Source: an uncultured Clostridia bacterium
Lineage (GTDB): Bacteria; Bacillota; Clostridia; Lutisporales; Lutisporaceae
Direction: 5' to 3'
NCBI GenBank assembly: GCA_937930535.1
Contig: CALGKJ010000016.1
Location: 1-64,000 of the forward strand
DNA length: 64,000 bases
Position numbers and translations under genes: made by a program. A model generated the notes under the pieces. That model was not told where the DNA came from and did no database searches. It worked only from the letters and a program-made list of their open reading frames with translations. Below are positions 1 through 64,000 of the stretch, piece after piece (position 1 is the stretch's first letter; the number at the start of each line of letters is the position of its first letter).

Positions 1-21
1 ATGATATTTTTCCAATCGATT

Positions 22-156
22 TTAGTTTTTTGCAAAATCCATAAAAAGCTTGATATATTTCCAACAGAGTTCATAAGTGAACTCAAAATTTTGTATAATA
101 TCTGCCTGTATTACTTCCTTCTTTAATATTATTTTACCAAATTTGCTGATGATATT
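22..156 (-). pseudogene. Fragment of HI0074-type nucleotidyltransferase substrate-binding protein
   Basis: An open stretch of about 44 codons reads on the minus strand and ends in TAA at 22-24. Its core, IIQNFEFTYELCWKYIK, resembles the signature helix of the HI0074-type substrate-binding partners of small MNT nucleotidyltransferases (V-I-Q-R-F-E-F-T-Y-E-L-A-W-K). Full members have about 130 residues and continue well beyond this helix. Here the frame stops about 13 residues after it, and an in-frame TAG lies just upstream at 157-159. No start codon or ribosome-binding site is visible. I read it as a decayed fragment of a HEPN/MNT toxin-antitoxin-type gene. The family call rests on motif memory only. 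Confidence 0.4.
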
Positions 157-195
157 CTATATTGTTGTATTTATATAAACAAAATAAGCAGATCA

Positions 196-690
196 TCACA
201 TAACCTGCCTATCACGTTTATTTCTATTCCTTCTAATATGCACCACAATTGTATAGGTAAAAATCCCAAGCACTACACCTGCACCATCAATAAATACATC
301 AGACAGCTTGCCATCACGCCATGGGATAAAGGTCTGATGATATTCGTCCAGTATGGCATATATCATTGGTATTAAAAACGCCAGTATATATGCAAGCTTT
401 TTATACTTTTTATTTCTTGCAATGGCTGTCAAAATCAAAAGTGATAGTACAAAGTACTCCAATACATGCCCCGACTTGCGAATTACAAACTCTATTGTAT
501 TAACTCCCTGCCTGCCGCTCTTTAGTGAATCAGGCAGCAGCTTGACTGTTTGCTGTACTGCTTTAGCTATGTTTTTACTTCTTCCCCCGGAAACTGTACC
601 TTCCTCTGCTGAAAATCTATAAATTACTGCCATCCAAAGTATAATTAACAGCCATGGTATCAGTTTTTTGAAACTGCGATTTTTTTTCAC
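196..690 (-). CDS. VanZ-like family membrane protein
   Basis: This 164-residue protein has about four membrane segments (roughly residues 9-27, 76-93, 97-115 and 137-155). It has the VanZ-like pattern of a K-S-G-H motif before the second segment (RKSGHVLEYFVL) and an acidic D-E-Y-H-Q motif followed by F-I-P-x-R-D-G (near residues 114-127). VanZ-like proteins are small membrane proteins of mostly unknown biochemical role, first noted beside glycopeptide resistance genes. It lies downstream of the polysaccharide operon, 140 bp after the CpsD-like kinase gene, with a dispersed repeat between them. It could be the last gene of that operon or separately expressed. Confidence 0.8.
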   Translation of the reverse strand: MKKNRSFKKLIPWLLIILWMAVIYRFSAEEGTVSGGRSKNIAKAVQQTVKLLPDSLKSGRQGVNTIEFVIRKSGHVLEYFVLSLLILTAIARNKKYKKLAYILAFLIPMIYAILDEYHQTFIPWRDGKLSDVFIDGAGVVLGIFTYTIVVHIRRNRNKRDRQVM

Positions 691-770
691 TATATCACCT
701 GCACTTGTTGTTATTTATAATTCACTTGCTATAGAAATTATAAACTATGTAAATTTCTGTGTAAAGTGCA

Positions 771-828
771 TATAGGGAACCAACTATAAAAGCTGGAATA
801 ATCTAAGTTTTGAGCTAAAAACCTATAG
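771..828 (-). repeat. Dispersed intergenic repeat, family B (partial copy)
   Basis: Read on the minus strand, this segment starts CTATAGGTTTTTAGCTCAAA, then shows a TTATTCCA block and a GGTTCCCTATA end. The same blocks appear in the complete 105-bp copies at 47852-47956 and 48504-48608. This copy has lost most of the second hairpin. It lies between the vanZ-like gene and the kinase gene. Confidence 0.6.
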
Positions 829-829
829 T

Positions 830-1570
830 TTATCTATTAAACAATTTCCATTTTTTCTTTTTGTTTTCCTTTTTTTCATCATGCTCTTCGTCATAATAAT
901 AGCAGTTATTATATTTATTTTTATTGCCGCTGGTCTTTCCTGAAACCTTATTAAGTACTACGCCTAGTATATTGGCATTTACACGCTGTAGTATCTCCTT
1001 TGCTCTTTGTGCTGCCGCTATTTTTACCTGTCCTGATGCTGTTACCAGTATAGTGCCATCTGCAATGGTAGCAAGTATAGCTACATCAGTTACCACTTCA
1101 ATAGGCGGGGCATCTATTAGTACAATATCAAAATCCTGCTTGGCACTTTCGATTAGGTTTCTCATAGCGTTTGATGTAAAATACTCAGATGGGTTTTGTA
1201 TTGTAGGTCCTGAGGTAAGTACACTAAAGTTCTCCATTATTTCTGTAGTAACGCTTTCTATATAGTCCTCATGGTGAGCGAGTATCTTTGACATACCGCA
1301 TTTATTAGGAAGATCCAAAGGTTGATGTACCATAGGTCTTCTTAGATCTGCATCCATTACGAGTACCTTACTGCCGGATTGTGCAAATGCTATTCCCAGA
1401 TTCATAGTAGTAGTGGTTTTGCCTTCTCCGGGTCCTGCGCTAGTAACTACTATGGTCTTTATAGGCTTGTCTACACTGCAAAACTGTATATTTCTTCTAA
1501 GCGTTCTATATGACTCTGCTATAGGTGACTTAGGGTCTGTATAAGTGAGCATATATCCTCTTTCTGACAT
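830..1570 (-). CDS. CpsD/CapB-type tyrosine-protein kinase
   Basis: This is a cytoplasmic BY-kinase that partners a Wzz-like membrane protein to control polymerisation and export of surface polysaccharide. The P-loop GPGEGKTTTT lies about 46 residues from the chosen start. The Walker A' motif VLVMDADLRRP and the Walker B strand IVLIDAPP follow in family order. The C-terminus carries a tyrosine cluster (YNNCYYYDEE) then a lysine-rich tail, as expected for autophosphorylating BY-kinases. I chose the ATG at 1568-1570 because AAAGGAAG lies before it; an upstream ATG would add 7 residues. The gene follows the Wzz-like gene by about 45 bp. No PHP-type tyrosine phosphatase gene is present in the window. 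Confidence 0.9.
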   Translation of the reverse strand: MSERGYMLTYTDPKSPIAESYRTLRRNIQFCSVDKPIKTIVVTSAGPGEGKTTTTMNLGIAFAQSGSKVLVMDADLRRPMVHQPLDLPNKCGMSKILAHHEDYIESVTTEIMENFSVLTSGPTIQNPSEYFTSNAMRNLIESAKQDFDIVLIDAPPIEVVTDVAILATIADGTILVTASGQVKIAAAQRAKEILQRVNANILGVVLNKVSGKTSGNKNKYNNCYYYDEEHDEKKENKKKKWKLFNR

Positions 1571-1614
1571 GGCGCAACTTCCTTTCAGCATAACAAATAT
1601 ATATATTAAAAAAA

Positions 1615-2280
1615 CTATTCTAAGAAATCAGATATGTTACCTATTACAATAAGTCCCAGATGTTTTTGTATATCCTCTGGTGTTTTGACAGTACTGTCCA
1701 GATATTCTATAAGCAGTACCGCACCTACACCTGCCATAAAGCCCAGTACAAATGAAATAGCGATATTCAGCTTTTTATTTGGTTTTATCGGTGCTTTGGG
1801 CATTACGGCAGCATCAATAACCTGGATATTTACAGCGTCTATAAGCTCTATTGCCTTACGCTTAAATACCTCTGCAAACCGATTGGCAACAAGCACTGCA
1901 AGAGCAGGATCATTATTCTGAACTGTTATCTCAATAATACGGGTATCCCCTCTTTGAGTAACATTTATCAGACCTGCCTCAGCGTTATTTTTAAGCTTAA
2001 GCTCAGAAACAACAATACCTCTTATTAATCTGCTTTTAGCAAATTCTATATAGTCTTTTACAAGCTGTCCGCCCATGAGTAAATCCTGATAAGCCACGTC
2101 TTTTGTTTGAGCACTAACCTTTGTACCTACATACAGGGTTGTGTTTACCTGATATATGTTATCCAATAACATAAAGGTTGAAATTACAGACGTACCTGTT
2201 ACTAATATTGTTACTGCAACTATTATCCAAACCCGCTTTTTTAGTATATTTAAAAAATCCGTTATAATTATTTCTTCCAT
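1615..2280 (-). CDS. YveK/CapA-type chain-length determinant (Wzz family)
   Basis: This Wzz-family protein has an N-terminal cytoplasmic helix, a membrane segment (VWIIVAVTILVTGTSVIS), an extracytoplasmic domain of about 130 residues, and a second membrane segment ending in GAVLLIEYLD. A proline-rich stretch (MPKAPIKPNKK) precedes the second segment, as is typical. In Gram-positives such proteins act as membrane activators of the separate CpsD kinase encoded just downstream, and help set polymer length. I take the ATG at 2278-2280 because GAGAGG sits just upstream; the longer frame lacks such a site. The short cytoplasmic tail (DSTVKTPEDIQKHLG) fits the two-component arrangement. Confidence 0.88.
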   Translation of the reverse strand: MEEIIITDFLNILKKRVWIIVAVTILVTGTSVISTFMLLDNIYQVNTTLYVGTKVSAQTKDVAYQDLLMGGQLVKDYIEFAKSRLIRGIVVSELKLKNNAEAGLINVTQRGDTRIIEITVQNNDPALAVLVANRFAEVFKRKAIELIDAVNIQVIDAAVMPKAPIKPNKKLNIAISFVLGFMAGVGAVLLIEYLDSTVKTPEDIQKHLGLIVIGNISDFLE

Positions 2281-2436
2281 AGCAAACCTCTCAAAATTTA
2301 TAGCATAGTTTGTAAGTGTGAACATATATATTACGTGAATTATATCATAAAAGAATTACTATTACTATGGTGCTTGAGTATGTATAAAGCTTGATACATA
2401 GGAATTCCCTCTATCTTAATTGTCAGTATGCAATGT

Positions 2437-2829
2437 CTATTCCTTAAATCCCAGCTCTTCCTTTATTTTTGTCGTAGATATTTCGGGTGTTCTTTCCAGA
2501 TAAACAACCTCACAGTGATCCTTAAGGAAATCGAATTTACCTTTCCAGTCGTTTCCCATGACAAACACATCTACTTTAAATTCTTTAACATCCTCAACCT
2601 TTTGTTCCCAATCATTCTCTGGTATAACCAAGTCTACGTAGCGGATTGATTCAACCAGCTTTTTTCTCTCTTCATAAGAAAAATAGCATTTCTTTCCTTT
2701 AACTTCATTAAATTCGTTGGTGGATAGTGCAACTATCAAGTAGTCACCCTGCTGTCTAGCTCTTTTTAATAGGTTTATATGTCCGTAGTGAAGCAAATCA
2801 AAGGTTCCGTAGGTGATTACTTTTCTCAT
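2437..2829 (-). CDS. tagD: Glycerol-3-phosphate cytidylyltransferase
   Basis: It makes CDP-glycerol from CTP and sn-glycerol 3-phosphate. The HxGH nucleotidyltransferase motif is present (H14-Y-G-H17), as is the C-terminal signature RTPEISTTKI, close to the R-T-x-G-I-S-T-T of TagD. The length of 130 residues is normal for the family. Its start overlaps the stop of the LicD-family gene as ATGA, so the two are translationally coupled. No TagF-type polymerase is in the window, so the CDP-glycerol is more likely used to decorate the glycan than to build a teichoic acid here. The substrate assignment is by family; a related alditol is possible. Confidence 0.9.
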   Translation of the reverse strand: MRKVITYGTFDLLHYGHINLLKRARQQGDYLIVALSTNEFNEVKGKKCYFSYEERKKLVESIRYVDLVIPENDWEQKVEDVKEFKVDVFVMGNDWKGKFDFLKDHCEVVYLERTPEISTTKIKEELGFKE

Positions 2830-3653
2830 TTTTTATCCTCCTCAAATTCAATTCTGATTATTTTGTGCCGTCCCTTTCTCTTGTTTTCCGGCGGAGGGGT
2901 CATATAATCTCCATAGAAATAGGTAAGGTAATCCTTATAAGCCTTAAAGCAGGATAGTTCATGTTTTTCAAATTGAATACTTGTAAGATTGGTCATCCAG
3001 CTTTTTTTTATAGATTCCTTCCAATAGCCGTATGCTCCTCCAAAGGTAACGACGTACTCAGAATCATGGGAATTATATTTTATCTGCTGCTTATACAGCA
3101 TTTTCTTTACCTGTCCTATTGTCAACAACTTGGTTATCAGGTTTACAGCTTTGTAAATGAATTTTTTCAGCTTTTCATTTTCCTCCCAGACCTCGTATTT
3201 AAGCTTTATCAGCAATATTCGTTTTAGTATATAGGTAGCTCTGTTTTGATGCTTTTGCCTAGAAATACTGCTTGGTACGTTATCAAAGGGGAATATGTCA
3301 ATGTATACTCCATTATGCAAATCTGATTTCGAAGAATTATGCTCAATAAACCTTGTACCGTTTTTTCTCAGCTTTGCAATAGGTAAAGCAAAGCCCGGAT
3401 CTGTTTCCCAAGTCTGTAGAAAATACTCATCCTTAAGCTCGGTTTTTGCCACAGCAACAAACTTATCATAGTCTTTTCTTAACATTCCAATGTCCAAATC
3501 ATCATCCCAGGGTATGAAGCCTTTGTGTCTGACTGCCCCTAACAGAGTTCCAGCAATCAAAGAATAATTGATTTGGTGTTTTTCGCATATTCTTTTTACC
3601 TCTAATGCCATTTCCAGTTGTACCTTATGTACTCGTTCCATTAAAATATCCAT
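2826..3653 (-). CDS. LicD-family phosphotransferase
   Basis: LicD/fukutin-family enzymes transfer a phospho-alcohol (phosphocholine, or phospho-alditol from a CDP donor) onto a glycan. The family signature is clear: AGTLLGAVRHKG (residues about 34-45), then IPWDDDLDIGM (about 47-57), whose aspartates bind metal. The 275-residue length is typical. The coupled tagD gene implies CDP-glycerol as donor, so I infer that it adds glycerol phosphate to the polysaccharide repeat unit. It has a good GGAG site upstream and begins 27 bp after a glycosyltransferase gene. Confidence 0.88.
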   Translation of the reverse strand: MDILMERVHKVQLEMALEVKRICEKHQINYSLIAGTLLGAVRHKGFIPWDDDLDIGMLRKDYDKFVAVAKTELKDEYFLQTWETDPGFALPIAKLRKNGTRFIEHNSSKSDLHNGVYIDIFPFDNVPSSISRQKHQNRATYILKRILLIKLKYEVWEENEKLKKFIYKAVNLITKLLTIGQVKKMLYKQQIKYNSHDSEYVVTFGGAYGYWKESIKKSWMTNLTSIQFEKHELSCFKAYKDYLTYFYGDYMTPPPENKRKGRHKIIRIEFEEDKK

Positions 3654-3680
3654 AAAACTCCTACCTTTACTTTTTATGTA

Positions 3681-4955
3681 TTAAACTTTTGCATCCTGCT
3701 TGTTTACTGTAACCATCTGCACTATCAGCTCTGCTGTATATTTTGGACTGGCATCTTTAAATAAGCCTTCAACCTCTGCAAAGGGTATGTATGAGGCATA
3801 ATTTTCTCTGCAAAACTTATCAAAATTCCTTGCATTTTCAGTGATTCGCTCATAATCCTGTTTAAGGCATAGTGCCAGTGGATATTTATTTAATATTTTT
3901 AAATTAACATCATTATCAGCGCTATAAAAATGCACTATAGGCTTTCCGTAAGACATGTATTCAAATATCTTGCTGGACATCTGAATGCCCTTAGCTTCGG
4001 CAATGCTAATCAATATATTGCTTTTGGAGACTTCATTGTTTGCAGTCTGCTTGTCAACACTGCCGTGATTTAAGATTTTTCCGGGCATATTATGACTATA
4101 GCTGTCTACTATTTCATTACAATTACCTATAATATAGAAATGCAATACGGCTTCACTGATATCCGTTTTTGTAAATAGCTCTAATAGATATTCTGGAGTC
4201 ACATAGTTCTTATACAGCCCGCCAATATATGATATTTTAATCTCATTGTTGTTTACACATGCAGGCGATCCATAATTTAAAACTAATGGATGTTCTATAT
4301 ACCTTATATTATTAATTTCTGGCTGATTATTTTTAAAATGAGTACTTAGGGAGTGCATTGACAGAATAAAATCTGCATCCTGCAATAGCTTCTTTTCCAG
4401 GCTCAGATGCCCTTTTCTTTTAAGTTTTTTATTTAAGTTAAATCTGTGCAGTGTATCACTTTCTACAAATTGATCAAAAAGATATGGTATTACTTTGACC
4501 TTGCTGTTATGTGTTTTTTTATATTTTACAGCCGCCAAAACACTTTCAAAGGGCATACTTGCTGATACTATTACGTCTATAGGCTCTTCAATGCTTTTTA
4601 AGGCTTTCACATATTTTGCTGCAACATCCTTATTGATGGTATATCTGGACAGTAGAGCTTTTACTATTGCTGACAGCTTACATGTATTTAACAGAAACCT
4701 ATAAAGCTTTTTTGAGACTCCTTTTGCAGCATTGATTTTCTTTCCTAAGCTGTCTCTGTTAAGCTTATCCTTTGCGGCGACTCTTATAATTGTTTGGTTA
4801 TTGTAAATTTGCTTATTTGATTGTTCGCAGGTATTCTTCTGACATATAACAGTTACCTTGTGTGACCTTGAAAGCTCATCAGCAACGTTTCCGGCACATT
4901 TGCCAACAGCGGAATAATTAGGATAATAGCTTCCGACAATGAATACAATATGCAC
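3681..4955 (-). CDS. Glycosyltransferase, GT4-like
   Basis: The N-terminus HIVFIVGSYYPNYSAVGKCA matches the opening strand and glycine-rich loop of GT-B glycosyltransferases. Near residue 240 the IKISYIGGLY strand begins the C-terminal Rossmann half. A later stretch (SNILISIAEAKGIQMSSKIFEYMSYGKPIVHF, split by its loop) has the E-Y-M-x-x-G-K-P-I acceptor/donor-site pattern of GT4 enzymes. The start is taken as GTG at 4953-4955, behind an excellent AAGGAGGTGAG. This leaves a 4-bp gap after the flippase gene instead of a 26-bp overlap. Sugar specificity cannot be read from the sequence. Confidence 0.78.
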   Translation of the reverse strand: MHIVFIVGSYYPNYSAVGKCAGNVADELSRSHKVTVICQKNTCEQSNKQIYNNQTIIRVAAKDKLNRDSLGKKINAAKGVSKKLYRFLLNTCKLSAIVKALLSRYTINKDVAAKYVKALKSIEEPIDVIVSASMPFESVLAAVKYKKTHNSKVKVIPYLFDQFVESDTLHRFNLNKKLKRKGHLSLEKKLLQDADFILSMHSLSTHFKNNQPEINNIRYIEHPLVLNYGSPACVNNNEIKISYIGGLYKNYVTPEYLLELFTKTDISEAVLHFYIIGNCNEIVDSYSHNMPGKILNHGSVDKQTANNEVSKSNILISIAEAKGIQMSSKIFEYMSYGKPIVHFYSADNDVNLKILNKYPLALCLKQDYERITENARNFDKFCRENYASYIPFAEVEGLFKDASPKYTAELIVQMVTVNKQDAKV

Positions 4956-4959
4956 GCCC

Positions 4960-6369
4960 TCACCTCCTTGAAAAGTATTTTGCAAATTTGCTTAGGGTTT
5001 TTATCTGGCTGATCAAATATATTAAATACACTGCTGTATAGCATATAAAGCCTAGTGACAGGCTTGTCTGATATGCAAATAAAATAAAAATTATCATACC
5101 GCAGGCTTCTATTATAATATTAAAATTCTTGGCAATTGACAGGGTTTTCTTTAAGTATATTTCTGATAAATATAGTCTGGTGCTCATTGCAATAAAGGTG
5201 CCCAACGCCACCATTAAAACTGAGCGGTTTGCCGCATACAAGGAAACAACTAAGACAACCGCCATTAAAAGCCCTGCAAGGTTTGCATTAAGCATTGCTT
5301 TTTCTTGGCGAAGCAGCTTATAAAAGGGGTTAATAAGTATTTGCATTTTGGTTTGGGTAAACACAATAACAAATATTATGGGTAAATAATCAAATATCTG
5401 TATATATTCAAGCATTACCCTAGCGATAAATATTCGCAATGGAAAATAAGCTATCAGCAACCCAAATACCAGTATACCAAGAATCTTATTTAATTCTTGA
5501 AAGTAATTTGCATAGCGGTTATCGTCAAGCCTGTTAAGGGTAGGGTATATGACTAATCCTATTGCAGAAATAAAAACCAAAACCAGATTAATGGTGGAGA
5601 TTGCAAAGGAATAGGTTCCATAAACCTCTACACTGTCAAAACGCTCTACCATAAACCGCCCAAAGCCCAAAACAAGCATTCCGGCAAAGTTTGCAAGCAT
5701 CAGCTTAATACCTACAGCTACATTTTCCAAGGACTCCTTTATGGCTGTTTGCAGGCTGCATCCCTTTCCAAACAGCAAGTCCCTGCATGAATATGTCATA
5801 AAAGCCAATACCAAAAGCTTTGAAAATGTGTCTCCAATAACCACTAATATAAATTGATTAGTCTTAAGAAAAAATACCAGCAGTATTATTAGAAGCACAA
5901 CTACTTTATCTAAAACTGTATAAAAGCTGTATTTTTTAAGCTGGTTGGTAACTTGAAGTATATAAATCAAAACTCCTGATAATCCAGCAATAGGTATGTT
6001 AAGGGAAGCCCAAAACATAGCCGTCTGCTTGCTGGCATCTGGTTCAAAAAATATAAGCAGTGACACCAGTACCATAATCGCTAATTGAACTACAACAAAC
6101 AGCTTAATGCTTGTTCTAAATATCTGCTTGGGCAGATCCTTATAGTCGAACTTTCCGTACTTAAGGTATATACCGTCATTAAAGCCCAATGCAAATATTC
6201 CTACATAGGACATATATAATAGGTATACCTGCCAATAGCCAAAGCTTCTGACACCTAAAAGTATGGGAAGTATTAGTGCTCTGGCAATTCCTAGGACAAA
6301 GCTTGCAGACTGTGCCGCCAGCACAAATATTGAGTTTTTTAGTCCGGTTTTAATTACTTGATTTTCCAT
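4960..6369 (-). CDS. Wzx-type polysaccharide flippase
   Basis: This 469-residue protein is almost entirely membrane helices, about 12 to 14 by eye, as in the MOP/MATE polysaccharide transporters. Such proteins move undecaprenol-linked repeat units across the membrane. The N-terminus (SIFVLAAQSASFVLGIARALILP) resembles the first helix pair of Wzx proteins. Its neighbour upstream is a Wzy-like polymerase, which supports a Wzx/Wzy-dependent pathway. Flippases diverge strongly, so the family call rests on topology and context. Confidence 0.82.
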   Translation of the reverse strand: MENQVIKTGLKNSIFVLAAQSASFVLGIARALILPILLGVRSFGYWQVYLLYMSYVGIFALGFNDGIYLKYGKFDYKDLPKQIFRTSIKLFVVVQLAIMVLVSLLIFFEPDASKQTAMFWASLNIPIAGLSGVLIYILQVTNQLKKYSFYTVLDKVVVLLIILLVFFLKTNQFILVVIGDTFSKLLVLAFMTYSCRDLLFGKGCSLQTAIKESLENVAVGIKLMLANFAGMLVLGFGRFMVERFDSVEVYGTYSFAISTINLVLVFISAIGLVIYPTLNRLDDNRYANYFQELNKILGILVFGLLIAYFPLRIFIARVMLEYIQIFDYLPIIFVIVFTQTKMQILINPFYKLLRQEKAMLNANLAGLLMAVVLVVSLYAANRSVLMVALGTFIAMSTRLYLSEIYLKKTLSIAKNFNIIIEACGMIIFILFAYQTSLSLGFICYTAVYLIYLISQIKTLSKFAKYFSRR

Positions 6370-6382
6370 TTAAGCTTCCACC

Positions 6383-7633
6383 TTATAATTTCATATATGG
6401 ACTTTCCGGCAGTCTGTTTTTTATAATATTTTCCTCATTGGGATATCTGCCATTTAAGATCATTGCTCTTATTTTTCTGTTGTATATAAAGGAAAAGTAG
6501 AAACAAATATTTGCCGCCGTAAAGGTGGTTGCTCCCGTAATCAAGCCAAAGTATACAAGGGCAAACACTTTTTGAAAGCCTTTACCTCTTCTGACAATAT
6601 CACCGAACAGATACAGTAAAAGTATACATCCTAAAATACCATTGCAGTAAAGGGTATAGGAAAGGCTGTTGAAATATACATCCTTTGGAACATTGCCATA
6701 CCCCATACCAATAAGCTTATAGCTATTTGGCAGCATTAAGAAGTACATGTACCCTCCCATACGACCTAAAAACGCATTTCCGCCGCCTTCCTTGTTATCT
6801 GTAAATACCCTTTCAAGGGGTTTTGCAAGGATCTCGCTTTTCATCAAAACCGGTACAGAAACAACACCCACAGCTAATATTAAAAATAGTATAAGTATTT
6901 TTTTAGGGTTTAGTTTCGTTAAAACCAACCGGCTTAAAAGCCAAAATGCCCAGATACAGAATAAAAGCAGAATACCTTGTCCCGAGCCTGACAGCAGTAT
7001 TCCGATGGACACAAAAACGGCGTGCTTCCAATTATGGATCAGCTTCTTTTTGTCCCAGCCGAATATACTCAGGCATAAATACAGCAGTGTATATTGGCAG
7101 AAGGATGACGGTTCAATAAAAAATGCTGTGGGGCGGTAAAAATGCTTTGCTAAGTTACTATAATCTATTTCAGAATAGGCTTCATATGATACTAAAGACA
7201 AAAAAGCATTAGGCAGCAAAATTCCAGCACCTTTGTATGCCAGTGTTTGAATAATTATATATGTAACTGCCAAAAGTGTTACTGTTTTTAAGGTTCTAAA
7301 GCCCAAGTCTACGTCTAATAACTCCCTGTTGCCCATAAATACTATCAGGAATATCAGTACAATATATTTACCCAGCCTCAGTACTACTGACATTCCAAAG
7401 CTTTGCTGCATTTGCAAGGATATGAGAGTGCTGGTAACTATATATATGAGAAGCACCATTAATGGTACTATTTTAGACATCTTCCCTTTGCTGGTAATTA
7501 TAATGAAAGCTGACATAGCTATAAATAAAAAGGTTGCTAAATCTATTCCCGGTGCGAGACTCTTATACACAGTCAATACAGGAATAATGGTTACTAAGAT
7601 TGTATATGCTTTTCTTATATTATTAACTTTCAT
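6383..7633 (-). CDS. Wzy-like O-antigen/capsule polymerase
   Basis: This 416-residue membrane protein has about ten predicted helices and a long external loop in the middle, the layout of Wzy and WaaL proteins. The loop contains HFYRPTAFFIEPSSFCQY, similar to the R-x-x-x-x-x-x-E-P-S motif common in Gram-positive Wzy proteins. A second region, FLGRMGGYMYF, precedes further helices. It sits between the flippase and a glycosyltransferase, 1 bp from the latter. It should polymerise flipped repeat units on the outer face. A ligase role cannot be excluded. Confidence 0.78.
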   Translation of the reverse strand: MKVNNIRKAYTILVTIIPVLTVYKSLAPGIDLATFLFIAMSAFIIITSKGKMSKIVPLMVLLIYIVTSTLISLQMQQSFGMSVVLRLGKYIVLIFLIVFMGNRELLDVDLGFRTLKTVTLLAVTYIIIQTLAYKGAGILLPNAFLSLVSYEAYSEIDYSNLAKHFYRPTAFFIEPSSFCQYTLLYLCLSIFGWDKKKLIHNWKHAVFVSIGILLSGSGQGILLLFCIWAFWLLSRLVLTKLNPKKILILFLILAVGVVSVPVLMKSEILAKPLERVFTDNKEGGGNAFLGRMGGYMYFLMLPNSYKLIGMGYGNVPKDVYFNSLSYTLYCNGILGCILLLYLFGDIVRRGKGFQKVFALVYFGLITGATTFTAANICFYFSFIYNRKIRAMILNGRYPNEENIIKNRLPESPYMKL

Positions 7634-7634
7634 A

Positions 7635-8630
7635 CTACCTTCTTTTAATCATTTCAGCCATAACAGCCGAAAGTTTATTTTTATCAAATGGGTTGAAAAA
7701 TAATACATTATTATAGCCATCTAGTATCTCATGTGAAAAATCACAATCTGCTGCAATTATCGGGGTTTCATGCAGTTTTGCTTCAAGCAGGGGCAGCCCG
7801 ACTGTTTCAATATATGATGGGAAAATTAACATGCATTTGGAATAGTATTCAAAAACAGCTTCTCTAGGCAGGCTTCCAACAAACTTAATTGGCAGCTCCT
7901 GGTCTATAACTGTTTTGTACAATTGAACAATATTCTTGTTTTCGTTGCCTTTTAATGTAAAAACCACGCTATAGTCCTTTATTCCCTGCTCTTTAAGCTT
8001 AATGCAGGCATCAATTATTATTTTATGGTTTTTAAAGCTTACTCCGCTTGCAGGATAAAAAAAGGCAGCGAGATTTTCTTTGACCTCACTATATCGCCTT
8101 TTTACTTCAATATTTGTTTCAGGAGGCATTACTTTTATTTTTTCTGGGTCAACACCTAAAAGCTCAGTGCATTTCTTCTTCATCCACTGAGTCTGTACAA
8201 TAACTTTCTGAGCTTTTATGATGGATCTGAAAATACTTCTGCCTAGAATATTTTGATATACCCAAAGCAGCTTATCCTCAAAAATAGAAAAGCGATATTC
8301 TGCCAAGGGCAGTGCATTATGTATAAATACGGTTTGTGGTACTTTTGTATTAGGTATTATAATATTTTGCAAGGATAAAACTTTATCTGCCATAAATCTT
8401 TTAATAAGCTTCGGCGCAACGAAATAATCAAAATACAGCCGATGCAGCCAGCTTTTTTTAATCCAGTGAAAGCGTAATACCTTAATATTGCTGGTATCCT
8501 TCATATCTGGTCTGCTTATGACAAATATATACTCATTGTCTAAATCCGACTTATAGCTGTTATAAAAGTCCTTTAAGACTGACAGCGCACCTCCGCTTTC
8601 AGCCGGAACATCAAATACCATTATCCTCAT
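7635..8630 (-). CDS. Glycosyltransferase family 4
   Basis: The protein has a GT-B fold pattern. It opens with MRIMVFDVPAESGGALSVL, contains the linker FFYPASGVSFKNHKIIIDA at about residue 192, and ends with the GT4 signature FPSYIETVGLPLLEAKLH, where E-T-x-G-L-P-x-x-E-A binds the nucleotide sugar. I prefer ATG at 8628-8630, which has GGAG six bases upstream and overlaps the stop of the epimerase gene as ATGA. The longer frame would need a GTG without a ribosome-binding site. Donor sugar unknown. Confidence 0.85.
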   Translation of the reverse strand: MRIMVFDVPAESGGALSVLKDFYNSYKSDLDNEYIFVISRPDMKDTSNIKVLRFHWIKKSWLHRLYFDYFVAPKLIKRFMADKVLSLQNIIIPNTKVPQTVFIHNALPLAEYRFSIFEDKLLWVYQNILGRSIFRSIIKAQKVIVQTQWMKKKCTELLGVDPEKIKVMPPETNIEVKRRYSEVKENLAAFFYPASGVSFKNHKIIIDACIKLKEQGIKDYSVVFTLKGNENKNIVQLYKTVIDQELPIKFVGSLPREAVFEYYSKCMLIFPSYIETVGLPLLEAKLHETPIIAADCDFSHEILDGYNNVLFFNPFDKNKLSAVMAEMIKRR

Positions 8631-9754
8631 GTTTTTCTCCACACCATCTTATTAACTATTCCTGTATAGCTCTGAATAAGCTTTACAACCTTGGTGCTGA
8701 CATTTTCATCAGCATAATCCGGCACATCAATGCCTAAATCATTGTTTGCGTTCATCCCAACTGCCATGTCAACAGCTTGCAGAACCTGCTCGGTGGTGAT
8801 GCTTGCAATGATCATGTTGCCTTTATCCAATGCCTCTGGTCTTTCTGTACTTGTTCTTACGGATACTGCTGGATACTTAAAATAGGATGCTTCCTCTGCA
8901 ATAGTTCCGCTGTCTGATACAACGCAAAATGCATTCTGCTGCAAATGATTATAGTCCGAAAATCCAAAGGGCTGAAGGCTTCTTACATTTGGATGAAACT
9001 TAAAGTTTCTCTGCTCAATAAATTTTCTGCTTCTAGGGTGAGTACTGTATATTACTGGCATGTCATAAGCTTCTGCCATAGCATTTACCGAATTCATAAG
9101 AGCCATAAAATTCTGTTCAATATCAATATTTTCTTCTCTATGAGCAGACAGCAATATGTATTTTCCCTTTTCCAGTTTCAGAGTATCTAATATCCTGCTA
9201 TTGTTGATCTTATCAGCATTAGCTCTAAGCACCTCAGCCATAGGAGATCCTACTACGTAGGTTCTTTCCTTTGGTACACCCTCAGAATTTAGATATCTTC
9301 TGGCATGCTCTGTGTAGCAGAGGTTGACATCGCTTGTATGGTCTACTATTCTTCTATTAATCTCCTCTGGCAGATTTTCGTCAAAGCATCTGTTGCCAGC
9401 CTCCATATGAAAGATCGGAATTTTGAGACGTTTGGCAGATATTACGCTGAGACAGGAGTTGGTGTCTCCAAGTACCAAAAGCGCATCTGGCTTTACTCTA
9501 ACCATTATTTCATAGGATTTTGACAGCACATTGCCCATGGTCTGCCCTAGATTTTCTCCTGCTACATCAAGGTAGAAGTCAGGTGCTCTAAGTCCCAGCT
9601 CATCAAAAAACACTTGGTTTAGGGTATAGTCATAGTTTTGACCTGTATGTACCAATATGTGTTCAAAGTATTTATCACATTTTTTTATTACTTCTGACAG
9701 CTTTATTATTTCAGGGCGTGTTCCCACCATGGTCATTAGTTTTAACTTCTGCAA
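8627..9754 (-). CDS. wecB: Non-hydrolysing UDP-GlcNAc 2-epimerase family
   Basis: This enzyme class epimerises C2 of UDP-HexNAc sugars. Family motifs are GTRPEIIK near the N-terminus, HTGQNYD, the H-x-E-A-G-x-R loop (MEAGNRCFDE) followed by PEEINRRIVDHTSD, and VSDSGTIAEEA plus VRTSTERPEA in the C-terminal half. The chosen start is TTG at 9752-9754, seven bases after GAGGAGG; upstream in-frame codons have no such site and would overlap the next gene. Position next to an FnlA/CapE-like and an RmlD-like enzyme suggests it is the last step of an L-sugar pathway (FnlC/QnlC/CapG role) rather than UDP-ManNAc synthesis. Confidence 0.88.
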   Translation of the reverse strand: MQKLKLMTMVGTRPEIIKLSEVIKKCDKYFEHILVHTGQNYDYTLNQVFFDELGLRAPDFYLDVAGENLGQTMGNVLSKSYEIMVRVKPDALLVLGDTNSCLSVISAKRLKIPIFHMEAGNRCFDENLPEEINRRIVDHTSDVNLCYTEHARRYLNSEGVPKERTYVVGSPMAEVLRANADKINNSRILDTLKLEKGKYILLSAHREENIDIEQNFMALMNSVNAMAEAYDMPVIYSTHPRSRKFIEQRNFKFHPNVRSLQPFGFSDYNHLQQNAFCVVSDSGTIAEEASYFKYPAVSVRTSTERPEALDKGNMIIASITTEQVLQAVDMAVGMNANNDLGIDVPDYADENVSTKVVKLIQSYTGIVNKMVWRKT

Positions 9755-9767
9755 AGCATTTCCTCCT

Positions 9768-10625
9768 CTATTGGTTAAAGTAATGGGGGTAAAGCTCTTT
9801 ATGAATCTCAACCCATTCCTTCATTTCAATAACCATTTGTTCATAGTCTGGTACAATAAATGAGAAGTCATTTCTATTGTTAATTAACGATTTATCTAGT
9901 GTTATATTTTCACTGGGTACAATATCTAAGGCATCCTGCTTGAAATGCTTGTTAAACAGCTTAAGCAGGTCATATTTGTTAATACTCTGATTATTCACCA
10001 GATTATATAGCCCTGTCAGATTTTCTTTCAATGCTCTTTCCATGGCTTTTGCAAGGGTAAGTGTTGTGACACCAGTCCATATAGCTTTTACATATCCGTT
10101 GATTTGCCCCTGCTGTTTCATAAACCAATTAAAAAGTCCTATGCCATTTTCATTTAAGTCTGGACCAATAATAGAGTTTCTAAAGGTTAAATCCTTATTG
10201 TTTTCAAGCTCTCCTAGTGCCTTTGACCTGTCATAAAAGGTTTCTCCGTCTCTTAGGGAACTTTCTGTATATCCGCCTGTTTTTCCTGAAAAAACGCAGT
10301 CTGTACTCATTTGGATAATTCTTGTTTTCATGCTTTTTGTCACATTGCTTAAGTAATGAGGCAAATAGCTGTTAAGTAGTACCGCCAAGGACTTGTCATT
10401 TTCTGCATCCTTATTGAGAATACCAATGGCATTAATAACTGCATCATAGCTTCCCTCGCTAATGACCTTACCTAGAAAATCAAAATCTGTTATATCTCCA
10501 AGTATATTATTGCAGTATTCAAATTTTTTTCTGCTGAAAGCAGTTACGTCATGACCTGCTTCCTTAAGATAGATTGAAATTGTATGTCCTGCCATACCTG
10601 TTGCCCCGAGAACTAGAATTTTCAT
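9768..10625 (-). CDS. RmlD-like sugar-nucleotide reductase (QnlB/WbvR type)
   Basis: This is a 285-residue extended SDR protein with the NAD(P) loop GATGMAGH at residues 7-14 and an active-site Y-x-x-x-K in FYDRSKALGE, as in RmlD. It lacks the C-terminal cupin domain of CapF/FnlB (about 370 residues), which make UDP-L-FucNAc precursors. The RmlD-like size is that of QnlB/WbvR, which reduce the 4-keto intermediate to UDP-L-RhaNAc before 2-epimerisation to UDP-L-QuiNAc. It abuts the dehydratase gene directly. The exact sugar is an inference from length and neighbours. Confidence 0.8.
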   Translation of the reverse strand: MKILVLGATGMAGHTISIYLKEAGHDVTAFSRKKFEYCNNILGDITDFDFLGKVISEGSYDAVINAIGILNKDAENDKSLAVLLNSYLPHYLSNVTKSMKTRIIQMSTDCVFSGKTGGYTESSLRDGETFYDRSKALGELENNKDLTFRNSIIGPDLNENGIGLFNWFMKQQGQINGYVKAIWTGVTTLTLAKAMERALKENLTGLYNLVNNQSINKYDLLKLFNKHFKQDALDIVPSENITLDKSLINNRNDFSFIVPDYEQMVIEMKEWVEIHKELYPHYFNQ

Positions 10626-11648
10626 CTATCTTCCCTCCCAAAGCTTCAATTCCTCTTGAATATAGTCCAGCTTTAAAAGCCTTTCTTTTATAGCTTCAAC
10701 ATCTAATCTCTCCGTGTTATGGGAATTATAATCCTCAATTTGCTGAAGCTGTGCATTGCCTTCTACGAAATATTTATCGTAATTAAGATCTCTTTTATCT
10801 GCCGGCACTCTGTAGAAGCCTGTTAAATCCTGCGCTACCACATGTTCTTCCTTAGTAAGCAGGGTTTCGTACAGCTTTTCTCCGTGTCGTGTTCCTATTA
10901 TTTTGATTTCATTATCTGCCTTAAATAATTGTTTAACTGCTGTTGCCAGATCTCCGATGGTTGAAGCAGGTGCTTTTTGTACCATAATGTCTCCTGCCTC
11001 TGCATTTTCAAAGGCAAATACTACAAGCTCTACCGCTTCCTCAAGACTCATTAAAAAGCGAGTCATGCTGGGATCTGTTATGGTAATAGGCTGCCCGCTC
11101 TTGATCTGCTCTACAAACAGTGGAATAACCGAGCCTCTGGATGCCATTACGTTTCCATAGCGTGTTCCGCATATTAGTGTCCGCTCCGCATCAACAGTTT
11201 TGGATTTGGCGACAAATACCTTTTCCATCATGGCCTTTGAAATACCCATAGCATTAATGGGATAAGCCGCCTTGTCTGTAGAAAGACATATGACCTTTCT
11301 TACTCCCATTTCAATAGCTCCTGTAAGCACATTATCTGTCCCTATTACATTTGTTTTTACCGCTTCCAATGGAAAAAATTCGCAAGAGGGCACTTGTTTA
11401 AGAGCCGCTGCGTGAAATATATAGTCTACTCCATGCATGGCGTTCTTGACACTGGCTAAATCCCTTACATCCCCTATATAAAACTTCAGCTTGTCATTTT
11501 TATATAGCTTTCTCATATCGTCCTGTTTCTTCTCGTCTCTGGAAAAAATCCTGATTTCCTTTACGTCAGTATGTAAAAATCTTTTCATTACAGCGTTGCC
11601 AAAGGAGCCTGTCCCTCCTGTTATTAATAGGGTTTTGTTTTTGAACAT
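10626..11648 (-). CDS. UDP-GlcNAc 4,6-dehydratase/5-epimerase (CapE/FnlA/WbjB type)
   Basis: This cytoplasmic SDR enzyme starts L-aminosugar synthesis from UDP-GlcNAc. The N-terminus MFKNKTLLITGGTGSFGNAV holds the NAD(P) glycine motif. RIFSRDEKKQDDMRK is a hallmark of the short CapE/FnlA group. It lacks the membrane domain found in the larger dehydratase at 15346-17193. The active-site region reads CLSTDKAAYPINAMGISKA. I start at ATG 11646-11648 because GGAGG lies eight bases upstream and the first in-frame ATG would place that site inside the gene. With its two downstream neighbours it forms a complete three-enzyme pathway. Confidence 0.88.
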   Translation of the reverse strand: MFKNKTLLITGGTGSFGNAVMKRFLHTDVKEIRIFSRDEKKQDDMRKLYKNDKLKFYIGDVRDLASVKNAMHGVDYIFHAAALKQVPSCEFFPLEAVKTNVIGTDNVLTGAIEMGVRKVICLSTDKAAYPINAMGISKAMMEKVFVAKSKTVDAERTLICGTRYGNVMASRGSVIPLFVEQIKSGQPITITDPSMTRFLMSLEEAVELVVFAFENAEAGDIMVQKAPASTIGDLATAVKQLFKADNEIKIIGTRHGEKLYETLLTKEEHVVAQDLTGFYRVPADKRDLNYDKYFVEGNAQLQQIEDYNSHNTERLDVEAIKERLLKLDYIQEELKLWEGR

Positions 11649-11671
11649 ATTCTCATCCTCCACCATATAAA

Positions 11672-12889
11672 TTAGCTATGGTCTTTAAAGTTCTTCATTA
11701 TTATCTGGTATGTTTGATCTGTAGTATAATTATGTTCCAGATACTTACGGGCATTAATCCCATACTGCTCAAGCCTCTTTTTGTCTTCACATATATAGTT
11801 AACCTTTTCATAAAATACCTGTTCATTATTGCTTTCGCACCACCAGCCAAAGCTTCCTTTTTCAGCTATACTTCCTACGTCAGTATTTGCATCTGTACAT
11901 GCCAGTGTGGGCATAGAATTTTCCATATAGGAAAGCAGTCTGGAGGGAAAGTTTGGTATTGTAAAGCGGTGATCTAAAAATATAAGTCCAACATCACAAG
12001 CCGAAACCAGCTCATCATACTCCGCTTTTGCTAGTCCATTTATAAGCCTCATGTTCTGGGGCTTCACTGTTTTAAAGAATTCATCTAATTTATAGTAGTC
12101 CGTACCAGTACCGCAGATTATAAAATATCGGTCATCCAGATTAATATTTTTTCTCAGGCATTTAATAACAAAATCTATATCCTGTGGTCTGCCTAGATTG
12201 CCGCCGTATATAAAGGATATACTGCCTTGAGGTATATCAAACTTCTTTTTTAACGCAGCCTTATCTATAATAAGCTGCTCCAATGGCTCAATGCTGTTTG
12301 GGCATACCTCAATAGGCTTGTTTGCCAGCTTTGGGTTATGCTTTAGCAAAAACTCTATATTGGCAGGTGACAAGCATCCTATATTATCGGATACATTGTA
12401 CAACCGCTTTTCCTTTTGTCTGAAATATTTAAAAATCATTCCCTTTATGCCCTTTTTACTGAGTATTCTCAGATCCGCTGCATTTTGAGGGAATATATCC
12501 TTAAGCAGCAGATAGGTTTTTGCGTTGTCCCGTTTTTTCGCATATTTGACTACCTTATGAAAGGTTATTGGGGGAGTAGTATATATTATCAAATCAAACT
12601 TTATGTGGTTTGTATATTTTTTCACGCTTTTTTTCAGCCTTGCTTCCAAGGTCAGTATGGAAATACCCTTTTCTATCAGGTTGGTTTTCTGCGTGTTGCC
12701 TATTCTGGGCTTTAGTATTGTAAATTTTTCACCTTCGATTTTGTGTGATGTTTGTTTTTTTCGTCTTTCCACTGGCGATACTGCACATACATAGTGACCA
12801 TTCTTTATGAAGGTTCTCAATAAGTCTGTATATATGTTTCGTTCATCCAAGCTGCTAAAATCTATTAGTGATAAAAATAAAATATTCAT
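11672..12889 (-). CDS. Glycosyltransferase (WbuB-like, GT4)
   Basis: The 405-residue protein has the GT-B outline. The N-terminus MNILFLSLIDFSSLDERNIY and the inner stretch YLLLKDIFPQNAADL resemble WbuB-type L-FucNAc/L-QuiNAc transferases. SISFIYGGNLGRPQDIDFV starts the C-terminal half, and FPSRLLSYMENSMPTLA replaces the usual E-x-x-x-x-G-x-P region. It lies directly beside the L-aminosugar genes, which makes transfer of that sugar a good guess. Its start overlaps the acetyltransferase stop as ATGA. Confidence 0.8.
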   Translation of the reverse strand: MNILFLSLIDFSSLDERNIYTDLLRTFIKNGHYVCAVSPVERRKKQTSHKIEGEKFTILKPRIGNTQKTNLIEKGISILTLEARLKKSVKKYTNHIKFDLIIYTTPPITFHKVVKYAKKRDNAKTYLLLKDIFPQNAADLRILSKKGIKGMIFKYFRQKEKRLYNVSDNIGCLSPANIEFLLKHNPKLANKPIEVCPNSIEPLEQLIIDKAALKKKFDIPQGSISFIYGGNLGRPQDIDFVIKCLRKNINLDDRYFIICGTGTDYYKLDEFFKTVKPQNMRLINGLAKAEYDELVSACDVGLIFLDHRFTIPNFPSRLLSYMENSMPTLACTDANTDVGSIAEKGSFGWWCESNNEQVFYEKVNYICEDKKRLEQYGINARKYLEHNYTTDQTYQIIMKNFKDHS

Positions 12890-13506
12890 TTTACTCTCCT
12901 TACTGGAACTCCTACATAGGTTCCAGGTTCAGTTATATCCTTAATCACCACTGCACCGGCACCTATATTGCAGTTGCTGCTAATACTAATATTATTGCTT
13001 ACACTGCTTCCGATACCAAGCCATGAGCCTTTGCCTATCCTGACTGTTCCAGCCAGATTTGCACCCGGTGAGATGTGTACGTAGTCCTCAAGTATATTGT
13101 CATGATCTATTGCAGCACCTGTATTTACAATACAGCCTCTGCCCATTCTTGTACAGCAGTTAATTATAGCTCCTGCCATAACTGCACTTCCAGCTCCAAG
13201 CTCCACCTGGGTTCCAATAATTGCATTGGGATGCACCAATATAGGGATGCTGGCTCCAAGACTCTCCAGCTTCTCCAAAAGTGTCTGCCTTACTGTATTG
13301 CTGCCTACTCCTGCAAAGATGTCAGAGCTTTCCAAGTATTTATAAGCCTCAGAGGCTTTGTCTATTACTGTTAGTCCCATTGATGTTTTTATTGCTTCGT
13401 TATCATCAAGGAAGGCTACGCTTTTCCAAATATTCATTTTTAGTGCTATATCAGCACAGACCTTTCCATGTCCGCTGGCTCCAATTATTAGAAGTCTTTC
13501 TTTCAT
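12886..13506 (-). CDS. PglD/NeuD-family sugar O/N-acetyltransferase
   Basis: It has two parts. The N-terminal Rossmann-like PglD_N domain opens IIGASGHGKVCADIAL. The C-terminal part is a left-handed beta-helix of hexapeptide repeats (GTQVELGAGSAVMAGAIINC and following). In the bacillosamine route PglD acetylates the 4-amino group made by PglE. The family histidine appears in GAAIDHDNILEDYVHISPG. With the neighbouring aminotransferase, dehydratase and phosphosugar transferase it fits synthesis of UDP-N,N'-diacetylbacillosamine or a close relative. Length 206 residues is normal. Confidence 0.85.
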   Translation of the reverse strand: MKERLLIIGASGHGKVCADIALKMNIWKSVAFLDDNEAIKTSMGLTVIDKASEAYKYLESSDIFAGVGSNTVRQTLLEKLESLGASIPILVHPNAIIGTQVELGAGSAVMAGAIINCCTRMGRGCIVNTGAAIDHDNILEDYVHISPGANLAGTVRIGKGSWLGIGSSVSNNISISSNCNIGAGAVVIKDITEPGTYVGVPVRRVK

Positions 13507-13536
13507 TGCTCCACTCTTTTCTTTCAGGTTATATAT

Positions 13537-14166
13537 TTATATTTTTTTAGTTCCTTTAAATGGCTCCATAGTAGCAGCAGTCTCCGAGTTAATGCCTTCC
13601 CTCTTAAAAACCTTCATTATAGTTATAAAAATTATTTTCCAGTCTTTTATAAAGCTAACACTGTTTACATACTCTATGTCAAGGTCAAATCTATCTTCCC
13701 AACTTAATACATTTCTGCCATTGATTTGTGCAAGTCCCGAAAGTCCTGGTCTTACTTCATTACGGCGTCTTTGATATGCATTGTATAATGGGAGATACTG
13801 AACCAGCAATGGTCTTGGTCCTACAATTGCCATATCTCCACGTATGATATTCCAAAGCTCCGGCAGTTCATCCAGACTGGTGGATCTTAAAAATTTGCCG
13901 AACTTTGTCAGCCTTACACTGTCGGGCAACAGCTCTCCCTTTTCATCTCTTTCATTTGTCATAGTTCTGAACTTGTACATTTTAAATATTTTATCCTTAA
14001 GTCCTGGTCGTTGCTGTGCGAATAAAATCGGACTGCCAAGCTTAACTCGCACTAAAACAGCAGTTACCAGAAAAACAGGACTTAGGACTATCAGTGCAGC
14101 AAGTACAAGTAAAAAATCCTGTGGTCTTTTGATATATTTTTCATAAAAGCCTTTTTTGTGCTTCAT
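13537..14166 (-). CDS. Initiating phosphoglycosyl transferase (PglC/WcaJ type)
   Basis: This small monotopic enzyme transfers a sugar-1-phosphate from UDP-sugar to undecaprenyl phosphate, the first membrane step. One hydrophobic segment (DFLLVLAALIVLSPVFLVTA) is followed by the conserved basic stretch and YKFRTM, then DELPELWNIIRGDMAIVGPRP, the family signature. The size (about 209 residues) matches PglC, which uses diacetylbacillosamine, rather than the larger WbaP/WcaJ. Start choice is uncertain: ATG at 14164-14166 is taken, but a GTG four codons upstream would overlap the aminotransferase gene. Confidence 0.88.
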   Translation of the reverse strand: MKHKKGFYEKYIKRPQDFLLVLAALIVLSPVFLVTAVLVRVKLGSPILFAQQRPGLKDKIFKMYKFRTMTNERDEKGELLPDSVRLTKFGKFLRSTSLDELPELWNIIRGDMAIVGPRPLLVQYLPLYNAYQRRRNEVRPGLSGLAQINGRNVLSWEDRFDLDIEYVNSVSFIKDWKIIFITIMKVFKREGINSETAATMEPFKGTKKI

Positions 14167-14168
14167 AG

Positions 14169-15284
14169 CTATTGCCACAACCCTTTTATAATATTAACAA
14201 CTCTTTCTAAATCTTCATCTGTCATTTTGGTATCCGAGGGCAGACATACTCCTGTTTCAAACAATTTTTCTGCCACATCTGTACCTATAAAGTCAAATTT
14301 ACTGAAAAACGGCTGCATATGCATTGGCTTCCATATGGGTCTTGACTCGATATCAGCCTTTTCAAGAGTCTCCATAATGTCTAAGGGCTTAACCCTTCCA
14401 TTCAGCGTCATACAGCTTAGCCAATAGTTCGGCTCATTCCAGTGATTAATGGGCATGAACTGTATGCCGTCCAGTCCTTCCAGCTCTTTTTTATAGTATT
14501 CAAAAATATACTTTTTCTTAGCCACTCTCTGTTTTAGTACCATTAGCTGTCCTCTGCCAATGCCTGCAACAACATTGCTTATACGGTAGTTATAGCCTAA
14601 CTGGCTGTGCTGATAGTGTCTGGCAGGGTCTCTAGCCTGAGTAGCCCAAAATCTTGCTTTTTCGATATCTTCTATATTATCAGAAACAAGCATACCTCCG
14701 CCGGAGGTAGTTATAATTTTATTGCCGTTAAAGCTGAAAATCCCATAAGCTCCAAAGGAGCCGGTATGCTTTCCTTTGTAATAGGTTCCTAAAGCTTCTG
14801 CGGCATCTTCAATTAAAGCTACCTTATGCTTATTGCAGATTTCAACTATTTTATCCATATTTGCGGAAAGTCCATATAGATGGACTACTAAAACAGCCTT
14901 TACCTTGGGGTATTTCTCAAATGCTCTTTCTAAGGCTTTTGGGCACATATTCCATGTTTCATAATCGCTGTCAATAAAAACAGGCACTGCGTTTTGATAG
15001 ATGATTGGATTTGCAGTAGCCGAAAAGGTCAAGGACTGGCAGAAAACAATATCCCCCTCACCTACACCAGCCGCTTTTAGTGCCAAATGAATGGCGGCTG
15101 TCCCTGTTGTTAATGCTGCTGCTGCTTTTGACCCAACCGTTTCTGAAAGCTCCTTTTCAAACTCATTTACGTTTTTGCCAAGAGGTGCAATCCAGTTGGT
15201 TTCAAAGGCTTCCTGTACAAATTGCATTTCGTAGCCTTCATCACTCATATGGGGTGATGACAGGTATATCTTTTTAACTGACAT
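14169..15284 (-). CDS. DegT/DnrJ/EryC1-family aminotransferase (PglE-like)
   Basis: This PLP-dependent sugar aminotransferase would convert the 4-keto product of the neighbouring membrane dehydratase to a 4-amino sugar. The N-terminal KIYLSSPHMSDEGYEMQFVQEAF is typical of PglE-type proteins. IEDAAEALGTYYKGKHTGSFG leads to the PLP-lysine region FSFNGNKIITTSGGGMLVSD, where the lysine of N-G-N-K is the expected Schiff-base residue. The gene lies next to its predicted partner enzymes. A different amino sugar remains possible. Confidence 0.9.
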   Translation of the reverse strand: MSVKKIYLSSPHMSDEGYEMQFVQEAFETNWIAPLGKNVNEFEKELSETVGSKAAAALTTGTAAIHLALKAAGVGEGDIVFCQSLTFSATANPIIYQNAVPVFIDSDYETWNMCPKALERAFEKYPKVKAVLVVHLYGLSANMDKIVEICNKHKVALIEDAAEALGTYYKGKHTGSFGAYGIFSFNGNKIITTSGGGMLVSDNIEDIEKARFWATQARDPARHYQHSQLGYNYRISNVVAGIGRGQLMVLKQRVAKKKYIFEYYKKELEGLDGIQFMPINHWNEPNYWLSCMTLNGRVKPLDIMETLEKADIESRPIWKPMHMQPFFSKFDFIGTDVAEKLFETGVCLPSDTKMTDEDLERVVNIIKGLWQ

Positions 15285-15345
15285 GGTTTAACTCTCCTTT
15301 GTATGGGTTACTGCTTAAATAAGGCTTATCCTTAATAAGGATTAT

Positions 15346-17193
15346 CTAAATTGTTGCAGCAGCCTCCTCATATATGTACTTATATGTACCAACAATACTT
15401 ACAAGACATTCTCTCAATGCACGAGCATCATCAAGATTATCAGCTAGTATATTAACCAGCTCCATAACCTCGTTAAAGCTCAGTTCAAAGGGTTTGCCTA
15501 TAAATATATGCTCATGCTTCGTCCCCATTATGCCCTCCTCGGCAAGTAAAAGCTCCTCATACAGCTTTTCTCCAGGTCTTAGCCCTGTATACTTAATCTC
15601 TATATCTATATCAGGCTCAAAGCCCGATAGACGTATAAGGTCCCTTGCAAGATCAGCGATCTTTACAGCTTCACCCATATCCAGTATAAATATTTCTCCG
15701 CCCTTTGCCATGGCTCCAGCTTGTATAACAAGCCTTGCCGCTTCTGGTATCGTCATAAAAAATCGTGTTATATCAGGGTGAGTTACTGTTACTGGTCCGC
15801 CCTGAGCTATCTGCTTTTTAAAGAGTGGTATAACACTTCCATTGCTGCCCAATACGTTTCCAAACCTTACTGCCACAAATTCGGTCTTGCTCTGCTTGTC
15901 TAAAGATTGGATAATCATTTCAGCTACTCTTTTTGAGGCTCCCATAACATTGGTAGGATTAACTGCCTTATCTGTGGATATCAATACAAATCTTTTTACT
16001 CCATATTCGTCTGCGCACCGAGCAACGTTAAGTGTTCCAAGCACATTGTTTTTTATTGCCTCTGACGGATTGTGCTCCATCAAGGGCACATGCTTATGTG
16101 CGGCTGCATGAAAGACTATATGCGGCTTATATTTTCCGAATATCTCTTTCAGTCTTTCCTTATCTCGAATAGATGCTATCAAAACCTCTATTGAGAGTTT
16201 TTCCTTATATATGCTGCCCAGCTCCATTTGTAAGTCATAAGCACCATTTTCATATGCGTCAAGTATCAGAAGCTTTTGGGGCTGGTATTTGGCAATCTGC
16301 CTACACAGCTCTGATCCTATTGATCCGCCTCCTCCAGTTACCAATATTACCTTTTGTGTTAAATAATCTGATATTTCTTCATTATTCAGCTTTATCTCTT
16401 CTCTGCCTAACAAGTCCTCAATAACTACATCCCTTAATTGGCTGATAGTTACCTTATCATTAATAATCTCATAGACTCCCGGCAGTGTCCTCAGCTTGCA
16501 TTTTGTTTCTTTACAGCACTTGAGGATTGCAGAGGTTTCTTGTTTTTTTGCAGATGGCATTGCTATTATTATTTCGTCCACCTTATATTTATTTACCAGC
16601 TCCATTATTTTACTTCTACTGCCGCCTACTGGAACTCCATGTATGCTCGCTCTATGCTTGCTTTTGTCATCATCTACTACAACCACAGGCAAGTATGACA
16701 GCTCGTTATGCTTTTGCATCTCTTGTATAACCATTGAACCGGCATCACCAGCCCCTACTACCATAACTCTCTTTTTTCCGCCGTCCTCTTTCCATGCTGT
16801 ACGGCTTACCTTTCTGATAACTCTGTAGCTGAGCCTGCTGCCGCCGATAAGCAGCATACATACAAGAAAGGAAATGGCGTAAACGGATTTAGGAAAGCTC
16901 ACTTTAAACAATATTCCAAATATATATTCAACAAATGTTCCAATAGCTACAGCAAAGAATATTTGTAACAGCTCATCAATACTTGCGTATATCCACAAGC
17001 TCCTATAAAGACCAAAATAGTAATATACTAACGTTTTTAAACAGGTTACAAGCAAGACAGAACGCAGAAACACATTTAAATAATACCCGGGTATTACACC
17101 TTCAAACCTCATTGCCAAAGCTGCATATGTTGTTAAGATAAGCAGCGCTATATCTATCACAAGCAAGAATAATTTTCGACTCATTGATTTCAA
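15346..17193 (-). CDS. Membrane-bound NDP-sugar 4,6-dehydratase (PglF/WbpM/CapD type)
   Basis: This 615-residue protein has four N-terminal membrane helices (within about residues 5-115), then a first Rossmann domain (VMVVGAGDAGSMVIQEM), then a second SDR domain with TGGGGSIGSEL and STDKAVNPTNVMGASKR. The catalytic tyrosine of classical SDRs is replaced here by methionine-type residues, as is usual in this group. It makes the UDP-4-keto-6-deoxy intermediate for the aminotransferase. It is the first gene of the polysaccharide operon and starts with TTG at 17191-17193, six to seven bases after GGGGGG. Confidence 0.9.
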   Translation of the reverse strand: MKSMSRKLFLLVIDIALLILTTYAALAMRFEGVIPGYYLNVFLRSVLLVTCLKTLVYYYFGLYRSLWIYASIDELLQIFFAVAIGTFVEYIFGILFKVSFPKSVYAISFLVCMLLIGGSRLSYRVIRKVSRTAWKEDGGKKRVMVVGAGDAGSMVIQEMQKHNELSYLPVVVVDDDKSKHRASIHGVPVGGSRSKIMELVNKYKVDEIIIAMPSAKKQETSAILKCCKETKCKLRTLPGVYEIINDKVTISQLRDVVIEDLLGREEIKLNNEEISDYLTQKVILVTGGGGSIGSELCRQIAKYQPQKLLILDAYENGAYDLQMELGSIYKEKLSIEVLIASIRDKERLKEIFGKYKPHIVFHAAAHKHVPLMEHNPSEAIKNNVLGTLNVARCADEYGVKRFVLISTDKAVNPTNVMGASKRVAEMIIQSLDKQSKTEFVAVRFGNVLGSNGSVIPLFKKQIAQGGPVTVTHPDITRFFMTIPEAARLVIQAGAMAKGGEIFILDMGEAVKIADLARDLIRLSGFEPDIDIEIKYTGLRPGEKLYEELLLAEEGIMGTKHEHIFIGKPFELSFNEVMELVNILADNLDDARALRECLVSIVGTYKYIYEEAAATI

Positions 17194-17647
17194 TGTAGTC
17201 CCCCCTACTTTCCAATTAGCATTTTTATAAATTATAGAGAAACAACTGCAAAATTAAATTTTTCTAGTTGTTTCTCACAAAGAGATTAGCAACTCTTAAC
17301 GAAAAGTATTTTGAGTTTTAAAGTTGCTAATCTATAATAAGCTTCTAAAAATTCATATTTTAATGTAATTCAAATACAATGTAAGTTTAAATGAAATAGT
17401 TTTATGATAATCTTCCCACCAATTCCATTTTTTAATAAAATGTTAGAATATCCTAATAAATGCCAATTTAACATTATTAAGCTAATGATATCACATTCCC
17501 GATATTTCGACAATATATTTCATTATTTTTCATCCATTAGTGTGTTAAAATCAGATATTGGAAATAAATAATCAAATTTCAATAAAAATACGCAAAAGCT
17601 AGGAAGTTATTATTACCTTGGATATAATGTAAATTGATTAAAGGCAT
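17194..17647. other. Intergenic region upstream of polysaccharide operon
   Basis: About 450 bp without a gene. It must hold the promoter of the polysaccharide operon, but no single -35/-10 pair stands out in the AT-rich sequence. The first part (17232-17335) is a complete family A repeat, annotated separately. I see no convincing riboswitch or small gene in the rest. Confidence 0.6.
17232..17335. repeat. Dispersed intergenic repeat, family A (complete copy)
   Basis: Two consecutive hairpins. The first pairs GAGAAACAACT with AGTTGTTTCTC. The second pairs AGATTAGCAACT with AGTTGCTAATCT around a CTTAACGAAAAGTATTTTGA centre. A related copy is at 26800-26890, and first-hairpin relatives occur at 29104, 44026, 50742 and 54299. 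The conserved double-hairpin layout suggests a small mobile or RNA-encoded repeat. Confidence 0.7.
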
Positions 17648-17683
17648 GAAAAAAAGCCATCATTTATAGTGATAGCTTTTTTC
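17648..17683 (-). terminator. Rho-independent terminator after mog
   Basis: The stem AAAAAAGCnATCA / TGATnGCTTTTTT has a short loop, with A and T tracts on both sides. It lies 20 bp downstream of the mog stop codon on the minus strand, and could stop transcription in either direction. Confidence 0.8.
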
Positions 17684-17704
17684 ATTATATTGAAGGGAAT
17701 GAAA

Positions 17705-18214
17705 TTATTTTTTAATATGCACCGTTCCGCACTCAGAAGCATCTCCTGTTAATATCTCGATTCCATGTCTCAATGCAGGAAGTATAGCCTCCAGATTTTC
17801 TTTGACTCCCTTTGGACTTCCAGGAAGGTTTATTATAAGGGATTTTTTTCTAATGCCCGCTTGTGCCCTTGACAGCATAGCTTTCGGTGTTATAAGAAGG
17901 CTCTTGGCTCTCATAACCTCTGGTATGCCCGGAACATGTTTTTCTATGACCTCAAGGGTTGCCTCCGGCGTTACATCTCTCTGTGAAAAGCCTGTGCCTC
18001 CTGTTGTAAGAACAAGATTCAACTCCAATTTGTCACACATTTCTATTATTGCAGCTTTTATCTGATCCTTCTCATCCGGTACTATAATATAGCTCTTTAC
18101 TACACCGGCTATACTTTTTACTGTGTCTTCAATTGCTGGTCCTGATAAATCCACACGCTCTCCCTTGGAGCCCTTATCACTGATTGTAATGATTCCTACT
18201 GTTATGTCCTTCAT
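17705..18214 (-). CDS. mog: MogA/MoaB-family molybdopterin adenylyltransferase
   Basis: This cytoplasmic enzyme adenylates molybdopterin before molybdenum insertion. The family motif LTTGGTGFSQRDVTPEAT (residues about 70-87) binds the substrate. VGIITISDKGSKGERVDLSGP at the N-terminus and INLPGSPKGVKENLEAILPAL near the end are typical. The 169-residue size matches MogA/MoaB. It lies 67 bp downstream of moaC, so the two are probably co-transcribed. MogA and MoaB are hard to separate by eye. Confidence 0.9.
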   Translation of the reverse strand: MKDITVGIITISDKGSKGERVDLSGPAIEDTVKSIAGVVKSYIIVPDEKDQIKAAIIEMCDKLELNLVLTTGGTGFSQRDVTPEATLEVIEKHVPGIPEVMRAKSLLITPKAMLSRAQAGIRKKSLIINLPGSPKGVKENLEAILPALRHGIEILTGDASECGTVHIKK

Positions 18215-18281
18215 AAACTGTTTCTCTCCTGTGATTTATTATGCTTAATGCACTATTTTCTTTCGAATAAATTTCAGTTAC

Positions 18282-18827
18282 CTAGCACTTGGCAGGTACA
18301 GCTTCTTTTTCACCAAACTTGTTATATTCAAAATCCCCTGATTTGCCACCTGTTTTTCTTACAAGGTGTATGTCACTTATCACCATAAATTTGTCTATTG
18401 CCTTACACATATCATACACCGTCAAAGCGGCTACTGACACTGCTGTAAGTGCCTCCATTTCAACCCCTGTAGCACCCACTGTCTTTACTACTGCAATTAT
18501 ATCCAGCTTGCAGTTGTCCAGGTCTATCTTAAATTCCAAATCCGCACCATATATATTTATATTATGGCACATGGGTATTATGTCGGAGGTACTTTTTGCG
18601 CCCATTATTCCGCCTACCTGTGCTACCGCAAGTACATCTCCCTTTTTAATCTTTCCTTCTGCTATTGCCTTCAGCGTATCACGCTTCATATAAACAGAAC
18701 CTCTGGCTATAGCTTCTCTCATGCTATCCTCTTTTTCAGATACATCTACCATTTTTGCATAACCTTTTTCATTAATGTGTGTAAACTCACTAATAGCCTG
18801 TGTCTCTTTTTTGTTCTGCTTTTCCAT
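18282..18827 (-). CDS. moaC: Cyclic pyranopterin monophosphate synthase MoaC
   Basis: It converts the MoaA product into cyclic pyranopterin monophosphate. Clear signatures are AQVGGIMGAKSTSDIIPMCHNI (split here as family consensus, residues about 67-88), TGVEMEALTAVSVAALTVYDMCKA and IHLVRKTGGKSGDF. The N-terminus is about 20 residues longer than E. coli MoaC, with a polar extension. Translation starts at ATG 18825-18827 behind GAGGTGG. The partner moaA is not in the window. Confidence 0.93.
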   Translation of the reverse strand: MEKQNKKETQAISEFTHINEKGYAKMVDVSEKEDSMREAIARGSVYMKRDTLKAIAEGKIKKGDVLAVAQVGGIMGAKSTSDIIPMCHNINIYGADLEFKIDLDNCKLDIIAVVKTVGATGVEMEALTAVSVAALTVYDMCKAIDKFMVISDIHLVRKTGGKSGDFEYNKFGEKEAVPAKC

Positions 18828-18971
18828 TTAATAACCACCTCATATATATTTTACGCTCCAACTAAAAAATTGTCTATATGAACAACATGCCAATATATGA
18901 CATATGTCTTTTTTGTATATTACACAATTATGACTGTAGAGTACTTCTACAGCCATTTTGAGTATGCATGA
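18828..18971. other. Short intergenic region
   Basis: It separates moaC from a tiny lipoprotein gene on the same strand. No strong hairpin or promoter motif was seen. Confidence 0.4.
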
Positions 18972-19094
18972 CTAAGTCTCATTCTTTTGGATTGGTTTAC
19001 CAATAGGATCATCATAATCTTCGGCTAATACGCAGGATGTCAGCAAAAAAACAAGCAGCAGCGCCAGTGATAGTGCTATTAGATTCTTTTTCAT
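18972..19094 (-). CDS. Very small predicted lipoprotein (40 aa)
   Basis: A 40-residue frame opens MKKNLIALSLALLLVFLLTS and continues with Cys21. The lipobox is L-T-S-C, with a basic N-terminus and a leucine-rich core, a textbook lipoprotein signal peptide. The mature part would be only 20 residues, acidic near its start (CVLAEDYDDPIG) and ending KNET. GCAAAGGAGTG sits about five bases upstream of ATG, a strong ribosome-binding site. No function is recognised. It is just upstream of the moaC-mog pair but separated by about 145 bp. A processed peptide signal is one possibility. Confidence 0.7.
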   Translation of the reverse strand: MKKNLIALSLALLLVFLLTSCVLAEDYDDPIGKPIQKNET

Positions 19095-19431
19095 AAAAAC
19101 ACTCCTTTGCTATTTGTTATTTAATGCTAATTATTAAGTAATTAACATTATTAAACAATAAGAGTCACTTTAGCCGATATATTATTACTTAGTTATGCAT
19201 ATTAATAATTACATTATACCACATATGTAATCAAAATAGTACAAAGTGGTAGGTTGCTTAAAAATTTTACATCTTTTACATATATTTTGTATTATTTTGG
19301 CTACTCGTGAAATATATAACGTCCAAAGATTTCTATATTATGATAGAAGTTTTTTTCTTTTCGTAGTAAAATAATAATATAATGTAATAATAGGTTATTA
19401 TTGCAATCTTTGATTGTTTGTCCAATCTCAA
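19095..19431. other. Intergenic region upstream of GGDEF-EAL gene
   Basis: No gene is seen. Within it, TAAA (19152-19155) and GCCGATAT (19173-19180) on the plus strand resemble a SigD promoter, but the 17-bp spacing is about two bases longer than in the hag promoter of this window. If used, it would transcribe through the 221-bp inverted-repeat element into the GGDEF-EAL gene. Confidence 0.35.
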
Positions 19432-19652
19432 CTATATAGAATACGATAAAGCTTTTAGAAGACAATAGGTGAGAATATTTCTGGAGGATAATTTTATCCT
19501 TAAGAGGAAGACCCTCCTGCAATTATTATCGTAACGATTGCGACCGTAATACGTTCCAAAGGCATTGACCCATAGGGCATAATCAGCAGTTTAAAATTAG
19601 CTGGAAGAAATAATTCTCGTCCATTGTCAAAGCTTTATCGTAACCTATATAG
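19432..19652 (+). other. 221-bp element with long imperfect terminal inverted repeats
   Basis: The ends pair over about 41 bp with small bulges: CTATATAG, ACGATAAAGCTTT (19443-19455 with 19629-19641), GACAAT, GG, GAGAAT and ATTTCT each have complements in the same order on the 3' side. The centre holds further hairpins, such as GGATAA/TTATCC and GCAAT...ATTGC. It ends 8 bp before the GAGGAGGAG ribosome-binding site of the GGDEF-EAL gene. It could be a structured 5' leader or a MITE-like insertion. I do not recognise a known riboswitch core in it. Confidence 0.65.
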
Positions 19653-19673
19653 CAGGTGTGAGGAGGAGTTTAT

Positions 19674-22037
19674 ATGATAATAAAAAATACAAGAAGCATA
19701 GCTTTTAAAATACTCTTGATGATATTTATTATAACTGTTCTGGAAGCTTTTCTTTTAATTTCCATGTCCTACTATATGTCTCAAAATACTATGTCTGATA
19801 TTATTGACAAAAGCAGTAAAAGCAATGTTTATACTTATTCTACTTTAGTAGGCAACTGGTTTGACGAAAGAATCAATGAGGTTGATATTTATGCTCATTA
19901 TCCCCTAATAAGGTCTATGGATTGGAGCAAAATAGAAGCTTACCTTAAGGAGCAGCTTAAAGACAAATCTAGTGTATATGATTTATTTATAATTGCCGAG
20001 GTCAATGGCAGCTATAATGCTACCAATAAAATTGGCTCGAGTAATATATCAGACAAGGCATACTTTCAACAAGCTGTTAATGGGAAAAAACTTGTTTCCA
20101 ACCCCACTTTTTCAGCCGTTGATAATAGCTTGGTTTCTGTTGTAGCTGTACCTATAAGAAATGAAAAGGATGAGATTATTGGTGTTTTGGGAGCATATGC
20201 AAGCTTGGCAAAGCTGTCAAATTATGTTACTGCCTTCAGAGTCAACAGCGAAAGCTCATATTCATATATTGTAGACAAGGATGGTCAAATAATTATACAC
20301 TCTGATAAAAGTCTTATTATGAAACAAAATATCACTAAGCCCTCTGAGCTTATCAGTCCCCATATGGCTGATGTTGGCATCAAGATAATCAATAACAGCA
20401 ATGGGAATATCAAATGTACTATAAATAATACTACCTACATGACTTATTACAGTACAATTCCAAATACTGATAACTGGAAGCTGATTACTAATATACCCGA
20501 GGAATATACCAAAGCCCCTGTTAAGGATATTAGTATTAAGTTAGTTGCACTGGGTATTATAGGAGTTCTAACAGGTATAGCTCTTGGCATTATGATTTCC
20601 AAAAGTATATCTAAGCCTATTGTGAATTTGAAAAATACCTTTAAAGATGCTGCGGCTGGTGACTTGACCGTCAGATCCGAAGTATCCACTCTGGATGAAA
20701 TCGGTGAAGCCTCTGAAAGTTTTAATAAAATGATGGATACCATAAGTCACCTGATCTATTATGATGCATTGACAGATCTTCCAAACAGGCTTATGTTTTA
20801 TGACAGGCTGGAGGCAGAAATGTTAAAGGCCTTAAAGGATGAAAACAAGCTTTGTATTATGCTGATTGATATTGATAAATTTGAAAAGATTAATAATACC
20901 TATGGCTATTCAATCGGCGACAAGCTGCTGCGACAGGTAGCAGAGAGTATACAACAGCACGTTAGTCAGAATGATATCGTCTGCCGTATAAGTGATGATA
21001 AATTTGCGGTACTGCTTATTGATTCGGTACAGGAATCAAATATTCTCAGGCTGGCTCAAAACTTGACTGATATGATTAAAACTCCTTGGGATGTTGAGCA
21101 TCATAAGTTTTATATTACTGCAAGCACGGGCATTGTATTTTATCCTAATGATGGTGATGATGCAAAAACCTTAATAAAGAATGTTTATGCGGCTATGCTT
21201 AAGGCAAAAAATCATGGCAGAGATAATTACCAGCTGTTTGATCCCGCTATTGGCACTAGAGCACAAGACACGCTGATACTTGATAATAGCATACATAATG
21301 CACTTAAAAATGACGAGTTTGAGTTATATTATCAGCCTCAGGTTGATATTTTATCCGGCAGTATTGTTGGTGCTGAAGCTTTACTTCGCTGGAAGCACCC
21401 TCAATTGGGTATGGTTTCTCCTGATAGATTTATACCGCTTATTGAGGAAAACGGACTTATTATTCCTATTGGCGAGTGGGTTTTGAGAACTGCATGTAAT
21501 CAGAATAAATCATGGCAGTCCTCAGGCTTAAAGCCAATAAAAATGTCTGTTAATATTTCAGCAGTACAGCTGCGTCAGGAAAATTTTGTTGATTGTGTTT
21601 CAAGAATACTAGAGGAAACTCAGCTTGATCCTGAGTATCTTGAGCTGGAAATAACGGAAAGTGCCGCTATGGAGAATACCAAATCTATGGCGGTTATTCT
21701 TGAAAGACTTAGAAGCATGAAAATAAGTATTGCAATAGATGATTTTGGAACTGGTTATTCTTCTTTAAATTATCTTAAGAGCTTTGAAATCACAACCTTA
21801 AAAATAGATCAAAGCTTTATCAGAGATCTTTTGATTGATTCAAAGGGGGCTGCTATAGTTTCTACAATACTGGCTATTGGGCATAATCTTAATCTGAGTG
21901 TAACGGCAGAAGGTGTAGAGACTTGTGAACAGCTTGATTTTCTAAAGGAGAAACACTGTGATATAATACAAGGCTACTTATACAGCAGGCCCGTGCCTAA
22001 GATCAGCTTTGAAAATCTGCTAAGATGTGATATATAA
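19674..22037 (+). CDS. dCache-HAMP-GGDEF-EAL protein, predicted c-di-GMP phosphodiesterase
   Basis: This is a 787-residue membrane sensor. A first helix (residues about 10-32), an extracytoplasmic dCache-like domain, a second helix near 290-310 and a HAMP linker lead to GGDEF and EAL domains. The GGDEF active site is degenerate (RISDDKFAVL, with SDDKF in place of GGDEF), so cyclase activity is unlikely. The EAL domain keeps its motifs: EALLRW, ELEITESAAM, IDDFGTGYSSL, LKIDQSFI and AEGVET. The protein should therefore hydrolyse c-di-GMP under control of a periplasm-side ligand. It has a strong GAGGAGGAG site and lies behind the 221-bp inverted-repeat element. Confidence 0.9.
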   Translation: MIIKNTRSIAFKILLMIFIITVLEAFLLISMSYYMSQNTMSDIIDKSSKSNVYTYSTLVGNWFDERINEVDIYAHYPLIRSMDWSKIEAYLKEQLKDKSSVYDLFIIAEVNGSYNATNKIGSSNISDKAYFQQAVNGKKLVSNPTFSAVDNSLVSVVAVPIRNEKDEIIGVLGAYASLAKLSNYVTAFRVNSESSYSYIVDKDGQIIIHSDKSLIMKQNITKPSELISPHMADVGIKIINNSNGNIKCTINNTTYMTYYSTIPNTDNWKLITNIPEEYTKAPVKDISIKLVALGIIGVLTGIALGIMISKSISKPIVNLKNTFKDAAAGDLTVRSEVSTLDEIGEASESFNKMMDTISHLIYYDALTDLPNRLMFYDRLEAEMLKALKDENKLCIMLIDIDKFEKINNTYGYSIGDKLLRQVAESIQQHVSQNDIVCRISDDKFAVLLIDSVQESNILRLAQNLTDMIKTPWDVEHHKFYITASTGIVFYPNDGDDAKTLIKNVYAAMLKAKNHGRDNYQLFDPAIGTRAQDTLILDNSIHNALKNDEFELYYQPQVDILSGSIVGAEALLRWKHPQLGMVSPDRFIPLIEENGLIIPIGEWVLRTACNQNKSWQSSGLKPIKMSVNISAVQLRQENFVDCVSRILEETQLDPEYLELEITESAAMENTKSMAVILERLRSMKISIAIDDFGTGYSSLNYLKSFEITTLKIDQSFIRDLLIDSKGAAIVSTILAIGHNLNLSVTAEGVETCEQLDFLKEKHCDIIQGYLYSRPVPKISFENLLRCDI

Positions 22038-22043
22038 TAAATA

Positions 22044-22071
22044 CAGGCTGTTAACAATTGTTAACAGCCTG
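22044..22071. terminator. Perfect 28-bp palindrome between convergent genes
   Basis: CAGGCTGTTAACAA is followed directly by its exact complement. It lies in the 43 bp between the stops of the GGDEF-EAL gene and groEL, so it likely serves as a bidirectional terminator. T tracts are weak (CTTTATTTT on plus). Confidence 0.6.
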
Positions 22072-22080
22072 ATCTTTATT

Positions 22081-23709
<1,629 letters not shown>

Positions 23710-23725
23710 TTATTTTCCCTCCCTA

Positions 23726-24010
<285 letters not shown>

Positions 24011-24061
24011 TTATAACCCTCCTTAGATATTTATAATATGTATTATTATTTTTATTTTTTA

Positions 24062-24088
24062 TTAGCACTCGCCATCATTGAGTGCTAA
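24062..24088 (-). promoter_or_regulatory. CIRCE operator (HrcA site)
   Basis: TTAGCACTC (24062-24070), a 9-bp spacer and GAGTGCTAA (24080-24088) match the CIRCE consensus exactly. It lies about 50 bp upstream of the groES start, so heat-shock control by HrcA is expected. hrcA itself is not in the window. Confidence 0.97.
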
Positions 24089-24252
24089 CTACATATATAA
24101 TGATAAATAATGATTTTTATAATAGCAAACTCCTTATATGGCTAAAATTTGAACATATAGGCTATTATAGTGCATTATCTAGAATTATATCCACATTCCA
24201 CTATTTTTTATACATATATTTGGTTTTTCTCTCAAAATCTTTATTTCTACAT

Positions 24253-24289
24253 AAAAAAACAAAAATAGTGCTTTTATCAACACTATTTT
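24253..24289 (-). terminator. Terminator after the DUF554 gene
   Basis: The stem AAAATAGTG / CACTATTTT has a 10-base loop and is followed on the minus strand by TTTTTGTTTTTTT. It lies about 40 bp beyond the stop of the DUF554 gene and upstream of the groES promoter. Confidence 0.7.
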
Positions 24290-24327
24290 AATACTACTTA
24301 GCTTTATAAATCCAGCCAGCTTCTTTT

Positions 24328-25017
24328 CTATCTGCTTCCTACTATGAGCATGATTATGATAGGCAGAAATATTGCAGGCAGCATATTGCCTACCTTTATC
24401 TTTTTTATTTCAAGTATGTTAATTGCGACACCCATAAGCAGTACTCCGCCAGTGGCTGTCATTTCCTTAGTTATGGCTTCATTAAGATATGGTGCAATGA
24501 AAGCCGCCAGTAAGGTTATAGTTCCTTGGTAAGCAAAGACTGGTACGCAGGAAGCCGCTACCCCTATGCCCATTGTTGACGCAAATACTATGGATATTAT
24601 TCCGTCCATAATTGCTTTTGTAAATAATGTCTCATGGGTATTGGTCAGACCGCTTTGCAAGGAGCCCATTATTGCCATTGAGCCTACACAAAACAGCAGA
24701 CTTGCAGTTACGAAGCCTTGAGAAAAATTCCCCTTAAAGCCTTTAAGCTTGCTTTGTACATAGGTGCCCAGCTTGTCCAGCCTTTTCTCAATATCAATAA
24801 GCTCACCTATTACTGCCCCAATTACGAGGCTTATAACTACCACCATTATTTGCTGCGTATTAGTAACAAACATTATGCCTAATGCCAGCGTAAACAGTCC
24901 TAGTGCAGATAAAAGAAGACTGCTGAACCTCTCAGGAAGCCCTTTTTTTGCAAGACTCCCTGCTGCACCTCCGATAATTATTGTTATTGCATTCACAATA
25001 GAACCTAATAATATCAT
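24328..25017 (-). CDS. DUF554 family membrane protein (YqgA-like)
   Basis: This 229-residue protein has about seven membrane helices. It opens MILLGSIVNAITIIIGGAAGSLAKKGLPE, and the conserved GxxxGxxxxxExxxxLG pattern appears in VIGAVIGELIDIEKRLDKLG. LFCVGSMAIMGSLQSGL is the most recognisable DUF554 stretch. Members are probably transporters but have no proven function. It is followed by its own terminator and lies 27 bp downstream of the glycosylase gene. Confidence 0.87.
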   Translation of the reverse strand: MILLGSIVNAITIIIGGAAGSLAKKGLPERFSSLLLSALGLFTLALGIMFVTNTQQIMVVVISLVIGAVIGELIDIEKRLDKLGTYVQSKLKGFKGNFSQGFVTASLLFCVGSMAIMGSLQSGLTNTHETLFTKAIMDGIISIVFASTMGIGVAASCVPVFAYQGTITLLAAFIAPYLNEAITKEMTATGGVLLMGVAINILEIKKIKVGNMLPAIFLPIIIMLIVGSR

Positions 25018-25044
25018 TTACAATCCCCCCAAAAACACAATGCA

Positions 25045-25917
25045 CTACATTATTTTGTTTATCCTTGAAAAATAGAATAAGTATTCCTGTGCAAAGCCTG
25101 CCAAATCTCCGAATTTATCTTTTGCAAAGCTTTGTATATCCTTCATCTTTACATCTCTTCCTACGAAAAAATGCTCCGTTATTCTTTTTATCCATACATC
25201 TATGGGATAGGTGTCATACTTCTGCATGGAAAACAGCATTATACAGTCTGACACCTTGGGTCCCACCCCCGGCAGTCTCATAAGGTGTTTTCTAGCCGTT
25301 TCAGTATCCATCTGCTTTATACTGTCCAAGTCGACCTCTTTTGAATGTATAAGCTTTACTGAATTATATATATATTTGCATCTAAAGCCCGCTTTGCATC
25401 TATTTATATCTTGCAGCTCAGCACTTTCAAGCTCCTCAATAGTGGGGAAGGCGTAGTAGGTTTTTCCGCTGTATTGCAAGGGCTTGCCATAAAATTCTGA
25501 TAAAAGATTAAGGCTTTTTGCAATACTGGGTATATTGTTATTGGCTGATATAATGTATGAAATAACCATCTCCCATGGCTCCTGCTGCAATATTCTTATA
25601 CCTCTGCCATGCTGTATTGCCATTTCCATAACAGAGTCCTCACTCAGAATTTTCTTTATCTCACCATAGTTTCTTCCCAAATCAAAATAGTCGTGCCAGA
25701 TGTTCTGAAAATCCTCCAGATTAGTATTATTTATGGTCACAGCTTCATTTTCATAGTTTGATGAAACATTGATAACTCTTCCATATGCCACACCGGTATA
25801 GCTTCCGTCATTCTCCTTGTTCCATCTGAAGCTCTGTCCGCACTCAAATATATGCACTGCATCAAAATCCTTGACACCTTCCAATAATATTCCGTTTTGT
25901 ATTTCTTTTATATGCAT
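25045..25917 (-). CDS. 8-oxoguanine DNA glycosylase/AP lyase (OGG family)
   Basis: This 290-residue base-excision-repair enzyme has an OGG_N-like domain (residues about 1-115) followed by the HhH-GPD domain. The hairpin reads LPGVGPKVSDCIMLFSM, whose lysine is the Schiff-base residue of OGG1-type enzymes. The catalytic aspartate follows in TYPIDVWIKR. The stretch FECGQSFRW matches the family's base-pocket region. Both key residues are present, so it should be a bifunctional glycosylase/lyase. There is no iron-sulfur cysteine motif at the end. Confidence 0.9.
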   Translation of the reverse strand: MHIKEIQNGILLEGVKDFDAVHIFECGQSFRWNKENDGSYTGVAYGRVINVSSNYENEAVTINNTNLEDFQNIWHDYFDLGRNYGEIKKILSEDSVMEMAIQHGRGIRILQQEPWEMVISYIISANNNIPSIAKSLNLLSEFYGKPLQYSGKTYYAFPTIEELESAELQDINRCKAGFRCKYIYNSVKLIHSKEVDLDSIKQMDTETARKHLMRLPGVGPKVSDCIMLFSMQKYDTYPIDVWIKRITEHFFVGRDVKMKDIQSFAKDKFGDLAGFAQEYLFYFSRINKIM

Positions 25918-25943
25918 TTGCAGTTCTCCTATCGATATACAAC

Positions 25944-26750
25944 CTATTTTACTATATTTTTTACCATAACGTTTACACTTAATACATTTAACCCAGTCAT
26001 ATATTCTACATCCTCTATTATAGTCTTCTGCATTTCTGTTACCATATTATCAATTCTCGAAACAAGCTTTATGGCTATTTCAAAGCTTATTATTACACCT
26101 ATAGGGTTGCTGTCTGTTCTTATTTTTGACACTTTACTGACTCTTTCAAATTTCATGGCGCAAAAGGTTACCATCTGCATAAGTACGTTTTTGGATATTT
26201 CGTATTTGCCAAGATAGCTGAAGGTCGGTCTTATTATTGTTTTTTCTTCAATATTCAAGGTTTTATCCTTTTTTATAAATATTTTCAGAGAGTCGATAAA
26301 GTAGCCTGAGAAGTCTCTTTTTATCTCAACTGCCGGCACAGGTATTACATGCTTTCCTTCTTCTTTTCTTGATTTTCTCGCCAGTTGAATTTCTTTGTCT
26401 GTAGATATGTCATTAATAAGAATTGTTTCTCCTACCTCTGGAAGTAAAAGTACTCTAGCGATTTCGTTGATCATCTTATTTGAAGTTCCTAGTATGAGGA
26501 TTTTATCGGGGTTTATTTCCTTTATTGCCTGTCTCACCGATTCCCTGTGCTTTTCGTCCTTAAATAAAGCTCTGCGTATTGATGATATTTTTGTTTTTTC
26601 TCTTTTTGCAGATCGCCCTGCAACTACTCTTGTTCCTCCTATAAACAATCCATCATCTATTATGTATTCTATTTCCTTGTCTCTAGCAACCATAAAAGCC
26701 TTGTAGCTTTTACCTGTACCGCTTTGACCCACCAGTGAGTATACCTTCAT
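25944..26750 (-). CDS. P-loop NTPase with C-terminal Asp23/Gls24-like domain
   Basis: The N-terminus MKVYSLVGQSGTGKSYKAFM carries a Walker A motif (GQSGTGKS, residues 8-15). The middle, residues about 80-190, is predicted alpha/beta and includes DKILILGTSNKM. The last hundred residues (FSYLGKYEISKNVLMQMVTFC onward, ending VNVMVKNIVK) look like the Asp23/Gls24 fold of envelope-stress proteins. This fusion is seen in clostridia but its role is unknown. It lies 27 bp from the glycosylase gene and is probably in the same operon. Confidence 0.72.
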   Translation of the reverse strand: MKVYSLVGQSGTGKSYKAFMVARDKEIEYIIDDGLFIGGTRVVAGRSAKREKTKISSIRRALFKDEKHRESVRQAIKEINPDKILILGTSNKMINEIARVLLLPEVGETILINDISTDKEIQLARKSRKEEGKHVIPVPAVEIKRDFSGYFIDSLKIFIKKDKTLNIEEKTIIRPTFSYLGKYEISKNVLMQMVTFCAMKFERVSKVSKIRTDSNPIGVIISFEIAIKLVSRIDNMVTEMQKTIIEDVEYMTGLNVLSVNVMVKNIVK

Positions 26751-26799
26751 AATATAAAAACCCCTCCAAAATATAATATAAAATCATACATGATCTTTC

Positions 26800-26890
26800 T
26801 ATAGCGAAACAACTTCAAAATTAAAGCTTTCCACTTGTTTCTCACAAAGAGATTGGCAAATCTTAACAAAAAGTATTTTGAGTTTTAGAG
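26800..26890. repeat. Dispersed intergenic repeat, family A
   Basis: It shares the CGAAACAACTTCAAAATTAA start, the CACAAAGAGATT junction and the AAAAAGTATTTTGAGTTTTA centre with the complete copy at 17232-17335. The second hairpin is cut short. It lies between the oad terminator and the P-loop/Asp23 gene. Confidence 0.65.
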
Positions 26891-26950
26891 TCTATCTATA
26901 AATATTTTATCATATTTAAGCTTTGTTTATAAAGGGTTTATAAAACAAAA

Positions 26951-26976
26951 GAAAAAAGCCCGGATTACTCCGAGCT
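26951..26976 (-). terminator. Terminator of the oadB-oadG operon
   Basis: On the minus strand AGCTCGGA-GTAA-TCCGGGCT is followed by a run of six T. The stem has one G-U pair. It lies 16 bp after the gamma-subunit stop codon. Confidence 0.85.
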
Positions 26977-26992
26977 GTGCTTATGCGTTATT

Positions 26993-27130
26993 TTAATTAT
27001 CCTTTTGGGGTGGAAAAAGCTTATTTAGTCCTACTATTATCATAAAAAATATAGACATAAATATAAATATTCCAGCCATTCCAAAGCCCATTACCCTTAA
27101 GCTCTCAAGGAGCATTTCCATTCTATCCAT
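26993..27130 (-). CDS. Small OadG-like gamma subunit of sodium-pump decarboxylase (45 aa)
   Basis: The 45-residue frame opens MDRMEMLLESLRVMGFGMAG and has one membrane helix (GIFIFMSIFFMIIVGLNKLF), then a short polar tail. This matches OAD_gamma subunits, which anchor the decarboxylase complex in the membrane. Translation starts at ATG 27128-27130 behind GTAGGAGG. It lies 11 bp downstream of the beta subunit gene, which settles the assignment. The tail is shorter than in Klebsiella OadG and lacks the usual zinc-binding end. Confidence 0.85.
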   Translation of the reverse strand: MDRMEMLLESLRVMGFGMAGIFIFMSIFFMIIVGLNKLFPPQKDN

Positions 27131-27141
27131 TTTAAATCCTC

Positions 27142-28245
27142 CTACCTAACAAGTGATAGTATCATTCCGCCTGCAATTATTGAGCCTATCTGACCGGCTA
27201 CATTGGCACTTACAGCGTGCATTAGTATAAAATTAGTAGGATCAGCCTTCTGAGCTTCTCTTTGCATAACCCTTGCGGACATAGGAAATGCAGATATACC
27301 TGCCGCTCCAACCATAGGATTTATCTTATTTTTTGAAAATCTATTAAGGAGCTTGGCAAATAATACTCCGCCTGCTGTATCAAATATAAATGCTACCAAT
27401 CCCATACCTATTATTAACAATGTATTGAAGTTTAAGAACTTTTCTGCGCTCATGGTGGAGCCTATTGTTATACCTAATAATATAGTTACAAGGTTAGCCA
27501 ATTCATTTTGAGCTGATTTTGAAAGTCTTTCTGTTACACCGCATTCTCTTATCAAGTTTCCAAACATCAAGAATCCTACCAGTGCTACACTGGCGGGAGC
27601 TATTATACCTGCAATCAGTGTAACAACTATTGGAAATATTATTTTTACTTTTTTGGACACAGAGTCTTCCCTATATTCCATTCTTATTTTTCTTTCTTCA
27701 AGAGTTGTAAGCGCCCTTATAACTGGGGGCTGGATTATGGGCACAAGGGACATGTATGAGTATGCTGCAACGGATATAGGTCCAATAAGATCCTTTGCAA
27801 ATTTCTTGGCAACATATATAGCTGTCGGTCCATCTGCTGCACCTATTATTCCTATGGCGGCTGATTCTCTTATATCAAATAAGCCTGTAAGTGCTGCTAC
27901 TGTCATTGTAAAGAATATACCAAATTGAGCTGCACCTCCGAACAGAAGCATCTTAGGGTTTTTCAAAAGCGGTCCAAAATCTATCATAGCTCCTACTGCT
28001 ACAAATATTAATAAAGGGAAAAGCTCGGTTTCGATTCCTGCCTTATATAGTATTTCCAATGCCACAAAACCTTCTGATTCTCTTACCAGCGGAATATTTG
28101 CCAGTATCGCACCAAAACCAATGGGCATTAAGAGCATTGGTTCATATTCCTTTACAACTGCTAGATATATAAGCACTCCTGCAATAATAAACATTACTAA
28201 ATGTCCTATTTCCAGCGAACTGATACCTTTTAGCAACTCTTGCAT
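27142..28245 (-). CDS. oadB: Sodium ion-translocating decarboxylase beta subunit
   Basis: This 367-residue membrane protein couples biotin-dependent decarboxylation to Na+ export. It has about nine to eleven helices. Family landmarks are LLMPIGFGAILANIPL near residue 40, SAAIGIIGAADGPTAIYVA (residues about 128-146), where the GAADGPT motif holds ion-coupling residues, and NPMVGAAGISAFPMSARVMQ near the end. The alpha (carboxyltransferase) and biotin carrier genes are not adjacent, so the complex must use subunits encoded elsewhere. It could serve oxaloacetate, methylmalonyl-CoA or glutaconyl-CoA decarboxylase. Confidence 0.93.
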   Translation of the reverse strand: MQELLKGISSLEIGHLVMFIIAGVLIYLAVVKEYEPMLLMPIGFGAILANIPLVRESEGFVALEILYKAGIETELFPLLIFVAVGAMIDFGPLLKNPKMLLFGGAAQFGIFFTMTVAALTGLFDIRESAAIGIIGAADGPTAIYVAKKFAKDLIGPISVAAYSYMSLVPIIQPPVIRALTTLEERKIRMEYREDSVSKKVKIIFPIVVTLIAGIIAPASVALVGFLMFGNLIRECGVTERLSKSAQNELANLVTILLGITIGSTMSAEKFLNFNTLLIIGMGLVAFIFDTAGGVLFAKLLNRFSKNKINPMVGAAGISAFPMSARVMQREAQKADPTNFILMHAVSANVAGQIGSIIAGGMILSLVR

Positions 28246-28322
28246 CTTTCACAACTCCTTATCCAATTTCATATAAAATCTTTTAGATATCCTTTGGGCA
28301 ATATTCAAAGTCATTAAGAAGA

Positions 28323-28350
28323 CGAAGCAAATTATTAATAATTAACTTCG
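28323..28350. promoter_or_regulatory. 28-bp near-perfect palindrome between rex and oadB
   Basis: CGAAG and AATTATT are each followed in mirror order by AATAATT and CTTCG, with one 2-bp mismatch. It sits in the 173-bp gap upstream of oadB and downstream of rex. It may be an operator for oadB or the rex terminator; a T tract is missing. Confidence 0.4.
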
Positions 28351-28418
28351 CCTGTAACTATTTTGTCTAAAGTCTCTACAATCAGTATTGTATTCCTTTT
28401 TATATCATATAACAAGCA

Positions 28419-29087
28419 TTATTTCTTTTTTTTAGTGGTTTCTTCTCTCTCTTTAAGCAAATAAGAAATCGTAAATAAGCTCTCGCTTAAATGTACATTT
28501 TCTACAATTACATTATCGGGAACTTTTAAATCTACAGGTGCAAAGTTCCACATACCTTTTATTCCTGCATCTACCATTAAATCCGCAATCTTTTGACTAT
28601 GGGCTTTGGGAGTGCAAATTATGCCTATTTCTATATCATTTTGCTTTATGAATTTTTCCAAATCATCTACATCCATTACTGTTACATCGTTAATGCTAAG
28701 TCCTATAACCTTTGGATTCACGTCAAATATTCCATGGAGCTTGAAGCCGCTTTTTTGGAAGGAGGTATAGTTTGCAATGGCTTGCCCTACATTACCTGCA
28801 CCAACTATTACTGTTTTGTAGGTTCTATCCAAGCCTAGTATTTTTCCTATTTCATTATAAAGCTCTTCTACGTTATACCCGTATCCCTGCTGCCCAAATC
28901 CCCCAAAGCAGTTTAAGTCCTGCCTGATTTGCGACGCAGTAAAACCGGTTATTTTGCTAAGCTCCTGTGAAGATACTCTTCTAATTTCATTGCTTAATAA
29001 GTCTCCCAAATATCTAAAATACTTAGGCAGTCTTCTTACTACCGCCATTGAAATATTACTGAACCGCTCCATTTTATCTCCCCTCAA
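28419..29087 (-). CDS. rex: Redox-sensing transcriptional repressor Rex
   Basis: Rex senses the NADH/NAD+ ratio and represses fermentation and respiration genes when NADH is low. The N-terminal winged helix (residues about 10-80, including RVSSQELSKITGFTASQIRQD) is followed by a Rossmann domain with VGAGNVGQAIANY near residue 97. The C-terminal swap helix ends in a lysine-rich tail. The ATG at 29085-29087 has a weak AGGGGAG; a second ATG (MERFS) a few codons later is the more likely start, giving 28419..29072. Confidence 0.93.
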   Translation of the reverse strand: MRGDKMERFSNISMAVVRRLPKYFRYLGDLLSNEIRRVSSQELSKITGFTASQIRQDLNCFGGFGQQGYGYNVEELYNEIGKILGLDRTYKTVIVGAGNVGQAIANYTSFQKSGFKLHGIFDVNPKVIGLSINDVTVMDVDDLEKFIKQNDIEIGIICTPKAHSQKIADLMVDAGIKGMWNFAPVDLKVPDNVIVENVHLSESLFTISYLLKEREETTKKKK

Positions 29088-29430
29088 TTACTCTATTATT
29101 TTATAGCCGATATAGGAAAACAACTGAAAATTAACTTTTGCTATTGATAATTTGTTTCCCTTAAAGGGTTTTATAGGGATGTGCATCCCCTCAGACTCTA
29201 TAGCTTAGTATTTACCATATCTGCATATAATTTTATAGTATAGTTAAATTATTGTCAAGCAATCCAAAGTCTTGTTTGCATAAATCAATAATATAATACT
29301 AGCATCTACTCCTGGAAGCCATAATATTATTATATAAATTTAATTGCTTTTTTGTTAAAATATAATATAGGCACTTAACAGATGTTCTAGGTTTTTAGCA
29401 AAAACCCTATCACTTAATTCGGAGGTTATT
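29088..29430. other. Divergent intergenic region, rex and ABC-F promoters
   Basis: It contains a degenerate family A repeat (29104-29165), a GC-rich hairpin GGGAT-GTGC-ATCCC (29176-29189), and near the ABC-F start a short hairpin GGTTTTTAGCAAAAACC. No clear ABC-F attenuator peptide was identified. A TATAAT-like box lies around 29360. Confidence 0.4.
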
Positions 29431-31344
29431 ATGATTGTATTATCTGCTAAAGATATCAAAAAAAGCTATGGTATTGATGTTATAATTGAAAACATTTCAT
29501 TTACGGTTCAGGATAATGACAAGATTGGCATAGTGGGCGTTAATGGAGCAGGAAAAACAACGCTTTTTAAAATACTGACTGGTCAACTGGATAGAGATGA
29601 AGGAGATATTTACATAGGAAAAAACATGCGTCTTGGATATATGTCACAGGATTTCAGCTTTGAATCTGACAATAGTATTTGGGAAGAAATGCTGACTGTT
29701 TTTGACAACGTTATTCAAATGGAAAATACGCTGCGTGATCTGGAGGTTAGGATCAGTAAGGTTAGTAAATCAAATGAGCCTAATGTACTTGAGGGGCTAT
29801 TAAAGAATTATTCCAGCTTGCAGGAGCAGTTTGCCAATGTTGACGGATTTTCATATCAAAGCCGCATAAGAGGGGTTTTAAAGGGCTTGGGTTTTACCCC
29901 AGAGGAGTATGAAAAGAAAATAAATACTCTCAGCGGAGGGCAGAAAACAAGAATCGCCCTTGGAAAGGTACTGCTTCAGGATTTTAATATTTTACTGCTT
30001 GATGAGCCTACCAACTATTTGGATATTGAATCTGTAGAATGGCTGGAGGAGTATTTAAAAAGCTGCAAGAGTACCTTGCTTATTATTTCTCATGATAGGT
30101 ATTTCCTTGATGAGGTTACAAATAAAACCTTTGAAATAGAAAATAGAACTCTCAGCGAATATAACGGCAACTATACAAAGTATGTTGAGCTTAAGCAGAT
30201 AAAGCTTGAACAGCAGCAGAAGGATTTTGATTTGCAGCAAAAGGAAATCGAGAGGCAGGAAGCAATTATTGCCAGATTTCGTCAGTATAATCGTGAAAAA
30301 AGCATTAGGCAGGCTGAAAGCAGGGAAAAGGCTTTAGAAAAAGTGGAGCGGCTGGATAAGCCTGTACCTTTGCCCAAAAGTGCTAAATTTCAGTTTGAGC
30401 CTCGCCTTAGAAGCGGACATGATGTAATGTTTATAGAGGATTTGTCAAAGTCCTATGACAGACAGCTTTTTCAAAATGTAAGCTTTGAAATAAAGCAGGG
30501 TGAGCGAGTTGCACTGCTTGGTCCTAATGGCATTGGTAAAACAACCATCCTAAAAATAATCCGCGGCATGGTTTTTCCCAACCATGGTTCAGTAAGGCTT
30601 GGAAAAAATGTTTTTGTAGGTTATTATGAGCAGGAGCAGGAAAGCCTTCATTCTGAAAAGCTGGTAATTGATGAGGTATGGGATGAATACCCGGAGCTTA
30701 ATCAAACTGATATACGTACCAGACTTGCTGCATTTTTGTTTCAGGGTGAGGATGTTTTTAAAGAGATTTATAAGCTGAGCGGCGGAGAGAAAAGCAGAGT
30801 TGCACTTTTGAAGCTTATGCTTTCAAAGTCTAATTTTCTGCTTTTGGATGAACCGACTAATCATCTTGATATAAACTCCAAGGAAGTACTTGAAAATGCA
30901 CTGACAAGCTACACTGGAACTGTACTATTTATATCTCACGATAGATATTTTATTAAAAAAGTGGCTACAAAGGTTATAGAGCTGCATGAGAATGGCTGCA
31001 CTGTATGTCAGGGAGGCTATTCCTATTATTTATATAAAAAGCAGCCGCTAAATATAAGTCAGCAGCAGGAAAAGCTGTCTAAGGAGCAGCAGTCTGAGCT
31101 TAAGAATGACTGGCTTAAGCAAAAGGAAGAAAAATCAAATATAAGAAAACAGCAGAAAAGATTAGAAACTGTTGAGCAGGAAATAGAATACTGCGAGACA
31201 CGCTTGGAGGAGGTCTACAGCTTATTGGAATCCCCTGAGGTATTTAGTGACCATGTAAAGTGTCAGGAGCTTAATGATGAGGCAGAAAGCCTTAAAAATA
31301 AGCTGGAGGATTTATATGCGGAGTGGGAAACTCTTACCGAGTAA
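29431..31344 (+). CDS. ABC-F family ATP-binding protein
   Basis: This 637-residue soluble protein has two ABC domains and no membrane helices. Walker A motifs are GVNGAGKTT (residue about 36) and GPNGIGKTT. Signatures are LSGGQKTRIALG and LSGGEKSRVALL. Walker B regions are LLLDEPTNYLD and LLLDEPTNHLD. A charged linker (residues about 240-310) separates the domains and a coiled coil forms the last 90 residues. ABC-F proteins act on the ribosome; the layout fits Uup/YdiF types as well as antibiotic-protection types. A good CGGAGG site precedes ATG. Confidence 0.92.
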   Translation: MIVLSAKDIKKSYGIDVIIENISFTVQDNDKIGIVGVNGAGKTTLFKILTGQLDRDEGDIYIGKNMRLGYMSQDFSFESDNSIWEEMLTVFDNVIQMENTLRDLEVRISKVSKSNEPNVLEGLLKNYSSLQEQFANVDGFSYQSRIRGVLKGLGFTPEEYEKKINTLSGGQKTRIALGKVLLQDFNILLLDEPTNYLDIESVEWLEEYLKSCKSTLLIISHDRYFLDEVTNKTFEIENRTLSEYNGNYTKYVELKQIKLEQQQKDFDLQQKEIERQEAIIARFRQYNREKSIRQAESREKALEKVERLDKPVPLPKSAKFQFEPRLRSGHDVMFIEDLSKSYDRQLFQNVSFEIKQGERVALLGPNGIGKTTILKIIRGMVFPNHGSVRLGKNVFVGYYEQEQESLHSEKLVIDEVWDEYPELNQTDIRTRLAAFLFQGEDVFKEIYKLSGGEKSRVALLKLMLSKSNFLLLDEPTNHLDINSKEVLENALTSYTGTVLFISHDRYFIKKVATKVIELHENGCTVCQGGYSYYLYKKQPLNISQQQEKLSKEQQSELKNDWLKQKEEKSNIRKQQKRLETVEQEIEYCETRLEEVYSLLESPEVFSDHVKCQELNDEAESLKNKLEDLYAEWETLTE

Positions 31345-31361
31345 TCATTTTAAACCGTTTA

Positions 31362-31408
31362 TAATATAAAATAAATGCCGGAGCTATGCTGGCATTTATT
31401 TTATATTA
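31362..31408. terminator. Bidirectional terminator with 18-bp perfect arms
   Basis: TAATATAAAATAAATGCC pairs exactly with its complement across an 11-base loop. It follows the ABC-F stop on plus, and the end of the 85-residue ORF on minus overlaps it. Confidence 0.85.
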
Positions 31409-31658
31409 CCTCTATTTCTATATCATATCTGTTTTTAAGCTCTGTATAGCTTGCACCTACAAGATCTCTGCCAAATTCGTCAAACATGACGGATGGCAGT
31501 ATCATCACTTGAAAGGCTTCCCGAAAGTCCCTGATATATTCTTCTATATCGTCTATAACCAGAAGTCCTGCACATTTTATGTTTCCACCGAAAAAGCTGT
31601 TTCTAATTTTTTGCAATGTGATAGTTGTCGCCTTCACATACTCTGGTTGCTGATTCAC
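31401..31658 (-). CDS. Hypothetical protein, 85 aa
   Basis: I do not recognise this protein. It would start with GTG at 31656-31658, just after the tsaD stop (TGAGGTG), which suggests translational coupling rather than an independent ribosome-binding site. It has no membrane segment or cysteine motif (one Cys near residue 29) and an acidic second half. Its stop lies in the terminator stem. Codon use looks like its neighbours. It could be a genuine small gene at the end of the tsaD operon. Confidence 0.55.
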   Translation of the reverse strand: MNQQPEYVKATTITLQKIRNSFFGGNIKCAGLLVIDDIEEYIRDFREAFQVMILPSVMFDEFGRDLVGASYTELKNRYDIEIEVI

Positions 31659-31659
31659 C

Positions 31660-32697
31660 TCATATTCTTACGTCTCCAATAGTAAGGTTGGGTATAGCAT
31701 TAAGCTTCAAATCCGAGGTGCGTCCGCTGATATACTTGTAGTAGGCTGCACAGCCTATCATAGCAGCATTGTCAGTACATAGTACGGGTGATGGATATAG
31801 TACCTCAATACCTGCGGCTTCACCCCTTTCCTTTAGTACCTGCCTTAGCCTTTTATTTGCTGCTACACCTCCTGCTAATGCTGCATATTTTGATTGTTTT
31901 GCCTGAGCAGCTTTTACAAGCTTGGCCGCAAGAACTTCAACTACAGACTCCTGAAAGCTTGCAGCAACATCTGCTACGATAATTTCTTCCTCTTTCATTT
32001 TTTTTGAATTCAGATAATTCAATACAGAGGATTTTATTCCGCTAAAGCTGAAATCATAGCTGCCTTCCTCAAGATAAGCTCTTGGAAAGTCTATGGCATC
32101 AGGATTGCCATCTGTTGCTATTTTATCTATTAAGGGTCCTCCAGGATATCCTAAGCCCATTGCTCTTGCTATCTTGTCAAAGGCTTCTCCTGCGGCATCA
32201 TCTCTTGTCTGTCCCATAATCTCATATTTTTCATAGCTTAATACATTGACTATATGACTATGTCCCCCTGATGCTACAAGACATACAAAGGGAGGCTCCA
32301 ACTGCTTATGTTCAATATAGTTGGCTGCTATATGCCCTTCTATATGATTAACGCCTATTAGGGGAATATTCTTGCTATAAGCTATTGCCTTTGCAGTTGA
32401 CAAGCCAATAAGCAGTGCACCTACAAGTCCTGGTCCGCAGGTTACAGCTATAGCATCCAAATCCTCAAAGGTAACCTTTGCTTCTTCCAATGCCGAATCC
32501 AGTACCTGATTTATACTTTCCAGATGTTTTCTTGAAGCTACTTCGGGAACAACTCCTCCGAACTTCTTATGAACATCTATCTGGCTGGAAATAATATTGG
32601 ATAGGATATTTCGTCCATTACTTACAACTGATACTGAGGTTTCATCACAGGAGGTTTCTATTGCCAGTATTGTAGTATTCTTACACAATGTGATCAC
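31660..32697 (-). CDS. tsaD: tRNA N6-adenosine threonylcarbamoyltransferase TsaD
   Basis: The catalytic subunit of the complex makes t6A37 on ANN-decoding tRNAs. [16 protein letters not shown] opens the ASKHA fold. The metal-binding histidines lie in [12 protein letters not shown] (residues about 111-122). [11 protein letters not shown] and [12 protein letters not shown] are further family motifs. The length of 345 residues is usual. The partners tsaE and tsaB are at 35.6-37.2 kb, not adjacent. The first in-frame codons (MITLCKNTT) may be slightly too long. Confidence 0.96.
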
Positions 32698-32739
32698 CTT
32701 CTTTTTTAAAAATACTTAAGGCAGGATTATTATCCTGCC

Positions 32740-32967
32740 CTACATGGTACTACGTTCTAATACTTCAAGTACGTATTGTATATCTGCTTCGCCTACCTCA
32801 ATCTTCTGGATTATTTCTGAAAGACAAAGCTTAATCTTCTCGTAGTTATTGTATTCATGGTAAAATACTTTTTCACCGCCGTTATTCATTACAGTAGCTA
32901 TGTAAATAGTACCATCCTGAGTAAGATTTATAGTATGTCCGTCAACTGTAAATTCTCTAAGTAGCAT
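32740..32967 (-). CDS. Hypothetical protein, 75 aa
   Basis: I do not recognise a family. The 75-residue protein appears soluble: a short beta-rich half (REFTVDGHTINLTQDGTIYI) is followed by a helical acidic half (KIKLCLSEIIQKIEVGEADI). GGAGGAG lies just before the ATG, so it is very likely translated. It sits between tsaD (43 bp downstream) and a 400-bp gene-free region. Confidence 0.65.
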   Translation of the reverse strand: MLLREFTVDGHTINLTQDGTIYIATVMNNGGEKVFYHEYNNYEKIKLCLSEIIQKIEVGEADIQYVLEVLERSTM

Positions 32968-33383
32968 TATACTCCTCCTATAAATGGTAACCTATATAAA
33001 TGGCGATAAAACATTGCTGCTTGTATAATTTGTAACGCCATATACCGTAGTTCTAAGCACATATAAGTAAGTTATAATACAAAGCTATTGTTTTGTGCTT
33101 TTTATTCTATAAACGGCATATACAAAACTATCTATATATAGTTTCTGATGCCATTTATATAGAATATAGCCATTATACCATATACTAATCCAGATTAAAA
33201 GTGAAATAGATTAATATTTTGTTACAACATTTGTATTATATCCTCTCTTATTTAAATATATCCATATACTACCCATGTTCAGAATGGCATATACTGTTAT
33301 TTAGAACATTTTTCTGAGTTTTAACCTAAAAACCCTATGCTTTTCGATTAATGACTATTTGCGTTTATGCAGCTATACTTCAT
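32968..33383. other. Gene-free region with long-range inverted repeat
   Basis: CTATATAAATGGC (32992-33004) and its exact complement GCCATTTATATAG (33150-33162) bracket about 145 bp of AT-rich sequence with smaller hairpins. The outer flanks also pair partly (TGGTAA / TTATACCA). It may be a small non-autonomous element or a structured leader of the 75-residue gene. The rest holds no gene I can support. Confidence 0.5.
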
Positions 33384-34283
33384 TTATATGTTGTTCTTTA
33401 AAGAACCGCCTAATCTGGTGTCTACAGCCATTCCTAAAGCAACTATACTTAAGAATGCATATACCAGCCAGCCTATTACAGGTATAAGCTTCAACAGATA
33501 TACTATTACTACCCCGATAAGCAGATGTATGTAGATAGAATTCCTGTTTTGAATACCTGATGCAATCCTTCTGCCTATTGCAATTTTCATTGGTATCATA
33601 CTTATAAATGCTACTATTGAAAATACTATTACAAAGAATGGTATAACCAGTATACCTACTATTGTTATTGCCAGTGCAACTACTATTATGGGGCATAATA
33701 TATAGGATAATGTTCCTATTCCAAATCTTCTTCCCAAATTTTCAAAGCTTTGAGAAACCATATTATTAATTCTCTCAGGTATAATTAACAATACTAACCA
33801 TGATAGTCCATAGGTCATAATAACCCAGAAAATAGATGCTAAGGTTACAAGAGGTAGTAAACTTTGTCTGTTAAAGCCTAAAGATATGTTTGCATCGGCA
33901 ACCTCACCTCTTACTACTGTTCCTTTTTCCTGAAACACGCCTCCGCCTACGCCTACTGCATCACCATTTATAATAGCGTTTCCCTTTGCTCTTACTGTGC
34001 CTAAAACTGCTACTGCGCTTCCGTTAACAGCACCCTTGATATTGACATCTCCAAATATTGCAACTGCATCTCCTGCTACACCGCCATCCACTGTAACACT
34101 GCCAAATATTGCAACTGCCGAACCGTTAATATTTTCACCCTGGCGTATATGCACATTACCGAAAAAAGTTATCTTATCTCCGTTACCGCCCCCAAGTGCA
34201 AATCCAGTTACTATTAGTGAAGCTGCTGTTAGTAACACTATCAACATTACTGCTACCACTGATTTATTTTTATAAAGTATCAT
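33384..34283 (-). CDS. Membrane protein with bactofilin-like beta-repeat region
   Basis: Residues about 10-30 form a signal or membrane anchor. Residues about 40-130 contain short repeats (GSAVAIFGSVTVDGG, GDAVAIFGDVNIKGA, GSAVAVLGTVRAKGN) like the right-handed beta-helix of polymer-forming bactofilin-type proteins. The C-terminal half has four to five membrane helices. It is the third gene behind an ECF sigma factor and its anti-sigma, so it is probably a regulated output of that system, perhaps in envelope maintenance. Confidence 0.7.
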   Translation of the reverse strand: MILYKNKSVVAVMLIVLLTAASLIVTGFALGGGNGDKITFFGNVHIRQGENINGSAVAIFGSVTVDGGVAGDAVAIFGDVNIKGAVNGSAVAVLGTVRAKGNAIINGDAVGVGGGVFQEKGTVVRGEVADANISLGFNRQSLLPLVTLASIFWVIMTYGLSWLVLLIIPERINNMVSQSFENLGRRFGIGTLSYILCPIIVVALAITIVGILVIPFFVIVFSIVAFISMIPMKIAIGRRIASGIQNRNSIYIHLLIGVVIVYLLKLIPVIGWLVYAFLSIVALGMAVDTRLGGSLKNNI

Positions 34284-34342
34284 ACCATGGTCCTCCTTAA
34301 TATATTAAATCTTTAATAAAAAACTAACCTTATGCAATGGTT

Positions 34343-34903
34343 TTATGGTTTCTGCTGAACCTTCAATGTCTTTACAAGAAGTATGTTGACCATAATGAAT
34401 ATTATGCCGCCCGCTATTAAAAGGGTCAAATAATCCCTGAGTAATATATTTCTAAATACTACCAGTTTGCTTATAACAACGGTACAGGTTAGGAATATAT
34501 CTTTTATGCCGCTCATAGTCCAGTTTGCTATAAGAGCAAGCTTATCAACCAGGCTTGCAAATATTGCCGAGCTCTTAATCGTAGGTAAAACTACGTGATA
34601 AAAAACATTTAGCATAAATACTGCCAAGCCTGCCATTCCAATAAGCCATAAAAGCATAGTCTGGTTATTAAGCTCATAGTGCTTTTGATTTCTTATGTTA
34701 TTCATTACCTTTGAGGTAAAGTCTTCTGGAACCTCTAAATCTGGAAATTCCTCTATGGTGTATATGGCATCGCTTAGTACTTCGAATTCAAGGGCACATT
34801 TTGGGCAGACTTCATTATGCCTTGTGATTTTTTCCATTTCTAATTCGCTTATATTGCCATCCAAGTACTTCATTACTAGGTTTTCTATTTCCCGGCATTG
34901 CAT
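34343..34903 (-). CDS. Zinc-finger anti-sigma factor
   Basis: The cytoplasmic N-terminal domain carries the ZAS/zf-HC2 signature H-x3-C-x2-C (HNEVCPKC, residues about 29-36), preceded by MKYLDGNISELEMEKI. Two to three membrane helices follow (near residues 85-110 and 150-180). Such proteins hold their ECF sigma factor until an envelope signal arrives. Its start overlaps the sigma gene by 19 bp, as expected for a matched pair. Confidence 0.88.
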   Translation of the reverse strand: MQCREIENLVMKYLDGNISELEMEKITRHNEVCPKCALEFEVLSDAIYTIEEFPDLEVPEDFTSKVMNNIRNQKHYELNNQTMLLWLIGMAGLAVFMLNVFYHVVLPTIKSSAIFASLVDKLALIANWTMSGIKDIFLTCTVVISKLVVFRNILLRDYLTLLIAGGIIFIMVNILLVKTLKVQQKP

Positions 34904-35481
34904 ACTTTTTCACTCTCCTTTTCTGCTTTCATAAGTGACTCCTTCAGCATTTGCCGTGCTCTGTAAAGCCTATTTTTAACTATCGTAATGGATTCACCTG
35001 TTATATTCATAATTTCTTGATAAGATAAGTTTCTATGATGAAACATTATCAAAAATTCCTTATATTTATCAGGAAGCTTATTGATCGCATTTTGTACCTG
35101 TATCTGTTTCTCCCTTTTTATGTATTCCTCCTCTGGCGTAGGACCCTCATCCCCAAGGTTGTACTGTTCCTCTATGGGAACTGTTTCGCCCTTACGTTTT
35201 CGCAGATTATCCAAGCATAGATTTGTAGTTATTCTCAATACCCAGGTAGCAAACTTGTACTCTGGATTATATCTTGAGAGAGAATTATAGACTCTAATAA
35301 ATGCCTCTTGAGATATATCTTCTGCTTCCTCCCTGCTTCCCATCATACGGTAGGCTGTATTATATACCAGCTTTTTGTATCTTTCTATCAGGACTTCAAA
35401 CAAGTTTCCATTGCCCTTGAGACACTGGCTTATTATTTCTATGTCACTGGCATTCAAATTTATCGCCACCTTCTTTTCCAT
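34885..35481 (-). CDS. ECF-family RNA polymerase sigma factor
   Basis: This 198-residue sigma factor has region 2 (FEVLIERYKKLVYNTAYRMMGSREEAEDISQEAFIRVYNSL, split as family blocks) and region 4 (LPDKYKEFLIMFHHRNLSYQEIMNI, then ESITIVKNRLYRARQML). It resembles SigW/RpoE-like ECF groups that pair with zinc anti-sigma factors. It heads a three-gene operon with the anti-sigma factor and the bactofilin-like membrane protein. I did not find a confident ECF-type autoregulatory promoter upstream. Confidence 0.92.
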   Translation of the reverse strand: MEKKVAINLNASDIEIISQCLKGNGNLFEVLIERYKKLVYNTAYRMMGSREEAEDISQEAFIRVYNSLSRYNPEYKFATWVLRITTNLCLDNLRKRKGETVPIEEQYNLGDEGPTPEEEYIKREKQIQVQNAINKLPDKYKEFLIMFHHRNLSYQEIMNITGESITIVKNRLYRARQMLKESLMKAEKESEKVCNAGK

Positions 35482-35584
35482 AGACCATGCTTCGTATAGT
35501 ATAAAGCTGTTTGCTGTATGTTTTCACTATATATACGGATTGCATACTCATATGTCTGAGCTTTTTTCAAATAAGTGTATAAAT

Positions 35585-35623
35585 AAAAATGCGACCTTGA
35601 TATGTACAGGGCCGCATTTTTTT
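35585..35623 (-). terminator. Terminator after tsaB-rimI
   Basis: AAATGCG pairs with CGCATTT around a G-C containing inner stem (CCTTG...CAGGG), with T-rich flanks on both strands. It overlaps the end of the tsaB-rimI gene. Confidence 0.7.
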
Positions 35624-36755
35624 AGTTAATATCCTTCCACATAATCACTGCATCTTCGCCGGTATCCGAGTAGTATCCCTTTCTTACTCCGAAATCTATA
35701 AAGCCTAGCTTTTTGTATAAATTTCTGGCAGGTACATTGGATGTCCTTACTTCCAGTGTCATTTTGTTTACATTACTTTCTCTCGCAGCTTCAATAAGTG
35801 ATAATACGATTTTCTCACCAATTTTCTGTCCTCTGTATTCAGGGTGAACTGCTATATTTGTAATATGTCCCTCATCCAATACCATCCACATTCCACCATA
35901 TGCTGCTACTTTGCCGTCTATTCTTGCAACCACATATCTTGCCAGCTTGTTTTTTTCTAGTTCCTCTGTAAAGGCTTCCTTAGACCAAGGTGTCTTAAAG
36001 CTTAATTCTTCTATTTCAAATACCTGCTCCACATCCTTATGCTCCATATTGCAAATATCTATTTTTTGTTTTTTTTCATATTCAACTTCTGCTTGGGATT
36101 TTCTTATATATTGCGGTACAAAGCTATCATATGTACTATATTGTCCTATATTATACATTTCCTCTGCCAGTGCAGCACAGGAGGATGCTCTGGGAAGCTG
36201 ATAAGCTGGAGGAGCTATTGATATATTTTCGCTATCGCCTATTATATCTCTAAATAGATATACTCCGTCTCCCAAAAGCGCTACCTTTTGATTCAACGTT
36301 TTTAGATATTCTATAAGCTTCTTTGCACTAATGACTCTTAAGTCCTCAAGCTTCGTTAATCGTCCGCTTTCCCAGGTGTAGAGTGAGCTGTAAACTGTCT
36401 CTCTCTGGGCGTCTAGTACGGGACATATTATTGCTGAACAATTATACAAGCTATAAGCCAATATATCTAAAGTCGGTACGCCAATAACCGGCTTTTTCAG
36501 TACATGTGCCATACCCTTTATGGTTGCAGCCCCTATTCTTAGCCCTGTAAAAGATCCTGGACCTGATGAGCAAGCAAAAATGTCAAGGTCTGAGGGTTTA
36601 AGTCCGCAATCCTTCAATAGTTCTTCAATCATTACAAGCAGCTTCTGTGAATGAGTCTTACCATTATTTAATATATATTCGCCAATAAGCATACCGTCTC
36701 TCATTACTGCTGCTGTTGCGGTAGCGCTAGAAGTATCAATCGCTAATATATTCAC
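35622..36755 (-). CDS. TsaB-RimI fusion protein
   Basis: Residues 1 to about 225 are TsaB, the partner that activates TsaD for t6A synthesis. Signs are NILAIDTSSATATAAV and the conserved SGPGSFTGLRIGAATIKG (residues about 65-82). Residues about 232-377 are a GNAT acetyltransferase of the RimI type, with the acetyl-CoA loop PEYRGQKIGEKIV and the family ending in NLYKKLGFIDFG. RimI acetylates the N-terminal alanine of ribosomal protein S18. This fusion is known in many Firmicutes. It overlaps tsaE by 20 bp. Confidence 0.93.
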   Translation of the reverse strand: MNILAIDTSSATATAAVMRDGMLIGEYILNNGKTHSQKLLVMIEELLKDCGLKPSDLDIFACSSGPGSFTGLRIGAATIKGMAHVLKKPVIGVPTLDILAYSLYNCSAIICPVLDAQRETVYSSLYTWESGRLTKLEDLRVISAKKLIEYLKTLNQKVALLGDGVYLFRDIIGDSENISIAPPAYQLPRASSCAALAEEMYNIGQYSTYDSFVPQYIRKSQAEVEYEKKQKIDICNMEHKDVEQVFEIEELSFKTPWSKEAFTEELEKNKLARYVVARIDGKVAAYGGMWMVLDEGHITNIAVHPEYRGQKIGEKIVLSLIEAARESNVNKMTLEVRTSNVPARNLYKKLGFIDFGVRKGYYSDTGEDAVIMWKDIN

Positions 36756-37212
36756 TGTTTTCCAGCTCCTTCACAATGTTAGAATATATTTCTCCTGTAG
36801 GCTCAAGTATTATTTCTCTTGAATCATCATCCTTAGTCTTTAGTATGGTTATCCATAGCCTCTCATTGGGTATTATTTCCTTTACGTTATCTGCCCATTC
36901 TACCACTATTGATCCGTCTCCATAAAAATACTCTTCATAGCCCAGCTCATACATCTCTTCAACGCTTTCCAATCTATATACATCAAAATGATAAAGAGGT
37001 ATCCTTCCCTCATACTCATTAATTATTGTGTAGGTAGGACTGGTCACATGCTCCTCTATTTCAAGACCTTTGCCTATGCCTTTTGTAAATGCTGTCTTTC
37101 CTGCCCCTAAATCACCTGATAAACATATTAAGCTGCCTCTTTGCAGCAGCGTTCCCAGCTTTTGACCTATTTTAAATGTTTCATCTGCGCTATTTGATAA
37201 AAGCTTTAACAT
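36736..37212 (-). CDS. tsaE: tRNA threonylcarbamoyladenosine ATPase TsaE
   Basis: This 158-residue P-loop ATPase is needed for t6A turnover. The Walker A motif is SGDLGAGKTAFTKG (residues about 34-47). TSPTYTIINEYEG and YHFDVYRLES follow, and IVVEWADNVKEIIPNE is the TsaE-specific C-terminal region. GGAGG lies upstream, after a hairpin at 37235-37264. Confidence 0.95.
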   Translation of the reverse strand: MLKLLSNSADETFKIGQKLGTLLQRGSLICLSGDLGAGKTAFTKGIGKGLEIEEHVTSPTYTIINEYEGRIPLYHFDVYRLESVEEMYELGYEEYFYGDGSIVVEWADNVKEIIPNERLWITILKTKDDDSREIILEPTGEIYSNIVKELENSEYISD

Positions 37213-37234
37213 TTGTTACCTCCAGTAAGACCAA

Positions 37235-37264
37235 AGCCTTCGATGCAATTTGTTATCGAAGGCT
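37235..37264 (-). other. 10-bp stem-loop in the tsaE leader
   Basis: AGCCTTCGAT pairs exactly with ATCGAAGGCT across a 10-base loop. It lies 23 bp upstream of tsaE and after the amidohydrolase terminator. No T tract follows on the minus strand, so it is more likely a leader hairpin than a terminator. Confidence 0.45.
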
Positions 37265-37332
37265 GTATATTTTATTCTAAATGTTATTATATTCTTTTTT
37301 AGACAAAATGTATACATGGAATATAAAAAGAA

Positions 37333-37357
37333 AGAAATCCGCAGCTTGCGGATTTCT
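37333..37357 (-). terminator. Terminator after the amidohydrolase gene
   Basis: AGAAATCCGCA pairs with TGCGGATTTCT across a 3-base loop and is followed on the minus strand by TTCTTTTT. It begins directly after the amidohydrolase stop. Confidence 0.88.
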
Positions 37358-37359
37358 CT

Positions 37360-38520
37360 TTATTTTCTCCTAAATACTACATTCCCATCTATTATAACAA
37401 TATCAGCCTTTGTCTGAGTATCAAAAGGATGTCCATTAAACATAACTATATCAGCATCCTTACCTACTTCCAAGCTTCCTATTCTATCCTTTAATCCAAG
37501 TATTTCAGCGGCATTAATTGTAATTGCTTTTAGTGCTTCCATTTCACCAAGTCCCTCTGCTGCTGCAAGTCCTGCGCACATTGGCAGGTATTGTACCGGT
37601 ATTACAGGGTGGTCTGTAGTTATTGCAAACTTTACTCCCGCTTCTGCCAGCTTTGCTGGTGATTTAAAGGTTTTATTCTTCAGCTCATACTTAGATCTTT
37701 CTGTTAAGTGGGGACCGCTTATTACATATTTTCCTTCTTTTGCAAGTATATCCGCTATAAGGTGTCCCTCGGTGCAGTGATCCAGAGTTATATCTATATC
37801 AAATTCCTTAGCTATTCTAAGGGCAGTAAATATATCATCCGTCCTGTGAGCATGAGCTTTAAGGGGTATTTCCCTATTAAGCACCTTTACCAAAGGCTCC
37901 AGCCTTATATCAAAATCCGGCTTTTTATCTGGATCATCCTTTGCCTTTTCAAGCTTTTCCTTATATGCCTTTGCTTTATATAGCTGTTCACGAAGTAATG
38001 CTGCTATTGCCATTCTTGTTGAAGGCGTCTTTCCCTTTGAGCTGTAGCTTCTTTTGGGATTCTCACCAAAAGCTACCTTTAATGCTGCGGTTTCCTGTAT
38101 TATCATGTCATCAACTCTTATGCCCCAAGTTTTTATTGTAGCAAAGGTTCCTCCTATAACGTTGGAACTTCCTGGTCCTGTGCATACTGTGGTAACACCG
38201 CCTTCTCTTGCCTCTTCAAAGGTTCTGTCCGTCGGTGTTATAGCATCAATAGCTCTCAGGTGCGGAGTTATCGGATCGGTGGCTTCGTTGCCGTCAGCTC
38301 CTTCAAAGCCTATGGAGTCCTCCCATATACCCAGATGACAGTGGGCATCAATTAAACCTGGCATTACAAATTTACCTTTTGCATCAATGACTTCTGCATC
38401 CTCTGGAGCTGTTAAATCCTCACCTATATAAGCGATCTTTCCGTCCTTTACCAGCATACAGCCTTTCACATATTCATTTTCAGCCATTGTAAAAATATGT
38501 GCATTCTTAATAAACAGCAT
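37360..38520 (-). CDS. Amidohydrolase (imidazolonepropionase-like)
   Basis: This 386-residue cytoplasmic metal hydrolase has the TIM-barrel motif GLIDAHCHLGIWED (residues about 55-68, with the H-x-H pair), later histidines in KAHAHRTDD and DHCTEGH, and the aspartate-containing TTDHPVIPV. The end, GSLEVGKDADIVMFNGHPFD, is typical of the superfamily. Substrate is unknown; cyclic ureas, amides or dipeptides are all possible. Similar proteins are annotated as imidazolonepropionase-like. It is probably a single-gene unit with its own terminator. Confidence 0.85.
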   Translation of the reverse strand: MLFIKNAHIFTMAENEYVKGCMLVKDGKIAYIGEDLTAPEDAEVIDAKGKFVMPGLIDAHCHLGIWEDSIGFEGADGNEATDPITPHLRAIDAITPTDRTFEEAREGGVTTVCTGPGSSNVIGGTFATIKTWGIRVDDMIIQETAALKVAFGENPKRSYSSKGKTPSTRMAIAALLREQLYKAKAYKEKLEKAKDDPDKKPDFDIRLEPLVKVLNREIPLKAHAHRTDDIFTALRIAKEFDIDITLDHCTEGHLIADILAKEGKYVISGPHLTERSKYELKNKTFKSPAKLAEAGVKFAITTDHPVIPVQYLPMCAGLAAAEGLGEMEALKAITINAAEILGLKDRIGSLEVGKDADIVMFNGHPFDTQTKADIVIIDGNVVFRRK

Positions 38521-38550
38521 TTTACCCCTCTTTTCCTTTAATAATTTGCT

Positions 38551-40701
38551 TTAATTCAAGCCTTTCATACTTAAGCTTATTCTGTTTCTATCCATATCTA
38601 CGTCCATAACCTTTACCTTAACTATATCCCCAACCTGCACTACATCAAGTGGTCTTCTTACAAATCTATCCGCCAGCTCTGATATATGCACCAGCCCATC
38701 CTGATGTACGCCAATATCTACAAAAGCTCCAAAATCTATTACATTTCTTACTGTACCTGTCAGTATCATCCCAGGTCTTAAATCCTTCAGTTCCATTACG
38801 TCAGTCATAAAAATAGGCTTGGGCATTTCATCCCTGGGGTCTCTGCCCGGCTTTTGGAGTTCCTTTATTATGTCTCTTAGGGTTGGTACACCTATTTCAA
38901 GCTCTGCTGCCAGCTTTTCTATACTTGCTTGTTCTATTTCATGCAGTATAGTATGTATATCCTTTGGATTTATATTTTTCAGCTTGTTTCCTGTTCTTTC
39001 AAACAGCACTGCTGCTACTTTATAGGATTCTGGATGTACCGAGGTATTATCAAGTATATTATCACTTTCCGGTATACGTAAAAAGCCCGCACATTGCTCA
39101 AATGCCTTGTCTCCCAGCTTTTTAACCTTTTTTAACTGGCTTCTGCTTTGGAATTTTCCATTTTCTTCTCTAAAGGCTACAATATTTTTTGCTATTGCTG
39201 AGTTTATACCAGAAATATATTGCAACAACGAAGGTGAAGCAGTATTTAGGTCTACACCTACACTGTTTACGCAATCCTCTACCACTCCTGCAAGTGCCTC
39301 TGATAGTCTTTTCTGCGAAACATCATACTGGTATTGTCCTACACCAATTGACTTTGGATCTATTTTAACCAGCTCCGCCAGAGGGTCTTGAAGTCTTCTA
39401 GCGATAGAAATAGCTCCTCTTATGGAAACATTAATATCTGGATATTCCTTTGCTGCCAATTCTGATGCCGAATATACTGATGCACCTGCCTCATTTACTA
39501 CTATGTAATGTAGTGTATTCTCTATTTCTTTTATTATTTCTGCACATATTTTTTCCGATTCTCTGGAGGCAGTGCCATTTCCTAGAGAAATTACCTCAAT
39601 GTTATATTTCTTAATAAGGGCTTTCAATGTCTTTTTCGCTTCTTCTATTTTATTTTGCGGTGGAGTTGGGTATATTGTCGTGGTATCTAAAAGCTTTCCC
39701 GTTTCATCTACTATCGCAATTTTGCAGCCTGTTCTATATGCAGGATCATATCCCATAACAACTTTATCTTTAATTGGCGGCTGTAGTAATAGGTTTTTAA
39801 GATTTGCTGCAAATATCTTTATCGCCTGTTCCTCAGCTTTTCCAGTAAGCTCGTTTCTGATTTCTCTTTCTATAGATGGAGCTATAAGTCTGGTATAGGA
39901 GTCCTTTACAGTAATCTCAAGGAGTTCTATATAAGGCGAGCTTTGTTTTATAACATTATTATTTATTAAAGTTATTATACGATCCACTGGTGCTTCTACC
40001 TTAATACTGAGGATTTTTTCCTTTTCACCTCTGTTTATTGCCAATATTCTGTGAGCTGCTATTTTAAATACTGGCTCACTAAATTCATAATACATTTGGT
40101 ATTCAGATTTTTCCTCAGTGTTTCCCTTGCTTATTATTGTTCCGTCCTTAAAAGTCAGGCTCCTGATTTCCTTTCTGAATTCTGCATTGTCTGATATCAT
40201 TTCTGCAATTATATCACATGCTCCATTTATGGCATCTTGAACTGTCTCTACATTTAATTCAGGATTTATGTAACTTTCTGCTATTTCATATATTGTCTTA
40301 TCAGCGGCTTGCTGATTCCATATTATTTCTGCTAATGGCTCAAGTCCTCTTTCCTTCGCTATGGTTGCTCGAGTTCTTTTCTTTTGCTTATATGGTCTAT
40401 ATAAGTCCTCTACCTCTTGAAGCACCTCAGCCTTTTCAATAGAGGCTTTTAACTCCTCTGTAAGCTTTCCCTGCTCTTCTATTAACCTAATTACTTCTGC
40501 TTTGCGATTTTGCAAATTTCTGAGGTATGTAAGTCTTTCATTTAAATCTCTTAGCTGTGTATCTGTAAGCTCTCCTGTTAATTCCTTTCTGTACCTTGCT
40601 ATAAATGGTACTGTGTTACCGTCATCTATTAGCTTCACCGTATTTTCTACCTGCCATGGTTTAACAGAAAGCTCTGCTGCCAGTCTGGATATAATGTCCA
40701 T
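38551..40701 (-). CDS. tex: RNA-binding transcriptional accessory protein Tex
   Basis: The protein has 716 residues, with an N-terminal helical Tex domain (RYRKELTGELTD), a YqgF/RNase H-like domain (GYDPAYRTGCKIAIVDETG), helix-hairpin-helix domains (YISGINSAIAKNIVAFREENG) and a C-terminal S1 domain (LRPGMILTGTVRNVIDFGAFVDIG, split from the family block). Tex binds nucleic acids and affects transcription. I take ATG 40699-40701 (MDIISRLAAELS) because AAGGAGGA precedes it; the longer frame adds 20 residues without support. Confidence 0.95.
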   Translation of the reverse strand: MDIISRLAAELSVKPWQVENTVKLIDDGNTVPFIARYRKELTGELTDTQLRDLNERLTYLRNLQNRKAEVIRLIEEQGKLTEELKASIEKAEVLQEVEDLYRPYKQKKRTRATIAKERGLEPLAEIIWNQQAADKTIYEIAESYINPELNVETVQDAINGACDIIAEMISDNAEFRKEIRSLTFKDGTIISKGNTEEKSEYQMYYEFSEPVFKIAAHRILAINRGEKEKILSIKVEAPVDRIITLINNNVIKQSSPYIELLEITVKDSYTRLIAPSIEREIRNELTGKAEEQAIKIFAANLKNLLLQPPIKDKVVMGYDPAYRTGCKIAIVDETGKLLDTTTIYPTPPQNKIEEAKKTLKALIKKYNIEVISLGNGTASRESEKICAEIIKEIENTLHYIVVNEAGASVYSASELAAKEYPDINVSIRGAISIARRLQDPLAELVKIDPKSIGVGQYQYDVSQKRLSEALAGVVEDCVNSVGVDLNTASPSLLQYISGINSAIAKNIVAFREENGKFQSRSQLKKVKKLGDKAFEQCAGFLRIPESDNILDNTSVHPESYKVAAVLFERTGNKLKNINPKDIHTILHEIEQASIEKLAAELEIGVPTLRDIIKELQKPGRDPRDEMPKPIFMTDVMELKDLRPGMILTGTVRNVIDFGAFVDIGVHQDGLVHISELADRFVRRPLDVVQVGDIVKVKVMDVDMDRNRISLSMKGLN

Positions 40702-41027
40702 CAAATTCCTCCTTATTTTCTTTGAATATGGTAAAAGTTGATTTATATTAAGTTTAACCAAAACATTTATATATTGTCAAATATTTGGCATAATATCCTG
40801 TTTATATAATTTACACGCCTTATCTGACCTAATGCTTGTATAGCTTGGCAATTTTATTATACTATATAACTAATAGATATTGAAGGCATTAAGTATACTG
40901 AAATCTATTTACCTTTATATATATAAAAGCAACCATAAATATTGATTTTGACTTAGGATTATGTTAATATATCTTAATATAAATACATGTGTATTTATAT
41001 TAAGTACAAGCAGGGGGTGTTTCAACA
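40702..41027. other. Divergent promoter region, tex and ACT-domain gene
   Basis: It holds the tex ribosome-binding site at one end and the ACT-gene promoter with a palindromic operator at the other (annotated separately). The middle is AT-rich without other features. Confidence 0.5.
40948..41004 (+). promoter_or_regulatory. Promoter with 32-bp palindrome upstream of ACT gene
   Basis: TTGACT (40948-40953) and TATCTT (40970-40975) form a plausible -35/-10 pair. Overlapping the -10 is the palindrome CTTAATATAAATAC-ATGT-GTATTTATATTAAG (40973-41004; 14-bp perfect arms). Its position over the expected transcription start is that of a repressor operator. Confidence 0.6.
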
Positions 41028-41468
41028 TTGGACAATCCAGAAATGTTTATTATAGCTTCAGATATACTGCCCGAGGTATTCCGAAAGGTTGCTGCTGCCA
41101 AGCGTTTGCTAAGAAATGGTGATGCAGCGACGATTCAGCAGGCATGTAAAATGATAAAGCTTAGCCGAAGTGCTTTTTATAAGTATAAAGACAGTATTTT
41201 TGATTTTTCATCTCAGGAGAGAGGTAAAATTATCATTTTATTTATGAAGCTAAACCATACTCCCGGGGTACTTTCAGATATAATTAATTTAATTGCATCT
41301 AATAAGGGAAATATAATTACTATAAACCAGAACATACCTATCATGGACACAGCCGCTATGACATTGACTGTTGACGCTAAAGGTATGGACATTACCCCTG
41401 ATGATTTAGTAGAAAAGCTTATTCAATGTAAGGGCTGTAAAACTGTTGAGATAGTGGGTATGGAATAA
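41028..41468 (+). CDS. ACT-domain protein (UPF0735/PheB-like)
   Basis: This 146-residue protein has an N-terminal helix-turn-helix-like segment (QQACKMIKLSRSAFYKYKDSIF, about residues 38-59) and a C-terminal ACT domain (HTPGVLSDIINLIASNKGNI, about 82-101). The family, sometimes labelled PheB, may bind an amino acid; the HTH-like part suggests a regulator. It starts with TTG at 41028 after AGGGGG. The operator-like palindrome in its promoter would fit autoregulation. Confidence 0.85.
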   Translation: MDNPEMFIIASDILPEVFRKVAAAKRLLRNGDAATIQQACKMIKLSRSAFYKYKDSIFDFSSQERGKIIILFMKLNHTPGVLSDIINLIASNKGNIITINQNIPIMDTAAMTLTVDAKGMDITPDDLVEKLIQCKGCKTVEIVGME

Positions 41469-41508
41469 AAAAAGCATATGGGGTATTTACAGCCCTCATA
41501 TGCTTTTT
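41469..41508. terminator. Bidirectional terminator, ACT gene / chemoreceptor
   Basis: AAAAAGCATATG pairs with CATATGCTTTTT, and GGG/CCC extends the stem. It lies between the convergent stop codons. Confidence 0.88.
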
Positions 41509-41526
41509 GCTCTATAAATCCAAGCT

Positions 41527-43752
41527 TCATATTTTAAATCTTTGTAAAATCTGTTGTAGGTCAACTGCCATTTTGTTAAGCTGTGAAGCAGAGTCATTGA
41601 TTTCCTGCATTGCTGAGGACTGCTCTTCAGTACTTGCCAGTACACTCTGCGTACCTAGGGAAGTAGCTTCCGCTATATCGCTTACCTCCTCTACAGCCTT
41701 TGAAATACGCTCACTTTCTACCTTAAGCTCCAAAACTGAGTCGGTAACATGGTGGATTTCTTCAGCCACTACATGTATGTCCTCAATTATTTTATTAAAG
41801 GTACTGTATGTTGTTCCAATTACTGCTGTTCCCTTTTCTACCTCGATCAGACCCTCATTCATAGCAGTTACTGTATGCTCTGTTTCCTTTTGTATTTCTA
41901 ACAGCAGACCTTCTATATTACGAGAGGCATCCTTTGTCTGATCTGCAAGATTTCTTATCTCATTGGCTACCACAGCAAAGCCCCTGCCAGCCTCCCCTGC
42001 TCTCGCTGCCTCTATAGCTGCGTTCAGAGCAAGCATATTGGTCTTTCCGGCTATATCTCTTATAACCTTTACTATTCCAGTAACCTCCTCAGATTTCTTT
42101 CCTAACTTATCTACCAGTTCTGCTGAGTTTACAACATTATTCTTAATAAGACCTATGGTTTCGTTTATGGTATTTATATTGCGGGAGCCTTCCTTTGCCA
42201 CTTCTGCTGCATCTTTAGCAGAGTTTGAAACTCGCTGAGTTTTTTCTGCGGTTTCAACAACATTTTGTGAAATTTCCTTAGCTACTTCAACTGTAGCTTT
42301 TACTGTATCCATTTGAGTTTGTGCTCCTTCTGCAACATCTTCAACTATTGAGGATATCTCCTCTGTGGCAGAGGTAGTTATCTGAGCACCGCTGCTAAGC
42401 TTTTTAGAGGTTTTGCTTATTTCACAAACTGCTTGATCCAGTTCTTTAAGTATCTGACTTAAGGACTCTGTCATCAAATTGAAAGCGTTTTGAAGCTGTC
42501 CTATTTCGTCCTTTGAAGTAATTTCAAGTCTTTTATCAAAATTGCCGTCTTTTATTTCTGTAACTACGCGAACCATTCTTACCAATGGTTTTGTTATAAC
42601 CCAAGCCAACATAAGGCTTCCTATAACTGCTATTGCAAAAGCTACTATTGCAAAAATAACACCTGTGCTTTTAGCTTCTTTTACAGGCTTCATAGCTTTG
42701 GCTTCTTCTATTTCTGTCAGCAGCCCCCAGCCTGTAGCTGGTATTATATTATAAGTTCCAACTACCATTTTATTCTTATCGTTGAGATAGCTCTTTGTGC
42801 CTGATTTACCTTGAGCAACCTCAATAGCACCAGTAATCTTATTCTCAACTGCGTTATAGCTGTTTAAAACCTTTTCCTGATATTCAGGATGAGCAATTAT
42901 GGTTCCTTGATTATCTACTATATATACTATGCCCCCATCGCCAAGCTCACTATCCTTACATAAATTTTGTATGTCGTCCATGCCCAGCTTTGCAACTGCT
43001 ACTGCTTCTGTCTTGAAATATTGATCTAATACAGGAACTGCTATGGTTATTACAGGAGACTTGTATTTTACTTCACGTACAGCATTTGATACAAATCTTT
43101 CACCTGCCGCTGCCTTTTTATACCATTCCTCCTGTGATACATTTTGACCTCTAAGAACAGAATCCGTAGATGAAATAATATTGCCGCTAAGATCAACCAG
43201 CATTATATCTCTGTAGTTTTTTTCTGACAGCTTTCGCATCAACTTTTCACGTTCAAAGTTTTCAATGGACATAACGTCCATCTTAGGAAGCAATTCTAGA
43301 GTTGCGATTTTTTGGTTGATATAAGCATTTAATCTCTCTACTATGCTTTGATTGACTGCTTGATTAAGCTTTACAAGATTATCATTAATAGAGTTGCTCT
43401 GGGTAATGACATTGATTACGGTCTGACCTAGCAAGGGTAGTAATGTAATAATAATTACTAGTGTTATTATTCTGCCTCTCAAGCCACTAAACATGGCGGT
43501 AAGCTTAAATCCTGACAGCTTAGGCAGCTTTATGTTATTAAATCTTTTATTGTTTGCTTTTCTGCTACCTGCTTTTACGACATCAGCTTTAATACTACTA
43601 ACAGCTAATTCTTTATTTGCCCTTTTCTTCAATCTTATACCTATCTTCGGAAATTTGATGTTCCTCAAAAACTTAAATAGCTGTTTTTTGGGTTTTGTCG
43701 AATTACTTTTAGGTACAATAGGAAACTTGATAAAGCTATCCCTCTTTTTCAT
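41527..43752 (-). CDS. Methyl-accepting chemotaxis protein with dCache domain
   Basis: This 741-residue chemoreceptor has an unusual N-terminal cytoplasmic extension of about 85 residues rich in Lys/Arg ([31 protein letters not shown]). A first membrane helix follows ([20 protein letters not shown]), then a dCache sensor domain with [13 protein letters not shown] and [13 protein letters not shown], a second helix near 375-395, a HAMP domain, and the signalling domain with [20 protein letters not shown] (family hairpin tip block). It should signal to CheA. A terminator is shared with the ACT gene. Confidence 0.93.
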
Positions 43753-44060
43753 AAAATTCCCCCATTTTCACCAAATAATATTGATTTATCAATATTCTGA
43801 TTAACAAATTATTCACAAAATGTGTTTTATTCTCTTTTGTAACTTTATTACTGTTAATACAATTAATAAATGATAATACCATTTTAATATAAAATTAGAA
43901 AATATACAATAATTATTGATTGATTAAAAATTTTTTTTAATTAATCAATAATATTAAACATTGTATTTGCTTGACTTTATGATTTTTTTTAAAATACAAT
44001 GATGTTATAATTATTAAAGTTCAGTTATAGAGAGACAATTTCAAAATTAAATTTTAATAC
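43753..44060. other. Gene-free region upstream of chemoreceptor
   Basis: It contains an AT-only hairpin at 43912-43952 (ATTATTGAT/ATCAATAAT arms around TTAA-rich centre) and, at 44026-44060, a short piece of repeat family A next to the prfB stop. No SigD-type promoter motif was found for the chemoreceptor. Confidence 0.4.
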
Positions 44061-45168
44061 TTATTTTTTATTGTTGTTTTTTAGATATGTGTTGATAAAA
44101 TTGTCGATTTCACCATCCATAACTGCATCTACATTGCCAGTTTCCGCATTTGTTCTATGATCCTTTACCATACTGTAGGGATGAAAAACATATGATCTTA
44201 TCTGGCTTCCCCAAGCTATCTCTCTATATTCTCCCTTAATATCCTCTATCTTTTCCTTTTGCTCTAGTTCTTTTATTTCAAGCAGCTTGGCTCTTAGTAA
44301 TTTCATTGCCATTTCTTTATTACTATGCTGCGACCTCTCATTTTGACACTGTACTACCACACCGGTTGGAATATGTGTTATTCTTACAGCGGACTCGGTT
44401 TTATTTACATGCTGACCACCAGCTCCACTAGCACGATAGGTATCAATTCTAAGCTCATCTGCATTTATATCAATTTTTACATTGTCATCTAATTCGGGAA
44501 CTACATCTACAGAAGCAAAAGAAGTATGGCGCTTTCCAGCGGCATCAAAGGGTGATAGCCTTACCAGTCTGTGTACTCCCTTTTCAGACTTTAGATATCC
44601 ATATGCATTTACTCCTTCTATAAGTAATGTAGCACTTTTTATCCCGGCTTCGTAGTCCTTTAGTATATCAAGTATTGTAACTGTATAGCCTTTCTTTTCA
44701 GCCCACCTGGTATACATTCTGAACAGCATTTCTGCCCAGTCCTGAGCATCTATACCGCCTGCGCCTGAGTGTATTGTAAATATTGCATTGTTTTTATCAT
44801 ATTGACCTATAAGCAGTGTTTCGATAAGCATAGCTTCTATGTCTTTCTTAACACCTTGGAATCCAGATGATATCTCTGCTATAATACTGCTGTCGTCAGC
44901 TTCCATAGCCAGCTCTATCAATATATGCAGATCTTCGTATTCTTTTTTTAGATTTTCAAATTTTTCAAGCTTATCCTTAAGCTGTTTAACCTTTTTAAGA
45001 ATCATACCTGCATTATCGGCATTATTCCAGAAGCCCTCCTGCTGCATTTCATTTTCCAGTTCGTCAATTTTCTCTTTTATTATAGTTGCGTCAAAGAGAC
45101 ACCTCTATTTCATTTAGTTTGCTTTCCAACTGCACAAGCTCATATCTGCATTGTTCTAATTCCAGCAC
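44061..45168 (-). CDS. prfB: Peptide chain release factor 2, with programmed +1 frameshift
   Basis: RF2 releases peptides at UGA and UAA. The main frame (44061-45092) holds the codon-recognition tripeptide SPF (RLSPFDAAGKRHTSF) and the catalytic GGQ (GAGGQHVNKTESAVR). The first 25 codons lie in another frame, starting at GTG 45166-45168 (MLELEQCRYELVQ...). They end at an in-frame TGA (45091-45093) inside CTT-TGA-C, with a Shine-Dalgarno-like GAGGTG just upstream. This is the classical autoregulatory frameshift, giving about 368 residues. It is read after secA, separated by a hairpin. Confidence 0.95.
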
Positions 45169-45213
45169 CCTGTAGTCCTCCCTTAGCTTAGTGTTTTAAT
45201 TTGTTTGTAGTTT

Positions 45214-45242
45214 AGGCTTGTGACTTTAAGTATCACAAGCCT
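45214..45242 (-). other. Stem-loop between secA and prfB
   Basis: AGGCTTGTGA pairs with TCACAAGCCT across a 9-base loop, six bases after the secA stop codon. No T tract follows on the minus strand, so readthrough into prfB, or a processing or attenuation role, is likely. Confidence 0.55.
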
Positions 45243-45247
45243 TATGT

Positions 45248-47746
45248 TTAATTTAATCCGCAGCACTTTTTATATTTCTTACCGCTTCCACATGGGCACA
45301 TATCATTTCTTCCAATTTTATCGTCCTTAACTACTGGCTTTCGTACCGTTTCCTCTTGGTTGGTAATAATCGGCTCTGCCACTTGCTCTCTTTGAGGAGC
45401 ATGAGCTATGTTAGCATTAAAAATATATTTTACGGTATCTTCCTTGATGCTTCTTATTAGCTCCTCAAACATATCGTAGCCCTCGATTTGATATGCCTGT
45501 ACTGGATCTTGCTGACCATAGGCTCTAAGTGAAATACCGTCCCTCAATTGATCCATAGCATCAATATGATCAATCCATTTAGTATCTACTACTTTAAGAA
45601 GTATTACTCTTTCAAGCTCTCTCATTTCTTCTGAGCCGAACTGCGCTTCCTTGGCGTCATATATCTTACTTGCTATTACAAATAGCTCTTCCTTCAATTC
45701 TTCTCTGTTATAGCTTGTTATATCCTTATTCAAAGCTGTATTTTTAGGCAGGAATATCGTGTGTAAATGCTCCTTAAGCCCCTTTAAATCCCATTCCTCG
45801 GCAAACTCACTTCCTACAGTATAGGTAGTTACTGCATTGTTTATTATGTCCCTTACCATTTCTATTATATTATCTTTTATATTTTCGCCCATCAGTACTT
45901 GCTTTCTCTGGCTATATATTACCTCTCTCTGCTTATTCATTACATTGTCATACTGAAGAACATGCTTTCTTATATCAAAGTTTCTTCCTTCCACCTTCTT
46001 TTGAGCGTTTTCGATGGCTTTTGACAGTAAGGCATGCTCTATTGTCATTTCATCATCCATACCAAGCTTTTCAACCAGATTCATGACCCTTTCGCCTCCG
46101 AAAAGCCTCATTAAATCGTCTTCCAGAGATACATAGAATCTGCTTTCACCTGGATCCCCCTGTCTTCCTGCACGTCCTCTAAGCTGATTATCTATACGTC
46201 TTGATTCATGCCTTTCAGTTCCAAGTATAAACAAACCTCCAAGATCAGTAACTGCCTCACCCAGCATAATGTCTGTTCCTCTGCCTGCCATATTGGTAGA
46301 TATTGTTACCGCGCCCTTTTGACCTGCCATTGCAACTATTTCGGCTTCTTTTTCATGGTACTTCGCATTCAATACTGTATGGGGTACACCACGCCTTTTT
46401 AGCATAGTGCTGAGAAGCTCCGAATTTTCTATTGATATTGTACCTACAAGCACCGGCTGTCCCTTTGCATGTCTTTGTACAATTTCTTCTACAACAGCAT
46501 TGAATTTACCCTTTATGCTTTTATAAACTGCATCTGGACGGTCATTTCTTATCATTGGTCTGTTTGTAGGCACTTCTACAATGTCAAGGTTATAGATGGC
46601 CTTAAACTCTTCTTCCTCAGTCTTTGCTGTACCTGTCATACCTGCAAGCTTCTGGTACATTCTGAAGTAATTCTGGAAGGTGATAGTTGCAAGGGTCTGA
46701 GACTCTCTTTCTATTTTTACACCCTCTTTTGCTTCTATAGCTTGATGAAGTCCATCACTATAACGTCTTCCAAGCATTAATCTGCCTGTAAATTCATCAA
46801 CGATTATTACCTCACCATCTTTTACTACATAGTCTATATCCTTTCGCATCAGATTCCTAGCCTTTAGAGCTTGGTTAATATGATGCTGTATCTCCATATT
46901 GAGGGTATCAGCCAGATTCTCAATATTGAAAAATCTCTCTGCCTTCGTTACTCCATCATCAGTCAAAACTACTGAATGTGCTTTTTCATCTACTGTAAAA
47001 TCTTCTTCTTTTTTTAATCCCTTGGCAAAGTTATCTGCTACATAGTACAGTTGTGTTGATTTCTCACCTATACCAGATATAATCAGTGGTGTTCTGGCTT
47101 CGTCAACCAAAATGCTGTCAACCTCGTCAATGATTGCGAAATTCAAGCCTCTTTGAACCATCTGCTCCTTGTATATTACCATGTTATCTCTTAAGTAATC
47201 GAAGCCGTATTCGTTATTTGTTCCATAGGTAATGTCAGCACCGTATGCCTGCTGCTTCTCTTCATGGCTTAAGCCGTGAATTACAAGTCCTACTGACATT
47301 CCAAAGAAATTATACAGCTTACCCATCCATTGGCTGTGATAGCTTGCCAAATAATCGTTTACTGTTACAACATGTACTCCCTTACCTTCCAGAGCATTCA
47401 AATATACAGGCATTGTAACTGTCAGGGTCTTACCTTCACCTGTTTTCATTTCTGCGATTCTGCCCTGATGAAGTACAATACCTCCCAGAACCTGCACATC
47501 AAAGGGTCTCTGCCCCAATACTCTTATAGCTGCTTCTCTAACAACAGCAAAGGCTTCTACCAATAGCTCATCCAGGGTTTCACCTTTTTCCAGACGTGCT
47601 TTAAATTCTACAGTTTTATTTTTAAGCTCATCATCACTTAATGCTTTCATAGCAGGCTCTAATGCGCCTATTGCATTTACAGTTTTCATAAGCTTCTTTA
47701 CTTCTTTTTCATTTGGATTTCCGAATAATTTATTAAATATTGACAT
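45248..47746 (-). CDS. secA: Preprotein translocase ATPase SecA
   Basis: This 832-residue motor drives proteins through SecYEG. It has the Walker A segment [20 protein letters not shown] (near residue 101), the DEAD-like [20 protein letters not shown], the helicase motif GRGTDIMLG, and [18 protein letters not shown]. The C-terminal zinc-binding tail [16 protein letters not shown] binds SecB or ribosome partners. The ATG at 47744-47746 has GGAGGAG upstream. Only one SecA is seen here. Confidence 0.97.
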
Positions 47747-47851
47747 TTTATCTCTCCTCCAATTTTTCCTCTAAATTGTTTTATAGAAAGCACTGTTTGT
47801 AAATACTTATACTTTCTATATATCATATCAAGTACTGGGATATAAAATACT

Positions 47852-47956
47852 TATAGGGTTTTTAGCTTAAAACTTAAATCATTCCAAGCTAAAAACCTAG
47901 AAGGGAAGCAATAACTAGCCTATGAATAAGTTAAGATTTATGGTTGCTTCCCTATA
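47852..47956 (+). repeat. Dispersed intergenic repeat, family B (complete copy 1)
   Basis: This is a 105-bp element with two hairpins. The first is GGTTTTTAGCTT / AAGCTAAAAACC and the second GGGAAGCAA / TTGCTTCCC. It is nearly identical to the copy at 48504-48608 in the same orientation. The pair flanks the 132-residue ORF. Partial relatives are at 771-828 and 52651-52690. Confidence 0.8.
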
Positions 47957-47974
47957 ATGCCATTTAAGGAGAGC

Positions 47975-48373
47975 TTAATAAACTGCACTTAGCCAAATAT
48001 TATTTTTTACTATTCCATTGTTATAATAGTATATAAACAACAATATCAGCATTATAGCAGTTATTATTGTTATAATTGCGGTATTCATTGATGTAGTTGA
48101 CGGCGAAATGTCTTTAAGGGAATTTATAATAGTTGTTTTTGTTTTATTGCTTAATAAATGCAGCTTACGCTTAATTGCAAGCTTTACTACATAATCATTA
48201 TACTGTATGATTTTACCTGTTCTTACAGCATAAAAATCCAGACTTCGAGCACCTTCTGTACTTTCCATAACTGTACCAATATTGCTTCCGCTAAATACTG
48301 CAAAAACCATAAGTACAAATGCAAAATAACTTTTTATATAATTGTTATTATTGTTGTTCTTTAAGTTATTCAT
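47975..48373 (-). CDS. Hypothetical small membrane protein, 132 aa
   Basis: I do not recognise a family. The protein has an asparagine-rich N-terminus (six Asn in a row), a first membrane helix (SYFAFVLMVFAVFSGSNIG), a polar stretch of about 55 residues with KLAIKRKLHLL, and a second helix (TIITAIMLILLFIYYY). It is bracketed by two direct copies of the family B repeat. Its ribosome-binding site is weak (TGGAG 5' of ATG). The stretch may be recently inserted. Confidence 0.55.
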   Translation of the reverse strand: MNNLKNNNNNNYIKSYFAFVLMVFAVFSGSNIGTVMESTEGARSLDFYAVRTGKIIQYNDYVVKLAIKRKLHLLSNKTKTTIINSLKDISPSTTSMNTAIITIITAIMLILLFIYYYNNGIVKNNIWLSAVY

Positions 48374-48503
48374 TTTTTACTCCAATTTCCACAATTAATC
48401 TTTTAAAACATACTGACTATATATTGTATCACATATTATATATTTATTAAATATAATAATGCAAAAATTATAGAGACTAAAGCCCATAATATAAAAAAAA
48501 CAG

Positions 48504-48608
48504 CTATAGGTTTTTTAGCTTAAAATTTAATTTATTCCAAGCTAAAAACCTAGAAGAGAAGCAATAACTAGCTTATGAGTAAGTTAAGTTTTATGGTTGC
48601 TTCCCTAT
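48504..48608 (+). repeat. Dispersed intergenic repeat, family B (complete copy 2)
   Basis: It has the same length and two-hairpin layout as 47852-47956, with few differences (for example GAAGAGAAGCAA for GAAGGGAAGCAA). It lies about 20 bp beyond the DUF5317 gene end. Confidence 0.8.
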
Positions 48609-48628
48609 AAAAGCTGTTTATATAACAA

Positions 48629-49195
48629 TTATTTAATTTTTCTAAGCTTATTCTTGACTATCATAATTTCCTGAATATATAAAAACACTCCTATTGCCAT
48701 AATAATATCACCGATGCTGTAAACCTTAGGCATTGGATATGGTCTGCTGATTCTTAATATATCACCTAGAAAGCTAAGCCTTGTAGCTTCATTTATTACT
48801 GTGTGTGTTACAATTCTTCCAGCTTGTATAGCTGCCAGATTATCTGATAGTCCAGCTTTTAACATAGCATCAGACGCTACCGGCATCTGACCTCCATTAA
48901 GCATTATTACTAAAAAATTCAGCAGAAAACCTATTAATATTATTCTAAAGGCTGTTTTTTTTATGTTGAAGCAGCAGCCTGCAAATAGCAGAGTATAAGA
49001 AATAAGATGTATATAAAAGATATTATTGCTTATAAATAATACTCCCTTAGATGCAGTATAAACTGAAGCAAATTCTATAACAAATGCACTAATAAACAAA
49101 TACCATTTTTTCAAGATTGCATCCTGAAAATTGGAAAATTTACCTCCTCTTAGTTTAGCAGCAGCTAATGATACTCCAACAGTCTCAACTAGCAA
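48629..49195 (-). CDS. DUF5317 family membrane protein
   Basis: This 188-residue protein has about five membrane helices. The DUF5317 hallmark is NGGQMPVASDAMLKAG after the fourth helix, followed by GDILRISRPYPMPKVYSIGD, where P-x-P-x-V-x-S-x-G-D precedes the last helix. Function is unknown. Its start overlaps the HD-GYP gene by 11 bp, so the two are translationally coupled and likely work together. Confidence 0.82.
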   Translation of the reverse strand: MLVETVGVSLAAAKLRGGKFSNFQDAILKKWYLFISAFVIEFASVYTASKGVLFISNNIFYIHLISYTLLFAGCCFNIKKTAFRIILIGFLLNFLVIMLNGGQMPVASDAMLKAGLSDNLAAIQAGRIVTHTVINEATRLSFLGDILRISRPYPMPKVYSIGDIIMAIGVFLYIQEIMIVKNKLRKIK

Positions 49196-50453
49196 TGCCT
49201 TTCAACTCCTTGCATTGATTTATGTATTTTACAAATGCATCAACAACTACAGAGCTAAATTGTGTGTCTTTTCCCTGCTCAATTATCTCTAATGCCTTTT
49301 CTGTAGACATTGCAGCTCTGTATGGTCTATCAGAAGTGAGGGCATCATATACGTCCGCAACACTTAGAATACAGGATTCCAGACATATTTCATTACCCTT
49401 CTTGCCATATGGATAACCTGAACCATCTATTTTTTCGTGGTGGGACAGTATGATTTCCGCTACATCCTTCAAAAAGTCTATTTCTTGAATTATCTTTACT
49501 CCAGTTATAGGATGCTGCTTAATCTTATCAAATTCGTTATTGGTAAGACTTCCTTGCTTGTTAAGTATATGTTCCTCCACACCAATTTTGCCAATATCAT
49601 GTAATATTGCCGCTATTCTAATATTATCAATCCGTCTTTGGGACAAATTAAGTCTATTTGCTATGGCTATAGAATATTCACTGACTCTCAGAGAATGCCC
49701 TTGGGTATATTTGTCTTTTGCCTCAACTGCGTATGAAAGCGCGCGTACTGTTTCGATATATATGTTTTTCATATCAATAAACAGTTTAAAGGAATATCGA
49801 GCCAGCAAAAGGGGACCTAAAAACAAAACCGCTCCCACTACCCCATAGTTCTTATATGCAGCTGCCATAAGTATGCCTATAGGTGCTATAGCCAAGTAGT
49901 TTCTTACAACCCAAATTATATTATCATAACAGATCTTAAGGAATGGCTGATTGTTTAATAAGCTCATCAGTATAGATACTATGGTTGCGTTAACCGCAAT
50001 ATATACTACTATACAAGCTATGGTAGGAATGAATAAGGAATATAAATCAATTTCCCCCACAGTACCGCCTAAATATCGATATGCAATTCCTGCTATACCG
50101 GTTGCAAGTACTATATTAGCACCATTAAATAAGGTTTTGTGCATAGGATAGTTAAAGATGTGAATTCTCTTACCGTTATTTCTAAAGGTCCTAAACATAA
50201 TCCCAATACTGGTAATCCAAGTAACCACTGGTACCGGGAACAGCAATATAGCGGTCATATTAATGACGAATCCCATTGATAATGTTCTGTTGCCCGGAGT
50301 GATAATCAACAAGGACTCTGTTAAAATTGACATTGCCATAAAAAATATTATTCCTGTTATATCCAAACTGCCTGCATTATTATATGGCATAATCAGGAAA
50401 ATAATTGCCAATAAAATAATAAACCCTACATAAATTTTTAGTTTAAATGGCAT
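49185..50453 (-). CDS. Membrane HD-GYP domain protein, predicted c-di-GMP phosphodiesterase
   Basis: The 422-residue protein has about seven N-terminal membrane helices (a MASE-like sensor, residues 1-215) followed by an HD-GYP domain. Motifs are HSLRVSEYSIAIANRLN, ILHDIGKIGVEEHIL (HD pair), HHEKIDGSGYPYGKKG (the GYP motif) and ADVYDALTSDRPYR. I start at ATG 50451-50453 (MPFKLKIYVG), which follows AGAGGTGA. The longer frame would overlap the small peptide gene upstream. It is the middle gene of a peptide/HD-GYP/DUF5317 operon. Confidence 0.9.
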   Translation of the reverse strand: MPFKLKIYVGFIILLAIIFLIMPYNNAGSLDITGIIFFMAMSILTESLLIITPGNRTLSMGFVINMTAILLFPVPVVTWITSIGIMFRTFRNNGKRIHIFNYPMHKTLFNGANIVLATGIAGIAYRYLGGTVGEIDLYSLFIPTIACIVVYIAVNATIVSILMSLLNNQPFLKICYDNIIWVVRNYLAIAPIGILMAAAYKNYGVVGAVLFLGPLLLARYSFKLFIDMKNIYIETVRALSYAVEAKDKYTQGHSLRVSEYSIAIANRLNLSQRRIDNIRIAAILHDIGKIGVEEHILNKQGSLTNNEFDKIKQHPITGVKIIQEIDFLKDVAEIILSHHEKIDGSGYPYGKKGNEICLESCILSVADVYDALTSDRPYRAAMSTEKALEIIEQGKDTQFSSVVVDAFVKYINQCKELKGIAS

Positions 50454-50493
50454 AAAAATCACCTCTTTTGTATATTGGCCGACATAGTTTTTA

Positions 50494-50571
50494 TTACAGC
50501 CAGCCCATATTTGCTCCACCAGCCAGCACAAGTGCTAATATTGAAGCTAATATTATTAATACCCTTCTCAT
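50494..50571 (-). CDS. Predicted 25-residue hydrophobic peptide
   Basis: The frame begins MRRVLIILASILALVLAGG and ends ANMGWL, with stop at 50494. Two arginines precede a hydrophobic run of about 15 residues, as in a signal peptide or short membrane peptide; there is no cysteine, so it is not a thiolactone AgrD. AAGGGGGC sits eight bases upstream of ATG and is itself base-paired in the leader. It lies 40 bp before the HD-GYP gene. I cannot assign a family; candidates are an export-type signalling pre-peptide, a leader peptide or a small membrane regulator. Confidence 0.6.
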   Translation of the reverse strand: MRRVLIILASILALVLAGGANMGWL

Positions 50572-50690
50572 TTTGTTTGCCCCCTTATACATCAATCTCT
50601 GTCTCTCCGCTAATTAAGACAGGCAAACACTCCGCTCTATAAGTAAGCAGCTCCTAGCGCAAATTTGGTTACTAAGAATTGCTTCTATAC
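50572..50690 (-). promoter_or_regulatory. Structured leader that pairs the ribosome-binding site of the peptide gene
   Basis: On the minus strand TGTTTGCC (50622-50629) pairs with GGCAAACA (50574-50581), which overlaps the 3' edge of the GGGGG ribosome-binding site. Inside, TGTCT/AGACA (50617-50621 with 50600-50604) forms a second stem stacked on the first. Upstream, AGCA/TGCT and CTTAG/CTAGG form a third hairpin (50646-50683). The layout suggests translational control. No known riboswitch core was recognised. Confidence 0.55.
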
Positions 50691-50691
50691 C

Positions 50692-50899
50692 TATAGCTAA
50701 GACACTTTAAAGTTGAAAATACTTTCAACTAAAAGTCTCTAAGCTCTTTTGGAGAAACAACTAGAAATATTAAATTATGAAGTTGTTTCTCTATATAGCT
50801 AAGACACTTTAAAGTTGAAAATACTTTCAACTAAAAGTCTCTAAGCTCTTTTGGAGAAACAACTAGAAATATTAAATTATGAAGTTGTTTCTCTATATA
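50692..50899. repeat. Perfect 102-bp tandem duplication
   Basis: The unit starting TATAGCTAAGACACTTTAAA at 50692 recurs unchanged at 50794, with the similarity running on to 50899. Each unit contains a hairpin AGTTGAAAATA/CTTTCAACT and a family A-type hairpin GAGAAACAACT / AGTTGTTTCTC. Identity over both copies implies recent duplication. Confidence 0.95.
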
Positions 50900-50915
50900 A
50901 AATGCCGGCCAAAGC

Positions 50916-51566
50916 TTAAAATATAAAATTTATTCTTCTATTAATAGCTGATAGAACTGCTTTAACTACTGATTCATCCTCAGCGGTGGTTATTATACTA
51001 TTTCCCACCAACAATTCTTCCTTATTGTCTATCGAAATGCCAATCATTATAACAAATATTTCTCTAGCCGCAACTGTTATCCGTTCTAATCCTTCTAAGT
51101 AAAATACTCCCTTATTGTCCATATAAGCTTCCAAAGCCATAATTGCTGCCTCTGCAACAGCTTTAAATTTATTATTTTTAGATTTAACCTTAATACATCT
51201 GCCTTCGTATTTTATACCCTCCAGAATCAACGTAACATGAGCCTCTATAAAGTTATCTATATTCTTCACATTAATACTATCTATTCTTATTCTTGCGTGC
51301 TTTATCTCATGTTCATTAATTTGAGCAATGCTAATAACCTTATAATCTACTTGAATGCCGAATGCAGCAGTTATTGCTGACTGAACATCCCTGACAAGCT
51401 GTTTAATATTTTTATCGATAGTTGATAGAATATGAATTTCCTTTATAACTTCATCCTTTATGCATACAACACTACATTGTAATACTCCAGGCAGCTTGCA
51501 AATCAGTTTTTGAATCTGTTGTTGAAAGCAGGAAGCAATTTTGGTTGTACCTTTGTCCAAGCACAT
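50916..51566 (-). CDS. Hypothetical protein, 216 aa, two alpha/beta halves
   Basis: I do not recognise a family with certainty. The first half (KLPGVLQCSVVCIKDEVIKE, then IHILSTIDKNIKQLVRDVQSAI and GIQVDYKVISIAQ) looks like a compact beta-alpha-beta domain seen in unnamed clostridial and actinobacterial proteins. The second half (EAHVTLILEGIKYEGRCI, then AVAEAAIMALEAYM) suggests another small alpha/beta domain. There is no signal peptide or membrane helix. The start at 51566 follows AAGGGGGAAATG. It stands alone behind a 345-bp non-coding stretch. Confidence 0.6.
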   Translation of the reverse strand: MCLDKGTTKIASCFQQQIQKLICKLPGVLQCSVVCIKDEVIKEIHILSTIDKNIKQLVRDVQSAITAAFGIQVDYKVISIAQINEHEIKHARIRIDSINVKNIDNFIEAHVTLILEGIKYEGRCIKVKSKNNKFKAVAEAAIMALEAYMDNKGVFYLEGLERITVAAREIFVIMIGISIDNKEELLVGNSIITTAEDESVVKAVLSAINRRINFIF

Positions 51567-51879
51567 TTCCCCCTTTGTTTATGTGATAAGATATTCGACC
51601 AAATGGATGTAATACCTGCCTACTATATTAAAATATTCTATGATTATTAACAAATAGTACTTAAGACCTATACAATCCCACTCTATATAATTATATGAAT
51701 AATATAGTATGAAAGTTCCAAATATATGAAATAATTCCTCGAATAGGACACTAGAAGTTTATGATTTGAGAAACTTGGGAATTCTTAGTTTTAGTCTGCT
51801 TATTTATATTTTAACATGAAAAGCTAAAAATAAAAATACAGCTATCATGTATACATAAATATTGTTTTAATAGGACAGT
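51567..51879. other. Gene-free region between hypothetical gene and hpf terminator
   Basis: AT-rich, without a supported gene. It should contain the promoter of the 216-residue gene; I cannot single out the boxes. No strong hairpin except the hpf terminator at its end. Confidence 0.4.
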
Positions 51880-51910
51880 AAAAAAAGCCGACTATTAATC
51901 GGCTTTTTTT
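51880..51910 (-). terminator. Terminator after hpf
   Basis: AAAAAAAGCCGA-CTATTAA-TCGGCTTTTTTT: the stem is 12 bp with a 7-base loop and has T tracts on both strands. It directly abuts the hpf stop. Confidence 0.93.
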
Positions 51911-51911
51911 A

Positions 51912-52445
51912 TTAAAACTCAGGTTCTATCAACCCGTAGTTTCCGTCTTTTCGCTTATATATAACATTGACTTCTTCAGTCTCAGAATTTGAAAATACAA
52001 AGAAACTGTGTCCTAAAAGCTCCATCTGCATCGCTGCCTCTTCTATAGGCATGGGCTTCATAGCAAACTTTTTAGATCTTACTATCTTTGCGTCTAATTC
52101 CTCAAGCTCCTCGTCGTGAGGTATAACCCAATTTTCGAACCTAATATTTGCGTCCTTATGTCTCCTTTCAAGTTTTGTCTTTTGTTTTCTCATCTGTCTT
52201 TCTAATTTTTCAATTACGTTATCTATGGAAGCATACATATCCTCGGTAGCTTCTTCTCCCCTTAAGATAACTCCATTAAATGGAATCGTAACTTCAATAA
52301 TATGCCTATTCTTTTCAACACTTAAAGTTGCGTGAGCCTCTATATTAGATCCAAAATACCTTTCAAACTTTGAAAGCTTATTTGATACCCTTTCCTTTAG
52401 AGCCTCAGTGACATTCATATTTTTACCGCTTACTATAATACGCAT
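51912..52445 (-). CDS. hpf: Long-form ribosome hibernation-promoting factor
   Basis: The 177-residue HPF/RaiA family protein pairs 70S ribosomes into inactive 100S dimers in stationary phase. The N-terminal domain (MRIIVSGKNMNVTEALKERV; SVEKNRHIIEVTIPFNG; DMYASIDNVIEKLERQMRKQ) is the S30Ae fold. The C-terminal dimerisation domain ends SETEEVNVIYKRKDGNYGLI. A charged linker joins them. It ends at a strong terminator and follows a long non-coding region. Confidence 0.95.
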   Translation of the reverse strand: MRIIVSGKNMNVTEALKERVSNKLSKFERYFGSNIEAHATLSVEKNRHIIEVTIPFNGVILRGEEATEDMYASIDNVIEKLERQMRKQKTKLERRHKDANIRFENWVIPHDEELEELDAKIVRSKKFAMKPMPIEEAAMQMELLGHSFFVFSNSETEEVNVIYKRKDGNYGLIEPEF

Positions 52446-53052
52446 AAATACATCTCCTTTCGCAACTATTATGCTACTGTATATATTTATTTTATTCTAC
52501 ATTTACACGAATAATCCTGCTAATTTTTCAAATTTTCTAATAATATACCAGTATGTCCTTTATAAACTATACGATAGCATTATTATATTCAAGGTTTTTA
52601 CAAATATACAAACTGAAATCTGATTTTATCTGACAAATACTCCTTATACCTATAGGGTTTTTAGCTCAAAACTTATAGATAACCGCAAGTTTTATACATC
52701 ATTCACATTTTATCGAAAATATATGCAAATAATGTCCTAATGATATTTAACCTTGGCTTTCTATACAGTGTCTGAATATATTATGTAAAGCGAACTATCA
52801 AATCTATACACACTGCTAGAGTTGTTGATTTGGAATAGTTTTAGACTAATGCATTTTTTAACACAAACATTTATTATCAGCCTTAGTCTGTGGATAATGT
52901 GCATAACTCTGTTGATAACTTGCTTTCCAAGGCTCTATCTGTTGAAAGAATTGTGGATTAATTGTTAAGTATTCTGTTGTCCACCGAACACTTTGTAAAA
53001 TCTTTATATATTTATACAGTCGAATGTTGTAATTATCCAGCGAAAAATGTAA
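52446..53052. other. 600-bp gene-free region upstream of hpf, with DnaA-box-like sites
   Basis: No gene is seen. TGTGGATAA (52889-52897) is an exact DnaA box on the reverse strand. TGTTGATAA (52910-52918) and TGTGGATTA (52952-52960) are one mismatch away, and TTGTCCACC (52978-52986) is two. A partial family B repeat is at 52651-52690. The hpf promoter must lie here but is not obvious. Confidence 0.5.
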
Positions 53053-53076
53053 TAAAAAAACCGCCTGTTTAGGCGG
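53053..53076 (-). terminator. Terminator after the zinc-ribbon gene
   Basis: CCGCC-TAAACA-GGCGG followed by TTTTTTT on the minus strand, just beyond the zinc-ribbon stop codon. Confidence 0.9.
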
Positions 53077-53084
53077 CTGTTTTA

Positions 53085-53366
53085 TTATCTTCTTGTTTCA
53101 AAGCACTCTTTGCAGTATACTGGTCTTTCTTTTGTTGGCTTGAATGGTATTTGTGTATCTCTACCACATTCAGCACATACTGCTTCAAACATTACTTTTT
53201 CTCTTCTTGCTCCGTTGTTGTTTGCGTTCTTTCTTGAAACTCTGCAATCTTTGCATCTTGCAGGTTCATTTTGGAACCCCTTTTCTGCATAGAATTCTTG
53301 TTCACCTACTGTGAATACGAACTCACTTCCGCAATCTTTACAAACTAAATTTTTGTCCTGATACAT
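53085..53366 (-). CDS. Small zinc-ribbon protein with four CxxC pairs
   Basis: The 93-residue protein has Cys pairs in CKDCGSEF, CKDCRVSRK, CAECGRDT and CKECFETRR, enough for two zinc ribbons. The first ribbon region reads FVFTVGEQEFYAEKGFQNEP, as in the clostridial 'zinc-ribbon domain' family with C-x2-C-x(17-25)-C-x2-C spacing. The middle is basic and asparagine-rich (RKNANNNGARREK). Binding of nucleic acid or ribosome is likely but unproven. Its ribosome-binding site (AGAGGGA) lies at the 3' end of the structured RNA upstream and can pair with TCCC there. Confidence 0.8.
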   Translation of the reverse strand: MYQDKNLVCKDCGSEFVFTVGEQEFYAEKGFQNEPARCKDCRVSRKNANNNGARREKVMFEAVCAECGRDTQIPFKPTKERPVYCKECFETRR

Positions 53367-53384
53367 GTAAAAATCCCTCTTTCC

Positions 53385-53715
53385 TTCTAGGGTGGTGTTG
53401 GCTTGCAGAACTTTCTGGGATTTCTAAAGACCAGGAAAGATGTTCTTGCACCCGCACTCATACCCGTATTTTATTCTTGTGGTTATTATTTCTAGCTGAC
53501 CTGGTTTTTTACCCCACACCCGCCGTCTGGAAGGTTCGCTACTAAGAATTAACTCCTCACTACTACCACTCTCATTCACCATAAATTGTCTATGCATGAA
53601 TGGACGGACTTACATCTAAACCGCACCATGCTCACAGGAATTTTTCCTGCTTACGTGGATCGTTTCGCCTGCGGCTGGCATCGATTTTCAACCACAGACC
53701 TAGATAATGAACCAC
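53385..53715 (-). ncRNA. Large structured RNA, possibly a raiA-type RNA or cis-regulatory leader
   Basis: About 330 nt with unusually high G+C for a spacer. On the minus strand it has a canonical promoter, then stems AGCCGCA/TGCGGTT, CAGGAA/TTCCTG, CATTCA/TGAATG, CCGTC/GACGG (closing a large junction) and ACCAGG/CCTGGT. At the 3' end AAATCCC can pair with GGGATTTTT, overlapping the zinc-ribbon ribosome-binding site. No reading frame covers it. Known RNase P, tmRNA and SRP signatures are absent. raiA RNA is suggested only by size, class and location near hpf. Confidence 0.6.
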
Positions 53716-53722
53716 AAATATT

Positions 53723-53751
53723 ATTATATAATTATATTGTTGAATACACAA
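53723..53751 (-). promoter_or_regulatory. Sigma-A promoter of the structured RNA
   Basis: On the minus strand TTGTGT (53746-53751), a 17-bp spacer and TATAAT (53723-53728). Transcription should begin near 53715, at the 5' edge of the structured RNA. Confidence 0.65.
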
Positions 53752-53811
53752 GTACTTTTGTGTATTTTTAGCAATAATTTGCATATTTGAAACTAACTTT
53801 GTAACCTGCAT

Positions 53812-54285
53812 TTATTTTTTTCTATCTATATAGACACCATCAGTATTAATTATAGGAGTATCATAGGCTTTTAACGACTTTTTACCAGCCTTAAGCTGCT
53901 TCATCTCCAGCTTTAGGCTATCCATAAGAGTATTTAACTTCTGATTGTTGTCGTTTTCCAATGTAATTATTTTCTCTGCAAGCTTCATTATAGCTGCTAC
54001 TTTTTTCTTAAGCTCGCCTAATGTTGGATATTTTTGTATATCCGCCTTTTCTAAGCTGTCTATTTGCAAAGTCTTCTTTAACATCTCAGACTGCTGCTTA
54101 AAAGCTAAGTCTATTGAGTCTATCTTATCAATGATCTGTTGTTTTTCATTTACCAGTATTTCTATATTGTCTGCTGTATTATTCTCTATATCATGCTTTT
54201 GTCTATTTGTTATATTATATATTTCATTGAAATATTCAATTTTTTTATCTAAAAGATTATGAAGATTTAATATTGCCTGCTCCAT
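53812..54285 (-). CDS. FlgN/FliT-like flagellar export chaperone
   Basis: The 157-residue protein is nearly all helix with heptad patterns (LNLHNLLDKKIEYFNEI; DNIEILVNEKQQIIDKIDSI; KKVAAIMKLAEKIITLENDNNQ, as separate blocks), as in FlgN-type chaperones for hook-filament proteins. Its place behind fliD and fliS fits a FliT role (chaperone for the cap protein FliD); the sequence itself looks more like FlgN. The C-terminal tail is polar. It has a GGTGAG site before ATG. Confidence 0.7.
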   Translation of the reverse strand: MEQAILNLHNLLDKKIEYFNEIYNITNRQKHDIENNTADNIEILVNEKQQIIDKIDSIDLAFKQQSEMLKKTLQIDSLEKADIQKYPTLGELKKKVAAIMKLAEKIITLENDNNQKLNTLMDSLKLEMKQLKAGKKSLKAYDTPIINTDGVYIDRKK

Positions 54286-54298
54286 TTACTCACCTTCC

Positions 54299-54352
54299 TA
54301 TGGATAACCAACTGGAAAATTTAAATTTTGAAGTTGGCTCTTTATAGACAAA
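54299..54352. repeat. Family A-like hairpin
   Basis: CCAACTGGAAAATT / TTTGAAGTTGG forms a hairpin, flanked by ATAG motifs, like the first hairpin of family A. It lies in the gap between fliS and the chaperone gene. Confidence 0.45.
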
Positions 54353-54397
54353 TTGCTATAAAATTATATAAGGACATATATATGTCCTTATATACTA

Positions 54398-54790
54398 TTA
54401 CTTATTAACAACCTGCTGTTTTGCTATTTTCATCGCCTGTGACCATGTGTCTCTAAGATCCTCTGCGTAGCCAAGTACTTCCTCGACTATTGCTTTATCT
54501 TTCTTGACGTTAGCTTCAGTAAGTTTCGTGTGCATATAGTCATACATAGATAATAAGCTATTAGAAATTTTATAGCTGGAATTTAGCGTACACATAAATT
54601 CAGTTATAATATCTTGAGATCTTATTATGAAATTATGAGATTTTTGTATGTTTTTCTCTTCAATACCTTGTATCGCCTGCTTTAGAAATCTTACTAATCC
54701 ATTATACAGCATTAAAGTAAGGTCTTCTGGAGTAGATGTAGTAACTATATTTTTCTGGTATTGCTGATAGGCATTGTTCATCATTGCCAT
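54398..54790 (-). CDS. fliS: Flagellin chaperone FliS
   Basis: This 130-residue all-helical chaperone binds the C-terminus of flagellin before export. It opens AYQQYQKNIVTTSTPEDLTLMLYNG, the canonical FliS N-terminus, and contains YMHTKLTEANVKKDKAIVEEV. It lies 24 bp downstream of fliD in the flaG-fliD-fliS operon. In Firmicutes FliS also takes part in the FliW-flagellin balance. Confidence 0.95.
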   Translation of the reverse strand: MAMMNNAYQQYQKNIVTTSTPEDLTLMLYNGLVRFLKQAIQGIEEKNIQKSHNFIIRSQDIITEFMCTLNSSYKISNSLLSMYDYMHTKLTEANVKKDKAIVEEVLGYAEDLRDTWSQAMKIAKQQVVNK

Positions 54791-54814
54791 TTATATTCCC
54801 CCCTAATAATCTTC

Positions 54815-56704
54815 CTACTGTCCGCCTGTTTGTTGTTGCAGCCAGAAATTTTGTTTGCTCATCATATTCATGGCTTTTTCCATTTTTGCAAATTTCATAT
54901 ATAATCTATCTTCTTTAGTATATATCTTTCTTTCTAAGTCTGATATTAGCTTATCAGTTTTCGATATATCCCTGTCTATTGTATTAGAATATTCAGATGC
55001 ATCTCCTATAATGCCAGCCTTTTCTAAAAGCCTTCCTTTTTTATTGGAAGAATCTCTATTAGTTCTAATGTTATCTTGAATTATATCTAATATCCTGTTT
55101 ACAAATCCGTTTTCTTTATACCTTGCAGTTTTATCTGCCTCATTTAACTCTGGAGAGTATCTGATTGCTGATTCCTGTGAAAATAGGTTCATTACCTTAT
55201 CAGGTGTATTTCGCAAAGCCTCTTTTAGCTTGTCTTCGTTTATACTAAGTTTTCCTCTATCTGTATAATGGGTAGTTGATATACCTATAGCCGAAAGGTT
55301 AGCTGCTAATCCATCCACAAGTTCAATTGCTGACATTTTAAGGCTGACAGCTATTGGTGATAATATGCTGTCGTTTCTTAGCAGCCCGGACTTAGCTTTT
55401 TCTTCCCATTTTGCAATTTCGCCTTCCTTCATGCTTTCTTTTTGTTCAGCAGTAAGAGGTAAAAAGCTTCTATACTTTTCTTCTGTAGTTTTCCTATTAA
55501 GTGCATCTATAAGCTCATTATATTTACCGATAAATGATTTTATCTTATTAAAGGCTGTATCTACATCTTGTGACACGTTTACCTTTGTTTCAACGTCTTT
55601 TTCCTTTAATGTATATTCTACTCCATCAATAGTAAAAGTATTAGAGTCTCTTACTATGTTCGGTGTACCGTTTAACTCAAATACTGCGTCTGTTCCATTT
55701 GATATTGTTGTATTAGTGATCTTTAGGACACTATTTGCACCAAAAAAATCACCGCTTATATTTTCAATCTCAATCGCTGCACCAGCACCAGTAGTATCCG
55801 ATGTTAAAGTAAAGGAGTCTGTAACGTTGCTGTAGGACAGTGTAACGTTAGCAGCACTATTGTTTATTTCACTAATTACCTGAGTTAGCGTTTTTTGGTT
55901 TGCCTCAAAATTAAACTCAACGCCGTTTATTTTAAAATTTATATTGCCTGATAAGACAGTTTCCGTATTTAAATCACTTAATACTCTGCTTGTACTTATT
56001 CTATTTGATGCTCCATTACTAATCTTTAAACCGAATAGTGCATCATCCGTTGATCCCATAAGCATAGTCATGCTGCTGTTTGGAGCATCAAAAACCAGCA
56101 TCGTATCAGTAACATCCTTATTTATTGATATTTTTCCGCTACCAAAAGCAGCATCAACCTTACTCTGGATCTCTGCTTTTAAGGTATCAATATCGTATGC
56201 TCCACCAGTTATAGTAATCATTTTAGTCTGTCCATTTAAATTAATGGAAAAGTTTTTGTCTGTAGCAAATTGAGAAAAATCTATAGCACTATTACTAGAC
56301 AAAGTCTTTGTTACAGTGCCAGTGCTTGAGGCAGCAGCTGCTGTTGCAAGCTGTGTGGCCTTTATAGTATTACTGCCTATAATTGCACCACCTACAGCTT
56401 TTGCCGATACTGCATTTGCATTAGAAGAAACAGCACTGAAAGCCGTATATGTGGATTTGTTCCTCATATTTGTATCAGGCTTTAAGATATCAAAATACTC
56501 ATCCTTAAAGCCTCGTAAAAGGTTTGCTATTGACCTGTATTCTTCTTTCCTCCACTGCATAAGCTGCTTGTTTTGCTGTACCTTATCTATTTTCATTCTA
56601 TCTGCCTTCAGCATATCTCGTATTATAGTATCTGTATCCAGTCCCGAGCTCATTCCAGATATTCTTAATCTGCTGTTCAACGCATTAATCATGCTATTAG
56701 ACAT
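54815..56704 (-). CDS. fliD: Flagellar filament cap protein FliD
   Basis: The 629-residue protein has the N-terminal coiled coil with the typical SGLDTDTIIRDMLKADRMKI, middle domains D2-D3, and a C-terminal coiled coil (SKTDKLISDLERKIYTKEDR) ending in NFWLQQQTGGQ. It caps the growing filament and helps flagellin fold. It follows flaG by 5 bp and precedes fliS. Confidence 0.95.
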   Translation of the reverse strand: MSNSMINALNSRLRISGMSSGLDTDTIIRDMLKADRMKIDKVQQNKQLMQWRKEEYRSIANLLRGFKDEYFDILKPDTNMRNKSTYTAFSAVSSNANAVSAKAVGGAIIGSNTIKATQLATAAAASSTGTVTKTLSSNSAIDFSQFATDKNFSINLNGQTKMITITGGAYDIDTLKAEIQSKVDAAFGSGKISINKDVTDTMLVFDAPNSSMTMLMGSTDDALFGLKISNGASNRISTSRVLSDLNTETVLSGNINFKINGVEFNFEANQKTLTQVISEINNSAANVTLSYSNVTDSFTLTSDTTGAGAAIEIENISGDFFGANSVLKITNTTISNGTDAVFELNGTPNIVRDSNTFTIDGVEYTLKEKDVETKVNVSQDVDTAFNKIKSFIGKYNELIDALNRKTTEEKYRSFLPLTAEQKESMKEGEIAKWEEKAKSGLLRNDSILSPIAVSLKMSAIELVDGLAANLSAIGISTTHYTDRGKLSINEDKLKEALRNTPDKVMNLFSQESAIRYSPELNEADKTARYKENGFVNRILDIIQDNIRTNRDSSNKKGRLLEKAGIIGDASEYSNTIDRDISKTDKLISDLERKIYTKEDRLYMKFAKMEKAMNMMSKQNFWLQQQTGGQ

Positions 56705-56709
56705 TAAGA

Positions 56710-57117
56710 CTACCTCCTTTCATCTACAATTATGCCTGCTACTTCCCACATTCTAGCTACTAAATCTAGTATTTTTTCAGGAGGGATCTCCCTTATTATC
56801 TCTTTTGTTTCACTGTTAATAACCTTTACCATAATTTGTTTTGTTTTTTCGTGTATTGAATACTCAAAGGTTTTATTTGCACCTATAATAGCTTTATTTG
56901 CGCGCTCTATTAGAGCTATCCAGTTTCGCTCATCTAATGACAGCTCTTGCTCTGGTTTATGAACAAAATCTGTATAGTTAGATTGCTCCGGTCTTATTTC
57001 AGTGACCTTAGTCTGCACGCTCGGTGCTACTGGCGTTTTTATTTTTTCAACAGTGCCGCTGCTTTGTGTACTACTATTATTATTGTAATTAGTTACTGCA
57101 TTTACATTTATTTTCAT
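56710..57117 (-). CDS. flaG: FlaG family protein
   Basis: This 135-residue protein has a disordered polar N-terminus (NAVTNYNNNSSTQSSG) and the conserved FlaG domain: IGANKTFEYSIHEKTKQIMV, then VINSETKEIIREIPPEKIL. FlaG influences filament length. It is first in the flaG-fliD-fliS unit and has AAGGAGGG before ATG. Confidence 0.92.
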   Translation of the reverse strand: MKINVNAVTNYNNNSSTQSSGTVEKIKTPVAPSVQTKVTEIRPEQSNYTDFVHKPEQELSLDERNWIALIERANKAIIGANKTFEYSIHEKTKQIMVKVINSETKEIIREIPPEKILDLVARMWEVAGIIVDERR

Positions 57118-57159
57118 TACTATCCCTCCTTGGGTTTCAAATTCCGTTCCTTTATTATA

Positions 57160-57187
57160 TTATCGAAATTCTTAAAAGCTTTCTTTA
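57160..57187 (-). promoter_or_regulatory. SigD-like promoter upstream of flaG
   Basis: TAAA (57184-57187) and TCGATAA (57160-57166) on the minus strand are 17 bp apart. This is one base longer than in the hag promoter and has T for the first C of the -10. It would transcribe flaG-fliD-fliS after the terminator palindrome. Confidence 0.4.
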
Positions 57188-57241
57188 GTGAAAAAATAAA
57201 AAAACAGCTGAGACAAGCTGTTTTTTTATTTTTTCACTAAA
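57184..57241. terminator. 58-bp perfect palindrome, bidirectional terminator
   Basis: Two 26-base arms (TTTAGTGAAAAAATAAAAAA onwards to CAGCT) match exactly across the 6-base loop GAGACA. The inner AAACAGCT/AGCTGTTT with T7 has terminator form in both directions. It ends the kelch gene transcript. Confidence 0.9.
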
Positions 57242-57315
57242 TACTGTTATATTTTGAGTTATAAAAAAATTACACTATGGCATATTTGTATTAATCGTCA
57301 AAAATCATGTTTGAA

Positions 57316-58857
57316 TTATTGCTGTCCGCCTAGTATGGCTTGTAAAATAGCCTGCACAATATTCGGTAAGTCAATAATGTCTTCAACTACGCCGCTTGAA
57401 TCTGTATCTGGCTCATATATTCCCCACAAGCTGGACTGAGCATTAAATAAACGACCGGCAATTGCTAAATCAGCTAGTGAAAATCTTCCATCTTTGTTAA
57501 CATCACAGGGTGATTTTATAACTGTAAATGTTCTTCCTAAGCAAGCCGGAGTAATTTCATTACCAAACCCTTCCGCCAGTAAGCCAGATGACACTGATAT
57601 ATCTCCTGTTCCATTAACATTCTTTGCCTTAAAGGTGAGCTTTAAAAGCTGTACATTTCCATTTAATCCATTATCCATGCCCTTACTAGCTAATATGTAT
57701 TTTGCTTGTCCTGATGTGTTTGTGTCGCTATGAAAAATTCCTAGTGCTGTTGGATTTAAAAGCTGTGAATTCATCAGCTCAAACAAATTAGTGTTATATG
57801 TAATATTTATATCCTCTGCATAGATATTTATTGCACCATCTACTGTAACATATACATCGAATTGAGTGCCACCTCTTATTTCATAGCTGTTTGCTTCGGT
57901 ATATAATGTAGGAATTTGTGGTTGTTCAAGAGTGAATTCTTCCACTGTTTTAAGTTGTGCTGTTGTAGCACCTCCTATAGCATATATTTTATTATTTACT
58001 GTAGTTGCACCTAAACCAAACCTTGCTGTCGGCATATTGGCTTTTGTTGCCCATGTATTTGTAATAGGATCATACTCTTCTACAGTGTTTTTGACACCGC
58101 CATTATATCCACCGATAACATATATTTTATTATTCAGCTCTGCTACTCCTAAATTCCATCTTGGTGTTGGCATACTTGCTTTAGCTGTCCAAGTATCAGT
58201 ACTTGGATCATATTCTTCTACACTATTAGCTGCTCCGCTGCCCCCAATAGCATATATTTTATCATTTACCACCGCTGCTCCAAAAATAGCTCTTGCTGTC
58301 GGCATGTTTGCTTTAGTTGTCCATGTATCTGTACTTGGGTCATATTCTTCCACTTTACTTAACTTACTTCCAGAAGGACCATTTCCGCCTATGGCATATA
58401 TCTTGTTATTTACCACCGCTACTTCTAAACCATTCCTTCCGGTGGGCATGCTTGCTTTAGTTGTCCATGTATCTGTACTTGGATCATACTCTTCCACTGT
58501 AGTTAACAAGCTTGAACTTGATCCATATCCACCAATAGCATATATCTTATTATTTACTACTGCTAGTCCTAAATTGTACCTTGCAGTTGGCATGTTAGCC
58601 TTAGCTACCCACCTATCTGTGCTAGGGTCATATTCCTCTACTCTTCTATTGTCGCCCCCCGTGGCACCTCCGATAGCATATATTCTATTATTAACTGCCG
58701 CTACTTCTGCATAGGTTCTTGCAGTTAGCATGCTAGTCTTAGTAGTCCAACTACCTAAATTTTCCTCAGCATATACATTTACTTGCATACTGGTAAATAA
58801 TAAACACATCACCAGCAATGATGCTAAAATTAAAGTTCCTAAGCGTTTTATTTTCAT
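57316..58857 (-). CDS. Secreted kelch-cohesin-dockerin surface protein
   Basis: The 513-residue protein has a signal peptide (residues about 1-30, LGTLILASLLVMCLLFTSM). Six kelch repeats of about 47 residues follow (pattern VVNNKIYAIGG...VEEYDPSTDTWTTKASMPTAR), making a beta-propeller. Residues about 318-448 resemble a cohesin-type domain (FDVYVTVDGAINIYAEDINITYN). The last 60 residues are a type I dockerin with two calcium loops, DVNKDGRFSLADLA and DTDSSGVVEDIIDL. It may attach to a scaffold or to the filament. It sits between hag and flaG, each boundary marked by a terminator. Confidence 0.9.
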   Translation of the reverse strand: MKIKRLGTLILASLLVMCLLFTSMQVNVYAEENLGSWTTKTSMLTARTYAEVAAVNNRIYAIGGATGGDNRRVEEYDPSTDRWVAKANMPTARYNLGLAVVNNKIYAIGGYGSSSSLLTTVEEYDPSTDTWTTKASMPTGRNGLEVAVVNNKIYAIGGNGPSGSKLSKVEEYDPSTDTWTTKANMPTARAIFGAAVVNDKIYAIGGSGAANSVEEYDPSTDTWTAKASMPTPRWNLGVAELNNKIYVIGGYNGGVKNTVEEYDPITNTWATKANMPTARFGLGATTVNNKIYAIGGATTAQLKTVEEFTLEQPQIPTLYTEANSYEIRGGTQFDVYVTVDGAINIYAEDINITYNTNLFELMNSQLLNPTALGIFHSDTNTSGQAKYILASKGMDNGLNGNVQLLKLTFKAKNVNGTGDISVSSGLLAEGFGNEITPACLGRTFTVIKSPCDVNKDGRFSLADLAIAGRLFNAQSSLWGIYEPDTDSSGVVEDIIDLPNIVQAILQAILGGQQ

Positions 58858-58916
58858 TGTTACCTCCTAAAATTTTATCAGTACAATTTAACTTTCCTCA
58901 CATTTGCTTGACATGG

Positions 58917-58949
58917 TAAAAAGCCGCCGACTAACGTCGGGCGGCTTTT
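58917..58949 (-). terminator. Terminator after hag
   Basis: AAAAGCCGCC-GAC / GTC-GGCGGCTTTT with a TTAA-type loop and one bulge, then a T run on minus. It lies about 40 bp after the flagellin stop codon. Confidence 0.93.
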
Positions 58950-58988
58950 GAGATAAACTCATTCAAGATAAAATTATCTAAATATGAA

Positions 58989-59756
58989 TTATCTTAATAA
59001 TTGAAGAACGCCTTGTGGAGCTTGGTTAGCTTGTGCTAACATAGCTTGAGCTGCTTGTTGAAGGATGTTGTTCTTTGTGAACTCCATCATTTCCTTAGCC
59101 ATATCAACGTCTCTGATTCTGGACTCTGCAGCTTGAAGGTTCTCTGATGTTGTATTCAGGTTGTTAACAATATGCTCTAATCTGTTTTGGTGTGAACCAA
59201 ATGTGGATCTTGCTGTATTGATAGTGTTTATTGATGTTTCGATATCAGAAGTACTTGATCCGCTTCCTAGAGATTGAGCTAAAACTTGGATACCAACAGC
59301 AAATGTATCTGTGTCATCATCACTGATTACTATGTTAATTGTTCCACCAAAAGTATTTGTACTATTGAATTCTGTGCTAGCAATAATATTATCTATTTCT
59401 GTTCCTAGTTCAGTCATTTCTAGGTCAAGGTTTGAAATATCATCTGCGTTGTAAGTTCCGTTAGCTTTTTGTACAGAAAGCTCTTTTAATCTTACAAGCA
59501 TTGAGCTTACTTCGTTTAATGCACCTTCTGCTGTTTGGATGTAAGAAATACCATCTTGAGCATTTCTTGAAGCTTGGTTAAGACCTCTGATTTGACCTCT
59601 CATTTTTTCAGATATGGAAAGACCTGCTGCATCGTCTGCTGCTCTGTTTATTCTTAAACCTGATGATAATTTCTCCATTGATTTTGAAGCACCTAGATTG
59701 TTAACTCCTAATTGTCTGTGAGTATTCATAGCCATTAAATTATTGTTTATTCTCAT
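58989..59756 (-). CDS. hag: Flagellin (Hag)
   Basis: This 255-residue filament protein has the canonical N-terminus MRINNNLMAMNTHRQLGVNN and C-terminus ILQQAAQAMLAQANQAPQGV followed by LQLLR. The central region is short, so the protein is mostly D0/D1 domains, as in clostridial short flagellins. I use ATG 59754-59756, preceded by CAAGGAGGGAAC, rather than a frame 24 residues longer. Expression appears to depend on a SigD promoter and CsrA control of its leader. It is the most CG-rich terminator-bounded gene of the block and should be highly expressed. Confidence 0.97.
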   Translation of the reverse strand: MRINNNLMAMNTHRQLGVNNLGASKSMEKLSSGLRINRAADDAAGLSISEKMRGQIRGLNQASRNAQDGISYIQTAEGALNEVSSMLVRLKELSVQKANGTYNADDISNLDLEMTELGTEIDNIIASTEFNSTNTFGGTINIVISDDDTDTFAVGIQVLAQSLGSGSSTSDIETSINTINTARSTFGSHQNRLEHIVNNLNTTSENLQAAESRIRDVDMAKEMMEFTKNNILQQAAQAMLAQANQAPQGVLQLLR

Positions 59757-59760
59757 TATA

Positions 59761-59799
59761 GTTCCCTCCTTGAATTTTGAGTCAGGTTCCTTCCTGACT
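59761..59799 (-). promoter_or_regulatory. Two CsrA-binding sites in the hag leader
   Basis: Site 1 (59780-59799) is a 7-bp hairpin AGTCAGG/CCTGACT with the hexaloop AAGGAA, presenting GGA as CsrA prefers. Site 2 (59761-59772) is the ribosome-binding site CAAGGAGGGAAC, also containing GGA. The arrangement matches CsrA repression of hag in Bacillus subtilis. Confidence 0.8.
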
Positions 59800-59864
59800 A
59801 TTATTTTTGCAATTTCATAATAAAACATGGGCCCTATGTTTTATTTGTTTTGCTTATATTATAT

Positions 59865-59891
59865 ATATCGGAGATATATAATATTACTTTA
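59865..59891 (-). promoter_or_regulatory. SigD (sigma-28) promoter of hag
   Basis: On the minus strand TAAA (59888-59891), a 16-bp spacer and CCGATAT (59865-59871) match the SigD consensus. It lies between csrA and hag. The first leader bases form the hairpin AATAAAACAT...ATGTTTTATT (59818-59845). Confidence 0.88.
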
Positions 59892-59919
59892 TAGGGTTTT
59901 GAAACTTTTTTTATAATTT

Positions 59920-60147
59920 TTATTTTTTTATAAGCTTTGTCAGTTCCGATAATAAAGATCCGCTGATATCAGTAGATTCAATATTTTCACTTTTAACCTG
60001 CTCCAGTAATTCTTTTCGCATTATTCTTATGCTTTTGGGAGCATTAATACCTATTTTCACCTTATCTTCACTTACGTCTACTATGAAAATCTCTATGTCA
60101 TCACCAATAAGAATAGTTTCATCTCTTTTCCTTGTAAGTACTAACAA
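59920..60147 (-). CDS. csrA: Carbon storage regulator CsrA
   Basis: The 75-residue RNA-binding protein has the canonical start MLVLTRKRDETILIGDDIEI and the VKIGINAPKSIRIMRKEL stretch, in which the arginine near residue 44 contacts GGA RNA. It represses hag translation unless held by FliW. The C-terminal tail (SLLSELTKLIKK) is typical of the Gram-positive CsrA form that FliW binds. It lies 6 bp downstream of fliW. Confidence 0.96.
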   Translation of the reverse strand: MLVLTRKRDETILIGDDIEIFIVDVSEDKVKIGINAPKSIRIMRKELLEQVKSENIESTDISGSLLSELTKLIKK

Positions 60148-60153
60148 AAACTA

Positions 60154-60582
60154 TCAGTCCTCCTTAACCAGTCTATGCTTAATAAGGTACTTATCTGACT
60201 CAAGGAGTTCTTGAGCTGCTTTTTTGTTTCTGGTATTGATTATTATAGGAGCTTTTAAATTAACAGTTGCATCTTTTATGTCTCCCTGGATATTTATTAC
60301 TGCATATAAAGTAATTTCTTCTAGGTTGCATATATCTAGTTCTTTTACTGTATCCTCACTAATTTCTATATCATAGTCCTCCTTTATTATAAAAGGAGAC
60401 ATGACTATAAAGCATACATTTTCTTCTTCTATAGACTGCAAATAGCTTACCATTGGATTTCCCTCCAATGGCATCATAACATATCTTTTTAAGCTTTTAA
60501 GCCCAGGTATCCCATTTTTAAAATGTATTATATCGTTTTCTTCTATATTAATTTCTCCTAAAAACTTAGTTTTTATGTTCAT
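60154..60582 (-). CDS. fliW: Flagellar assembly factor FliW
   Basis: This 142-residue protein binds either CsrA or flagellin and so links flagellin level to its own translation. MNIKTKFLGEINIEENDII, FKNGIPGLKSLKRYVMMPLE and EENVCFIVMSPFIIKEDYDI are family landmarks. I start at ATG 60580-60582, with GGGGGA upstream; a longer frame begins 12 residues earlier without such a site. It lies 6 bp from csrA and 36 bp from the DUF6470 gene. Confidence 0.95.
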   Translation of the reverse strand: MNIKTKFLGEINIEENDIIHFKNGIPGLKSLKRYVMMPLEGNPMVSYLQSIEEENVCFIVMSPFIIKEDYDIEISEDTVKELDICNLEEITLYAVINIQGDIKDATVNLKAPIIINTRNKKAAQELLESDKYLIKHRLVKED

Positions 60583-60618
60583 TATATTGATTCCCCCATT
60601 TTTACGGATTAAGGTCAA

Positions 60619-61176
60619 TTAAATGCTTTTGTCAAATTTATCACCAATATATCTGATTTCCAGCTTCGGCTGTTGAAGTAAATATATTTCAACTCTGCCA
60701 TTCTCAACATCAATTATTGGCTTATTAGGCTTTGTATGCACCTTTACATAACCATCCTCTACCTGTATATCTACAGTACCGCCTGTAAAGCTTATTTGCG
60801 GTCTGCTTTTAGGTGTAAGTGTAAAGTTGTAATCCAATTTGGACTCCATATTATTAAATGCTATTTCTGCTATGGCATCTATTTTGTTTTCAATGGCAGC
60901 AAGCATATTGCCTTCCTCTGCTATTCGTGCTATTGCCTCAAAAGCGGCTTGTTTTCCAAGATCGGCATTAGTAGCTGTCAAGGTATTATTATCGGCTAAA
61001 CCTGTTTCATTAAAGCACTGCTGCTGATCTATAACTACCTTTAGGTGTTCTGTTCTTATTTGCAGCTTTGCATCTTTTTTTTCTATTTCCATGTCAGCCT
61101 TTGGTTGTCTGATCTGCATTTTTGTATTTATTGTATTAATGCCTAGCTGTCCATTCACTCTGTTTATTTCAAACAT
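60619..61176 (-). CDS. DUF6470 family protein
   Basis: This 185-residue protein is always seen between flgL and fliW in Bacillota. The N-terminus (GQLGINTINTKMQIRQPKADMEI) and the repeated beta-strand region near RPQISFTGGTVDIQVEDGYV are characteristic (YviE-like). Function is unknown; a role in flagellar assembly or surface is inferred. There is no signal peptide. It is 11 bp downstream of flgL. Confidence 0.85.
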   Translation of the reverse strand: MFEINRVNGQLGINTINTKMQIRQPKADMEIEKKDAKLQIRTEHLKVVIDQQQCFNETGLADNNTLTATNADLGKQAAFEAIARIAEEGNMLAAIENKIDAIAEIAFNNMESKLDYNFTLTPKSRPQISFTGGTVDIQVEDGYVKVHTKPNKPIIDVENGRVEIYLLQQPKLEIRYIGDKFDKSI

Positions 61177-61187
61177 AAAACATCACC

Positions 61188-62459
61188 TTACCTTAGAAAA
61201 TCAACAAGTGACGGCTGAATTATCCTTGCGCCTCCTGATAGTGAAGCTCTATATACGTTTTCCTCCATTTTAAGCCGCATAATGACTTCACCCATATCTG
61301 CGTCTTCATTTTTAGAAAGCAGATTCTTGAGATTGATAACATCATCATCTATTCGATTAAGTGTAAGGTCAAGTCTATTGCTTTTTACACCTACCTCAGC
61401 TCTTATAGCACTAACATTGGATAACTGTTTATCTAGCTTATCTATATAACCATTAACTCCAGGTGCAATATTGGCATTTAAGTCTGCAATAAGACTGTCA
61501 TACAATGATATCAATAGGGATTTATCACCAGGCTGAACCTTTGAGACAGACTGCTGACCGCTTGTTATACCCATTTCTGCAACATTTAATGTCCCTGATG
61601 TAATACTAAGAACATTATCAGAATCAAACATTATGCTATTGCCGTTTACTACTGCATTTACATGTCCGTTTAAAGGCGACAATGCAATAGCTGCATTTAT
61701 ATCTGCGGCTAAAGTAGTAAAATCATTGTATGTTCCTGTTATAGATATAGTTTCAGTGACACCTCCAAGATTGAAGTTTATTGTTTTACCTCCTGAAGCA
61801 TCAAGGGGCGTTGCTGATAAATCCACAATTCTGCCAACTATAGACTGCTTAACATTAAGACTATCTGCCACTGTGTTGTCATAATCAGCAGGTGTAGTAA
61901 ATAGTCCAAATACCTTCTGACCAATAAAGTTAACACCCATACTATCACTTATGCCTACATTTATTGCAATATTTTCATGTCCAAACAAATCACATCCGCT
62001 TAAATCATAAGTCCCATCACTCTTAAAAAGGGGCTTATCAGTTTTATAGCCAGAAAAAATGTAACCGCCTGCATAAGTAGAATTACCTACATTTACAATC
62101 TGGTCTCTTAGCTGTGTTATTTCTCCTGCTATTTTCTGCCGTTCTTCTACGGTGTATGTTCCATTACCCGCCTGAACTATTAACTCTCTTGTCCTCTGCA
62201 TAACATCTATAATATTAGTAACAGCAACCTCTGTAGTTTCCAATAGTGATAATGCATCTTCAGTATTTCTTTTATATTGTTCCATTACTGACACATCAGT
62301 GTTAAGCCTAAGACTTCTCGATACACCGATAGGATCATCGGAAGGTCTGGAAAATTTCTTTCCAGAAGCAAGACTCTGCTGAACCTTATCCATTCTATTA
62401 AGATTCTTGCCTAAGTTTCTCATCATGCCGCTTATCATCATTCCATTTGTAATACGCAT
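61188..62459 (-). CDS. flgL: Hook-filament junction protein FlgL
   Basis: This 423-residue junction protein (HAP3) has the N-terminal D0/D1 helix MRITNGMMISGMMRNLGKNL and the conserved QQSLASGKKFSRPSDDPIG. The C-terminal coil ends RIIQPSLVDFLR, typical of the family. The centre (residues about 165-330) is a variable D2 domain. It follows flgK by 12 bp. Confidence 0.95.
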   Translation of the reverse strand: MRITNGMMISGMMRNLGKNLNRMDKVQQSLASGKKFSRPSDDPIGVSRSLRLNTDVSVMEQYKRNTEDALSLLETTEVAVTNIIDVMQRTRELIVQAGNGTYTVEERQKIAGEITQLRDQIVNVGNSTYAGGYIFSGYKTDKPLFKSDGTYDLSGCDLFGHENIAINVGISDSMGVNFIGQKVFGLFTTPADYDNTVADSLNVKQSIVGRIVDLSATPLDASGGKTINFNLGGVTETISITGTYNDFTTLAADINAAIALSPLNGHVNAVVNGNSIMFDSDNVLSITSGTLNVAEMGITSGQQSVSKVQPGDKSLLISLYDSLIADLNANIAPGVNGYIDKLDKQLSNVSAIRAEVGVKSNRLDLTLNRIDDDVINLKNLLSKNEDADMGEVIMRLKMEENVYRASLSGGARIIQPSLVDFLR

Positions 62460-62471
62460 TTTATCACCTCA

Positions 62472-63989
62472 TTATCTGCCTACCAGACCTAATCTATTTA
62501 TCATAGTATCTAATATTTTATCTATTGACGTTATCATTCTAGCTGATGCACTATAAGCGTGCTGAAATTTAACCATGTTTGACATTTCTTCATCTAAAGA
62601 TACTCCAGACTCAGACATTCTGCTTACATCAGTTTGATACACTATTGCCATTGTATTCTCTGTCATTCTTTTTGCTTGGTTAGAATCTACCGACAAGGCG
62701 GAAAAAAAGGATTTTATAAAATCACTAGGTGTACCAACTATTTTACCAGACATTGCTTCATCATAAAATATGTCCCTCTTGTCTCTAAAAGCAACCAACC
62801 TCTTTGCATTTTCATTATTGCTTATACCATTATTTAAAGAAGCAGCAGCCAGCATTGATGGGTTGCCTGCTAATTCTTCACTTACCTTAAAATTAATACA
62901 ATTTATGTTCTTCCACTTATCTATAGGGTCTGGTGCGTCTGGCTCATTAAAAAAGTTTTTCCCTTGATTACCCTGTAGATCTACGCCCTCTTTATGCAGT
63001 ATATTAAACTCTCTCGTAAAGTCTCTTGCAAATCTGTTTAACTGGTCTAAATAGAAAGGCAGTCCTCTATAGGTGTGATTTTGTCCGTCACCGCTTCTTA
63101 TATCCAGCAGTCCTCTAAGCTCTCCTCCGCTGATTTTTACTTCTTGTAAGGGATTACCTGAAGCATCTTCCCACTTTACTATACTTATATCTCCTCCACC
63201 CATATCTGATATGCCAGGTACGGAAACATTATCAATAGTAAGCTTGTTATGCTTAAAATGGTTTACCAGCGTTATTCCTCCAATTTTTATATCAAAGTAT
63301 TTATTATTATCATCACCTGTAATTTCACTTACCGATATGTCTACTATGCCAGCCAATCTATCTACCAGATTATTGCGCTGATCTCTTAAATCATTGGCTT
63401 TGTGGTGTCCCAGCTCCAGATTGAAAATTTGCCTGTTTAGTGCTGTTATTTGCTCAGCCAGTGAATTTACCTCATACACCTTATTTTTTACAGAGAAATT
63501 TATATCTCTGATTGAATTAATAATTTGTCGTCCCATATTGTTAATAGAGGTGGTAAAAGTTCGTGCTTTTTCGATTACTGCGACTCTGGTGGTAACATCA
63601 TCTGCTTTTTTTGTTAATTCCTCAAGGCTGGCAAATAATTCATCCATAACCTTCCTCATTCCTGTATCAGAAGGTTCATTAAATATTGCCTCTATATCCT
63701 CAAGTCCCTCCATTTTTGTTTTCCATTCAGTATGCTGCTTTAGCTGCCCCCAGTATTTCTGATCTAGGTAATCGCTTCTATATCTGACTATATCATAGGT
63801 TTCTACACCAGTACCCAGCACCCCGGCTTGCCCTGCTATAATTGGCTGTGCTGCTCTTTGAAGCATTTTTTGGCGAGAGTACCCTGGGGTATTTGCATTA
63901 GCAATATTGTTGCTTGTGATATCCAATGCTCTCTGACTGGCAAACAGACCAGATGCAGCCGTATTAAATGTGCCAAATGTAGTTCTCAT
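62472..63989 (-). CDS. flgK: Hook-filament junction protein FlgK
   Basis: This 505-residue junction protein (HAP1) has TFGTFNTAASGLFASQRALD, then ITSNNIANANTPGYSRQKM, the classic flagellar rod/hook N-terminus. The C-terminal coil is EMSNMVKFQHAYSASARMIT, then IDKILDTMINRLG. The gene is complete although it ends 11 bp from the window edge; the ribosome-binding site is weak (GTGAT). Upstream flagellar genes (likely flgN/flgM) lie outside. Confidence 0.96.
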   Translation of the reverse strand: MRTTFGTFNTAASGLFASQRALDITSNNIANANTPGYSRQKMLQRAAQPIIAGQAGVLGTGVETYDIVRYRSDYLDQKYWGQLKQHTEWKTKMEGLEDIEAIFNEPSDTGMRKVMDELFASLEELTKKADDVTTRVAVIEKARTFTTSINNMGRQIINSIRDINFSVKNKVYEVNSLAEQITALNRQIFNLELGHHKANDLRDQRNNLVDRLAGIVDISVSEITGDDNNKYFDIKIGGITLVNHFKHNKLTIDNVSVPGISDMGGGDISIVKWEDASGNPLQEVKISGGELRGLLDIRSGDGQNHTYRGLPFYLDQLNRFARDFTREFNILHKEGVDLQGNQGKNFFNEPDAPDPIDKWKNINCINFKVSEELAGNPSMLAAASLNNGISNNENAKRLVAFRDKRDIFYDEAMSGKIVGTPSDFIKSFFSALSVDSNQAKRMTENTMAIVYQTDVSRMSESGVSLDEEMSNMVKFQHAYSASARMITSIDKILDTMINRLGLVGR

Positions 63990-64000
63990 ATTATATCACA

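Follow-up and report, generated by a model that had tools for sequence, protein, structure and literature searches.

The locus studied here lies on the minus strand of a 64,000-nucleotide stretch of DNA (the window), where a gene-free interval precedes the gene of a zinc-ribbon protein, and the question it raises is whether this interval encodes a stand-alone RNA, a regulator of the gene behind it, or both. The initial annotation had guessed at raiA RNA or at an unnamed cis-regulator. raiA, also called ModT, is described as a stable, abundant RNA that influences both the growth transition and sporulation of C. difficile in trans (PMC11706538). It has been reported from more than 2,500 species and ranks with the most abundant RNAs of C. 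difficile, and its molecular function is not established (PMC11706538, PMC11751092, PMC12286853); its structure has been solved (PMC11751092, PMC12286853). A role as cis-regulator was discounted for two reasons: one paper relates that raiA was hypothesized to be no riboswitch, as no expression platform lies downstream (PMC11751092), and another places it often hundreds of nucleotides from the following gene (PMC11477304). In addition, raiA of C. difficile complements from another locus, and the authors regard a cis riboswitch role there as excluded; their report mentions trans action in two tested species, C. difficile and, by a cited study, C. acetobutylicum (PMC11706538).

Identity of the RNA and its promoter

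The Rfam covariance model RF03072 matches positions 53708-53487 (minus strand) over its full length (model positions 1-209) with 183.7 bits, the gathering cut-off being 101.3, and the search that the initial annotation had proposed for its raiA guess thus leaves hardly any doubt that this stretch is the known raiA (ModT) RNA, judged from its sequence. It is the only raiA copy found in the genome, and raiA is present in 18 of the 22 genomes of the order to which the window belongs, the four lacking it being 71-86% complete. The interval is indeed free of genes, only short mechanical open reading frames lying over the RNA, and its G+C content of 0.417 exceeds that of four neighbouring spacers (0.26-0.29), as had been remarked. 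The RNA measures 203-227 nt across the loci of the order, leaving out one copy containing Ns, hence its conservation does not follow a reading frame; conservation that did so had been named as the outcome that would speak against a structured RNA. The Rfam structure contains two of the three stems proposed earlier, AGCCGCA/TGCGGTT and CCGTC/GACGG. The third, ACCAGG/CCTGGT, is complementary yet not conserved, and we rejected it as a stem between raiA and the downstream segment: ACCA is part of the raiA closing stem, CCTGGT is found in genus g1 only (CCTGG also in g5), and in g1 the predicted partner of CCTGGT is codons 2-4 of the zinc-ribbon gene.

A sigma-A type promoter is predicted at 53751-53723 (minus strand), with TTGTGT (53751-53746) and TATAAT (53728-53723) separated by a 17-nt spacer and a start near 53717. 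TATAAT is nearly invariant in alignment A2. Of 16 loci examined, the window among them, 15 keep the TTG of the -35 element at 17-nt spacing and one has it at 18 nt. The promoter with perfect spacing of the initial annotation holds for the spacer and the -10 box; a strong -35 it does not have, since TTGTGT matches the consensus at only 3 of 6 positions, which is also why a consensus scan missed it. An extended closing stem P1 of raiA, pairing 53717-53701 with 53494-53477, is predicted in all 16 of these loci despite their differing sequences, with raw predicted energies of -8.3 to -13.2 kcal/mol. It begins 0-8 nt past the -10 box, which fits transcription starting near 53717. This table of 16 omits L042 and L035, the latter having lost its promoter region at a contig end.

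Gene order and transcript

The gene that follows (53366-53085, minus strand, Shine-Dalgarno AGAGGG at 53380-53375) encodes a 93-residue two-domain zf_Tbcl protein (PF13451 plus PF23477/TIGR04272), a small cysteine-rich protein with two predicted zinc-binding domains; the zf_Tbcl and zf_Tbcl_2 profiles score 88.1 and 68.2 bits, both above their curated cut-offs, and TIGR04272 68.5 bits. In all 18 raiA loci of the order its start codon lies 110-120 nt past the raiA match on the same strand, so that promoter, raiA, an intervening segment and zf follow each other in fixed order. A simple scan found terminator-like sites between raiA and zf in 0 of the 18 loci and downstream of zf in 16 of them (in the window an intrinsic terminator-like site at 53078-53059, minus strand). 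Together with the promoter, this makes a single transcript likely, and we consider that raiA and zf are probably transcribed as one.

It should be noted that L042 (genome G019) is kept for arrangement, conservation, pairing to the AUG and the terminator scan (n = 18) and dropped from the counts on folds, covariance model, start-region swaps and all later pairing tests, its segment being nearly that of L025 and its raiA containing Ns; L029, L030 and L041 belong to other families and not to the order.

The wider neighbourhood is also well conserved. Upstream lie flagellar genes (FlgN-like, FliS, FliD and FlaG), the FlgN-like gene being the immediate neighbour; FliS and FlgN-like are found in 16 of the 18 loci, L035 being cut by a contig end and L037 being without them over 2.5 kb. 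Second downstream of the RNA comes hpf, a gene of the raiA protein family that a 639-bp spacer separates from zf; it is likewise found in 16 of 18, with L028 cut and L025 without hpf over 7 kb. Quoted figures for raiA neighbourhoods are 66% for the hpf/raiA gene and 74% for comFC (PMC11706538). The locus resembles other members of RF03072 in its full-length match, sigma-A type promoter, closing stem and hpf as second gene downstream, and differs in having FlgN-like and not comFC upstream, and in that no terminator-like site follows the RNA, which is succeeded by a conserved segment and the zf_Tbcl gene.

The spacer between zf and hpf failed as a neutral control because it holds two conserved elements of its own. 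Three tandem 9-mers stand at 52922-52887 (minus strand), reading TTATCAACA GAG TTATGCACA TTATCCACA, which we take to be DnaA-box-like; of the order's 17 other loci, 15 have similar blocks, as do L029 and L030. A conserved block before hpf (52528-52446, minus strand) contains AGGATTATT and GAATAAA and resembles a sigma-H promoter. Behind hpf, a 216-residue open reading frame (51566-50916, minus strand) without Pfam or NCBIfam match recurs in 15 of the 18 loci.

A conserved segment between raiA and zf

The segment between the two genes (53486-53367, minus strand; 110-120 nt across the order) is conserved in sequence in the 18 raiA loci. At E ≤ 1 no Rfam family overlaps it in the window or in the loci of the 7 relatives scanned. 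A covariance model was built from 7 sequences representing three genera; the 10 sequences held out, which come from three further genera, are all recovered by it in the corresponding position (E 7e-11 to 0.015). Searched against 393 genomes of the class, this model matches every one of the sample's 10 members of the order (E at most 0.034), and its best match outside the order has E 0.196; the weak matches in 13 outside genomes (E 0.196 to 0.936) were taken as chance. None of the four raiA-less genomes of the order contains the segment. One of them (G004, 86% complete) carries a divergent zf without raiA. We count both observations against reading the segment as a switch.

Folded alone, 17 segments adopt broadly the same tiered hairpin (53465-53390, minus strand, in the window; tiers GGGU/ACCC, GUG/CAC, GG/CC, GAAC/GUUC and UGG/CCA), a predicted state in which the ribosome-binding site is free. 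In a model-guided alignment of the 17 sequences 95.8% of its cells are paired. Three properties count against a switch: covariation is weak, most pairs being invariant and two-sided changes occurring at 2 of 16 pairs; the stability of the hairpin is modest (mean folding z -1.39); and the whole segment of the window has a folding z of +0.30. RNAalifold on a plain MAFFT alignment (A1), whose 3' half is out of register between genera, gave 3 invariant pairs only and no covariation, and was discarded.

Complementarity to the start of the zf gene

The loop region of the tiered hairpin holds a strand (53436-53417, minus strand) complementary to the Shine-Dalgarno sequence, start codon and codons 2-4 of zf (53377-53356, minus strand), in which AGAGGGATTTT is invariant (18/18). 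The predicted helix comprises 18 pairs at -21.1 kcal/mol in the window, so that the pairing of the 3' end with the ribosome-binding site, already noticed in the initial annotation, extends through the AUG into the reading frame.

Four target lengths were tried. With the target reaching codon 4, the mean duplex energy over six genera is -19.4 kcal/mol vs -12.2 (sd 0.71) after shuffling of the segments, and none of 400 shuffles is as low; 15 of 17 sequences are individually below p = 0.05 (L024 and L040 are not significant), and only 4 of 720 permutations in which start regions were swapped between genera pair as well. A target ending at the AUG gives 0/1000 shuffles, 6/720 permutations and 10 of 18 sequences at p<0.05 (window p 0.062), one ending at codon 3 gives 0/1000, 2/720 and 12 of 17, and one ending at codon 8 gives 0/400, 1/720 and 16 of 17. 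The complementarity is hence matched within lineages: the outer pairs of the helix track lineage-specific differences in the spacer between Shine-Dalgarno and AUG and in codons 2-4, including a matched synonymous change at codon 2, TTT opposite A in L023 and TTC opposite G in L027, L035 and L036. The innermost pairs cannot covary because they face the Shine-Dalgarno sequence, the 3' side of this core, which is invariant. A control target inside the gene, from codon 21 on, shows mild excess pairing as well (3 of 200 shuffles as low), hence part of the signal may be compositional.

Since the complementary strand sits inside the tiered hairpin, the two folds are mutually exclusive, and from this we infer that the segment alternates between them. 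Predicted energies favour the masking fold in 14 of 17 sequences (for the window by 1.9 kcal/mol) and slightly favour the fold with a free Shine-Dalgarno in the other 3. On balance, we find it somewhat likely, from the predicted pairing, that masking of the Shine-Dalgarno sequence is a real function.

Beyond the order, none of 49 raiA-zf loci tested to codon 8 reached p<0.05 (median p 0.47), their shorter spacers making the tested segment shorter too, and masking was accordingly rejected as a general trait of raiA-zf loci. L048 of the Clostridiaceae has an 89-nt spacer (positions 2912-3000) with what by eye is a different hairpin-like insert; it shows no excess pairing with the ribosome-binding site (p 0.34). 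In L061, L072, L075, L087, L088, L090 and L097, also raiA-zf loci outside the order, the Shine-Dalgarno and the bases before the AUG form by eye a tiny hairpin-like repeat (GGGGAATATCCCATG and similar).

raiA and zf genes in other Clostridia

GTDB genomes were scanned with the zf alignment and the best 80 loci analysed. A raiA RNA lies directly upstream of zf on the same strand in 50 of these best 80; outside the order the gap is 32-89 nt in 49 loci and 36-50 nt in 44, usually about 40 nt. In the class sample, counted by hand and taking E ≤ 1e-28 as a two-domain zf, 84 of 393 genomes have raiA, 23 of these with zf directly downstream and 4 with zf on another contig. At genome level co-occurrence is not raised (27 of 84 raiA genomes vs about 106 of 309 others), which rules out zf as an obligate partner of raiA among these 393 genomes. 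Where both exist, raiA and zf usually form one unit. This link is not mentioned in the text consulted of four raiA papers (PMC11706538, PMC11751092, PMC12286853, PMC11477304), and literature searches on raiA with zinc ribbons and on the zf family showed no report of it among the papers listed.

Where raiA is missing, a tRNA-like RNA often lies in front of the zf_Tbcl gene, within about 110 nt of its start. A pattern search gave candidates, several of them doubtful, in 15 of the 30 raiA-less zf loci among the best 80; the 15 picked by eye are L053, L070, L078, L079, L080, L082, L083, L098, L103, L106, L112, L114, L116, L120 and L121. In their consensus the three firm pairs of the D-arm hold in 14-15 of 15, with one two-sided change counted, and the T-arm in 15 of 15; by eye, the acceptor stems differ yet pair and the "anticodon" loops are very short. 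Scanned in 11 loci, the element exceeds the cut-off of the Rfam tRNA model in 2; ARAGORN reports 0 genes in 18 loci, but it also overlooked what is probably a genuine tRNA near the end of L080.

A model of a possible switch and its alternatives

We lean slightly towards a reading in which raiA is the 5' leader of the zf_Tbcl mRNA and the segment 53486-53367 a translational switch, predicted to turn the gene off by pairing with its ribosome-binding site, start codon and first codons. The segment, which is uncatalogued and separate from raiA, looks like a cis-regulator of zf in its conservation, its covariance model and its putative masking helix, so that both guesses of the initial annotation find their place, each in a different part of the interval. 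Behind raiA it is new, a candidate expression platform in this lineage. According to this model, transcription would first yield the tiered hairpin (53465-53390), as its strands are made before the Shine-Dalgarno sequence, which would be left free; unless the hairpin is held, the 18 pairs of the masking helix (53436-53417/53377-53356) would afterwards replace it.

Such a leader would resemble a translational riboswitch with a masking platform, having two exclusive predicted folds downstream of a large structured RNA, one of them over the Shine-Dalgarno and AUG. It differs in that no ligand is known for raiA, that the masking helix extends into codons 2-4, and that raiA acts in trans in two tested species (PMC11706538). 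It is also like the long isoform ModT(L) of C. difficile, a 3' extension of raiA; that extension is about 45 nt and is attributed to read-through into an intrinsic terminator (PMC11706538), whereas here about 110 nt lead to the start region of the gene.

As to what holds or releases the hairpin, our first choice would be the adjoining raiA RNA, through the way it is folded or bound by protein, with the zf protein also a first candidate. If the state of raiA were the signal, zf synthesis would be tied to the growth-phase signal that raiA carries, and the stable RNA would go on acting in trans as well; that raiA is the sensor of the switch is a tentative idea. The alternative signal, that the zf protein itself binds the tiered hairpin or raiA and feeds back on its own translation, like many RNA-binding proteins, is possible to the same doubtful degree. 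A small cysteine-rich protein with two predicted zinc-binding domains would suit such a role, and a gene often placed directly behind raiA or a tRNA-like RNA in other Clostridia is what one would expect if it recognised structured RNA; on the other hand, its predicted fold found no match in a PDB structure search at E ≤ 0.001 (the sequence itself reached a best E of 0.021 against the PDB), a literature search by the family names (zf_Tbcl PF13451 / PF23477, TIGR04272) gave no paper, and many genomes have zf without raiA.

Alternatively, processing could release raiA as an independent RNA that acts in trans; the segment would then be a processing or stability region and its pairing with the start region a by-product. 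The trans action and the long and short 3' isoforms described for C. difficile (PMC11706538) agree with this, and with no terminator-like site splitting raiA from zf, freeing raiA would need processing; we think it unlikely, as the pairing follows lineage-specific codon and spacer changes, which is not expected of a by-product. Least probable is an RNA thermometer or other self-melting element with raiA as a mere neighbour from the same promoter, which the long masking helix would allow, as would the small predicted energy difference between the two states in several species, amounting to 1.9 kcal/mol for the window; against it, simple melting would not need a second conserved, mutually exclusive hairpin.

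Returning to the translational switch, its furthest-reaching version would have raiA act in cis in this order and serve a riboswitch-like leader as sensor: the state of raiA, dependent on growth phase, would set the masking of the zf start, and the zf product would be its long-sought protein partner; we regard this as improbable at present. zf may be a neighbour under the control of raiA, an RNA so far regarded as acting at a distance, and the candidate platform in this order, together with the tight zf linkage in many other Clostridia, offers a concrete gene and protein to test for raiA.
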